Assembly: GCA_018715125.1 (NCBI GenBank)
Contig: DVMF01000079.1
Span: 1 to 38,398 of the forward strand
DNA: 38,398 bases
Reading direction: 5' to 3'
Source of the DNA: Candidatus Coprousia avicola
GTDB lineage: Bacteria; Actinomycetota; Coriobacteriia; Coriobacteriales; Coriobacteriaceae
Shown here: piece after piece, positions 1 through 38,398 of the stretch
How the letters are laid out: every line of letters starts with the position of its first letter
Numbering within the stretch: position 1 is the stretch's first letter
The notes under the pieces: model-generated
Told to the model about the DNA's origin: nothing
The model's input: the letters and a program-made list of their open reading frames with translations, nothing else
Databases searched by the model: none
Program-made: the position numbers and the translations under genes

Positions 1-395
1 TCGCCGAGGTACTTCTCGGCATCGGTCTTCATCTTCTGCAGAATCATGGCGCTGACCTGCTCGGGCGTGAAGTCCTGGCCATCGATGGAGGCGACGGCGC
101 GGCCGCCCTGGCCCTCCTTGACGCTGTACGGCACGGTCTTGAGCTCAGAGGAGACCTCGGAGAACTTGCGGCCCATGAAGCGCTTGATGGAGAAGACGGT
201 GTTCTTGGGGTTGGTCACCGCCTGGTTCTTGGCGGCCTTGCCCACCACACGGTCGCCGTCGGCACGGAAGCCCACGACGGACGGGGTGGTGCGGTCGCCC
301 TCGGCGTTGACGATGATGGTGGGGTTGCCACCCTCGAAGACGGCCATAGCCGAGTTGGTGGTACCGAGGTCGATACCGAGGATCTTGTTACTCAT
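1..395 (-). CDS. dnaK: DnaK (Hsp70 chaperone), N-terminal part, cut by window edge
   Basis: Reading the minus strand from the ATG at 393-395 gives [20 protein letters not shown], the hallmark start of Hsp70 with the ATP phosphate-binding loop DLGTT. The frame continues with further DnaK landmarks ([24 protein letters not shown]) for 131 codons and then runs off the left edge, so only part of the nucleotide-binding domain is present. DnaK is the ATP-driven cytoplasmic chaperone that works with GrpE and DnaJ; those genes would lie beyond the left end if the usual dnaK-grpE-dnaJ order holds. A strong ribosome site (AAGGAGGGA) sits just before the start. I searched the upstream region by eye for CIRCE and HAIR operators and found neither. 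Confidence 0.97.
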
Positions 396-792
396 AGGAT
401 GTCCCTCCTTTTGCCGGGGGCGCATCGCCCGCCGGTTGCTGCCGCGCGCCCCGGCACGCCGCCGGGACATCACGACATCGTTGTCGTTCGGTCCTATCTT
501 ATCCTGCATAGGAGCACCCTATACGCCACGTTTCAGAAAATCTAAGTCAATTCATATAAGATTTTTTAGCGTGACCACCAACAGGTCGACGGGCGCATGG
601 GCCGCGCTGCCGCGCGCTGCCGTCCCCGACGGGCACAACCGCAAACCGCAACGGCACGTACGGACCCCACGTGTTGCCGCGCCCCACCATAGCGCAGCCT
701 CTGAGCTGCTACGGTATCCCGTAGGCCATTGACCTGCAAAAGGTTTACCATGGCTGACTCGGTGAACGGTATGAATTGGCCGCATTAGGGTC
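396..792. other. Intergenic region between divergent dnaK and ferredoxin genes
   Basis: No convincing gene is visible here; the open frames on either strand lack family resemblance and good ribosome sites. It should hold the dnaK promoter on the minus strand. An AT-rich imperfect inverted repeat (AAAATCT at 537-543, AGATTTT at 559-565) and a short hairpin (ATAGG at 509-513, CCTAT at 519-523) are the only structures that stand out and are candidates for heat-shock control. A TTGACT on the minus strand lies in the AT-rich stretch, but no -10 box is found at standard spacing. Confidence 0.4.
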
Positions 793-820
793 TTGCAAAT
801 AGACGCGCGCGGGGTATATT
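793..820 (+). promoter_or_regulatory. Candidate promoter of the ferredoxin gene
   Basis: TTGCAA at 793-798 and TATATT at 815-820 are separated by 16 bases, a good sigma-70 type pair. The predicted transcript start is about 55 bases before the ferredoxin ATG. Confidence 0.6.
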
Positions 821-881
821 GAACCCATCAGACCCGGCTCATTCGCCTGGGACGCCGGGCGCTATTAGAGGAGGAACTACT

Positions 882-1067
882 ATGGCCCATCCCGTTATTT
901 CTGCCGACGATTGCATCGCTTGCGGCGTCTGCGTTGACGACTGCCCGCAGGGCGTCCTCGAGATGCAGGACGTTGCCACCGTGGTTGATGAGGATTCCTG
1001 CATCGCCTGTGGCATCTGCCAGGAGAGCTGCCCGGCCGGCGCCATCACCGAGATCACCGAGGACTAG
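882..1067 (+). CDS. Small 2[4Fe-4S] ferredoxin
   Basis: This 61-residue protein has two CxxCxxCxxxC motifs (Cys 11, 14, 17, 21 and Cys 40, 43, 46, 50), the arrangement of clostridial-type ferredoxins that carry two [4Fe-4S] clusters. It is a low-potential cytoplasmic electron carrier, typically serving pyruvate:ferredoxin oxidoreductase or hydrogenase in anaerobes. The ATG at 882 is preceded by AGAGGAGGAACTACT, a strong ribosome site; an in-frame upstream ATG at 819 overlaps the promoter and is unlikely to be used. The gene has its own promoter and a strong terminator, so it appears to be monocistronic. Confidence 0.95.
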   Translation: MAHPVISADDCIACGVCVDDCPQGVLEMQDVATVVDEDSCIACGICQESCPAGAITEITED

Positions 1068-1129
1068 TCTTTAGCCTTGCATCGTCGATGGCGGCTTTGC
1101 CCGCACGACTCGAGCACATCGCTCACATA

Positions 1130-1157
1130 GGGGCTCCCCGCGGGGAGCCCCTTTTTT
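1130..1157 (+). terminator. Rho-independent terminator after ferredoxin
   Basis: A perfect palindrome (GGGGCTCCCCG followed directly by CGGGGAGCCCC, 1130-1151) is followed by six T residues at 1152-1157. Confidence 0.93.
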
Positions 1158-1169
1158 GTGCCGGGCTCA

Positions 1170-1435
1170 TTGCGTACATTACCGCGTACATTTGCGCGTA
1201 CATTGCAGGGCCTTTTGCCGGGGCCCCGGTGCAATATCGGGCGCAATGTACGGCAAAACGCGCTCCGGCGGCCGAGGCGGGGCCGCGAGTACATTGCGAG
1301 GGGAAATGTACGGACCGCTACCTTCGGTTTCGCGCACCGTACACTCGCGCGCACATTGCCGGGTTCTTTGCCGCGGGAAATGTACGGCCACCCGGGCGAA
1401 ACGCGCGGCAATGTGCGCGCGAATGTACGGTCGGG
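1170..1435 (-). repeat. Dispersed GTACATT-rich inverted-repeat element, copy 1
   Basis: This non-coding stretch, read on the minus strand, aligns almost end to end with 36970-37234 read on the plus strand; about three quarters of positions match by eye with only short gaps. Shared blocks include GCGGCAAAGAACCCGGCAAT, CCCTCGCAATGT and CCCCGGCAAAAGG. The element holds many GTACATT motifs and their complements, arranged as imperfect inverted repeats that could form two long hairpins. It lies between the ferredoxin terminator and the 3' end of the converging gene at 1482-2060. The nature of the element is unknown. An open frame crosses it, but that frame has no ribosome site and overlaps a better gene. 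Confidence 0.85.
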
Positions 1436-1481
1436 CTGCGGAGAGGCCGAGCTGAGAGAGATACAGTTATAAAAGATGGGG

Positions 1482-2060
1482 CTAATATGGTGAGCCGAGC
1501 GGCGGGAGCTGCTTGAGATAGGCCCACACGCGCTGCTTGGAGGCCGCATCGGCAAGCGACGCCTCGAAGCCCCCGAGGGCGAGCACGCGGCGGCCAAGCA
1601 CGCGGGCAACGAGCCCGGGCTCCAGCATCGCCACTTCAAACTGCTCGATATGCGCGAGCGCATCGGCATACGCCTCGCGCATCGCATGCGCCGCCTTCCC
1701 GTCGAGGAGCACGACCGCCTCGGGGTCGAGCGCCTCCAGAGCCTCGCGAAAGAGCTCCACGGGCACCTCATCACCGGCCGCAAGACTGCCATCATCGGCA
1801 TCCCCGGCAACGGTGGCGAGCGCGCAGAAATCCTCCGGAGCGTAGCCAAGGCGCAGCAGCGCCGCGCGCAGAGCCGTACCGTCAACGCCGGAGAGAAGCG
1901 CCGCGCCGGCACGCTCGGCGTCATTGAGCTCACCCTTAACGAGCACGATGGGCGAAAAACCGTCGCCCTCCATACGGACGCCCCGCGCCTCTAGGCTTTT
2001 GAGCTCTGCCTCCGCCGCAGCCAGATACGCCGCACGCGTCTCGCGCGCCGATATGCCCAT
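1482..2060 (-). CDS. Uncharacterised protein with uracil-DNA-glycosylase-like pattern
   Basis: A 192-residue soluble protein I cannot assign with certainty. Its ATG at 2060 follows GGAGGAGG. The C-terminal two thirds follow the order of features in family 4/5 uracil-DNA glycosylases: a segment like the helix that leads into the core (GTALRAALLRLGYAPEDF), a 'leader proposes, index' style strand-helix (DPEAVVLLDGKAAHAM, compare the PKVIVALG-like segment), and a tail (RVLALGGFEASLADAASKQRVWAYLKQLPP) placed where the family has the HPS motif followed by a K-x-VW-x-x-L helix. The catalytic His of that motif and the usual N-terminal Fe-S cysteines are absent. It may be a glycosylase-fold protein that has lost activity or acts on something else; this is inference from pattern only. 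The gene stands alone, converging on the ferredoxin gene. Confidence 0.7.
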   Translation of the reverse strand: MGISARETRAAYLAAAEAELKSLEARGVRMEGDGFSPIVLVKGELNDAERAGAALLSGVDGTALRAALLRLGYAPEDFCALATVAGDADDGSLAAGDEVPVELFREALEALDPEAVVLLDGKAAHAMREAYADALAHIEQFEVAMLEPGLVARVLGRRVLALGGFEASLADAASKQRVWAYLKQLPPLGSPY

Positions 2061-2155
2061 CGGTCCTCCTCCATATCTGCGCCACCCGGGCGGCGGCGCG
2101 TGCCACCCATTGTACGCGCCCGCCGCAAGAAAAAGGATTCTTGTGCACCCTCATT

Positions 2156-2185
2156 TTGTGTAAGCTGCCGCCGGATGGGTATAAG
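2156..2185 (+). promoter_or_regulatory. Candidate promoter of thioredoxin gene
   Basis: TTGTGT at 2156-2161 and TATAAG at 2180-2185 are 18 bases apart and precede the trxA start by about 55 bases. Confidence 0.45.
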
Positions 2186-2239
2186 CCCCAACGTAACCAA
2201 CCGAAGCGCCGCATAAGCGCACTCCCCCGAGGAGGAACC

Positions 2240-2560
2240 ATGGCAGATATCACGACGGTAACCGCCGAGTCCTTTGATGCCCTCATGACCGAGGAGCTGC
2301 CCGTCCTTATCGACTTCTGGGCACCGTGGTGCGGCCCGTGCCGCACGCTTTCCCCCATCGTCGACGAGCTGGCCGACGAGCTGGCCGGCCGTCTCAAGGT
2401 TGCCAAGTGCAACGTCGACGAGAACCAGGACCTCGCCATGAAGTTTGGCGTCATGTCCATCCCCACGCTCGTGGTGTTCAAGGGCGGCCAGGAGGTGGGC
2501 CGCACCGTGGGCGCCATGCCCAAGGCGCGCCTTGCCGCCGAGCTCGAGAACTACCTGTAA
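2240..2560 (+). CDS. trxA: Thioredoxin
   Basis: The 106-residue product has the thioredoxin active site WCGPC at residues 30-34 within the typical DFWAPWCGPCR context and the cis-proline segment SIPTLVVFKGG. Length and sequence are those of a single-domain TrxA, a cytoplasmic disulfide reductase re-reduced by thioredoxin reductase. The start is the ATG at 2240, preceded by GAGGAGGAAC; an open extension to 2141 has no ribosome site and overlaps the promoter. A hairpin follows at 2615-2650, so the gene is probably transcribed alone. With rubrerythrin and the Rrf2 regulator further along, it fits thiol and oxidative-stress housekeeping in an anaerobe. Confidence 0.97.
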   Translation: MADITTVTAESFDALMTEELPVLIDFWAPWCGPCRTLSPIVDELADELAGRLKVAKCNVDENQDLAMKFGVMSIPTLVVFKGGQEVGRTVGAMPKARLAAELENYL

Positions 2561-2614
2561 GCGCGGCGTCGGGCGGGATCGCGACTCCCCCGCCCGCGCT
2601 TGCGCCTCGCCTCT

Positions 2615-2650
2615 CGCCCCGGGCCCGCACCAATGCGGCCCGGGGCGTTT
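2615..2650 (+). terminator. Terminator hairpin after trxA
   Basis: GC-rich stem with CGCCCCGGGC on the left (from 2615) and GCCCGGGGCG on the right (ending 2647), with one bulged base and a short CAAT loop, followed by TTT at 2648-2650. The T run is short. Confidence 0.7.
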
Positions 2651-2693
2651 GCATATACGGCCTCTCACGGCATACACCGCCTGTTGATGATGC

Positions 2694-2702
2694 TGGTACA
2701 AT
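2694..2702 (+). promoter_or_regulatory. Extended -10 promoter for the 82-residue gene and nikR
   Basis: TGG-TACAAT at 2694-2702 fits an extended -10 element (TGn plus TACAAT). No good -35 box is present, which is tolerated for this promoter class. Confidence 0.5.
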
Positions 2703-2763
2703 CGGGACGACCACCTAAACTAAGCGCAGGGCAGCGAGACCCCGCCGTGTAAGGAGACGTACC

Positions 2764-3012
2764 ATGCATGACGTTGGAATGAACATGAGTCAGCTCGCCA
2801 TGAGTGTCAAGCAGGTAGACGACACCATCGCGCTTGCCCGCACGTGGAGCCACGACCTCTACCATGCCACCGAGGCCTTTGACATGCAGCGCATTGAGGA
2901 GAAGCTCAGCCGCGCCATGAAGGCGCTTGACGAGGCGCGCGAGGCGCTCGCCGGTTACGAGGACGCCATCGAGGCCGACCACAATTCCGTTGGCTCCGTG
3001 CGCCTGGTGTAG
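2764..3012 (+). CDS. Small protein of unknown function, coupled to nikR
   Basis: An 82-residue soluble protein beginning MHDVGMNMSQ, preceded by AAGGAGACGTACC. I do not recognise a family. The middle is strongly helical and charged (residues about 25-65, with EEKLSRAMKALDEAREAL), suggesting a short two-helix bundle or coiled coil. Histidines at positions 2, 30 and 34 and one near the C-terminus are few, so nickel binding is not evident from sequence. Its stop codon ends two bases before the nikR start, so the two genes are almost certainly cotranscribed and probably translationally coupled, which is the only clue to its role. Confidence 0.85.
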   Translation: MHDVGMNMSQLAMSVKQVDDTIALARTWSHDLYHATEAFDMQRIEEKLSRAMKALDEAREALAGYEDAIEADHNSVGSVRLV

Positions 3013-3014
3013 CC

Positions 3015-3458
3015 ATGGGAGCCCACGGCACCACAGGCGAACTTGCCCGCTTCTCCATCGCCATCCCGGCTGAGCTCCTTGCCGCTTTCGATGCGCAGAT
3101 CGCGCGCGCCGGAGGTCCCGCCAACCGGTCCGAGGCCATCCGCGACCTTATTCGCTCCTCGTTGGTGCAAAACGAGCTGCGCACACCGGATGCCGAGGTT
3201 ATCGGCTCGCTCACCATGATCTACGACCATCACACGGGAGACCTCACCCGCAAGCTGGACTCCGTGCAGCACGATTACACAGCCGAGATCGTCTCGACCA
3301 TGCACGTGCACCTCGACCACCACAACTGCCTGGAAATCCTCGCCCTCAAAGGGCGCGGCGAGCGCGTGTACGAGCTTGCCGACAAGCTGCTGGGCCTGCG
3401 CGGCGTTAAGCACGGCGAGCTCACGTGCGCCGCGACCGACAAGAGCTTGGGACGATAG
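3015..3458 (+). CDS. nikR: Nickel-responsive regulator NikR
   Basis: The 147-residue protein has an N-terminal ribbon-helix-helix DNA-binding region (RFSIAIPAELLAAFD, then NRSEAIRDLIRSSL) and a C-terminal ACT-like nickel sensor. The four nickel ligands known in E. coli NikR are conserved in spacing: His 86 in SVQHDY and His 97, His 99 and Cys 105 in MHVHLDHHNC. NikR normally represses nickel uptake genes when nickel is sufficient. I saw no GTATGA-type operator nearby, so its targets lie outside the window or use another sequence. The hyp genes about 7.5 kb away give it a plausible context, since hydrogenase assembly needs nickel. Confidence 0.95.
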   Translation: MGAHGTTGELARFSIAIPAELLAAFDAQIARAGGPANRSEAIRDLIRSSLVQNELRTPDAEVIGSLTMIYDHHTGDLTRKLDSVQHDYTAEIVSTMHVHLDHHNCLEILALKGRGERVYELADKLLGLRGVKHGELTCAATDKSLGR

Positions 3459-3514
3459 GTCGGCGATCCGCCCCAGATAACGACAAAATCGGCATGCTCG
3501 CTCTCGGGCCAACA

Positions 3515-3523
3515 TGCTATACT
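3515..3523 (+). promoter_or_regulatory. Extended -10 promoter upstream of locus 1
   Basis: TGC-TATACT at 3515-3523 is a near-consensus extended -10 element. Transcription would begin near 3530, about 100 bases before the GH4 start, and would first run through the hairpin at 3566-3589. Confidence 0.6.
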
Positions 3524-3565
3524 GCCCGTGTCACAAGAAGTGCATAGGTTACGTGCTCCGCGGTA

Positions 3566-3589
3566 CCCGGCGACCCGTCGGGATTTTTT
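3566..3589 (+). terminator. Terminator-like hairpin in the leader of locus 1
   Basis: CCCGGC (3566-3571), loop GACCC and GTCGGG (3577-3582) form a six-pair stem with one G-U pair, followed by A and six T residues at 3584-3589. It lies between the promoter at 3515-3523 and the GH4 ribosome site. It may end nikR transcription, end a short RNA of about 60 bases, or act as an attenuator of the alpha-glucoside operon. Confidence 0.65.
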
Positions 3590-3631
3590 CATGAAGCGAT
3601 ATCGGATATTTCCCTTGCAAAGGAGCACACC

Positions 3632-5023
3632 ATGATTATCACCCTTGCCGGCGGCGGCTCAACCTTCACGCCGGGCATCGTCAAGTCCATCGCGCTGCGC
3701 AAAGACGAACTCGAAGTGGACGAGATTCGCCTTTACGACATCAACGAGGAGCGCCAGCGCAAAATCGGCGTCCTCGTCGACTGGATCTTGCACCAGGACC
3801 TCGGACTCGACATCACCCTCACGGTCACCACTGACCCCGTAGTCGCCTTCACCGATGCGGACTTCATCTTCGCCCAGATGCGCGTGGGCGGCTACGCGAT
3901 GCGCGAGCAGGACGAGAAGATCCCGCTGCGCCACGGCTGCGTGGGCCAGGAGACCTGCGGTTGCGGCGGGCTTGCATACGGCATGCGCACCATCTTCCCC
4001 ATGGTCGAGCTCATCGACACCGTCGAGCGCTACGCCAAGCCAACGTATTGGATCTTGAACTACTCGAACCCGGCGGCCATCGTCTCCGAGGCGTGCCGTC
4101 GCCTGCGCCCCAACGCGCGCATCATCAACATCTGCGACATGCCCATCGCGATCATCGACGTGGTGGCCGCGGCGCTCGGCGTCAAGAAGCAGGACATCGC
4201 CTACGACTACTTCGGCCTCAACCACTTCGGCTGGTTCACCTCGATTGAGGTGAACGGCCACGAAGCGCTGCCCGAGCTTCGCGCCTACATCAAGGAGCAC
4301 GAGATCCTCATGCCCGAGGCGTTCCTCAAGGACAAGGCGGCGCTCATCAAGTCCGCGGCAAGCACCGAGCAGCAGGCCGACGGCGACCAGCCCGAGCAGA
4401 ACCGCCACACCAAGGGCAGCTGGTACTACGTGTGGAAGGGCGTCTACGAGATCATGGAGCTCTTTCCCGAGTACTTGCCGAACACCTATCTCAACTACTA
4501 CCTGCAACAGAAGGAGTTCGTCGAGCACTCCGACCCCACCCATACCCGCGCGAACGAGGTCGAGGAGACGCGCGAGCGCAATCTCTTCGACGGCATCGAC
4601 CGTTACGAGCGCACGGGCGAGATCGATGAGAGCGTGTTCTACGCCGGCAGCCACGGCGACTGGATCGCCGACCTCGCCATCGCGCTCAAGAACGATACCA
4701 AGGCGCGCTTCCTCGTGATCACCCAGAACCGCGGCGCGCTCCCCAACATGCCCTACGACGCCATGGTCGAGGTGCCCGCATACATAGGCAAGAAGGGCCC
4801 CGAGGTCATCGCGCAGGATCCGATCCCGCTCTTCCAGCAGGGCCTCATGATGCAGCAGCTCAACAGTGAGAAGTTGCTGGTGGAGGGCGCTATCGAGGGA
4901 TCGTACGAGAAGGTGCTCCAGGCCTTCGCGCTCAACAAGACCGTACCGTCCATCAAGGTTGCCAAGGAGATCTTGGACGACATGATCGAGGCCAATAAGG
5001 ACTTCTGGCCCGAGCTCAAGTAA
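3632..5023 (+). CDS. GH4 6-phospho-alpha-glucosidase (locus 1, first copy)
   Basis: A 463-residue glycoside hydrolase family 4 enzyme. The Rossmann motif GGGSTFTPG (residues 7-15) binds NAD+, NYSNPAA lies at 143-149, and the metal ligands are Cys 168 in NICDMP and His 198 in GLNHFGW. In GH4 the CDMP form marks 6-phospho-alpha-glucosidases, as against CNVP in the beta enzymes. These enzymes use NAD+ and Mn2+ in an oxidation-elimination mechanism to give glucose 6-phosphate. The ATG at 3632 follows AAAGGAGCACACC. Compared with GlvA it has an extra charged segment around residues 225-255 (KSAASTEQQADGDQ), and it is more distant from the other three GH4 proteins here, so its substrate may differ. 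It precedes an EIICB gene. Confidence 0.93.
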   Translation: MIITLAGGGSTFTPGIVKSIALRKDELEVDEIRLYDINEERQRKIGVLVDWILHQDLGLDITLTVTTDPVVAFTDADFIFAQMRVGGYAMREQDEKIPLRHGCVGQETCGCGGLAYGMRTIFPMVELIDTVERYAKPTYWILNYSNPAAIVSEACRRLRPNARIINICDMPIAIIDVVAAALGVKKQDIAYDYFGLNHFGWFTSIEVNGHEALPELRAYIKEHEILMPEAFLKDKAALIKSAASTEQQADGDQPEQNRHTKGSWYYVWKGVYEIMELFPEYLPNTYLNYYLQQKEFVEHSDPTHTRANEVEETRERNLFDGIDRYERTGEIDESVFYAGSHGDWIADLAIALKNDTKARFLVITQNRGALPNMPYDAMVEVPAYIGKKGPEVIAQDPIPLFQQGLMMQQLNSEKLLVEGAIEGSYEKVLQAFALNKTVPSIKVAKEILDDMIEANKDFWPELK

Positions 5024-5046
5024 GCTAGCACGACGTATCGAACTCC

Positions 5047-5078
5047 GGTGCAGCCGCACGAACGCTTGCGGCTGCACC
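5047..5078. repeat. Perfect 11-bp inverted repeat after first GH4 gene
   Basis: GGTGCAGCCGC (5047-5057) and GCGGCTGCACC (5068-5078) enclose a 10-base loop. There is no T run directly after it, so it is a stable RNA hairpin rather than a classical terminator. Confidence 0.7.
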
Positions 5079-5096
5079 GAGCAGCCGAGCCGATGA

Positions 5097-5164
5097 AAAA
5101 GGTGTACCTGAACGTTCACGAAGAGGCTCTTCGCCCCCTCTCCGGATGCTCAGGTACACCTTTT
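5097..5164. terminator. Long-stem bidirectional terminator-like structure
   Basis: A perfect 15-bp inverted repeat, AAAAGGTGTACCTGA (5097-5111) and TCAGGTACACCTTTT (5150-5164), ends in T residues on both strands. The 38-base loop holds a second small hairpin (CGAAGAG-G-CTCTTCG). It separates the GH4 gene from the EIICB gene and could reduce read-through between them. Confidence 0.65.
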
Positions 5165-5457
5165 ATCTGAGCATCAGCGGCACGCCTCGCAGGTCATACG
5201 CGGCACCTCTGCCTATGCACCGCCAGCTACCGTCGCAGCCCCCTACACTTTTCGCCCAACGGCGGCAATCGTCTGGTAAACGGCAGCAACCCGAAAACCG
5301 TTTCCGAAACCCGTGCGCCATTCATGAAATGCCCGCGCGCCGCACGCGCGCAACCCTCTTTGTCACAATGCGTATCAGGACGACATCAGCTGAGTCACCG
5401 GTTTCACATCCATTGCACCGTCTTGCAACGCACGACCACCTATGAGGGGAGCGGTCT
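5165..5457. other. Leader region of the EIICB gene with palindrome
   Basis: No gene is seen in this stretch. A palindrome GTTTC-C-GAAAC at 5300-5310 is a possible operator for one of the RpiR-type regulators of the locus, but I did not find a second copy near the other genes of the locus. A weak TACACT -10 candidate lies near 5250; no good -35 box accompanies it. Confidence 0.35.
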
Positions 5458-7032
5458 ATGAAGACAGACTTTGCGGGCCTCATGAAGCGCTTCTCGGGCG
5501 CCATGATCCAGCCCATCATGTTCCTCGCGGTCGCCGGTATTCTGCTCACGCTGAGCGTCATCGCCCGCATGAGCATCTTCCCGGCACCCGTCGTCGCCGT
5601 CGGCGACTTCATGTACAACCTGATGATGAACGGCATGATCAACAACCTCGCCATCATCTTCTGCATCGGCCTCACCTGCGCGCTCGCCAAGAAGCAAAAG
5701 GGCGACGCCGCCGTGATCGGCCTCGTATCCTTCCTGTGCTTCCTCTATGCCAACAACGGCTGGCTCACCGCCACGGGCGGGCTCATCGAAGCGGAGTCGC
5801 TCGTGGGCACCGGTCAGGGCATCGTCCTCGGCGTGCAGGTCGTCGACATGGGCGTCTTCATCGGTATCATCCTGGGCTCCATCAACGGCTGGCTCTTCAA
5901 CAAGTTCTCCGATGTGCGCTTCCCCGACGCGGTCGCCATCTACGGCGGAACCCGCCTCGTCTTCATCCTCGCGGTCCTGGCTGCCGGGCTCGTGGGCATC
6001 GCGGCCTGCTACGTGTGGCCCATCGTGAGCGCCGGCCTCATGAGCCTCCAGACCTTCATCGAGCAGTCGGGCAACATCGGCCTGTTCGTGTATGGCTTCC
6101 TGAACCGCATCCTTATCCCGACCGGCCTGCATCACCTCGTCTACATGCCGTTCATGTTCTCGAGCGTGGGCGGCGTGGCCGAGATCGCTGGCCAGGAGTA
6201 CGTGGGTGCCACCCCGATCTACCTCGCCGAGATCGGCAATATCGGCGCCATCACCCAGATGGACCCGTCCGTCAAGTACATGCTCTTCGGCTTTGGCAAG
6301 ATCTTCGGCTCCATCGGCACCGTGCTCGCCTTCGTGCTCACCGCGAAGCCCGAGAAGCGCGCCCAGACCCGCGCCCTGCTCATCCCGGTCCTCGTCTGCG
6401 CCGTCGTGGCGGGCATCACCGAGCCGCTCGAGTTCATGTACCTCTTCGTCTCGCCGCTGCTCTTCCTCGTGCACTCCATACTCGACGGCCTGTTCCAGGT
6501 CATCCTGTTCGTGGCTGGCTACGGCGTGCAGCTCTCTAACCTCACGACGATTTTCTCGAGCCTCATCGTCGTCCCCATGGAGCTCTCGCACGTGTGGGTC
6601 ATCATCCCCGTCGGCCTTGCCGCCATCGTCGTGTGGTTCCTGGTCTTCCGCTTCCTCATCCTGAAGCTCGACCTCAAGACACCTGGTCGCGAGGATGACG
6701 GTGAGGAGATCGACCTCTCGCAGATGAATGCGCAGACGGTCGCCGCGGCCAAAAAGGGTACCGCTGCCGCCGCGAGCGCCGAGGAGGCCCTGAGCGTGCA
6801 GCCGATCATCGACGGCCTCGGCGGCCCCGAGAACATCGTGAGCGTCATCAACTGCTTCACCCGTCTGCGCATCGATCTCAAGGACATGGAGAAGATCGAC
6901 GAGGCCACCATCAACCAATACCCCAACAAGGGCATCGTCAAGGGCAAGGGCAACGTGCAGATCATCATCGGCATGAAGGTCCAGGACGTGTGCGAGCGCG
7001 TCAACCACGCCCTCGGTCGCGAGATGGAGTAG
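5458..7032 (+). CDS. PTS alpha-glucoside transporter, fused EIICB
   Basis: A 524-residue phosphotransferase permease of the glucose/glucoside superfamily. The first ~410 residues form the multi-span EIIC domain, including the conserved NRILIPTGLHHLVYMPF loop and GITEPLEFMYLF segment that contribute to the sugar site. After a linker rich in Ala, Glu and Lys, the EIIB domain carries the phosphocysteine Cys 466 in NCFTRLRIDL. There is no EIIA domain, so phosphate must come from a separate EIIA of the glucose type. The start at 5458 follows GAGGGGAG. The EIIC is clearly different from the two GlvC-like proteins later in the window. Its position between two GH4 6-phospho-alpha-glucosidase genes indicates uptake of alpha-linked glucosides. 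Confidence 0.93.
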   Translation: MKTDFAGLMKRFSGAMIQPIMFLAVAGILLTLSVIARMSIFPAPVVAVGDFMYNLMMNGMINNLAIIFCIGLTCALAKKQKGDAAVIGLVSFLCFLYANNGWLTATGGLIEAESLVGTGQGIVLGVQVVDMGVFIGIILGSINGWLFNKFSDVRFPDAVAIYGGTRLVFILAVLAAGLVGIAACYVWPIVSAGLMSLQTFIEQSGNIGLFVYGFLNRILIPTGLHHLVYMPFMFSSVGGVAEIAGQEYVGATPIYLAEIGNIGAITQMDPSVKYMLFGFGKIFGSIGTVLAFVLTAKPEKRAQTRALLIPVLVCAVVAGITEPLEFMYLFVSPLLFLVHSILDGLFQVILFVAGYGVQLSNLTTIFSSLIVVPMELSHVWVIIPVGLAAIVVWFLVFRFLILKLDLKTPGREDDGEEIDLSQMNAQTVAAAKKGTAAAASAEEALSVQPIIDGLGGPENIVSVINCFTRLRIDLKDMEKIDEATINQYPNKGIVKGKGNVQIIIGMKVQDVCERVNHALGREME

Positions 7033-7075
7033 CGCCCGTAGGAGCACACCCGCACCCTACCTGAGCGTACGGGCG
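7033..7075. repeat. Inverted repeat after EIICB gene
   Basis: CGCCCGTA at 7033-7040 and TACGGGCG at 7068-7075 are perfect complements, starting at the base after the EIICB stop codon. No T run follows. It may protect or process the transcript between EIICB and the second GH4 gene. Confidence 0.5.
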
Positions 7076-7248
7076 GTACCCCGCAGACTACCAGTCCGAC
7101 CGGCAGCGCATCTGCTCGGCACCGTCCCCTCCTGCGCTCACCGCACCAATCCCGGCGCGCCGCGATGCGCCTTCACCCCGCGGCGCGCCCACCCGCACCA
7201 CCCCTGTGTATCAATGCCGCCTCGCGCGGCTCAAAGAAAGGAGTCACC

Positions 7249-8604
7249 ATGGACGAGAACAAGCGGTTCCGCATCTGCATCGTGGGAGGCGGTTCGCGCT
7301 ACACGCCCGGCATCTTGAAGATGCTCGTGGCCGAACAGGAGCGCTTCCCCATCTCGACGATCGTGCTCTACGACAACGAGTACGAGCGCCAGGCACGCGT
7401 GGCCGAGTACGGCCGCATCCTCATGCGCGAGTACTACCCGGCGTGCGAGGTCGTGGACACCTGCGACCCCGAGGAAGCCTTCACCGGCATCGACTTCGCC
7501 TTCATGCAGATCCGCGCCGGGCGCATGAAGATGCGCGAGCAGGACGAGAAGATCGCCCTCAAGCACGGCTGCATCGGCCAGGAGACCTGCGGCGCGGGCG
7601 GCTTCGCCTACGGCATGCGCTCGGTCCCCGCCGTGTGCGACATCATCAAGGACATTCGTAAGTACTCCCCCGAGGCCTGGGTCCTCAACTACTCCAACCC
7701 CGCGGCCATCGTGGCCGAGGCCACGAAGCGCGTCTTCCCCGGCGACTTCCGCATCATCAACATCTGCGACATGCCAGTGGGCATCATGACCATGTACGCC
7801 CGCGCGCTCGGCCTCCCCGCGAACCGGCTCGAGGCTCGGTACTTCGGCCTCAACCACTACGGGTGGTTCACCGCGGTGCTCGACAAGGAGACCGGTGAGG
7901 ACTACCTGCCGCGCCTCAAGAAGCTCTTCTCTACCCCGCCCGAGGAGCTGGAGCGCGTGGGCCATGAGGTCGACGCCAGCTGGGCCGAGACCTTCCGCTT
8001 CATGTCCAAGATAGTCCGCGAGTGCGGCGAGCACTTCATGCCCAACACCTACCTGCAGTACTACCTGTACCCCAAGCACATGCTGGCGCAGGAGAACCCC
8101 GAGTACACCCGCGCCAACGAGGTCATGGACGGGCACGAGAAGCGCACCTTCGAGATGATCGACGAGGTCATCGCCGCGGGCGCGCTCAAGGGCACGAAGC
8201 ACGAACCCACCGATCGAGACTTCCTGGACGGCCACGCCACCTACATCGTCGACCTAGCCTACGCCATCTCGCACAACACGCACGACATCTTCCTCTGCAT
8301 GACCGAGAACCACGGCATCATCTCGAACTTCTCCGAGGGTGCCATGGTCGAGGTGCCCGTGATGGTCGGCTCGCGCGGCGTCGAGCCCCTCAACGTGGGC
8401 GAGATCCCCACGTTCCAGAAGGGCCTGCTCGAGAACCAGTTCGCCTACGAGAAGCTCACCGTGGACGCCTGCCTCGAGGGCAGCTACGAGAAGGCATGGA
8501 ACGCGCTCACGCTCAACCGCTGCGTGAACGACACCGAGACCGCCAAGGCCCTGCTCGATGACTACATCGAGGCCAACAAGGGCTACTGGCCGGAGCTGCA
8601 CTAG
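7249..8604 (+). CDS. GH4 6-phospho-alpha-glucosidase (locus 1, second copy)
   Basis: A 451-residue GH4 enzyme with the NAD motif GGGSRYTPG (from about residue 13), NYSNPAA near 147-153, the metal cysteine Cys 173 in NICDMP and the metal His 203 in GLNHYGW. The CDMP signature again predicts action on 6-phospho-alpha-glucosides. The NAD loop reads SRY rather than the STF seen in the other three copies, which may shift substrate or cofactor details. An open extension to 7165 exists, but AAAGGAGTCACC directly before the ATG at 7249 decides the start. It follows the EIICB gene by 216 bases and is closed by a strong terminator. Confidence 0.93.
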   Translation: MDENKRFRICIVGGGSRYTPGILKMLVAEQERFPISTIVLYDNEYERQARVAEYGRILMREYYPACEVVDTCDPEEAFTGIDFAFMQIRAGRMKMREQDEKIALKHGCIGQETCGAGGFAYGMRSVPAVCDIIKDIRKYSPEAWVLNYSNPAAIVAEATKRVFPGDFRIINICDMPVGIMTMYARALGLPANRLEARYFGLNHYGWFTAVLDKETGEDYLPRLKKLFSTPPEELERVGHEVDASWAETFRFMSKIVRECGEHFMPNTYLQYYLYPKHMLAQENPEYTRANEVMDGHEKRTFEMIDEVIAAGALKGTKHEPTDRDFLDGHATYIVDLAYAISHNTHDIFLCMTENHGIISNFSEGAMVEVPVMVGSRGVEPLNVGEIPTFQKGLLENQFAYEKLTVDACLEGSYEKAWNALTLNRCVNDTETAKALLDDYIEANKGYWPELH

Positions 8605-8655
8605 GGTAGCCCCGGGTGCGCGGGGCACCGCATAACCTCGCACTTCTTGTGACGC

Positions 8656-8690
8656 GAGCCGGGGAGCCCTGAGGCTTCCCGGCTCTTTTT
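8656..8690 (+). terminator. Rho-independent terminator after second GH4 gene
   Basis: GAGCCGGG and CCCGGCTC form the outer stem with an inner AGCC/GGCT extension around a CTGA loop, followed by five T residues at 8686-8690. Confidence 0.92.
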
Positions 8691-8774
8691 CGCACCAGGT
8701 GCCGGCGGCGTCCGCAGACGCGTCTGCGCACAGGGCCGAGTCCCGGCAGCCGCATCGCACGAAAGGAGACCCCC

Positions 8775-9014
8775 ATGTCCCACGCCATCGCCCATATTTC
8801 GCAGAGCTACCAGGCGCTCCCCGTCTCGCGCAAGGCGCTCTGCATCGCCGAGCTGGTCGGCGCGTACCTCTGGCCGCTCTTTGGCATCGCGCTCGCCCTC
8901 GTGTTGCGCTGGCGCCGGGCACGGCGGCCCTACGCCTTCTGCGCGCTCGCCGGCGCCGTAACTGCGGTCGCCGTCTTCTGCGGTGAGTACGCACTCATGC
9001 TCGTCGTCAGCTAG
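8775..9014 (+). CDS. Small two-span membrane protein of unknown function
   Basis: A 79-residue protein with a good ribosome site (GAAAGGAGACCCCC) before the ATG at 8775. Two hydrophobic segments, about residues 26-43 and 53-77, are separated by a basic loop (RWRRARRP), so both ends are predicted to lie on the same side of the membrane. It lies after the terminator of locus 1 and converges on the RpiR gene. I do not recognise a family. The ribosome site and tight hydrophobic pattern make it likely to be real. Confidence 0.75.
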   Translation: MSHAIAHISQSYQALPVSRKALCIAELVGAYLWPLFGIALALVLRWRRARRPYAFCALAGAVTAVAVFCGEYALMLVVS

Positions 9015-9128
9015 GCGCTCGGAGCTGCCGGCCGCGCGTCTCGCCGCACGGCGGAGCGAATCGCTCCCTGACCGGGGCCTCTTGAGCGTCTTGCGGCAAC
9101 CGCGCGCCGCGACCAACCTGCCGAGGCG

Positions 9129-9920
9129 CTACCCCTCTGCGGACGCATCCAGCGAAGCGGCAACCGGATCCGCCCCCGTCTCCTCAAGCAGCAAGAACCG
9201 CGCAAAGGCACGCTCCATGAGGGCCAGCGCCCCGGCAGCGAAGAGGTTGGGCTCGTAGGCGTTCAACGGCGACTTGTTGCTCTTGATAACGATGCCCACG
9301 CTCGCCGCCTTCGCCACGGGCGAGTCGGCATTCGCCGTGATGGCGACGACGTCGAACCCGCGGCGTGCGCACTCCCGGCACTCGGGCAGCAGCGCCATGC
9401 CGCTCTCGTTCACGATGAGCGCAAGGCCCACACCGCCGAAATCGATACCCGGCGCACCGCCCTGTGCACCCTGCACGCGGGACCCGCGGGAGCGCTCCCG
9501 GAGCATGCGCTCGCTCGCCTGGGCGATCGCCGAGGTGAAGGGCATGGCCGCAAAGCCCAGCTCGCCAAGGCGATAGATGAGCAGCTGGCGGCAAATCTGC
9601 GCGTCGCCCACGGCAGCTACGAGCACGCGGCCGCCACGATGTGCGGCAAGGGCTTGCGCCACCAGCTCGACCCCGGCATCGGGTGCCTCCGGATCGGCCG
9701 CGCGCGAACGGGAGCGCTGACTCTTAAGGTAATGGCCGAGCTGGGTCACCATATCACTCCACCCACGGTACCCGTAGCGCTTGGCGGCGCGGAATACGGC
9801 GGATTGCGAGATTTCCAACTCGCGCGCGACCGTCGCGAGCACCGGGCGCTCACCACGGCGGAGGGCGTCGCGCACCGCGCGGTACACGCTGCGGTCGATA
9901 TCGCCCGGATGCTCAGCCAT
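9129..9920 (-). CDS. RpiR-type transcriptional regulator (A)
   Basis: A 263-residue protein with an N-terminal helix-turn-helix of the RpiR family (ATVARELEISQSAVFRAAKRYGYRGWSDM) and a C-terminal SIS-like sugar-phosphate domain (RVLVAAVGDAQICRQLLIYRL, then VVAITANADSPVAKAASVGI). RpiR regulators sense phosphosugars; in Bacillus the glv maltose operon is controlled by the RpiR protein GlvR. The start at 9920 is chosen because GGAGGGG precedes it; another ATG at 9938 lacks a site. Its first 8 bases overlap the end of the upstream regulator gene, so the two are translationally coupled. The likely targets are the GH4/EIICB genes of locus 1. Confidence 0.88.
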   Translation of the reverse strand: MAEHPGDIDRSVYRAVRDALRRGERPVLATVARELEISQSAVFRAAKRYGYRGWSDMVTQLGHYLKSQRSRSRAADPEAPDAGVELVAQALAAHRGGRVLVAAVGDAQICRQLLIYRLGELGFAAMPFTSAIAQASERMLRERSRGSRVQGAQGGAPGIDFGGVGLALIVNESGMALLPECRECARRGFDVVAITANADSPVAKAASVGIVIKSNKSPLNAYEPNLFAAGALALMERAFARFLLLEETGADPVAASLDASAEG

Positions 9921-10752
9921 GGCGCCCCTCCGTTCCATCCGTCACGCCTCGCATCGTCGACACCCGCGCTTCACGCAGCACCCGGCCGGAGGGCGCAAGG
10001 CTATCCAGAGCACCGGGCGCCATCCCGACCCTTTCCTGCGAGCGCTCCGTCTGCCATCGCTCGGCATAGCAGCCGAGTGCCGCCTCAAAGAGCATGAGCA
10101 CCTTGACGGGATACATGTTCATGGCCGTGCTGCGGTCGCCCGCAATCTTGATGAGCGTGTCCACACTCGTCACGCCCTCGTCAAAGAACGCATCGACGAA
10201 GGCCACAGTATAGAAACCCAGGCGTTTCACGCGCTCGAGCAGCCCTTCGTACACCGTGCGCACCTCGTCTCTCATCTGGACCGCATGCACCGGCGGGCGC
10301 AGGAAGAAAAACATCACGCCAGCATTGGGGCTGAGCGCCTTGAATAGGACGGCGTCGTACGAGGGACAGACGGGCAGGCCGAACATGTTGAGCTTGCGGC
10401 TCACGTACGCAGCGAGGGATGCCCCCGGCTCGCCGCCCGCATAGGCGACGTTCCCTTTGCCGCGGCACCGCGCGAAGCATGCCGCGAGGTCCTCGACTGC
10501 CTGGGAGAACGATCCCTCCACGACATGGCGCGGCAAAACACGCGCGCTGTGGATGCTCGACGTCGCCTGATGGCTGTACACGTAATCCTGGAAGCCCTCG
10601 TACCCGAGCTTCTGAAGCATCTTGACCACCGTGCTCTTGGCGACATGGCATTCTTCGGCAAGGTCAGAGAGGCTGACCTCCTCGCACAGAGCGTTATGGG
10701 AGGTCAGGGCCTCGAGCACCTCGCGCTCGGTGCCGGTGAGCCGCACGTCCAT
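9913..10752 (-). CDS. RpiR-type transcriptional regulator (B)
   Basis: A 279-residue protein with an RpiR helix-turn-helix near the N-terminus (VSLSDLAEECHVAKSTVVKMLQKLGYEGFQD) and a more divergent effector domain that retains a SIS-like start (GNVAYAGGEPGASLAAYVSRKL). Its sugar-phosphate residues are less obvious than in regulator A, so it may have lost or changed its ligand. The ATG at 10752 follows GAGGGGAGAGG. It is the first gene of a two-gene unit with regulator A, and together they could act as a hetero-oligomer or as independent sensors of locus 1. Confidence 0.82.
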   Translation of the reverse strand: MDVRLTGTEREVLEALTSHNALCEEVSLSDLAEECHVAKSTVVKMLQKLGYEGFQDYVYSHQATSSIHSARVLPRHVVEGSFSQAVEDLAACFARCRGKGNVAYAGGEPGASLAAYVSRKLNMFGLPVCPSYDAVLFKALSPNAGVMFFFLRPPVHAVQMRDEVRTVYEGLLERVKRLGFYTVAFVDAFFDEGVTSVDTLIKIAGDRSTAMNMYPVKVLMLFEAALGCYAERWQTERSQERVGMAPGALDSLAPSGRVLREARVSTMRGVTDGTEGRHG

Positions 10753-10790
10753 GGCCTCTCCCCTCGCGACGCGACCATATTGCCGCTACC

Positions 10791-10796
10791 AGTGTA
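10791..10796 (-). promoter_or_regulatory. Candidate -10 box for the RpiR pair
   Basis: TACACT on the minus strand, about 38 bases before the regulator B start. No clear -35 box at 17 bases. Confidence 0.35.
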
Positions 10797-10954
10797 CGCC
10801 ATTGGCGGCACGCGTAAGGGCGGCGCGCCACCTGCGGAGCGAGGACTGTTCCGGTAGCGTCCCACGCCCGGCGGCGCGATGCAGGCGCGGCGAGACGACG
10901 AACCCTAGCGCGGCGCGCTTGCACGCTCCACGTCAATCGGGAGCGAAAATCGGC

Positions 10955-10960
10955 GATAAT
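10955..10960 (+). promoter_or_regulatory. Candidate -10 box for hypF, possible leaderless start
   Basis: GATAAT lies six bases before the hypF ATG. If it is the -10 element, transcription would start at or next to the A of the ATG, giving a leaderless message, which would explain the lack of a ribosome site. Confidence 0.45.
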
Positions 10961-10966
10961 ACCGGC

Positions 10967-13480
10967 ATGAGAAACGCGCGTATCCATATCACGGGAATCG
11001 TCCAGGGCGTGGGCATGCGGCCCTTCGTATATCGCGAGGCCGTGGCCCGCGGTATCGGCGGCTGGGTGCTCAACGCCGGCGACGGCGTCCACGTGGAGGC
11101 GCACGCGCCTAACGACGCCGCGCTCGGTGCCTTTGTCGAGGCGTTGCGTAAGCACGCGCCCGCGGCCGCACGCGTCGACGCGGTCGTGATGACGGAGGCG
11201 CCTGCGGCAGGCAGCGCACCTGGAGACACTGCCGGAAACGCAACCTCCACGCCCACCCCCGGCAACCGCTTCCGCATCATCGCCTCAGACAGCGACGGCG
11301 CGCGCACCACCCTCGTCTCGCCCGACATCGCCACCTGCCCCGACTGCCTGCGCGAGCTCTTTGACCCCGCCGACCGGCGCTACCACTACCCCTTCATCAA
11401 CTGCACCAACTGCGGCCCGCGCTACACCATCATCCGCGCGCTCCCCTACGACCGCGCCCAAACCTCCATGGCGCGCTTCCCCCTGTGCCCCGCCTGCGCC
11501 GCCGAGTACGCCGACCCGCTCGACCGGCGCTTCCACGCGCAGCCAAACGCCTGCTTTGCCTGCGGTCCGCACCTCACCTGGCGCGAGCGCGACATGGACC
11601 GGGCCGTCGTCGGCACCGACCTTGCCGCAAGCGACGGCATCATCGACCGGTGCGCGGCGCTGGTAGCCGAGGGTGGCATCGTTGCGATCAAGGGTCTCGG
11701 CGGCTTCCACCTGGCGTGCGACGCCGCCGACGAAGGGGCTGTCTGCGAGCTGCGTCGGCGCAAGCGCCGCAGCAACAAGCCGCTTGCCGTCATGGTGCGC
11801 GACCTCGCGGCTGCCGCGCGCCTTTGCCAGATAGATGACGCCGAGGGCGCGCTTCTCACCGGCACCGTTCGCCCCATCGTGCTTCTCCAGCGCCGCACGA
11901 CCGATGCCGCGCGCGGCGACGCGTATGTCCGCGACGACGTATCCGGCAGCGCCGCCGCACTCGCCCCCAGCGTTGCCGGGGACCTGCCCGAGCTCGGCAT
12001 CATGCTCCCCCACACCCCGCTTCAGCACCTCCTGCTTGCCGCCTGCGAGGCGCACGGCGTCTCCGCCCTCGTTATGACGAGCGGCAACGTGAGCGAGGAG
12101 CCCATCGAGACCGACGACGCCCTCGCGTGGCGCCATCTGGTCGATGGCAGGCTCGCGGACGCCCTCCTCGGCAACGATCGCGCCATCCTCGCGCGCTTTG
12201 ACGACTCCGTCGTGCGCGTTATCGACGGGACCCCGTGCCTCGTGCGCCGGGCGCGCGGCTACGCGCCCCGACCGCTGCCGCTGCCCGCCGCAGGAGCGAG
12301 CGCTCCCCCCGCCATCCTCGCATGCGGCCCCGAGCAGAAGGCGACCCTCGCCCTCACGCGCGAGCATGCCGACGGCTCGGCGGAGTGCCTCGTCTCACAG
12401 CACATCGGCGACCTCGAGAACGCAGAGACGTTTGACGCCTGGCACGCCACCCGCTCGCATATGGAAGCGCTGTTCGACCTTCATCCAACCGCACTCGCCT
12501 GCGACCGGCACCCCGCGTATCTCTCGAGCCAATGGGCGCGCCGCGAGGCGGAAGAGCGCGGGCTGCCGCTTGTCGAGGTGCAGCACCATCACGCGCACAT
12601 CGCGAGCGTGATGGCAGAGGCCGCGTCTCGCGGCGAGCTTGATCCGGTGGCGCGCGTCGTGGGGCTCGCGCTCGACGGCACGGGCGCGGGCGACGACGGC
12701 TCGGTATGGGGCGGAGAGGTGCTGGTCGCAAGTCTCACCGGCTACCGCCGCGCCGCCCACCTGAACCCATGGCGGCTACCCGGTGGTGCCGCCGCGGTGC
12801 GCGACGCCCGCCGCTGCGCATACGCGCTGCTCGCCGCACATGGGCTGCTCGAGCATCCGGGCGCGGAGGCGCTCCTCGCCACGTTTGCCCCGGACGAGCG
12901 TGTCCTGATTCATACGATGGTCGAGCGCGGCCTCAACAGCCCCCTCACCAGCAGCATGGGGCGCTTCCTCGATGCACTCGCCGCGCTGCTGGGAATCTGC
13001 GGGCGCGCCACGTACGAGGGCGAGCCCGCCATCGAGCTCGAGGCGGCGGCCCAGCGCGCAGCACGGCATGGAGGGCAACCAGCCGCGGCGCCCGCCATCG
13101 CGCTACCCGGCGCCGCGGCTACGCCGTCCGACACCGAAGGCACGCCAGACATCACCATAGACTTCCATCCGATGCTCGTCGCCGTCCTCGATACCCTTGC
13201 TGCCGGGGCAGACCGCGACGCGCTCGCCCTCGCCATCCACCATGCCGTCGCGCGCAGCATGGCAGACACCGCAGCGCGCGTTGCCCGGCGCGAGGGCCTT
13301 GCCACCGTCGCGCTCTCGGGCGGCTGCTTTATGAACCGGTTGCTGCTCACCGAGATTGCGCGGCGCCTCTCCGCTGCGGGGCTCATCGTGCTCGCACCGC
13401 GCGACATCCCCGTCAACGACGGCTGTATCGCCTACGGACAGGCTGCCGTCGCCCGTGCCCTCCTCGCCGGCCAGCATTAG
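10967..13480 (+). CDS. hypF: Carbamoyltransferase HypF, hydrogenase maturation
   Basis: An 837-residue protein with the full HypF architecture. An acylphosphatase domain comes first (GIVQGVGMRPFVYREA, residues 10-25), then two zinc-finger pairs (CPDC 124-127, CTNC 146-149, CPAC 174-177, CFAC 196-199), a YrdC-like ATP-binding domain (GGIVAIKGLGGFHLACDA) and a C-terminal Kae1-like domain with HHHAHIASVMAE, LDGTGAGDDG and LSGGCFMNR. HypF makes thiocarbamate from carbamoyl phosphate on the C-terminal Cys of HypE, the source of the cyanide ligands of NiFe hydrogenase. An open frame extends to 10622 but crosses the divergent promoter region. The chosen ATG at 10967 starts at MRNARIHITGIVQG, where the family begins. 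There is no clear ribosome site. Confidence 0.95.
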   Translation: MRNARIHITGIVQGVGMRPFVYREAVARGIGGWVLNAGDGVHVEAHAPNDAALGAFVEALRKHAPAAARVDAVVMTEAPAAGSAPGDTAGNATSTPTPGNRFRIIASDSDGARTTLVSPDIATCPDCLRELFDPADRRYHYPFINCTNCGPRYTIIRALPYDRAQTSMARFPLCPACAAEYADPLDRRFHAQPNACFACGPHLTWRERDMDRAVVGTDLAASDGIIDRCAALVAEGGIVAIKGLGGFHLACDAADEGAVCELRRRKRRSNKPLAVMVRDLAAAARLCQIDDAEGALLTGTVRPIVLLQRRTTDAARGDAYVRDDVSGSAAALAPSVAGDLPELGIMLPHTPLQHLLLAACEAHGVSALVMTSGNVSEEPIETDDALAWRHLVDGRLADALLGNDRAILARFDDSVVRVIDGTPCLVRRARGYAPRPLPLPAAGASAPPAILACGPEQKATLALTREHADGSAECLVSQHIGDLENAETFDAWHATRSHMEALFDLHPTALACDRHPAYLSSQWARREAEERGLPLVEVQHHHAHIASVMAEAASRGELDPVARVVGLALDGTGAGDDGSVWGGEVLVASLTGYRRAAHLNPWRLPGGAAAVRDARRCAYALLAAHGLLEHPGAEALLATFAPDERVLIHTMVERGLNSPLTSSMGRFLDALAALLGICGRATYEGEPAIELEAAAQRAARHGGQPAAAPAIALPGAAATPSDTEGTPDITIDFHPMLVAVLDTLAAGADRDALALAIHHAVARSMADTAARVARREGLATVALSGGCFMNRLLLTEIARRLSAAGLIVLAPRDIPVNDGCIAYGQAAVARALLAGQH

Positions 13481-13827
13481 GCACGCAAGCGGCATTCCGG
13501 ATGCCCCAGTGCGCCATTCAACACGCCATGCTCAGGTCCTCACCCGCGCGCGCTCAGGTGTACCGGGGGACACTGCGGAGCCCCTGCTCAGAATCCGGAT
13601 GGGGAATCTCCCTCTTGCCCAGGCACCGTCCGACAGAAGACCACAGAGAACCACCACCCTCCGGTTGCTCAAACGCTACCGGAGGGCTACCATTCTTAGC
13701 CGGATAACCCGGCGGCCGCACGCCGCCCTGACGGGCCTTGCGCCCAATGCAATTCGCAGGTCCCGCGCCGCGCGCGCCAAACGGGCCCGCCCAGACCGGG
13801 GCGCCGCCGCGCCCTTGAGGAGGAGCC
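13481..13827. other. Gap between hypF and hypC with hairpin
   Basis: No supported gene in these 347 bases. A perfect 9-bp hairpin (CCCTCCGGT at 13657-13665, ACCGGAGGG at 13678-13686) has no T run and is not a classical terminator. The gap is unusual because the other hyp genes are tightly packed, and hypCDE may have their own promoter here, though I found no convincing pair of boxes. Confidence 0.4.
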
Positions 13828-14082
13828 ATGTGCCTCGCTGTTCCCGGTAAGATTCTCGCGCTTCACGAGGGCGCGCAGGCAACCGTCGACATGATGGGCG
13901 CCACGCGCAACGCGTCGGTGCGCCTTACGCCCGACGCCGCGGTGGGCGACTACGTGCTCGTGCACGCCGGCTTTGCCATCGAGGTCATCGATGCCGAGCA
14001 GGCGCGCGAGACCATCGAGATCCTGCGCGATCTGGAGGAGCTCGAAGCCGACGAGCTTTCCGGCGCCATCGCGGGGGCCTAA
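13828..14082 (+). CDS. hypC: Hydrogenase maturation chaperone HypC
   Basis: An 84-residue protein starting MCLAVPGKI, the invariant N-terminus of HypC/HupF whose Cys 2 holds the iron being fitted with CN and CO. The core strand GDYVLVHAGFAIEVID also matches the family. HypC works with HypD to assemble the Fe(CN)2CO unit and delivers it to the hydrogenase large subunit. The start follows GAGGAGGAGCC, and the stop ends three bases before hypD, so the two are cotranslated. Confidence 0.96.
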   Translation: MCLAVPGKILALHEGAQATVDMMGATRNASVRLTPDAAVGDYVLVHAGFAIEVIDAEQARETIEILRDLEELEADELSGAIAGA

Positions 14083-14085
14083 CCG

Positions 14086-15177
14086 ATGCCGACCATCGAC
14101 TTCGCCGCCTTCCGCGACCCGGACCTCGTCCGCGCCCTCGTCGCACGCATCCGCACCACCCTCGGCGACCGCTCCCTCAACCTGATGGAGGTCTGCGGCA
14201 CCCACACCGTGAGCATCGGGCGCTACGGCTTCCGCTCCCTTCTGCCGGCCGGGCTACACCTGCTCTCAGGTCCCGGATGCCCCGTCTGCGTGACCGCCAA
14301 CGCCGATATCGACCATGCCGTCGCGCTCGCCCGCGTGCCGGGCGCCATCATCACCACGTTTGGCGATATGATTCGCGTCCCCGGCTCAACCTCGTCGCTC
14401 GCCGCCGAGAAGGCGGCCGGCCGCGACGTGCGCGTCGTCTACTCGCCCCTCGACGCCGTGGCGCTCGCTGCCGCCACGCCCGAGCGCGAGGTCATCTTTA
14501 TGGGCGTGGGGTTTGAGACCACCGCGCCCGCCATCGCCGCGAGCATCCTCGAGGCGGAGGCGCAGGGACTCACCAACTTCTCGGTCTTCTGCGTCCATAA
14601 GACCACCCCGGCGGCGCTCCGCGCCATCGCCGACGATCCCGAGACCGCCATCGACGGCTTTATCCTGCCCGGCCACGTCTCCACCATCACGGGTCTCGCG
14701 CCGTATCGGTTCTTGGTGGATGAGTTTGGCATCCCCGGCGTCGTGACGGGATTCGAACCGGTCGACGTGCTCGAGGGCGTCGCCCGCCTGGTCGAGCTCG
14801 CCTGCAGCGGTACCCCCGCCATCGAGAACGCCTATCGCCGCGGCGTGCCCGACAGGGGCAACCCCGTCGCCCAGAAACTCGCGTCCCAAGTGCTCGAGCC
14901 CTGCGACGCCACATGGCGCGGCCTCGGGCGCCTGCCGCACTCCGGCCTCGCCATCCGCGACGCCTTCGCCCGCTTTGACGCGGCGCGGCGCTTCCCCGTC
15001 GCCATCGAGCCCACGCGCGAGGCCGCCGGCTGCCGCTGCGGCGACGTGCTCCGCGGCGTCATCGCGCCCACCGCGTGCCCACTCTTTGGGCGCGCGTGCA
15101 CGCCGGAAAACCCCGTCGGCCCCTGTATGGTCTCGAGCGAGGGCAGCTGCGCGGCGTATTATAGATTCCGCGACTAG
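14086..15177 (+). CDS. hypD: Hydrogenase maturation protein HypD
   Basis: A 363-residue iron-sulfur protein that forms the scaffold for the Fe(CN)2CO group with HypC. Family motifs are CGTHT (37-41), GPGCPVC (62-68), TTFGDMIRVPG and FMGVGFETTAP. The C-terminal cysteine-rich stretch (CRCGDVLRG, TACPLFGRAC, GPCMVSSEGSC) carries the [4Fe-4S] cluster ligands. Length is normal. The ATG at 14086 lies three bases after the hypC stop. Confidence 0.97.
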   Translation: MPTIDFAAFRDPDLVRALVARIRTTLGDRSLNLMEVCGTHTVSIGRYGFRSLLPAGLHLLSGPGCPVCVTANADIDHAVALARVPGAIITTFGDMIRVPGSTSSLAAEKAAGRDVRVVYSPLDAVALAAATPEREVIFMGVGFETTAPAIAASILEAEAQGLTNFSVFCVHKTTPAALRAIADDPETAIDGFILPGHVSTITGLAPYRFLVDEFGIPGVVTGFEPVDVLEGVARLVELACSGTPAIENAYRRGVPDRGNPVAQKLASQVLEPCDATWRGLGRLPHSGLAIRDAFARFDAARRFPVAIEPTREAAGCRCGDVLRGVIAPTACPLFGRACTPENPVGPCMVSSEGSCAAYYRFRD

Positions 15178-15279
15178 CGCTTGGCGACAAACCCCTCCCC
15201 GGCGATGGCGACGGCCTCGCCCGGGGCGCAGGGCAAAACCGTCTGCAGGCAACAGGCAAACGCAATGAGAGGAGTGCTC

Positions 15280-15405
15280 ATGTTCAAGTCAAAAGGCCCC
15301 TTGGTCTGGATCATCTTGTCGGCTGTCACCCTCATCATCGCCCTCGTGCTCTTCCTCACCACGGGCAGCACGGAATGGAGCGGGCACTGGGAGTTTACGT
15401 TCTAG
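15280..15405 (+). CDS. 41-residue membrane peptide between hypD and hypE
   Basis: A short protein with one membrane span (about residues 8-28, LVWIILSAVTLIIALVLFLTT) flanked by a basic N-terminus (MFKSKG) and an aromatic, polar tail (STEWSGHWEFTF). GAGAGGAG sits six bases before the ATG at 15280, and the frame is closed just before the hypE ribosome site. I know no Hyp family member of this kind. The ribosome site, compact spacing and clean span support translation; its link with hydrogenase assembly is only by position. Confidence 0.65.
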   Translation: MFKSKGPLVWIILSAVTLIIALVLFLTTGSTEWSGHWEFTF

Positions 15406-15458
15406 ACCGCTCTCGAACAGCATGCGATGCGGCGCGCGCCGCAAGAAAGGGGAAGCGC

Positions 15459-16487
15459 GTGAGCGAATCCGCCGATACGGTCCTGCTCGGCCACGGGTCG
15501 GGCGGACAGATGATGAAGCGCATCATCGACGACGTCTTCTACGAGGCCTTTGGCACCCCCGAGCTCCTCGCCGGCAACGACGCCGGCGTCGCGGCGCTGG
15601 CGCCCACGGGCCGCATCGCGCTCTCGACCGATAGCTTTGTGGTGACCCCGCACTTCTTCCCCGGCGGCGACATCGGCCGCCTCGCCGTATGCGGCACCGT
15701 CAACGACGTCGCCACCTCCGGGGCGCACGTGCGCTACCTTTCCTGCGGCTTCATTTTGGAGGAGGGCTTCCCGCTTGCCGACCTGCGGCGCATCTGCGCG
15801 AGCATGGCGGAGGCCGCGCGCGAGGCCGGGGTCTCCATCATCACGGGCGACACCAAGGTCGTGGAGCGCGGCGGCGCCGACGGCCTGTACATCAACACCG
15901 CCGGCGTGGGCGAGGTGCCCCCCGGCGTCGAGCTCTCCGGCGCCGCATGCCGCCCCGGCGACGTGGTCCTTTTGTCCGGTACGCTCGGCGACCACGGCAT
16001 CGCCATCATGAGCCAGCGCGAGGGCCTGGGCTTTGGCACCACCATCCAAAGCGACGCCGCGCCCCTAAACCACCTCATCTCCGCCGTCCTTGCGGCGGCG
16101 CCGCACACGCGTTGCTTCCGCGACCCTACGCGCGGCGGCCTGGCGAGCACCCTGAATGAGTTCGCTGCGGCGAGCAACGTCTCCATCGAGATCGATGAGG
16201 AGGCCGTCCCCGTGGCGGATGCCGTGCGCGGCGCGTGCGAGATGCTCGGCTACGACGTCTTTCAGGTGGCAAACGAGGGCAAGATGGTGGCCGTCGTACC
16301 GGCCGAAGAAGCCGACGCCGCCCTTGCCGCCATGCGCGACGCGCCCTATGGCGCCCGCGCCGCCCGCATCGGCCGCGTGGGCGAGCCGCACGAGGGCGCC
16401 CACGCCCAGGTGCGCGTTCGCACCGCCTGGGGCTCGACCCGCGTACTCGACATGCTCGTGGGCGAGCAGCTCCCCCGCATCTGTTAA
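15459..16487 (+). CDS. hypE: Hydrogenase maturation protein HypE
   Basis: A 342-residue member of the AIRS/PurM superfamily. The N-terminus has GHGSGGQMMKRII, followed by GNDAGVAAL and the ATP-binding LSTDSFVVTPHFFPGGDIG. It ends in LPRIC, the C-terminal Cys that HypF carbamoylates and HypE dehydrates to thiocyanate. I place the start at the GTG at 15459, because GAAAGGGGAAG precedes it and the protein begins like other HypE proteins; an ATG at 15375 would overlap the 41-residue gene and add 28 atypical residues. hypA and hypB are not adjacent. Confidence 0.95.
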   Translation: MSESADTVLLGHGSGGQMMKRIIDDVFYEAFGTPELLAGNDAGVAALAPTGRIALSTDSFVVTPHFFPGGDIGRLAVCGTVNDVATSGAHVRYLSCGFILEEGFPLADLRRICASMAEAAREAGVSIITGDTKVVERGGADGLYINTAGVGEVPPGVELSGAACRPGDVVLLSGTLGDHGIAIMSQREGLGFGTTIQSDAAPLNHLISAVLAAAPHTRCFRDPTRGGLASTLNEFAAASNVSIEIDEEAVPVADAVRGACEMLGYDVFQVANEGKMVAVVPAEEADAALAAMRDAPYGARAARIGRVGEPHEGAHAQVRVRTAWGSTRVLDMLVGEQLPRIC

Positions 16488-16552
16488 GACGAACCCGGCA
16501 CCCGCCGGCGAAGGGACCTTGGGCCCGCGCCCGCGCGCGCCGCCCGCATATT

Positions 16553-16618
16553 CCCGCGTGCGGAGACGCCACTTTTGACCTGTCCGTAGGATGCGGAAGT
16601 GGCATCTTCGCACACGGG
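16553..16618. repeat. Long imperfect hairpin downstream of hypE
   Basis: The arms 16553-16574 and 16597-16618 are 22 bases each with three mismatches, around a 22-base loop. On the minus strand two of the mismatches become G-U pairs. No T run follows either arm. It sits between hypE and the HAD gene and is too long for a typical terminator. Confidence 0.7.
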
Positions 16619-16628
16619 AACAAAACGG

Positions 16629-16654
16629 ACCCGGCAAAAGGCCGTGCAATGCAC
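16629..16654 (+). repeat. Possible fragment of the dispersed repeat
   Basis: The 26 bases match the inner end of repeat copy 1 (minus strand) at all but about three positions, including CCCGGCAAAAGGCC and TGCAATG. The match stops abruptly on both sides, so it is a remnant or a chance resemblance. Confidence 0.4.
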
Positions 16655-16696
16655 CCGAGAAGAAGGCCAACCACCGATCGCAACCAAAGGATCGCT

Positions 16697-17350
16697 ATGC
16701 CGTACACTACCGTGATTTTCGATCTCGACGGAACGCTGCTCGATACGCTCGACGACCTCGCCGCCGCCGGCAACCACGTGTGCGCCGCGCACGGTTGGCC
16801 CACGTTCACGCGCGACCAGTACCGCTACAAGGTGGGCAACGGGCAGCCCAAGCTCATCGAGCGCCTCATCCCCGCCGAGTTCGCCGGTGACGGGCGGGTA
16901 TTTGAGGAAACCATTCGCGCGTTTCGCGCCTATTACGATGCGCACAAAGAGGACCGCACGGCGCCCTACCCCGGCGTGCCCGAGCTGCTCGATACGCTCC
17001 GCGGCGCCGGCATCCGCCTCGCCGTGCTCACCAACAAAGACCACCCCGCCGCCGCGCCGCTCGTGACGCGCTATTTTGGTGAGCGCTTCGACCTCGTGCA
17101 GGGTCGCATCGACGCGTTTCCGCCCAAACCAGCGGCACCCATCACGCGGTACGTGCTCGATCAGCTCGACGCCGACCCGTCCCGCACGCTCTACGTAGGC
17201 GATAGCAACGTAGATGTCGCAACCGGGCACAATGCGGGACTCGCCGTAGCGGGTGTCGCCTGGGGCTTTCGGGGGCGCGCCGAGCTCGAGCAGGCAGGTG
17301 CCGAGTATGTGGTCGACACCCCGGCGGAGCTCGCCGCGCTTATCTTGTAG
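16697..17350 (+). CDS. HAD-family hydrolase, phosphoglycolate phosphatase-like
   Basis: A 217-residue haloacid-dehalogenase phosphatase. Motif I is FDLDGTLLDT with the nucleophile Asp 9 and acid Asp 11; motif II is LAVLTNKDH, motif III includes the Lys of PPKPAA, and motif IV is YVGDSNVDVATGHNAG. The cap inserted after motif I is the helical type of phosphoglycolate phosphatase and PpaX-like enzymes. Substrate cannot be set from sequence; a sugar phosphate, phosphoglycolate or pyrophosphate is possible. The ATG at 16697 follows AAAGGATCGCT. It lies 209 bases after hypE with a large hairpin between, so it is probably transcribed separately. Confidence 0.9.
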   Translation: MPYTTVIFDLDGTLLDTLDDLAAAGNHVCAAHGWPTFTRDQYRYKVGNGQPKLIERLIPAEFAGDGRVFEETIRAFRAYYDAHKEDRTAPYPGVPELLDTLRGAGIRLAVLTNKDHPAAAPLVTRYFGERFDLVQGRIDAFPPKPAAPITRYVLDQLDADPSRTLYVGDSNVDVATGHNAGLAVAGVAWGFRGRAELEQAGAEYVVDTPAELAALIL

Positions 17351-17357
17351 CGCGCGG

Positions 17358-17957
17358 TTACGCGCTCAGGCGCCAACTGGCAAATGCGCAGATCAGGCCG
17401 ATGGCAAGCACCGCGAGGGCGCCCGATATGTCCACGAGCACGCCGCCGACGCCGCGGCGCTCGCGCCACTCGGTGAGCTCGCCTTGTGTCTTGCCCCACA
17501 TGCGCCACAAGATGAGGGCAAAGCCCGCAAGACCCACCACGTTCTGCAGGAAGGCCTCGGCGCAGAGAAGGCCGATGAGGTTGCCCACGGCATAGCCGCC
17601 GTCGCCGTCAGCGTAATGGCGGTATGCGAAGCGCAAGATCCACGCCGCCAGCGGCTGCGCCATGGCAGCGATGAAGCTCACCACAAACCCGGGGTCGGCG
17701 CGCATGGCCTCCTCGAGACCCGTGCCGGAAAACGAGGAGTACCCCAAGAGGGCGAACGGGAAGATGACGAGCACGACCTGCACCGTGGTGACGATGCGCT
17801 TCGTCAGGCGCTCGCGCGGCGTGTCGAGGTTGCGCGCGCTCCGCTTAGCGGCGAGCGCGCGTTCCGACCGGGCGGCCTCGCGCGCCTCAAGCTCTTCGGG
17901 CGTGCGCTCGCGGCGGGCGGCGGCCTTCTGCGCCGGCGTCATCTTCTTCTTGCTCAT
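17358..17957 (-). CDS. Membrane protein of unknown function with GntR-type operator
   Basis: A 199-residue protein. Residues 1-55 are cytoplasmic and very basic and helical (KKKMTPAQKAAARRERTPEEL), followed by four predicted spans near 56-73, 91-112, 122-151 and 172-195. I do not recognise a family. The ATG at 17957 follows AAAGGGG. The predicted promoter carries a 14-base palindrome identical to one of the operators before the locus-3 glv genes, which suggests the same GntR protein controls it and hence a role linked to alpha-glucoside use, perhaps as an accessory membrane factor. It converges on the HAD gene with only seven bases between. Confidence 0.8.
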   Translation of the reverse strand: MSKKKMTPAQKAAARRERTPEELEAREAARSERALAAKRSARNLDTPRERLTKRIVTTVQVVLVIFPFALLGYSSFSGTGLEEAMRADPGFVVSFIAAMAQPLAAWILRFAYRHYADGDGGYAVGNLIGLLCAEAFLQNVVGLAGFALILWRMWGKTQGELTEWRERRGVGGVLVDISGALAVLAIGLICAFASWRLSA

Positions 17958-17978
17958 GGCAACCCCTTTGGCTCTTAA

Positions 17979-18001
17979 CTTGTTCGTACATGTTGAGTAT
18001 A
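17979..18001 (-). promoter_or_regulatory. Promoter with GntR-type operator
   Basis: On the minus strand a TATACT -10 box (18001-17996) is followed by the palindrome at 17979-17992 (CTTGTTCGTACATG on the plus strand), which would cover the transcription start. The plus-strand 16-mer starting at 17979 (CTTGTTCGTACATGTT) is identical to that starting at 30192. Confidence 0.75.
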
Positions 18002-18040
18002 CCGTAAAACTGCAGGTTACTCGCGAGATTTTTCAGGCTT

Positions 18041-18086
18041 CCGGCGAGAGGTTCTCACGGTTCTCGCGCAGGCTCTCACGCGCCGG
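18041..18086. repeat. Small hairpin with tandem TTCTC/CTCTC units
   Basis: CCGGCGAGAG (18041-18050) and CTCT...CGCCGG (ending 18086) can pair, and the loop repeats the units GTTCTCACG, GTTCTCGCG and GCTCTCACG in tandem. Role unknown. Confidence 0.45.
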
Positions 18087-18230
18087 AGCTAATGCAACGC
18101 CATCATGCTCCCGGCGGGCCCAAGAGCCCGCAAAAAGCCCCGGCAGCCCTGGAGGCAGGTTCCGGCGGCCGCGTCGCGCCTCCTTGCGCGGCACGGCCGA
18201 AAACCCACACCCCCAGAACCAACCGGGGCC

Positions 18231-18254
18231 AAAGAGGGGCGTCGGGCGCCCCTC
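18231..18254 (-). terminator. Terminator of the locus-2 glv genes
   Basis: Perfect 8-bp stem GAGGGGCG/CGCCCCTC with a five-base loop, followed on the minus strand by TTT. It lies about 27 bases after the glvA-like stop codon. Confidence 0.7.
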
Positions 18255-18280
18255 CCTACGCACTTCTGGCGACTCAGCGC

Positions 18281-19633
<1,353 letters not shown>

Positions 19634-19757
19634 CTAACACGGTGCCGCACCTTGCAGGCCCGCTGCGACCTGCGGCATGGCCGCAGCGGGATGGTACCTA
19701 GCGATCGGCGCGCTCAGCTGAGGCCGGGGCTTGCGCGCGTAGGCTCCGGCAGGCGAC

Positions 19758-21350
19758 TTACTTGAGCAGCTGCTCAAAGGCGTCGCGAACCTTGGGAACC
19801 GACAGGCCGATGATGACCTGCATGTTCTTGCCGTTCTTGGCGATGCCGTGCGCGCCGATGGCGCGGAAGTTAGCATCGTCGGCAACGAGCGTCTCGTCCT
19901 TGACGTTCACACGCAGACGCGTGGCGCAGTTGGTGACGTCGACGACGTTCTCGGTGCCACCCAGAAGATCGAGGATGTTCTGCGCAAAGATCGCGCGCTC
20001 CTCGGCCTTGCTGCCCGCGACCTCCTTGGAGGCGGCGGCGCCGCCCTGGGCTGCCTTGTAGTCGGCCTTGGACTTGAGGGAAACCTCGACGTCATCGTCC
20101 TCGCGACCCGGGGTCTTGAAGTCGAACTTCAGGATGAGGAAGCGGAAGACCACGACCCAGATGGCGCTGAACACAAGACCGATGCCGATGGAGAGCAGGT
20201 ACTGGCCGGCATACACGGCGCCGAGCGGCAGGAAGTCCCACGAAGCCATGGAGATGAGGCCGCCGTCGAAGATGCCCACCGTGCCCACGAGGTTCTGCAC
20301 CATGCAGAGCGTGGCGCCGAGAACCGAGTGGACGACAAAGAGCTGCGGTGCGATGAACAGGAACGTGAAGTCGAGGGGCTCGGTGATGCCGCAGAGCATG
20401 GCGGTGAGACCGACCGGGATGAGGAGGGTCTTGGTCTCCATGCGGCGCTCGGGCTTAGCCGTAAGGTAGAAGGCGATGCAGACGCCGAGCGAACCGAAGA
20501 CCTTCGTCCAGCCGGGGCAGGTGTAGGCAGCCCACGGAGCAGCCTCGGCGAGCGGCTCGCCAGAAGCGGCGAGCGTCGGCAGGATGGTGGCCCACTGCGG
20601 GTAGATGCCGCCGGAGACGGCCGCATCCGCATAGTAGAACGGCGAGTAGATGAAGTGATGGAGGCCGGTGGGGATGAGGATGCGCTCGAGGAACGCAAAG
20701 ACCCATACGCCCGCGGCGCCCGTGGACAGGATGAAGCCCTGGAAGAGCTGGATGCCGTGCTGGATCGGCGGCCACACCGCACATGCGACGATGGCGCAGG
20801 GCAGCATCACGAAGAACGACACGGCGTACACGAAGACCGATCCGCCGAAGACGCCGAGCCAATCGGGCAGCTCGGTGTCGAAGAACTTGTTGTGGAGCAT
20901 CACGGAGACGCCGGAGATGATGAGCGCGCCCATCATGCCCATGTCGAGCGTCTTGATGCTCGCGATGGTGGCGAGTCCGGTGCCGCTGGCAGCCTCGACG
21001 GAGAAGTCCACGCCAAAGACGCCGCCCCACTGCGACAGGATGGTGTTAACGAAGTAGTTGAACGTGAGGTACGCCGCGAGCGCCTCCATGCAGGCGCGGG
21101 CCTGCTGATGCGTGGCGAGCGAGATGGGCAGCGACACGCAGAACAGAAGCGGCATCTGGTTGAAGAGCGTCCAGCCGCCCTGCAGCAGCACGTTCCAGCA
21201 GTCGTACCAGGGGTTGCCGGCAGTTGCCATGGCCCCGAAGATCGCCTCGGTGGTGAAGAGCGTGCCCAGGCCGACCACGATGCCCGAGAAGGCAAAGAGG
21301 ATGGCCGGGGTGTACATCGCACCACCGAACTTTTGGATTTTCTGCATCAT
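19758..21350 (-). CDS. glvC: PTS maltose/alpha-glucoside transporter EIICB, GlvC-like (locus 2)
   Basis: A 530-residue permease closely following Bacillus GlvC (MalP): MMQKIQKFGGAMYTP at the start, GGWTLFNQMPLLF, SIKTLDMGMMGA, LERILIPTGLHHFIYSPF, GITEPLDFTFLFIAP and FRFLILKFDFKTPGRE at the EIIC end. The EIIB domain has the phosphocysteine Cys 475 in TNCATRLRVNV. No EIIA domain is attached. An open frame runs back to 21497, but the AGGGAGG site before 21350 and the family N-terminus fix the start. It should import and phosphorylate maltose or a related alpha-glucoside for the GH4 enzyme encoded 133 bases downstream. Confidence 0.95.
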   Translation of the reverse strand: MMQKIQKFGGAMYTPAILFAFSGIVVGLGTLFTTEAIFGAMATAGNPWYDCWNVLLQGGWTLFNQMPLLFCVSLPISLATHQQARACMEALAAYLTFNYFVNTILSQWGGVFGVDFSVEAASGTGLATIASIKTLDMGMMGALIISGVSVMLHNKFFDTELPDWLGVFGGSVFVYAVSFFVMLPCAIVACAVWPPIQHGIQLFQGFILSTGAAGVWVFAFLERILIPTGLHHFIYSPFYYADAAVSGGIYPQWATILPTLAASGEPLAEAAPWAAYTCPGWTKVFGSLGVCIAFYLTAKPERRMETKTLLIPVGLTAMLCGITEPLDFTFLFIAPQLFVVHSVLGATLCMVQNLVGTVGIFDGGLISMASWDFLPLGAVYAGQYLLSIGIGLVFSAIWVVVFRFLILKFDFKTPGREDDDVEVSLKSKADYKAAQGGAAASKEVAGSKAEERAIFAQNILDLLGGTENVVDVTNCATRLRVNVKDETLVADDANFRAIGAHGIAKNGKNMQVIIGLSVPKVRDAFEQLLK

Positions 21351-21485
21351 GACAGAGAACCTCCCTTTCTCCCCGCGAGGGCACCAACCGAAGCGCCCCC
21401 GCGCGGTGCAGGTCTGAATCCATAAGCAGAAGGCGCGACGCGCCGGCTCGCGCACCTCCCCCTTGGGCGCCATAATACTCTCTGT

Positions 21486-21518
21486 TTGTCTAGACAACCT
21501 TATACCTGTCTAGACAAG
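21486..21518 (-). promoter_or_regulatory. Paired GntR operators around the glv promoter (locus 2)
   Basis: TTGTCTAGACAA at 21486-21497 is a perfect palindrome, and a second site, CTGTCTAGACAAG at 21506-21518, has its centre exactly 20 bases away, two helical turns. The minus-strand -10 candidate TATAAG (21504-21499) lies between them. The form is that of HutC/TreR-type GntR operators. Confidence 0.85.
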
Positions 21519-21706
21519 CGATAAACGGTAGGAATTCGCCGGTGAACGGTCGGCCTTACTACCATCCACCTGGCTACTATACGGATTCTTGCCTTTCTAC
21601 CTGCGTTTTATGCAAGTTGCCTCATTTCTTGTCAGATGCACGGGACGCAGCTGCATCGAGATTCCACTCAACGACTTTCGTCGTTCTATCAAAGTTTATA
21701 TCTCAT
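21519..21706. other. Divergent control region of locus 2
   Basis: AT-rich compared with the rest of the window and without a gene. It separates the glv operators (21486-21518) from the dehydrogenase promoter (21707-21736) and may bind further regulators, such as CcpA-like or activator proteins; I saw no clear cre site. Confidence 0.4.
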
Positions 21707-21736
21707 CTTGACTAGACAAGTTGAATTGCTTACCCT
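21707..21736 (+). promoter_or_regulatory. Dehydrogenase promoter with GntR operator over -35
   Basis: TTGACT at 21708-21713 and TACCCT at 21731-21736 are 17 bases apart. The -35 lies inside CTTGACTAGACAAG (21707-21720), a one-mismatch relative of the glv operators, so the same regulator should block both directions. Confidence 0.75.
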
Positions 21737-21797
21737 GTAGCTACTGCAATGCCCGACACCTCGATCGAGGCGCGGCACCCGAGTGCGGAGGGATCCC

Positions 21798-22823
21798 ATG
21801 AAAAGCGCGATGTTCTACGGCAAGCACGATTTGCGCATCGAGGAGGCGCCCCGCCCCGCCGTCGGGGCGCACGACGTCCTCATCCAGGTTAAGGCGTGCG
21901 GCGTCTGCGGCACCGACGTCCACATCTACGAGGGCGACAAGGGCGCAGCCGACGTGACGCCGCCCACGATTCTGGGACACGAGTTCTCCGGCGTCGTGGC
22001 CGAGGTCGGCGCCGATGTCACCGCGTTTGCCCCCGGCGACCGCGTCTGCATCGACCCCAACCACCCCTGCGGCTGCTGCGAGCCCTGCCGCGACGGCATC
22101 AACCATTACTGCGAGCATATGACGGGCTATGGCACGACGGTCGACGGCGGCTTTGCCGAGTTCTGCGCGGTCGACGCGCAGCAGGTCTACAAGCTGGGCG
22201 ACAACACAACGTTTGAGCAGGGCGCCATGACCGAGCCGGTCGCCTGCTGCCTGCACGGCATCGACATGTGCAACATCCACCCCGGAAGCTCCGTCGTGGT
22301 TATCGGCGGAGGCATGATCGGCCTGCTCATGCTCCAGCTCGCCCGCATCTCCGGCGCCACCAAGGTGGCCCTCCTCGAGCCCGTCGCCGGAAAGCGCGCG
22401 GTGGCTGAGAAGTTGGGAGCAGACCTCACCGTCGACTCGATCAACGAGGATCCGGCTGCAAAGCTCGCCGAGGCGGGCTTTGGCAACATCGACGTCGTCA
22501 TCGAGTGCGTCGGCAAACCCGTCACCATCGAGCAGGCCATCCGGCTCGCCGGTCACAAGGCGACCGTCATGATGTTCGGCCTCACCAAACCGGACGAGAC
22601 CATCACCGTCAAGCCCTTCGAGATCTTCCAGAAGGAGCTCGTCCTCACCTCGTCGTATATCAACCCCTACACGCAGCGCCGCGCGCTCGAGCTCATCGAC
22701 TCGGGCCGCCTCGACGTCTCGAGCATGGTCCACGCCGTGGCGCGTCTCGAGGAGCTGCCCAACATCCTCGGCAAGCCCGAGCTGCGGGCCCTGGGCAAGT
22801 ACATCATCTCGCCGGAGAGGTAA
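21798..22823 (+). CDS. Zinc-dependent polyol/alcohol dehydrogenase (locus 2)
   Basis: A 341-residue medium-chain dehydrogenase of the sorbitol dehydrogenase type. Catalytic zinc ligands are Cys 37 and the His 61-Glu 62 pair in GHEFSGVV. The structural zinc loop has Cys 91, 94, 97 and 105, and the NAD motif is VVVIGGGMIGL. ATG at 21798 follows GGAGGGATCCC. Related enzymes oxidise sorbitol, xylitol, L-iditol or threonine; the exact substrate is not fixed by sequence. It is divergent from the glv pair, shares its operator sequence and precedes the gntR gene, so it probably handles the aglycone released by GlvA, for instance sorbitol from maltitol or isomalt. That last step is inference. Confidence 0.9.
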   Translation: MKSAMFYGKHDLRIEEAPRPAVGAHDVLIQVKACGVCGTDVHIYEGDKGAADVTPPTILGHEFSGVVAEVGADVTAFAPGDRVCIDPNHPCGCCEPCRDGINHYCEHMTGYGTTVDGGFAEFCAVDAQQVYKLGDNTTFEQGAMTEPVACCLHGIDMCNIHPGSSVVVIGGGMIGLLMLQLARISGATKVALLEPVAGKRAVAEKLGADLTVDSINEDPAAKLAEAGFGNIDVVIECVGKPVTIEQAIRLAGHKATVMMFGLTKPDETITVKPFEIFQKELVLTSSYINPYTQRRALELIDSGRLDVSSMVHAVARLEELPNILGKPELRALGKYIISPER

Positions 22824-22843
22824 CCTCCGGCACCTCGCGCGCG

Positions 22844-22879
22844 TCGCGGAGCCCTCTCCCCGCTTCACGCTCCGCGACG
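22844..22879. repeat. 9-bp inverted repeat after dehydrogenase
   Basis: GTCGCGGAG (22844-22852) and CTCCGCGAC (22871-22879) pair perfectly around an 18-base loop. A shorter repeat (GCCGGAG/CTCCGGC) also spans the stop codon. Confidence 0.5.
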
Positions 22880-22920
22880 CCCCCCCCATCGCAGATTGCT
22901 TATCTGCATCCCTATCTGCC

Positions 22921-22950
22921 GTGCCCCGCCCACACGCGGGGCACCCCTTT
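22921..22950 (+). terminator. Terminator between dehydrogenase and gntR
   Basis: Perfect 9-bp stem GTGCCCCGC (22921-22929) and GCGGGGCAC (22936-22944) followed by CCCCTTT. It lies just before a separate gntR promoter. Confidence 0.65.
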
Positions 22951-22951
22951 A

Positions 22952-22996
22952 TTGACGGGCTGCGAGCGACTCACTACCCTGTCACTTGTCTATACT
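22952..22996 (+). promoter_or_regulatory. gntR promoter region with operator half-site (locus 2)
   Basis: TTGACG at 22952-22957 and TACCCT at 22975-22980 have 17-base spacing, the same -10 as the dehydrogenase promoter. A better -10, TATACT at 22991-22996, overlaps CTTGTCTATAC, which matches one arm of the TTGTCTAGACAA operator. This suggests weak self-control. Confidence 0.55.
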
Positions 22997-23028
22997 TTTC
23001 ACCCTCAGAAACGGACGTGACACCCGCT

Positions 23029-23757
23029 ATGTCTAAATCCGTCTATCAAGATATCTATGCCGACATGCAGCAGGCCATCGAACACGGCGATTACCCCTAC
23101 CAGTCGTATCTGCCCTCTGAGAACGAGCTCAAGGAGCTTTTCGGCTGCTCACGCACGACGGTGCGTCGCGCGCTCGCGGCGCTTGCCGCCGAGGGGTACG
23201 TCCAGCCGCAGCAGGGGCGCGGTGTGCGCGTCATTCGCGATGTCACCAAGCAACCGCCCCGCGGCGTGGACGGTCTCGAGACGTTCAAGGAGATCGCCGC
23301 GCGGCGCGGCTTCTCCCTCGTCACCCGCGTCAGCGTCTTCGAGATGCTCACTGCCGACGAGGCCCTCTCCTCCGTCACCGGGTTTCCCGTGGGCAGCGAC
23401 CTCACGCGCGTGAAGCGCATTCGTCACGCCGACGGGGTTGCCGTGGGCAGCGACGACAGCTACTACCTGAGCTCGACCGTACTGGGCCTCACGCCGCAGA
23501 TCGCCGAGGACTCCATCTACCGCTATCTGGAGGAGGACCTCGGCATCAAGATCGGCTCGGGCACGCGCGACGTGACCGTTGAGCACCCCACCAAAGAGGA
23601 CCTGCGCTGTCTCGACTTGGGCGACTTCGATAGTCTTGCCGTCGTGCGCGGCAAGACCTACCGCATCGACGGCACCCTCATGGAGTACACCGAGACCAAA
23701 CAGGTGCCGTCGTTCTTCGCCCTGCACGAGACCGTGCTGCGCTCCCGCGTCCGCTGA
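23029..23757 (+). CDS. GntR family (HutC/TreR-type) regulator of locus 2
   Basis: A 242-residue regulator with an N-terminal winged helix-turn-helix (YLPSENELKELFGCSRTTVRRALAALAAEGYVQPQQGRGVRV) and a C-terminal UTRA ligand domain (about residues 80-240), which in this subgroup binds phosphosugars or similar effectors. B. subtilis TreR, a relative, binds palindromes with TTGT/ACAA arms, matching the sites seen upstream. The natural effector may be the 6-phospho-disaccharide. ATG at 23029 has only a weak site; the open extension to 22921 overlaps the promoter. It is about half identical by eye to the locus-3 regulator, with changes in the recognition helix (CSRTTVRRA against CSRSSIRRA). Confidence 0.93.
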   Translation: MSKSVYQDIYADMQQAIEHGDYPYQSYLPSENELKELFGCSRTTVRRALAALAAEGYVQPQQGRGVRVIRDVTKQPPRGVDGLETFKEIAARRGFSLVTRVSVFEMLTADEALSSVTGFPVGSDLTRVKRIRHADGVAVGSDDSYYLSSTVLGLTPQIAEDSIYRYLEEDLGIKIGSGTRDVTVEHPTKEDLRCLDLGDFDSLAVVRGKTYRIDGTLMEYTETKQVPSFFALHETVLRSRVR

Positions 23758-23780
23758 GGCCCGCACGTCGGTCGCAGCGC

Positions 23781-24830
23781 TTAGCCCGCGATGCGCACCA
23801 CGGCTTTCACGATGTTCGCCTTGTCCGTCACGCTGCGGTCCATGGCCTCTTGCATATCGTCGAAACCGAAGACGTCCGTCACGATGCCCTTAAGGTTAAC
23901 CTTGCCCGCCGCCACGGCGTCGATTGCCATGGGATAGATGTGGCGGTAGCGGAACACCGTCTTGAAGGTGAGTTCCTTATCGAGAACGAGGCTCATGGGC
24001 AACGTCATCTCGCCCGTCTTGGAATAACCCACGAGCACGATAGTCGATCCCTTTTTCACGAGGTGGATGGCCTGGCGCGTGGTGACCTCGGTCCCCGCCG
24101 TCTCGATGGCGAGGTCGGCGCCGGCACCGCCCGTGAGACGCATAACCGCCTCGATCGCGTCCTCCTCTGCGCCGTTGACGACGGCGTCCGCCCCCAGCTC
24201 GAGCGCCTTCTCTAGGCGCTTGGGCATGATGTCCACCACGATCACGCGGCTCACACCCTCGGCTTTGAGCGCCATCATGCTCACGAGGCCAATGCAGCCC
24301 GCCCCGAGAACGACCGCCGTCTGCCCCGCGTGCGCGCCACCCTGGTTGGCCGCATGGAAGCCCACGGCGAGAGGCTCGATGAGCGCCCCCTCGAGCGTGG
24401 AGACGTTCTCGGGGAGCTTGAAGCAGAGCGCCGCCTCGTGCGCAACATACTCCTGGAAGACACCGTCGACGGGCGGCGTCGCGAAAAAGACCACGTCGGG
24501 ACAGAGGTTGTACCGGCCCGTCCGGCAGAACTCGCAGTGTCCGCAGGTCTTGCCCGGCTCAAGTGCCACGCGGTCCCCAACCGCAAGGTGGGTGACGTTC
24601 GAACCGACCTCCACCACCACGCCGCCCGGCTCGTGACCGAGCACAAACGGCGGTTCGACCACGTAATCGCCGATCGCGCCCGTCTCGTAGTAATGGATGT
24701 CGCTGCCGCAGATGCCCACGTACTCGAGCTTTACAAGCACCTCATCGGGGCCGGGCTGGGGGATGGGGCGCTCCTCGTATCCCATCTTGCCGATGCCCTC
24801 CATCACCGCGACCTTCATCGTGCCCTCCAT
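23781..24830 (-). CDS. Sorbitol/xylitol dehydrogenase-like zinc enzyme
   Basis: A 349-residue medium-chain dehydrogenase. Catalytic zinc ligands Cys 41 and His 66-Glu 67, structural zinc Cys 96, 99, 102 and 110 (CGHCEFCRTGRYNLC), NAD motif VVLGAGCIGL and FRYRHIYPMAI near the C-terminus, a sorbitol dehydrogenase feature. It should oxidise a sugar alcohol to the ketose with NAD+. Start is either 24830 (used here, GGAGGGAG in front) or 24818; both have plausible sites. It lies after the ROK gene but has its own promoter with a palindrome, so ROK control is likely. It converges on the gntR gene with 23 bases between. Confidence 0.92.
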   Translation of the reverse strand: MEGTMKVAVMEGIGKMGYEERPIPQPGPDEVLVKLEYVGICGSDIHYYETGAIGDYVVEPPFVLGHEPGGVVVEVGSNVTHLAVGDRVALEPGKTCGHCEFCRTGRYNLCPDVVFFATPPVDGVFQEYVAHEAALCFKLPENVSTLEGALIEPLAVGFHAANQGGAHAGQTAVVLGAGCIGLVSMMALKAEGVSRVIVVDIMPKRLEKALELGADAVVNGAEEDAIEAVMRLTGGAGADLAIETAGTEVTTRQAIHLVKKGSTIVLVGYSKTGEMTLPMSLVLDKELTFKTVFRYRHIYPMAIDAVAAGKVNLKGIVTDVFGFDDMQEAMDRSVTDKANIVKAVVRIAG

Positions 24831-24858
24831 CGCGCACTCCCTCCAGCATCCTAGGTAA

Positions 24859-24920
24859 CTACTTTCTAAATGTATTTTAGGAAGTAGGTATACTACAGCT
24901 CTTTACCGGAAAGCTGTCAA
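24859..24920 (-). promoter_or_regulatory. Promoter and palindromic operator of the sorbitol dehydrogenase
   Basis: On the minus strand a consensus TTGACA (24920-24915) is followed after 17 bases by TGTAGT (24897-24892). Just downstream lies an AT-rich palindrome at 24859-24887 (CTACTTTCTAAA-TGTA-TTTTAGGAAGTAG on the plus strand), well placed as a repressor site over the start of transcription. The neighbouring ROK protein is the natural candidate. Confidence 0.7.
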
Positions 24921-24960
24921 TACGCCCTCCACAAAGGGCCTGCATCATGCCGCGAGCGGT

Positions 24961-26097
24961 TCAGTCGAGCGTTTGGATAGCCATCTCGATATGCGAGAGG
25001 GCCGCACCGAGGGCGGAGGCGTCGCGCCCCAGGCGCGAGAAGTGAAGGTAGCCCGCATCGGACACGAATGTGTTGCGCGCAGCGACGAGCCGTTTGAGCG
25101 GGGCACCGCGCCGGTGGAGATAGGAGCCCAGATAGCCGCCTGCAATCACGTCGCAGTCTAGAGCCATGTGCAGGTTGTTCACCACCACGGCGAGCATCTC
25201 GAGATACTCCTCCCACACCGCCCTCGCCCGCGCATCACCCTCATCAAGCATCTGGAAAAACCGGTCCAAGTCACCCGCGGCATAGGAGGAGAGCATACGG
25301 GCAGAACAGTAGGCGTCCACACAGCCCGTCTTGCCGCAATAGCAGCTCCGGCCGCCCGGAACGAGCGTCATATGCCCGAACTCGCCCGCCCGCTGATGGT
25401 CGCCGCCCACGAGCGCGCCGTCATGGAAGACCGACCCTCCCACGCTGTCGCTGAGCGAGAGATAGACGAGCGTCCCATGCCGCGCGGGCAGCCCGCCAAA
25501 GCCGCTCCATAGTTCTGCGAACCCCGCAGCATTCGCGTCGTTCATAAAGGTGCACGGCACCCCCAGCCCCTCCGCGATGCGATCGGTGGCCACGTCCTCA
25601 AGTCCGAGCGCATGCGAAACGGTCAGCTGCGAGCCGTCGGCACTCACGATGCCCGGCAGCGAGACCCCTACCCCGCAGAGCCGCTCCCACTCCTCGGCGG
25701 GCACGAGCTCGTGCACCAGCACGCCCAACTCACCAAAATAAGCGTCGGTAAGCGAGAAGGGTCGCTCGCACACTATGCGGCCGCGCACCGCTCCCCGCAA
25801 ATCCACGAGCACCAGGTTCGCCCGGCTCGCGGTGATGTCGACGCCCACCGCCACACGCGCGTCCGCCACCGGCACAAAGGCGCGCGCCTTGCGTCCGCCC
25901 GTCGAATGGAAGAGCCCCTCCTCGCGTGCCCAGCCCCTCGCCACGAGCTCGCACACGTTCTGCCTCACCGTGGGGAGGCTCAGCCCCAACTCGTGGGCGA
26001 GCTCCGTCTGCGAGGCGCGCTCGCGGGCCAGCAGGGCACGCAGCACGAGCACGCGATTGAACTGCCGCACATCCTTGTTGCTGGCGGGCGCTGCCAT
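24961..26097 (-). CDS. ROK family transcriptional repressor
   Basis: A 378-residue protein. Residues 10-70 form a winged helix (NRVLVLRALLARERASQTELAHELGLSLPTVRQNVCELV), and the rest is a ROK sugar-sensing domain with a degraded phosphate loop (GVDITASRANLVLVDL) and the zinc motif around CYCGKTGCVDAYCS following EFGHMTLVPGG. This is the layout of NagC/XylR repressors. The loss of the DxGxT kinase motif fits a regulator rather than a sugar kinase. The start at 26097 follows AGAAAGGTGCC; an extension to 26178 has no site. The downstream dehydrogenase and the palindrome before it are the likely targets, and a sugar or polyol the likely effector. Confidence 0.9.
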   Translation of the reverse strand: MAAPASNKDVRQFNRVLVLRALLARERASQTELAHELGLSLPTVRQNVCELVARGWAREEGLFHSTGGRKARAFVPVADARVAVGVDITASRANLVLVDLRGAVRGRIVCERPFSLTDAYFGELGVLVHELVPAEEWERLCGVGVSLPGIVSADGSQLTVSHALGLEDVATDRIAEGLGVPCTFMNDANAAGFAELWSGFGGLPARHGTLVYLSLSDSVGGSVFHDGALVGGDHQRAGEFGHMTLVPGGRSCYCGKTGCVDAYCSARMLSSYAAGDLDRFFQMLDEGDARARAVWEEYLEMLAVVVNNLHMALDCDVIAGGYLGSYLHRRGAPLKRLVAARNTFVSDAGYLHFSRLGRDASALGAALSHIEMAIQTLD

Positions 26098-26209
26098 AGT
26101 CAGGCACCTTTCTGACTGGCCGGGATTCTCGAGGAGCTTGCCAGCACAGGATACCACGCGCATACGGGCAAAACGCAAACCAGCCGCCCCGAGCGCCGCA
26201 AGCTGCTTG

Positions 26210-26740
26210 TCAACGCGCGGCAGCGGGGCCCGTCTCGGGCAGCGGCAGGCGATGCTCGCCCGGGTGCTCGTTATCGCGGAACTTCCCCGTCATGGCCTCG
26301 ACCTTGAGGCGGTAGACGGTCGTTGCCGGCACCGTCTTGGGGTTAAAGGGAAAATCATCCTCGTGGTAGTGGCGCATAAGGATCTTGAGGCCGGCGACCT
26401 TCTGGTCGTCGGGCACGATCTCGATCGTGCCGCGGCCGATAACGCTGCGGTACCCCATGGTGCAACTCATGCGCTCGTCGTAGAAGATGAAGCGGTGGTC
26501 GCAGTCGACCTCAAACGACGCGCGGGGGTCTTGGGCGATGAGCTCGAGCTTCTCGCCGCGGCGCGCGCTGTGAAAGTAGAGGTAGACCTCGTCGCCCTCA
26601 ACGTCGACGCCAAAGTTGAGCGGCACGATATAGGGGACGCCCGCGGCCGGGTCGTTGAGCGCGATTCGGCAGACGTCGCAGTCGCGCAGGATGGCGAGCT
26701 GCTGCTCCCGATCGGTGATTTCGCGGTCCGCACGAATCAT
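26210..26740 (-). CDS. NimA-like pyridoxamine 5'-phosphate oxidase-fold flavoprotein
   Basis: A 176-residue protein of the split-barrel flavin-binding family. It begins MIRADREITDREQQLAILRDCDVCRIAL and contains PYIVPLNFGV and VYLYFHSARRGEKLELI, typical of Nim-type and related FMN-binding proteins. Such proteins bind FMN or F420 and some reduce nitroimidazoles, but many have unknown substrates, so resistance should not be assumed. The ATG at 26740 follows AAGGAGGCC. It stands as a single gene between two carbohydrate loci with its own extended -10 promoter. Confidence 0.85.
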   Translation of the reverse strand: MIRADREITDREQQLAILRDCDVCRIALNDPAAGVPYIVPLNFGVDVEGDEVYLYFHSARRGEKLELIAQDPRASFEVDCDHRFIFYDERMSCTMGYRSVIGRGTIEIVPDDQKVAGLKILMRHYHEDDFPFNPKTVPATTVYRLKVEAMTGKFRDNEHPGEHRLPLPETGPAAAR

Positions 26741-26795
26741 GGTTCGGCCTCCTTCTGGGATGATGGGCGGCGGGGCACCGTCTCATACGCCGTCT

Positions 26796-26804
26796 AGCAT
26801 AGCA
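26796..26804 (-). promoter_or_regulatory. Extended -10 promoter of the NimA-like gene
   Basis: TGC-TATGCT on the minus strand (26804-26796), about 55 bases before the start codon. Confidence 0.5.
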
Positions 26805-26830
26805 GGCGCCGGGCGGATACCTCTAGCAGA

Positions 26831-26861
26831 GGGCGGGCGAACGCGCCGTGCGCGCCCGCCC
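26831..26861. terminator. GC hairpin after locus-3 glvA gene
   Basis: GGGCGGGCG (26831-26839) and CGCCCGCCC (26853-26861) pair perfectly. There is no T run on either side, so termination is only a possibility. A smaller CCCC-AAAA-GGGG hairpin is nearer the stop codon. Confidence 0.4.
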
Positions 26862-26917
26862 GCCGATAGCGTAAGGATGGTGGCAGCTAGCCCCTTTTGG
26901 GGTCAGAACGCACCTGC

Positions 26918-28273
<1,356 letters not shown>

Positions 28274-28440
28274 TTAGAATCCCGGTCGCGGGGCTTGTGG
28301 CTGCGCGCGCTCCGCTGCGACCACGGACGGTGCGGCGCGTATATGACACGGGCGGGGGTTGAGAGAGGGTGTACCCCTGCCCGAGGGTCGGCGCGAGGGC
28401 GCGGGCGCTCTGCTCGCGCCCTCACGAAAGGGGACAGATA

Positions 28441-30027
28441 CTACATGAGTTTCTCGAACTCGTCACGGGCCTTGGCGACCTTGAGGCCGATGATGATCTG
28501 GACGGACTTGCCGCGCTTCATGCAGCCGCTCGTGCCGATGGACTTGAAGTCGGCGTCGTCGGCGACCTTCGTCTCGTCCTTGACGTTCAGGCGCAGACGG
28601 GTCACGCAGTTCGTCACGTCCACGATGTTGTCGGGACCACCGACGAGCTCCATGCAGGCAGCGGCGGTGACGGCGTAGGGGTTCTCAGCCTCGGCGGCGT
28701 CGAGCGCAACCGTGCCGTCGCCCTGCTTGGCCGCACGGTACTCGGCCTTGCTGCGGAACTTGATCTCCTCGTCATCCTCGCGACCAGGGGTCTTGAAGTC
28801 GAACTTCAGGATGAGGAAGCGGAACACCACGAACCAGATGAAGGTGAAGACCAGGCCGACACCAAGACCCATGACGTAGGTCATCCAGTGGTTCGCCCAC
28901 AGCGGGATGAGGTTCAGGCTGGCGATCTCGATGAGGCCGCCGGAGAACACGCCCACGACACCGACCGCGTTCATGGCGACGGCAAGGGTTGCCGCGAGGG
29001 CGGCGTGCACGACGAAGAGCATCGGCGCGATGAAGAGGAACGTGAACTCGATGGGCTCCGTCACGCCGCAGAAGATGGCGGTCAGCGTGATGGGGATGAG
29101 CAAGCCAAGCAGCTCCTGGCGCTTCTCGGGCTTAGCCGTGAAGTAGAAGGCGAGCGCGATACCCGGGCAACCGAACATCTTGGACCAGGTGGTGCAGGTG
29201 AAGGCCGCATACGGGGCAAGCTCGGTGAGGGGCTTGGGGGAAGCGGCGATCTCGGGCAGCTGCGTGGCGAAGGCCGCGTAGATGCCGCCGTTCACCACGG
29301 CGTTGTCATAGTAGAACGGGCTGTAGAGCAGGTGGTGCAGGCCGAACGGAATGAGGGCGCGCTCGAGGAACGCGAAGATCCACACACCCGGCAGGCCCAC
29401 GGTCGAGACGAACACCTGGAAGGCGCGGATGCCGTCCTGGACGTGCGGCCAGACGAGGCAGGCGATGAGCGCGGTCGGCAGCATGACGAAGAACGCGACC
29501 ATGTAGACGAAGGTCGAGCCCGAGAACACGCCGAGCCACTCGGGCAGCTCCGTGTCGTAGAGCTTGTTGTGGAGCGCGATGACGATGCCGGAGATGGCAA
29601 GGGCGCCGATCATGCCCATGTCGAGCGTCTTGATGCTCGCGACCATGGCAAGACCCGAGGTGCCGCCGGTCTCGGCGCTGAAGTCTACGCCAAAGACGCC
29701 GCCCCACTGGGAGAGCATGGTGGACACGAAGTAGTTGAAGGTGAGGTAGGCAACGAGCACTTCCATGCAGCAACGGGCGTTCTGCTTATTGGCGAGGCCA
29801 ATAGGAAGCGACACGGCGAACAGCAGCGGAAGCTGGTTGAAGACGGTCCAACCGCCTTGCAGGATGACGTTCCACACGCCGTACCAGAGCGTGTCGGGCG
29901 CCGCGAGCGGGCCAAAGATTACCTCAGTGGTAAACAGCGTGCCGAGGCCGATGACCACGCCGGCGAATGCAAACAGCAGCACGGGCGTGAACATGGCTCC
30001 GCCGAATTTTTGGATTTTCTGCATCAT
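28441..30027 (-). CDS. glvC: PTS maltose/alpha-glucoside transporter EIICB, GlvC-like (locus 3)
   Basis: A 528-residue EIICB that parallels the locus-2 protein from MMQKIQKFGGAMFTP to the C-terminus, but is clearly more diverged than the GH4 pair. EIIC landmarks are GGWTVFNQLPLLF, SIKTLDMGMIGA, LERALIPFGLHHLLYSPF (PF where locus 2 has PT), GVTEPIEFTFLFIAP and FRFLILKFDFKTPGRE. The phosphocysteine is Cys 474 in TNCVTRLRLNV. No EIIA domain. The change from ILIPTGLHH to ALIPFGLHH falls in a sugar-binding loop and supports a different substrate. The start at 30027 follows AAAGGGGATT; the open extension to 30150 crosses operator DNA. Confidence 0.95.
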   Translation of the reverse strand: MMQKIQKFGGAMFTPVLLFAFAGVVIGLGTLFTTEVIFGPLAAPDTLWYGVWNVILQGGWTVFNQLPLLFAVSLPIGLANKQNARCCMEVLVAYLTFNYFVSTMLSQWGGVFGVDFSAETGGTSGLAMVASIKTLDMGMIGALAISGIVIALHNKLYDTELPEWLGVFSGSTFVYMVAFFVMLPTALIACLVWPHVQDGIRAFQVFVSTVGLPGVWIFAFLERALIPFGLHHLLYSPFYYDNAVVNGGIYAAFATQLPEIAASPKPLTELAPYAAFTCTTWSKMFGCPGIALAFYFTAKPEKRQELLGLLIPITLTAIFCGVTEPIEFTFLFIAPMLFVVHAALAATLAVAMNAVGVVGVFSGGLIEIASLNLIPLWANHWMTYVMGLGVGLVFTFIWFVVFRFLILKFDFKTPGREDDEEIKFRSKAEYRAAKQGDGTVALDAAEAENPYAVTAAACMELVGGPDNIVDVTNCVTRLRLNVKDETKVADDADFKSIGTSGCMKRGKSVQIIIGLKVAKARDEFEKLM

Positions 30028-30137
30028 GGCAGGTAATCCCCTTTCCCCGGTATGCACGACCCAGGCGATGCGTCGTGCATGCAAGCAGACTCTTGCACAA
30101 ACGCACCGGCTGCGGCGTGGCGCCCCGCGGACAGCAG

Positions 30138-30205
30138 CTTGTCCGTACAAGTTATGATGCCATAATGCTCTTCTTGTACGTACAAGTCAATCTTGTTCGT
30201 ACATG
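30138..30205 (-). promoter_or_regulatory. glv promoter with three GntR operators (locus 3)
   Basis: Three palindromes on the plus strand are CTTGTCCGTACAAG (30138-30151), CTTGTACGTACAAG (30173-30186, perfect) and CTTGTTCGTACATG (30192-30205). On the minus strand TTGACT (30190-30185) and CATTAT (30167-30162) form a promoter with a 17-base spacer. One operator lies in the spacer, one upstream of the -35 and one after the start of transcription. Confidence 0.88.
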
Positions 30206-30380
30206 TTTTTCACATCTCCGGCAAACGGCGTGTTTTGCCCGGCGAACGGTTTTCTACGGCCCCGCGGGGGGGATCCCGCGCGGGACGGCACGCCGAAGCA
30301 GCGCGCAAGACGAACGTCCCATCGCGGTTTACGCACCGCACGCGCCATTTGACACCGCCCCGCCGTTGCTCCACACTCAC

Positions 30381-30399
30381 TATAAGTTGTACGTACAGG
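30381..30399 (+). promoter_or_regulatory. GntR operator over the regulator's own start (locus 3)
   Basis: TATAAG (30381-30386) is a -10 candidate and is directly followed by TTGTACGTACAGG (30387-30399), which runs into the AGGAGG ribosome site. Binding here would block transcription of the regulator. A TTGACA at 30349-30354 is too far (26 bases) to pair with this -10. Confidence 0.65.
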
Positions 30400-30407
30400 A
30401 GGACCTC

Positions 30408-31133
30408 ATGCCTAAAGCCGTCTTTATGGACATCTATCACGACCTGCGCGAGAACATCGAAGATGGCACGTATGGCTACCAGTCGTTTTTGCCCTCCGAA
30501 GCGGAGCTCACCCAGCTCTTCAACTGCTCGCGCAGCTCGATCCGCCGTGCGCTCGGCATGCTCGCCCAAGACGGATACGTGCAGGCGCAGCAGGGCAAGG
30601 GCGTGCGCGTCATACGCAACCCCACCATCGTCAACCCCGCGGGCTACAACGGCCTCGAGACCTTCAACGAGCTCGCGCGGCGGCGCGGCTTTGTGGGCGG
30701 TACGCAGGTCCTCGTCTGCGAGGAGCTCACCGCCGGCGACGCACTCGCCGCGCAGACGGGCTTTGAGGCCGGCAGCCGCCTTGCCCATATCTTGAGGGCC
30801 CGCACGGCGGACGGCCGCGCCATCTCCACCGACGAGAGCTATTACCTCGCCAGCGAGGTGCCCGGCCTCACACCCGAGATCGTGAAGAAGTCCGTGTACG
30901 AGTATCTCGAAGGGGTGCTCGGCATCAAAATCGCCACCGCCCGCCGCATCATCACCATCGAGGCCGCCACTGAAGCCGATGAGCGCAACATCGACCTCGA
31001 CGGGTTCAACGCGGTGGGTGTCATGCGGTCGCACACCTTTGACGCCGACGGCATCATGATCGAGTACACCGAATCGCGCCAGCGACCCGGCTTCTTCTCC
31101 TACAACGAGACCGCTGTGCGCCCCGTGCACTAA
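30408..31133 (+). CDS. GntR family (HutC/TreR-type) regulator of locus 3
   Basis: A 241-residue regulator with a winged helix-turn-helix (FLPSEAELTQLFNCSRSSIRRALGMLAQDGYVQAQQGKGVRVI) and a UTRA domain, clearly paralogous to the locus-2 regulator across the full length, including the shared GLETFNELARRRGF-type linker. It is divergent from the glv pair and surrounded by TTGTACGTACAA-type sites, which are probably its operators. The ATG at 30408 follows AGGAGGACCTC; the open extension to 30075 crosses the operators and is not used. Ligand is presumably a phosphorylated alpha-glucoside or its product. Confidence 0.93.
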   Translation: MPKAVFMDIYHDLRENIEDGTYGYQSFLPSEAELTQLFNCSRSSIRRALGMLAQDGYVQAQQGKGVRVIRNPTIVNPAGYNGLETFNELARRRGFVGGTQVLVCEELTAGDALAAQTGFEAGSRLAHILRARTADGRAISTDESYYLASEVPGLTPEIVKKSVYEYLEGVLGIKIATARRIITIEAATEADERNIDLDGFNAVGVMRSHTFDADGIMIEYTESRQRPGFFSYNETAVRPVH

Positions 31134-31236
31134 CGGAGCCGCCGGAAAGGGCGCGAGGGCGAACCGGCGCCTCCGGCACCCGCGCCCGCACGCTGGGGAC
31201 GGGCGGGCGACGCGCCCGCGCCACGCAGCCTCCCGG

Positions 31237-31242
31237 TATAAT
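31237..31242 (+). promoter_or_regulatory. -10 box of rmuC
   Basis: A perfect TATAAT lies 41 bases before the rmuC start. No good -35 is seen. A short hairpin (CCCGC-TCTA-GCGGG) follows in the leader at 31250-31263. Confidence 0.5.
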
Positions 31243-31283
31243 AGCCCCACCCGCTCTAGCGGGCCAAGGCAACCGAGGAGCGC

Positions 31284-32660
31284 ATGATGGACCCCTTTGA
31301 CATCGTCCTTATCGCCGCCATCGCCCTCGTGTGGGGGACGGTGCTGGCGAGCATCTGGTACACGCGGCAGGCCGCGCGCAGGGCGCGCGAGGAGCAGGGC
31401 CTCCGCGAGCAGGCGGCGCGCGAGCTTGAGGCGCAGCGCGCCGAGATCGCCCAGCTGCGCGAGGCACTCGGCCTTTTGATGCAGCGCGCCACCACCGAGG
31501 CGGCGCTCGGCCAGCAGCGCTACGACGCCCTCGCACGCGCGGTCGCCTCCTCGGGCGAGCGCGCCGACGGCGCCCGCCGCGAGACGACCCAGCAGCTCGA
31601 CGAGAACCGCCGCGCCCTCGATACGCGACTCGCTCAGATGACCGAGGCCGTTACCGGCCAGCTCACCGCTGTGCGCGGCAGCCTCGACCGGCAACTCGCC
31701 GACATTCGCACCGACACCAATACGCAGCTCGACCGGATGCGCACCACCGTGGACGAAAAGCTGCAAAAGACCCTGAACGACCGCATCACGCAGTCCTTTG
31801 CGCTGGTGAACGAGAGCCTCGACAAGGTGGGGCGCGGCTTGGGGGAGATGCAGAGCATCGCGGCCGACGTGGGCGGCCTCAAGCGCGTGCTCGCCGGCGT
31901 CAAGACGCGCGGCATCTTGGGCGAGGTGCAGCTCGGCGCCATTCTTGCCGAGATGCTCGCCCCCGGGCAGTACGACCGCGACGTGACGACCGTCCCGGGC
32001 AGCGCCAACCGCGTCGAGTTTGCCGTCAAGCTCCCCGGCGACGCGGGAGCGCCCATCTACCTGCCCATCGATGCGAAGTTTCCCGCCGATACCTACGAGC
32101 ACCTGCGCTCGGCACTCGACGCCGGCGACGCCTCCGCCGCCGAGGCCGCCTGGAAACAGCTCGAACGGCGCCTCAAGGACGAGGCGAAAGACATCCGCGA
32201 CAAGTACCTCGCACCCCCGTCGACCACCACCTTCGGCATCCTCTTCCTCCCCTTCGAGGGACTCTATGCCGAGGTCGCCGGCCGCCCCGGCCTGCTCGAG
32301 GAGCTGCAACGCACCTATCGCGTCAACGTTGCGGGCCCGAGCACCATGGCGGCGCTCTTGAACAGCCTGCAGATGGGCTTCCAGACGGTGGCGATCCAGC
32401 AGCGGGCGAGCGAGATCCAGACGGTGCTCGCCGCCGTCAAGACGGAGTTTGGCACCTATCAGACCATGCTCCGCCAAGCGCAGAAGCAGCTCGGGACCGT
32501 GTCCCGCACCGTCGACACCCTCGTGGGGACACGTTCGCGCGCCATGGAGCGCAAGCTGCGGAGCATCACCGAGCTCGACGACCCCGCCGAGGCGGCGCGC
32601 ATCTTAGGGGTTGCGGACGACGAGCCCGCAGACGGCGCACCCGCCAGCAAGGAGGACTGA
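31284..32660 (+). CDS. rmuC: RmuC family DNA recombination protein
   Basis: A 458-residue protein with an N-terminal membrane anchor (about residues 8-26, VLIAAIALVWGTVLASIWY), a long helical coiled-coil region rich in Arg, Glu and Gln to about residue 200, and the RmuC nuclease-like domain (GGLKRVLAGVKTRGILGEVQLG, then LPIDAKFPADTYEHL and TTFGILFLPFEGLYAEV). RmuC limits inversions at short inverted repeats in E. coli, though its exact activity is uncertain. ATG at 31284 follows CGAGGAGCGC. The gene ends one base before nth, giving a DNA-maintenance operon. Confidence 0.94.
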   Translation: MMDPFDIVLIAAIALVWGTVLASIWYTRQAARRAREEQGLREQAARELEAQRAEIAQLREALGLLMQRATTEAALGQQRYDALARAVASSGERADGARRETTQQLDENRRALDTRLAQMTEAVTGQLTAVRGSLDRQLADIRTDTNTQLDRMRTTVDEKLQKTLNDRITQSFALVNESLDKVGRGLGEMQSIAADVGGLKRVLAGVKTRGILGEVQLGAILAEMLAPGQYDRDVTTVPGSANRVEFAVKLPGDAGAPIYLPIDAKFPADTYEHLRSALDAGDASAAEAAWKQLERRLKDEAKDIRDKYLAPPSTTTFGILFLPFEGLYAEVAGRPGLLEELQRTYRVNVAGPSTMAALLNSLQMGFQTVAIQQRASEIQTVLAAVKTEFGTYQTMLRQAQKQLGTVSRTVDTLVGTRSRAMERKLRSITELDDPAEAARILGVADDEPADGAPASKED

Positions 32661-32661
32661 C

Positions 32662-33321
32662 ATGCCACGTGAGACCAATGCCGCCAAGCGCGCCCGCGCC
32701 GTCGAGGTCTGCGAGCGCCTCAACCGCCGCTACGGACCGGTTGAATGCTTTCTCGACCACGCCAGCCCCTTCCGGCTCGTCATCGCGGTCCTGCTCTCGG
32801 CGCAGACGACCGACGCGCAGGTAAACAAGGTCACCCCGGAGCTGTTCCGGCGCTGGCCCACGCCCGAGGCGATGGCGTCCGCCACGCCGGCCGAGGTCGC
32901 CGAGGTCATCAAGTCCCTCGGCTTCTACAAGACCAAGGCCAAGCACGCCGTCGAGTGCGCGCAGATGATCGTCGCCGATTACGGTGGCGAGGTGCCGGCA
33001 GACATGGAGGAGCTCGTGAAGCTTCCCGGCGTCGGCCGCAAAACGGCCAACATCGTGTTGAACGTGGCGTTTGGCATCGTGGAGGGCATCGCGGTAGACA
33101 CCCACGTCAACCGCATCGCCCATCGCTTGATGCTCTCGCCCAAGACCCATGCCAAAGAACCGCTCAAGACCGAGCAGGACCTCCTTAAGATCTTGCCGCG
33201 CGAATATTGGAGCCAGGTCAACCACCAGTGGATTAGCTTTGGCCGCGAGATCTGCGACGCGCGCTCGCCCCGCTGCGACATGTGCCCTCTGGCCGACCTC
33301 TGCCCGAGCGTCCGCGTGTAA
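32662..33321 (+). CDS. nth: Endonuclease III
   Basis: A 219-residue DNA glycosylase/AP lyase that removes oxidised pyrimidines. The helix-hairpin-helix LPGVGRKTANIVL carries the catalytic Lys 127, and the catalytic Asp 146 is in VDTHVNR. The C-terminal [4Fe-4S] ligands Cys 198, 205, 208 and 214 have the exact C-x6-C-x2-C-x5-C spacing. ATG at 32662 lies one base after the rmuC stop and uses GGAGGACTGAC, located in the end of rmuC, so translation is coupled. Confidence 0.97.
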   Translation: MPRETNAAKRARAVEVCERLNRRYGPVECFLDHASPFRLVIAVLLSAQTTDAQVNKVTPELFRRWPTPEAMASATPAEVAEVIKSLGFYKTKAKHAVECAQMIVADYGGEVPADMEELVKLPGVGRKTANIVLNVAFGIVEGIAVDTHVNRIAHRLMLSPKTHAKEPLKTEQDLLKILPREYWSQVNHQWISFGREICDARSPRCDMCPLADLCPSVRV

Positions 33322-33336
33322 CGCCCCGTCGCTTGC

Positions 33337-33367
33337 GATGCCCCGCGGACAGCGCCCGCGGGGCATC
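33337..33367. terminator. Bidirectional terminator hairpin after nth
   Basis: A perfect 12-bp stem, GATGCCCCGCGG (33337-33348) and CCGCGGGGCATC (33356-33367), lies between two converging genes. T residues are few, so it may need help from Rho. Confidence 0.65.
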
Positions 33368-33372
33368 TCCCC

Positions 33373-33927
33373 CTACTTCCCAAAAAGCTCGAGCCATTCT
33401 GTCACCTGCGCCCCCAACCCGGCAACGTGATCCTGCACGCGTGCGGCGAGGTCTGCCAGAAGCCCGCTCAGCTCATCGGGAGAGGCTCCGTTATAAATGC
33501 AGGTAAGAAGGTAGCTCGCCACAAACAGGAACACTAGGGCGACGGGAACGAGAAGGATGATGGCAAGGGCGCGCAGCACGACCGCGAGCTTGCGCCGCCG
33601 CGTGCGCCGCCTGTCGTAGGCAAGCGCCTCCTGGTACTGCTCTTGCTCGAGAGAATACGAGCGGTCCGGGCGCGCCTGCGCGGACGCCTGTAATGCCGCG
33701 GATTCCGTGGCGCCGGATCGCACCGAACGGCGCGCGCCATCCGCCTGCCGTCCCGCAGGGCCCGCCGGCGCTGACGTCTCGTTTTGCGCAACGTCGCCCG
33801 TCGATCCACCGGACGCATCCTCCACCACAAGTTGACGGGGCGGTACAAACAACGGCTCGAGCGGCCCTCCCGCAGCGGCCGCCCGGCGCCGAGCGCGCAT
33901 CTCGTCCGTCTCGATAAACAGGTCCAT
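33373..33927 (-). CDS. Single-span membrane protein of unknown function
   Basis: A 184-residue protein. Residues 1-110 are polar, low-complexity and rich in Ala, Arg, Gly and Ser with a basic stretch (DRRRTRRRKL) just before one span near 114-143 (LAVVLRALAIILLVPVALVFLFVASYL), and a short acidic amphipathic C-terminal helix follows. By the positive-inside rule the long N-terminal part is cytoplasmic. I recognise no family. The start at 33927 has GAGGAGG, which can be masked by a hairpin described separately. Confidence 0.8.
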   Translation of the reverse strand: MDLFIETDEMRARRRAAAAGGPLEPLFVPPRQLVVEDASGGSTGDVAQNETSAPAGPAGRQADGARRSVRSGATESAALQASAQARPDRSYSLEQEQYQEALAYDRRRTRRRKLAVVLRALAIILLVPVALVFLFVASYLLTCIYNGASPDELSGLLADLAARVQDHVAGLGAQVTEWLELFGK

Positions 33928-33935
33928 GACACAAC

Positions 33936-33952
33936 CTCCTCATCAAGAGGAG
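33936..33952 (-). promoter_or_regulatory. Hairpin covering the ribosome site of the membrane protein gene
   Basis: On the minus strand CTCCTC (33952-33947) and GAGGAG (33941-33936) pair around a five-base loop, burying the Shine-Dalgarno sequence eight bases before the start codon. Translation would depend on melting or on upstream events. Confidence 0.5.
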
Positions 33953-34223
33953 TGCGGAGACGGAACCCTCAGCATGGACCCCTGGGGGCGCGTTGTCAAG
34001 AACCGGTCGGGCGGCGAACGATGGCCGCCGTGCGCGGCATACGGCACGCATGGCCGCCGGACACGCAAGGTAAGCGGCATGTTCTGGGTGCGCGCGCATC
34101 GACACGCCGACGGCGCGATACCAATAAGGTCCCGCCCGGAACCTCGGTACCTGCCGCCGACGCTTACGCGCGGGGTGAAACCGAGACCGAACGGGACCTC
34201 CTCAGCCAGTCGGTACTCAGACC
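33953..34223. other. Gap downstream of rubrerythrin
   Basis: About 270 bases without a supported gene. No strong terminator hairpin with a T run was found after the rubrerythrin stop. Confidence 0.3.
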
Positions 34224-34763
34224 TTAGTAGTTAACGACCTGCTCCTCGAAGTAGCTCTGCGGATGAGCGCAGACGGGGCACAGCTGCGGGGCGGTGGGGC
34301 CGACGTGCAGATGCCCGCAGTTCAGGCACTTCCACACCTTCACGCCCTCGCGATCGAAAACCTCGCCCTTCTCGACGCGCTCGGCGAGCTTGAGATAGCG
34401 CTCCTCGTGCGCCTTCTCGACGGCACCGACACCGCGGAACTTGGCGGCGATCTCCTTGAAGCCCTCCTCGTCAGCGGTCTTGGCGAACTCATCGTACATG
34501 GTGGTCCACTCGTAGTTCTCGCCCGCCGCGGCGTCCTTCAGGTTGTCGAGCGTGCCCGGAACCGCACCGCCGTGCAGGTACTTGAACCAGAGCTTCGCAT
34601 GCTCGGACTCGTTGAGCGCGGTCTCCATGAAGATGTTCTGAATCTGAACGTAGCCGTCCTTCTTGGCCTGCGAGGCATAGTAGCGATACTTGGTGTGCGC
34701 CTGCGACTCGCCGGCAAACGCGGTCTCGAGGTTCTTCTTGGTCTGGGAGTTCTCAAAGTCCAT
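34224..34763 (-). CDS. rbr: Rubrerythrin
   Basis: A 179-residue protein with a four-helix diiron domain (Glu 19 in FAGESQAH, the ESEH motif at 52-55, Glu 82 in GENYEW, and EKAHEERY at 116-123) and a C-terminal rubredoxin-like Fe(Cys)4 site (Cys 146, 149, 162 and 165, in CLNCGH and CPVCAH). It is an NAD(P)H-linked peroxidase in the cytoplasm of anaerobes, protecting against hydrogen peroxide. ATG at 34763 follows AAGGGAAAGGG. It stands alone, close to an Rrf2 regulator and thioredoxin, a fitting set for oxygen defence. A -10 like TATACA is found about 65 bases upstream. Confidence 0.97.
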
Positions 34764-34993
34764 AGGTATCCCTTTCCCTTCTATGAGAACGATACGTCAC
34801 GCGCAGGCGATGCGCGCATAACAATGTATACCCAATAACCCCGCCCCACCTCTTATGATTTACGGTCCATAATTGCTACGTAGTTAGCCTCATTTAACGG
34901 ATGGCCCCGTGAACCGTGCTCACGCACCCGGCATCGCCGGAGCTGATGCACCGGCGCGAGAGGCACCGGATTCATGCACGCGAGCGCAGTTCG

Positions 34994-35953
34994 CTAGGCG
35001 ATGGACCAGCGGCCATCTTGCGCGACGCAGAAGCCCTCTTGGGTGAGCTTGGCGAGCAGCTCCTCCGCGAGCCCGCGCTCGACGGGACCGCGCCCCGCCT
35101 TGGCCTCAAACGCATCGAGCCCCGCCGTCACCTCGGCGGTGGTAAGCCCGCGCGAGCCGTCCTCGCGCGCCGCAAGCAACAGGCGCACCACCTCGGCGCG
35201 CTTCTGACGACGCGACCCCTCAAACGGTTTTTGGCGCACGTGCCCGGCGGAACGACGCGACGGGTTGGGGATGGTCTTCTTAAGATACGCGCCGTAATCG
35301 AGCAGCGCGTAGTACCAGTTGCGCGGCGTATCGTCGGCATCAAGCGGCGTGGCGAAGGGCGCGACATCATGTGCGGCACCTGAGGTGAGGGATGCGCCCG
35401 CAGAATCCGGAGCGCCTGCCCCGCCATCCTCCCCCGCGGGCGCCGCAGGGCACGTCGCCTCGATAAGTGGAACGAGCTCGCGATCCGGAACGCCCGGCAC
35501 GTCGGGAAAGAAGTGATGCAGAAACACGGTGCGCACGTTGGTCTCGAGATAGACGCCCGGCAAGTCGAACGCGAAGGCGCGAATCCCCTGCGCCGTCGCG
35601 GGCCCGATGCCCGGCAGCGAGATAAGATCCGCCGTCGCAGACGGGAACACGCCGTCGAAGCGCTCCATCACCTGGCGCGCCGCCTCGTGCAGGGCGAGCG
35701 CGCGGCGGTTGTACCCCATGCCCTGCCACTGGGCGAGCACGTCGGCCACCGGCGCCTCGGCAAGCGCTGCGAGCGACGGAAAACGCTCGAGCCAGCGCGG
35801 CAGGTGCACCTCTACGCGCGGCACCTGCGTCTGCTGGAGCATAACCTCAGAGAGCCAGATGATATAGGGATCGCGCGTGCGCCGCCACATGAGGTCGCGA
35901 TAGCGGGCCGTGCCCTCGGCACGCATCAGCTGACGAAACGACGAGACCTCCAT
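34994..35953 (-). CDS. MutY-like DNA glycosylase without Fe-S cluster
   Basis: A 319-residue HhH-GPD glycosylase close to adenine glycosylase MutY: WRRTRDPYIIWLSEVMLQQTQVPRV, GMGYNRRALALHEAA, and the hairpin LPGIGPATAQGIRAFAF. The catalytic Glu (Glu 36 in SEVMLQ) is present, but the position of the catalytic Asp (LDGNV in E. coli) reads LETNV, Glu 137. No cysteines follow at the Fe-S position, and there is no NUDIX-like 8-oxoG reader domain; instead a basic stretch (RRSAGHVRQKPFEGSRRQKR) and a short winged-helix-like tail follow. It may still act on mispaired adenine or have another substrate. Start at 35953 lies eight bases after the Rrf2 stop; 35998 would overlap that gene. Confidence 0.85.
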   Translation of the reverse strand: MEVSSFRQLMRAEGTARYRDLMWRRTRDPYIIWLSEVMLQQTQVPRVEVHLPRWLERFPSLAALAEAPVADVLAQWQGMGYNRRALALHEAARQVMERFDGVFPSATADLISLPGIGPATAQGIRAFAFDLPGVYLETNVRTVFLHHFFPDVPGVPDRELVPLIEATCPAAPAGEDGGAGAPDSAGASLTSGAAHDVAPFATPLDADDTPRNWYYALLDYGAYLKKTIPNPSRRSAGHVRQKPFEGSRRQKRAEVVRLLLAAREDGSRGLTTAEVTAGLDAFEAKAGRGPVERGLAEELLAKLTQEGFCVAQDGRWSIA

Positions 35954-35961
35954 CGCAGGTC

Positions 35962-36456
35962 CTAGCGCGTACCCTCGAGGTTCCAATGGGGGCCGCACCC
36001 CGCATATGCGCAGAAGGCATCGCGGTCGGCAAACTGCGCGTCCACCGCGGGGAACCGCCGGTGATGGACGACATCGTCAAGCGAGACCGAATCGAGATAG
36101 TTGGCCACAAGCTCGGTTAGACCCGTCCAAAGCGGATGGTAGCAGCAGGTGTCCATGCGCTCGCAGCATCCGTCGGACGCGGTGCAATCATTGAAGTAGA
36201 GCGGGCCCTGCACCGCCTCGACCACCTGGCGAACGGTCACGTCCGCAGGATCGACCTTAAGGCGCATGCCGCCGTGGACGCCGCGCAGGCTCTCGATAAT
36301 GCCAGCTTGCACCAAACCGTGCTGGATGGAGCGCGCGAAAGAATAGGGGACGTTAACCCGATCGGCTGCGGTGCGGACCGACAGGAGCGTACCCTCGTTC
36401 TCCACCAAGATGGAAAGGATGCGCAGCGCATAGTCCGTCTTTCTGGAAATATCCAT
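35962..36456 (-). CDS. Rrf2 family transcriptional regulator
   Basis: A 164-residue protein starting MDISRKTDYALRILSIL, with the winged helix of the Rrf2 family (SVRTAADRVNVPYSFARSIQHGLVQAGII, then RGVHGGMRL). Cys 91, 97, 98, 104 and 105 in a short loop (NDCTASDGCCERMDTCCYH) are where IscR, NsrR and related proteins hold an Fe-S cluster, though the spacing does not match IscR exactly. It likely senses redox or nitrosative stress, and may control itself and the MutY-like gene that follows by eight bases. The start follows GAGGGGACGAC. Confidence 0.93.
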   Translation of the reverse strand: MDISRKTDYALRILSILVENEGTLLSVRTAADRVNVPYSFARSIQHGLVQAGIIESLRGVHGGMRLKVDPADVTVRQVVEAVQGPLYFNDCTASDGCCERMDTCCYHPLWTGLTELVANYLDSVSLDDVVHHRRFPAVDAQFADRDAFCAYAGCGPHWNLEGTR

Positions 36457-36551
36457 GTCGTCCCCTCACACCGCCGCGCCCAAACGGCGGGCGCGACATC
36501 GCGCGCCCGTGTGAGCAGGCGCCTCGATAACCAAATTGATACGCGCTAGGT

Positions 36552-36560
36552 ACTATACCA
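36552..36560 (-). promoter_or_regulatory. Extended -10 promoter of the rrf2-mutY unit
   Basis: TGG-TATAGT on the minus strand (36560-36552) lies within GGTA-CTA-TACC, a small palindrome that may be a self-control site. Confidence 0.5.
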
Positions 36561-36646
36561 TCGGGCGGCACGGGGCACGCATTCTGCATGGATTGTCCGC
36601 GGGGCGCATGCCCTGTCGCGGGGCCCGGGAAGCGCGTCGCGATAGC

Positions 36647-36672
36647 AAAAGACCCTGCCCGAAGGCAGGGTC
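36647..36672 (-). terminator. Terminator of the tRNA gene
   Basis: On the minus strand, GACCCTGCC, loop TTCG, GGCAGGGTC form a perfect nine-pair stem followed by TTTT. It starts 13 bases after the tRNA 3' end. Confidence 0.95.
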
Positions 36673-36684
36673 TCAAGCAGTCAA

Positions 36685-36762
<78 letters not shown>

Positions 36763-36783
36763 TCAGCAAATGCTGCGAGAGCT

Positions 36784-36813
36784 AGTATACACAGAAGCTG
36801 TTTGCGGGCGCAA
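36784..36813 (-). promoter_or_regulatory. Promoter of the tRNA-Asp gene
   Basis: TTGCGC (36813-36808) and TATACT (36789-36784) on the minus strand, 18 bases apart, about 20 bases before the mature 5' end. Confidence 0.65.
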
Positions 36814-36969
36814 GTACTTTTTTGAAAAACTTTTTGGACCGGCGAGCGGGCCGTGACCGTGGGCGCACCGCGGGCGGCACCTGCGGGGCAGTCCCCGACC
36901 GCGACCGACCAAGTCATCAACGTTTCTCTAAATCGACTCTTGCCGGACGCTCTCGGACTCCCCAGCGCC

Positions 36970-37234
36970 CCAACCGTACATTACCGCGTACATTGCCGCG
37001 TGTTTTGCCCGGGCCCCGGGACATTTCTCGCGGCAAAGAACCCGGCAATGTACGCGCGAATGTACGGTGCGCAAAATGGCAGGTAGAGGGGTGTACATTT
37101 TCCCTCGCAATGTGCCCGTCCGCGGATTTGGGCTCCCAGAACGCGTTTTCTCATACATTGCGCGCGATATTGTACCGACGCCCCGGCAAAAGGGCTCGCA
37201 ATGTACGCCGTGCGGCTAGCGGTAATGTACGTAA
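36970..37234 (+). repeat. Dispersed GTACATT-rich inverted-repeat element, copy 2
   Basis: Second copy of the element at 1170-1435, in the opposite orientation. Within it, about 36974-37010 and 37030-37067 are long imperfect inverted repeats (CCGTACATT...GCGTACATTGCCG against CGGCAATGTACGCGCGAATGTACGG), and a second pair spans roughly 37092-37185 (GTACATTTTCCCTCGCAATG against CATTGCGCGCGATATTGTAC). It lies between the tRNA-Asp promoter and the 3' end of the phosphodiesterase gene, again outside any gene I can support. 36814-36969 before it contains nothing recognisable. Confidence 0.85.
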
Positions 37235-37399
37235 CGGCGCACTTGGTGGCGAGGCCGCGGGTAAGCGGCCGGCGCGCCCGCTAAGGACGGTCGACGGGAC
37301 GGCGAATCGCGAGGCAGAGCGCCCGCACGCAGGCGCAGCGCCCCAAAGAGCGATACAGAGGGCGCAAGATATCCCTTGCGCCCGTATCCCCTAACGCCC

Positions 37400-37867
37400 C
37401 TATGCCCAGGCGCTCTCGAGCTTGATGATCTTGACGAACTGAACGGCGCCCTCGCCCACGTACATACGCGCCATAGTGGGCGTCGCCGAATCGCGCGGGC
37501 TGGTGGCAGAACCCGGGTTGATAACGAGGCACCGCCCCTGCTCGGCGATGCGCGCCCGATGCGTATGGCCGCACACGCCCACGTCGATCGCGCCCACGGG
37601 CAGATCCTCGCGATAATGCGAGACGGCAAACGTCAGGCCCTCGTACTCAAACGTGTTGAGGCGCTTGAGCGCGGGCTCGTACTCGTAATAGTACGTATCG
37701 TTGTTGCCCAGAACGGCTTTGATGGGGGCGATGGTCTGAAGCATCTCCCAATCCGCCTCGGACGTGATGTCGCCCGCATGAATGATAAGGTCGGCGCCTT
37801 CGAGCGACGCCAAAAGGGAGCGCGAGAGCCTCCCGTGCGTGTCGGAGATGATATCGATGCGCTTCAT
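37400..37867 (-). CDS. YfcE/MJ0936-type metallophosphoesterase
   Basis: A 155-residue phosphodiesterase with the calcineurin-like metal motifs in order: SDTHG (9-13), HAGDI, LGNND, SHY and CGHTH. Length matches the YfcE family, which cleaves artificial phosphodiesters with Mn2+; natural substrates are uncertain. I start at 37867 (MKRIDIISDTHG) because this is where the family begins; the frame is open back to 37990, but that extension contains an extended -10 promoter. A weak AAAGGA lies ten bases before the chosen ATG. It follows the LytTR gene in the same direction. Confidence 0.9.
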   Translation of the reverse strand: MKRIDIISDTHGRLSRSLLASLEGADLIIHAGDITSEADWEMLQTIAPIKAVLGNNDTYYYEYEPALKRLNTFEYEGLTFAVSHYREDLPVGAIDVGVCGHTHRARIAEQGRCLVINPGSATSPRDSATPTMARMYVGEGAVQFVKIIKLESAWA

Positions 37868-37903
37868 ATCGCGTACATCCTTTACTCGGCTATCCGAGCT
37901 GGG

Positions 37904-37912
37904 AGTGTAGCA
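37904..37912 (-). promoter_or_regulatory. Extended -10 promoter of the phosphodiesterase gene
   Basis: TGC-TACACT on the minus strand (37912-37904). A small hairpin (CTCGG-ATAG-CCGAG) lies between it and the start codon. Confidence 0.5.
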
Positions 37913-37996
37913 TATCTCCTGGATGGCGACAGATTCCCCATGAGTGTCCCCGATGCCCAGCCAGCGGCGTATCGCGGCACCGAGCCCCATGGCGGC

Positions 37997-38398
37997 CTAC
38001 AGGCTGAGCGCCTTTTTAAGCGGCACGACGCGCCGGCGCGAGACGGGCACGCGCTCGTCGGTCCCCGTGATACCGAGCTGAATGGCGCCCGAGGGCACCG
38101 TCTCAACGTCCTCAACGCAGGCGAGGTTGACGATATAGCGGCGATGCACGCGGAAGAACCCGAAGTCACCGAGCTTCGCCTCGAACTGGGCGAGCGATGT
38201 GGTCGAGAGGAAGCGGTCGTCGTCGGTAAAGATGCAGGAGTAGTCATCCTTCGCCATGATGTAGCGAATCTGGTCGACGGGAATGAGCACCTTGCGGCCG
38301 CCCTTTTCCACCGGGATGCGCTCGATGCTCGACTTGGACTCGGGCTGCGGCTTCACATGGCCGGCCACTTTGGCGAGGGCGTGCTCGAGGCGGTCCTC
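37997..38398 (-). CDS. LytTR-type response regulator, C-terminal part
   Basis: The last 133 codons of a gene that enters from beyond the right edge. The region after residue ~30 is a LytTR DNA-binding domain: GRKVLIPVDQIRYIMAKDDYSCIFT, LAQFEAKLGDFGFFRVHRRYIVNL and PVSRRRVVPLKKAL are in the usual order. The N-terminal part in view (EDRLEHALAKVAGHVKPQ) looks like the helical linker after a receiver domain, so the whole protein is probably an AlgR/LytR-type response regulator. A partner histidine kinase should lie beyond the edge. The GTG at 38366-38368 lies inside the linker and is not a likely start. Confidence 0.9.
   Translation of the reverse strand, partial: EDRLEHALAKVAGHVKPQPESKSSIERIPVEKGGRKVLIPVDQIRYIMAKDDYSCIFTDDDRFLSTTSLAQFEAKLGDFGFFRVHRRYIVNLACVEDVETVPSGAIQLGITGTDERVPVSRRRVVPLKKALSL

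What the first reader, a model, noticed from the sequence alone, without database searches (positions are those of the whole stretch)
1170..1435. Dispersed structured repeat in two inverted copies (1170-1435 and 36970-37234)
The two non-coding stretches align nearly end to end when one is reversed. Both are built of GTACATT/AATGTAC motifs arranged as nested imperfect inverted repeats, and both lie in a gene-free spot next to gene ends. The arms within each copy are complementary, and where the copies differ pairing often seems to be kept, which hints at selection on folding of RNA or single-stranded DNA. It resembles neither a known insertion sequence nor a REP element that I can name. It may be a MITE-like or REP-like family, an RNA gene or a chromosome-organisation site.
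Basis: seen in the sequence. Interest (0 to 1): 0.75.

Follow-up and report, generated by a model that had tools for sequence, protein, structure and literature searches.

The report
Palindromic 12-bp-unit repeat family in Collinsella
The two matching non-coding stretches belong to a previously unlisted family of about 250-base hairpin-forming repeats scattered between the genes of a small group of gut bacteria (Collinsella), most likely old, mostly immobile mobile-DNA debris kept alike by copying and recombination rather than a new kind of machine.

Summary
The two stretches are inverted copies (78% identical) of one element, and the window's genome has 13 full copies, one half copy and one divergent copy. 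A profile of the conserved core finds 8-18 copies in six of nine species of this Collinsella genus and essentially none in the other three or in 58 further family genomes. The element is an array of 12-bp units (GCGTACATTGCC here; GGGTTCATTGCC and GGGTTCACTACC in relatives) in both orientations around a conserved CTACCTGCG core, in intergenic places. Most copies sit at the same loci in Collinsella sp. An268, yet the unit sequence has turned over between lineages and copies convert one another. In the related species the main hairpin shows significant compensatory change (P<0.001). In the window's own lineage it does not. One copy is inverted in place between two species. No target duplication and no autonomous parent were found, and the genomes' REP-associated transposase is flanked by a different repeat. 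Best reading: a new lineage-restricted family of small interspersed palindromic repeats (REPIN/BOX-like), once mobile, now homogenised by ectopic conversion and hairpin template switching. RNA or protein-binding roles are not excluded. Real, moderately interesting, new member of a known kind.

The parts
1174..1430 (+). copy 1 of the repeat element
   Evidence: 13 full genomic copies at 78-86% identity, oriented alignment
1174..1206 (+). left end: three tandem 12-bp units (GCGTACATTnnC); the An268 ortholog has one unit fewer
1245..1251 (-). reverse unit (AATGTAC) of the central stem
1289..1311 (+). central dyad GTACATT-9-AATGTAC
1318..1327 (+). conserved core CTACCTTCGG (consensus CTACCTGCGGTT, shared by all six species)
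   Evidence: alignment A4, profile search
1337..1430 (+). right-hand hairpin: arms 1337-1361 and 1406-1430
   Evidence: RNA fold; pair counts
36974..37230 (-). copy 2 of the repeat element, inverted relative to copy 1
37075..37086 (-). conserved core of copy 2 (CTACCTGCCATT)
36974..37067 (-). right-hand hairpin of copy 2: arms 37043-37067 and 36974-36998
   Evidence: RNA fold; alignment
819..1067 (+). flanking gene: 4Fe-4S ferredoxin, its 3' end towards copy 1
   Evidence: Pfam Fer4
1130..1157 (+). terminator-like hairpin with T run between the ferredoxin gene and copy 1; kept in the An268 ortholog
   Evidence: sequence, ortholog alignment
37400..37990 (-). flanking gene: calcineurin-like phosphoesterase, its 3' end towards copy 2
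   Evidence: Pfam Metallophos_2
36685..36762 (-). flanking tRNA-Asp gene
   Evidence: ARAGORN and Rfam

Best explanation
The stretches are two copies of a lineage-restricted small interspersed repeat. Each copy is a palindromic array of 12-bp units around a fixed core. Copies were dispersed into intergenic spots in the ancestor of six Collinsella-group species by a copy mechanism acting in trans (shown: about 230-bp blocks recur at unrelated loci; inferred: a transposase did it). Most loci are now fixed and inherited vertically. Since then the arms and units have been kept alike by two recombination processes: ectopic gene conversion between copies (supported by tree/locus conflict) and intra-hairpin template switching (inferred from arm homogenisation and an in-place inversion). 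No host function is needed to explain the data.
For: Thirteen full copies; 8-18 core matches per genome in six species, none in the three others of the genus. Ten loci shared with An268 with 94-98% flank identity, element bodies diverging patchily. Tree: G002_L046 and L051 group at 100/99 although they lie at different loci; G000_L043 groups with G002_L041 and G000_L010 with G000_L034, against locus orthology. A 228-bp block is 96% identical at unrelated loci of two species (G003:C10:5668 and G002:C12:196235) while the flanks do not match. At another orthologous locus a 237-bp segment is 96% identical in opposite orientation between G003 and G007, with flanks collinear at 92-94%. Lag-12 autocorrelation 0.41 against 0.20-0.30 at other lags. 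Template switching between inverted repeats is reported to homogenise arms and invert spacers (PMC8604942, abstract) and to maintain hairpins (PMC8794818, abstract).
Against: No target-site duplication and no clean empty site. No transposase gene was found between copies or among the flanking ORFs looked at. Conservation of the core and of the R-45-F-30-core spacing through unit turnover could mean a selected role. Conversion and transposition cannot be told apart from these data.
Confidence: 0.6

Rival explanations
1. The element is a REPIN-like unit mobilised by the single-copy REP-associated tyrosine transposase (RAYT) of these genomes.
For: RAYT-like genes occur in exactly the six genomes that carry the element; the only hit in the other three is a different IS200-like gene (NCBIfam REP_Tyr_transpos below its cut-off). 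The R-F hairpin is an inverted doublet with compensating changes in relatives, as described for REPINs (PMC3116915).
Against: The RAYT gene is flanked by a different repeat, TTTGGGGACGGGnnC, with no GTACATT unit beside it. That repeat has the same six-genome distribution and 9-42 hits per genome, so it is the better partner. The three genomes without either look like a separate clade (rpsL leader), so the match may be a single event.
Confidence: 0.15
2. It is a transcribed, selected RNA structure (3'-end protector or terminator-like element) placed after genes.
For: Strong folding (z -4.2 to -6.1). The type-2 stem keeps pairing through changes (observed 397 Watson-Crick cells against 372 expected, P<0.001); A-C mismatches are depleted more than G-U (0.37 against 0.79 of expectation). 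Many copies lie 30-170 bp downstream of a gene 3' end.
Against: No covariation in the window's lineage. Copies occur in both orientations and beside different gene types; a terminator hairpin already precedes several copies. Template switching gives the same covariation. No Rfam match.
Confidence: 0.12
3. The 12-bp units are binding sites of a sequence-specific DNA-binding protein (nucleoid or domain organiser, or a regulator), and unit turnover reflects co-evolution with that protein.
For: Units at exact 12-bp pitch in both orientations; unit letters conserved within a lineage without arm covariation; the unit word differs between lineages in many positions of the array at once.
Against: No candidate protein found; restricted to six species of one genus and absent from their close relatives; copies missing or replaced at some loci.
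Confidence: 0.1
4. Chance similarity or an assembly artefact.
For: Draft assembly of 93 contigs.
Against: Orthologous copies in an independent isolate genome (An268) with matching flanks; E-values to 1e-79 between copies.
Confidence: 0.01

Closest known systems
REPINs / REPs with RAYT (Pseudomonas, E. coli)
   Same: Intergenic; inverted doublets forming a hairpin; compensating changes (in the sister species); a RAYT-like gene in the same genomes
   Different: Units lack the GTAG tag in the window's lineage; the RAYT is flanked by another repeat; 8-18 copies rather than hundreds; extra tandem 12-bp units and a core
BOX elements of Streptococcus pneumoniae (boxA-boxB-boxC)
   Same: Composite, modular, hairpin-forming, intergenic, restricted to a few related species, apparently slow current movement
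   Different: Sequence not compared; BOX has reported target duplications (PMC3049150); here the variable module is a 12-bp unit and no duplication was found
MITEs (e.g. Correia elements, RUP)
   Same: About 250 bp, non-coding, terminal inverted repeats of two tandem units
   Different: No target duplication found, no parent transposon found, not AT-rich (58-64% GC in a 65% GC window)
Terminal-repeat families of RAYT-like genes (TIRYT/TIRtrons, PMC3733652)
   Same: The same genomes carry such a RAYT-like gene
   Different: That gene's repeats are TTTGGGGACGGG, not this family

Membership tests
REP (GTAG/CGTC-tagged palindromes) | 20-40 bp palindrome tagged at one end by GTAG or CGTC | tested here: not met
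   Window-lineage units (GCGTACATTGCC / GGCAATGTACGC) have no such tag; sister-species units contain GTAG only inside the stem
REPIN | Inverted doublet with spacer forming a hairpin, compensating changes | tested here: inconclusive
   R-F doublet present in nearly all copies; covariation significant in type 2, absent in the window's lineage
REPIN | Cognate RAYT gene flanked by the same repeat | tested here: not met
   RAYT flanks carry TTTGGGGACGGG repeats
MITE | Terminal inverted repeats | tested here: met
   CCGTACATTnnCGCGTACATTGC ... GCAATGTACGCGCGAATGTACGG
MITE | Target-site duplication | tested here: not met
   Flank k-mer sharing equals shuffled flanks for k=4-8 in 13 copies; no clean empty site
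MITE | Autonomous parent with the same ends | tested here: not met
   End pattern with up to 2 mismatches occurs only in the known copies of this genome. For sister species the unit pattern was mapped but the genes between copies were read at one paired locus only, an ABC transporter operon
BOX element | Composite of fixed end modules and a variable number of middle modules | tested here: inconclusive
   Unit number varies by one 12-bp step between orthologs; no sequence comparison with BOX was run
Known RNA family (Rfam 15) | Match at or above gathering score | tested here: not met
   Only tRNA-Asp in the window
Phage or plasmid repeat | Similar DNA in phage, plasmid or viral records | tested here: not met
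   No match

The most novel reading that the evidence does not exclude
The 12-bp arrays are the recognition sites of an unidentified fast-evolving DNA-binding or hairpin-processing enzyme of this genus. The array, spacing and core persist at fixed loci for long times while the recognised word is rewritten in concert over much of the genome, and the enzyme inverts or converts the arrays: a REPIN-like system without a RAYT partner.
Probability: 0.12. Interest if true: 0.7.

Novelty: new member of a known kind. Interest (0 to 1): 0.42.

Why it matters
It gives a compact case of concerted evolution of a small bacterial repeat: the same loci in several species, unit words differing as GGGTTCACTACC, GGGTTCATTGCC and GCGTACATTGCC, arms staying complementary, and one element inverted in place. 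That allows a direct test of whether hairpin covariation comes from selection or from replication template switching. It also warns that covariation alone does not prove an RNA function.

Tried and rejected
Rfam families: none. Phages, plasmids, viral contigs: none. RAYT as the partner: same species distribution, but wrong flanking repeats. The 6-kb segment between two elements in G003/G007 as a mobile cargo: it is an ordinary ABC sugar-transporter operon, present without those elements in G001. Target duplications: no excess over shuffled flanks. Compensatory change between the two window-type ends: no excess. G-U against A-C asymmetry as proof of RNA: not decisive, because the shuffled expectation is already skewed. 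Coding potential of the units: not tested formally; 12-bp periodicity fits four codons, but the variable unit position does not behave like a third codon position (by eye). Literature on Collinsella or Coriobacteriia repeats: searches returned nothing relevant, in an open-access library only.

Full report
WHAT IS THERE. The window is contig C57 of a 2.42-Mb draft genome in the same genus as Collinsella sp. An268 (G002 here; the contig lengths agree; taxonomy). The two reported stretches align end to end in inverted orientation. All 15 GTACATT words of the window lie in them, against 0.83 expected. Each copy is about 257 bp: tandem 12-bp forward units, a reverse unit, a central dyad, a core (CTACCTGCGGTT), and a right-hand hairpin made of forward and reverse units. 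Forward units are spaced 12 bp apart in 48 cases and reverse units in 28; lag-12 autocorrelation is 0.41 against 0.20-0.30 at other lags. Copy 1 has exactly one 12-bp unit more than its An268 ortholog.

HOW MANY AND WHERE. BLAST finds 13 full copies, a half copy at C83 and a divergent copy at C52 in the window's genome. Exact patterns of the window type occur in three of 397 genomes of the order. BLAST with a G001 copy revealed homologues in G003, G006 and G007 built from other units. A sequence profile of the core region (A4; model) then gave G000 15, G001 13, G002 18, G003 12, G006 8 and G007 10 matches, none in G004, G005 and G008, and one marginal match (E=9e-4) in 58 further family genomes. 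The copies examined are intergenic, often 30-170 bp after a gene or tRNA 3' end. Gene calls there are heuristic (GC3), so the distances are approximate.

ONE ARCHITECTURE, CHANGING WORDS. Aligning 67 copies around the core shows the same geometry in the lineages: reverse unit, 45 bp, forward unit, 30 bp, core, then further forward units (spacings read from the alignment). The words differ: GGGTTCACTACC (G003/6/7), GGGTTCATTGCC (G001), GCGTACATTGCC (G000/G002), with intermediates such as GGGTTCATTACC. At the rpsL locus an element lies at the same place and orientation in G000, G001, G002 and G003, each in its own type. The tree separates type 2 from the rest (100/99) and groups several copies against their locus orthology: G002_L046 with L051, G000_L043 with G002_L041, G000_L010 with L034. 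That is the mark of ectopic conversion or re-insertion. G002 also keeps a few type-2-like copies, so the homogenisation is incomplete.

POSITIONS AND REARRANGEMENT. Flank comparison pairs ten loci of G000 with G002 and one of G001 with G002, with at least one flank at 94-98% identity; the divergent C52 copy is at the last of these loci too. The copy-1 locus has no element in G001, G003 or G006. The G002-only locus at C1:388801 has unrelated sequence in G000. No clean empty site was found and no target duplication. At one orthologous locus the flanks of G003 and G007 are collinear (94% and 92%) while the 237-bp element is 96% identical on the opposite strand: an inversion in place. A 228-bp block from G003:C10 is 96% identical to one at a different locus of G002 and the flanks do not match, so the element copies as a unit.

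FOLDING AND COVARIATION. Both window copies fold better than all 200 shuffles (z -5.0, -4.2), and so does a type-2 copy (z -6.1). To ask whether pairing is kept where copies differ, whole arms were permuted among copies, which keeps the words but breaks the partnership. In the window's lineage there is no excess for the terminal repeats (P=0.83), the central stem (P=0.4-0.65) or the dyad, and a weak one for the right-hand hairpin (P=0.02-0.04). In type 2 the 26-bp R-F stem has 397 Watson-Crick cells against 372 +/- 5 expected (P<0.001, robust to removing near-duplicates and the most divergent copies). The permutation does not remove all relatedness. Selection on a hairpin would explain this; so would replication template switching, which homogenises inverted-repeat arms and inverts the spacer (PMC8604942 and PMC8794818, abstracts only). 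The observed inversion fits the second.

PARTNER. No transposase was seen between or beside the copies examined. A RAYT-like gene (Pfam Y1_Tnp; NCBIfam REP_Tyr_transpos below its cut-off) is present in exactly the six carriers, but its flanks carry TTTGGGGACGGG repeats, a separate family with the same six-genome distribution. The shared distribution may be one evolutionary event, since the three non-carriers look like a separate clade (inference from the rpsL leader).

VERDICT. A real, new, lineage-restricted family of small interspersed palindromic repeats. It works like REPINs or BOX elements (dispersed, hairpin-forming, non-coding) but fails the GTAG and RAYT-flank tests for REP/REPIN and the target-duplication and parent tests for MITE. 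Shown: family, architecture, word turnover, conversion or re-insertion, inversion, type-2 covariation. Inferred: past trans-mobilisation and template switching. Not shown: any function.

Noticed in passing
L105:1462-2202 (G000:C31), L106:1465-2235 (G001), L109 (G003): RAYT-like transposase gene flanked by inverted TTTGGGGACGGGnnC repeats; this repeat has 9-42 exact hits in each of the same six genomes and none in the other three. It looks like a TIRYT/RAYT-repeat system in Coriobacteriia.
   Followed up: partly
L221:6540-6800 and L223:6474-6720: A 237-bp element inverted in place between two species at an orthologous locus.
   Followed up: yes
L010:466-1440; L271; L272: The most widely conserved element locus (G000, G001, G002, G003, upstream of rpsL) lies directly downstream of a DUF559 gene (weak MTES_1575 endonuclease-like match in G000); the G004, G005 and G008 stretches read there show no element and different upstream sequence. 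A possible partner nuclease, untested.
   Followed up: no
L221:560-6800: In G003 and G007 two elements flank an ABC sugar-transporter operon that is missing at this locus in G000, where a single element remains; possibly deletion by recombination between elements.
   Followed up: partly
L033 and L057: The G001 and G002 copies at the locus shared with L015 (tatC side) have flanks of 86% identity on one side and 98.5% on the other, suggesting a homologous-exchange breakpoint at the element.
   Followed up: no
L240 (G002:C20:221900-222500): Copy that mixes type-1 and type-2 units, a possible intermediate.
   Followed up: no

Follow-up and report, generated by a model that had tools for sequence, protein, structure and literature searches.

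A conserved operator-like site before a membrane-protein gene and its probable membership in an alpha-glucoside regulon of a gut bacterium related to Collinsella

In the 38,398-nucleotide stretch of DNA that was analyzed here (the window), which comes from a gut bacterium related to Collinsella, a membrane-protein gene is preceded by a sequence that recurs in the promoter region of an alpha-glucoside operon. This raises the question whether the gene belongs to the regulon of the regulator that is encoded beside this operon, as the first-pass annotation had proposed. The gene and the elements in front of it are:

17358–17957, minus strand: membrane-protein gene (199 amino acids), an open reading frame with the RBS-like sequence AAAGGGG, one plausible start and a basic, charged N-terminal part.
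17977–17994, no strand assigned: putative operator AACTTGTTCGTACATGTT, an imperfect palindrome with a GT-N4-AC core, kept before the same gene in four other genomes (G002, G010, G012, G042).
17996–18001, minus strand: −10 box TATACT (AGTATA on the plus strand), kept in five genomes of three genera.

A pattern search found the 16-mer CTTGTTCGTACATGTT in exact copies at 17979–17994 and 30192–30207, about 12 kb apart. No third exact copy was present anywhere in the 2.42-Mb genome, and the next-best match, C36:30502, had two mismatches; the claimed identity over 16 bases thus held exactly, for these two copies only. On the minus strand the layout is TATACT-C-AACATGTACGAACAAGT-TAAGAGCCAAAGGGGTTGCC-ATG, with the ATG being the start of the gene 17358–17957. 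The operator AACATGTACGAACAAGT starts one base past TATACT, confirming its described position directly after the −10 box, and 20 bases lie between its end and the ATG at 17957. A pattern scan before the gene revealed neither a consensus −35 box nor a full sigma-70 promoter; the −10 box is good and a −35 box is not recognizable.

The second copy lies in locus 3, which comprises the following features:

26918–28261, minus strand: GH4_3, a GH4 6-phospho-alpha-glucosidase gene (PF02056/PF11975).
28441–30027, minus strand: PTS3, an alpha-glucoside-specific PTS IIBC gene (TIGR02005, 688.5 bits versus a cut-off of 607.3).
30138–30207, no strand assigned: three operators, recognized by motif, in the promoter region of the PTS gene, at 30138, 30173 and 30192.
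30386–30399, no strand assigned: a weaker operator (20.3 bits) before the start codon of REG3.
30408–31133, plus strand: REG3, a GntR/UTRA regulator (HutC-type, TreR-like; PF00392 and PF07702) and the likely reader of the site, with the same operator type beside its orthologues.

Both domains of the HutC subfamily were found in REG3, an N-terminal GntR winged helix (PF00392, 61.6 bits) and a C-terminal UTRA domain (PF07702, 98.3 bits), while its score against the TreR equivalog TIGR02404 was below the cut-off (174.6 versus 211.95 bits). The best solved relatives of GH4_3 are 6dux and 1u8x, a 6-phospho-alpha-glucosidase and a maltose-6'-phosphate glucosidase. Because PTS3 scored above the cut-off for alpha-glucoside IIBC proteins and GH4_3 is closest to 6-phospho-alpha-glucosidases, the designation "alpha-glucoside regulon" is supported. 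The window contains four GH4 genes altogether (3623–5017, 7261–8601, 18281–19624 and 26918–28261), the last two of which are 88–89% identical.

The motif was described with a symmetrized matrix built from 58 sites in the regulator/PTS intergenic regions of orthologous loci in 18 other genomes. These training sites had been found with the pattern CTTGTNCGNACAAG, allowing up to two mismatches, and the operator type that this pattern search yielded beside the orthologous regulators of the 18 loci, TTGT-NCGN-ACAA, also occurs in the window. With this matrix, which contains no site from the genome of the window, the site at 17977 scored 30.9 bits and ranked first in the window. It outscored the PTS3 operon's own operators; it was followed by the sites at 30190 (29.4 bits), 30171 (26.8), 30136 (22.5) and 30384 (20.3), after which the next score dropped to 11.5 bits. 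The exact identity behind the label "locus-3 operator copy" is with one of the four sites of this kind near the locus-3 promoters.

Further sites were seen elsewhere in the same genome (G000). The one at C36:30502 (L019, about 4003–4020) is a 30-bit operator that overlaps a TATACT before a gene which we take to encode a Cof-like HAD phosphatase, and the one at C23:21631 (L020, about 4030) is a 29.5-bit operator upstream of a presumed GH13 alpha-amylase-family gene (2321–3916, minus strand). Both gene names come from reading the sequences by eye and are not a database result. The two sites fit a sugar regulon, and the phosphatase gene is probably a further member. A site at C84:2012 was rejected, as it lies behind and not before a permease-like gene.

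Between the membrane-protein gene and the locus-3 operon lies a second locus with a related regulator:

18281–21425, minus strand: the locus-2 cassette, with PTS2 (19758–21425) and GH4_2 (18281–19624).
21485–21720, no strand assigned: locus-2 operators at 21485, 21505 and 21707, which are TTGTCTAGACAA-like and of a different type from those of locus 3.
23029–23745, plus strand: REG2, a paralogous GntR/UTRA regulator, 53% identical to REG3, with the recognition helix CSRTT instead of CSRSS.

The distribution of the gene was compared across 65 genomes of the family, the counts of which are not phylogenetically independent. A relative of the membrane protein is present in 38 of them. The class of the gene that is linked to the PTS was found in the same 24 genomes as a REG3 orthologue; neither gene occurred without the other, and both were missing from the remaining 41. 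In 23 of the 24 genomes the two genes share a contig and are no more than about 13 kb apart; only G007 has them on separate contigs, and its membrane-protein gene is at the end of one. Most often REG3 comes first, followed by the divergent PTS3, then by GH4_3 and finally by the membrane-protein gene. In the other 14 genomes the relative is more distantly related (37–40% identical), and in the two of these that were examined more widely it was not near such a locus. Eight loci from a second family of the order were read as well, and six of them showed a REG3-like gene, PTS3, GH4 and the membrane-protein gene in this order, one of the six with broken PTS and GH4 frames. Of the remaining two, one had no regulator nearby, and the other had PTS3 directly followed by the gene. 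In G001, the genome of which has no close PTS3 or GH4_3, the gene still adjoins REG3, and in five other genomes read, no membrane-protein gene was found beside REG2-type loci with TTGTCTAGACAA-type sites. From its linkage to REG3, PTS3 and GH4_3 in two families, its retention in G001 and its absence beside REG2-type loci, the gene can be assigned to locus 3. Its place behind GH4_2 is most readily explained by a locus-2 cassette lying between GH4_3 and the gene. The description of the gene as distant is correct for the spacing of the two copies; very likely, though, it once belonged to the locus-3 region, from which the locus-2 cassette now separates it.

The −10 box and the operator form one block, TATACTNAACATGTACGAACAAGT (TATACT-N-AACATGTACGAACAAGT), which was found in five places in the 65 family genomes, even when three mismatches were allowed. 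The carriers, G000 and G002, G010 and G012, and G042, represent three genera, and the block always precedes an orthologue of 17358–17957. Between the genera 23–24 of the 24 bases are identical; the flanks are unalignable, with 14–15 of 50 identical bases upstream and 3–5 of 20 downstream, no better than random, and 20 to 65 bases separate the block from the ATG. The proteins encoded behind the block are 56–99% identical to the window protein (56–58% in G010, G012 and G042, which also have an additional operator, in most cases a weaker one, immediately upstream of the −10 box). Conservation before this gene in relatives, whose absence the first-pass annotation had listed among the refuting findings, was thus verified. 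The putative regulon membership of the gene is supported by the conserved block together with the standing linkage to the regulator/PTS/GH4 locus in two families.

In three genomes of the same genus (G003, G006 and G007) the gene is kept and the site before it is absent; in G003 and G006, the two in which the contigs show the position, it lies behind GH4_2. In these three genomes the gene may have passed to locus-2 control. In most linked genomes no operator of the gene's own was found, and there the regulon membership rests on the position behind the operon, with co-transcription assumed. The gene of the window might likewise be transcribed mainly by read-through from PTS2-GH4_2 under the control of REG2, with the operator left as a relic or marking an additional promoter of minor importance. 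It is on the same strand as GH4_2 and begins 323 bases behind it, no terminator was recognized between the two, and G003 and G006 have it behind GH4_2 without any locus-3 operator. Nevertheless this is unlikely, because the site shows no decay, being the best-scoring one in the window and part of a block that is kept across genera, and because locus-2-type loci elsewhere are devoid of the gene.

The operators of the HutC subfamily are palindromic, with GT and AC four bases apart (PMC4494728), and both operator types of the window obey this GT-N4-AC rule. The center of the REG3 operator is NCGN, compared with MTAK in the HutC consensus (PMC4494728). While REG3 goes with TTGT-NCGN-ACAA, the REG2 cassette has TTGTCTAGACAA-like sites, and the promoter region of a paralogue on contig C73 has CTTATCTGAATAAG-like sites. 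The recognition helices of REG3 and REG2 differ accordingly: that of REG3 is CSRSS in the window and in the majority of the 20 REG3-type sequences that were compared, three of which have CSRST, and that of REG2 is CSRTT in the genus of the window and CSRMT in a further REG2 group. Regulators of G019, G038, G044, G046 and G047 (55–56% identical) were rejected as REG3 orthologues, since their loci are of the REG2 type. That one of the other GntR/UTRA regulators (REG2 at 23029, or those on C73 or C11) reads the site at 17977–17994 could be suspected from the 43–53% identity of these paralogues to REG3 and from the outer half-sites TTGT/ACAA, which are common to the REG2 and REG3 operator types, but the different sites at the REG2 cassette and in the C73 promoter region and the differing recognition helices make it quite improbable. 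A chance resemblance can practically be dismissed: low-scoring short palindromes of such a kind do arise by chance, but four matches to the CTTGTTCGTACATGTT pattern with up to three mismatches were seen in the window versus 0.05 expected from shuffles of it, first-order random sequence of genome size (2.42 Mb) gave one match of at least 20 bits as opposed to the 30.9 bits of the site, and the site is conserved across three genera.

It is therefore very probable that 17977–17994 is a true operator of REG3 (30408–31133), and that the gene 17358–17957 is repressed by REG3, released by sugar together with PTS3-GH4_3 and kept in its old regulon. The site itself, the motif to which it belongs, its conservation and the linkage of the genes were observed and suggest the following model for binding, direction of control, inducer and order of evolutionary events. 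Without inducer, a REG3 dimer would occupy AACATGTACGAACAAGTT, close behind the −10 box, and would thereby cover the transcription start and block RNA polymerase. An alpha-glucoside would enter through the PTS, and a sugar, perhaps as its phosphate, would bind to the UTRA domain; sugar-bound REG3 would then free the membrane-protein promoter and, with it, the PTS3-GH4_3 operon. In the ancestral arrangement, the gene would have been located right behind GH4_3, and with the locus-2 cassette now in between it would stay in the old regulon by virtue of its own promoter and operator.

Several known systems resemble this arrangement. TreR of Bacillus subtilis regulates a PTS/phospho-alpha-glucosidase operon. 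It belongs to the HutC subfamily of the GntR family, has a UTRA domain (PDB 2ogg, the closest solved UTRA relative of REG3) and is like REG3 in domain order and in its palindromic operators, while REG3 is below the TreR equivalog cut-off and the hydrolase of its operon belongs to GH4. REG3 would work like TreR, but is not filed as TreR. The GH4 6-phospho-alpha-glucosidase/alpha-glucoside PTS operons of the GlvA/AglB type (TIGR02005) have the same enzyme and transporter families as locus 3, which differs by its GntR/UTRA regulator and by a fourth gene, encoding the unnamed membrane protein. To our knowledge, the known operons of this type lack such a fourth gene. Among the papers that were searched, none combined Collinsella with 6-phospho-alpha-glucosidase. 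The HutC-subfamily repressors YvoA/NagR and DasR are like REG3 in domain architecture and in the GT-N4-AC rule; unlike the REG3 locus, the regulons of DasR and NagR are amino-sugar regulons (PMC4494728).

The membrane protein has four hydropathy peaks (residues 55–73, 90–108, 131–150 and 173–191), and the predicted structure (pLDDT 84.6) contains six longer helices (47–76, 89–116, 120–137, 140–157, 160–176 and 178–198). Across 29 relatives there is no variation at Gln101-Pro102, Asn126 and Glu134, all of which fall into predicted helices. The window protein had no Pfam or NCBIfam match above the curated cut-off, and comparing the 29-member alignment and the relatives with Pfam, NCBIfam and PDB sequences gave scattered weak matches only. 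With the model, Foldseek found no match at E 0.001 or better, and the best VIA-align Z score, 9.4, was to soluble helical proteins and within the chance range for helical bundles. The protein matches neither a named family nor a known fold with confidence. The gene order points to an accessory role for the PTS; more tentatively, the protein could be a dedicated alpha-glucoside PTS accessory of Coriobacteriales from an undescribed family, for example a IIBC modulator or an exporter of released sugar.

Further features were seen at loci of relatives. The gene is present in two tandem copies in three genomes (L071, L076 and L067), and in L072 (G009) and L066 (G001) its immediate upstream neighbor is a pyridoxamine-oxidase/NimA-like gene, a name assigned by eye. 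In L083:6743–7527 (G062) the N-terminal 183 residues of GH4_3 are joined directly to the C-terminal 91 of the membrane protein, due to a genomic deletion or an assembly fault. In the second family, the membrane-protein gene is succeeded at L090:9193–9696 by an EIIA-Glc-like gene, likewise named by eye, and the PTS IIBC of this locus is without an EIIA domain of its own.

Taken together, an unnamed membrane-protein family can probably be placed in a defined sugar regulon of gut bacteria, and this offers a starting point for finding its function. The gene appears to have kept its regulator via the operator after another PTS-GH4 cassette came in between, and the two paralogous regulators side by side, with distinct operators, are a tractable case of specificity divergence.
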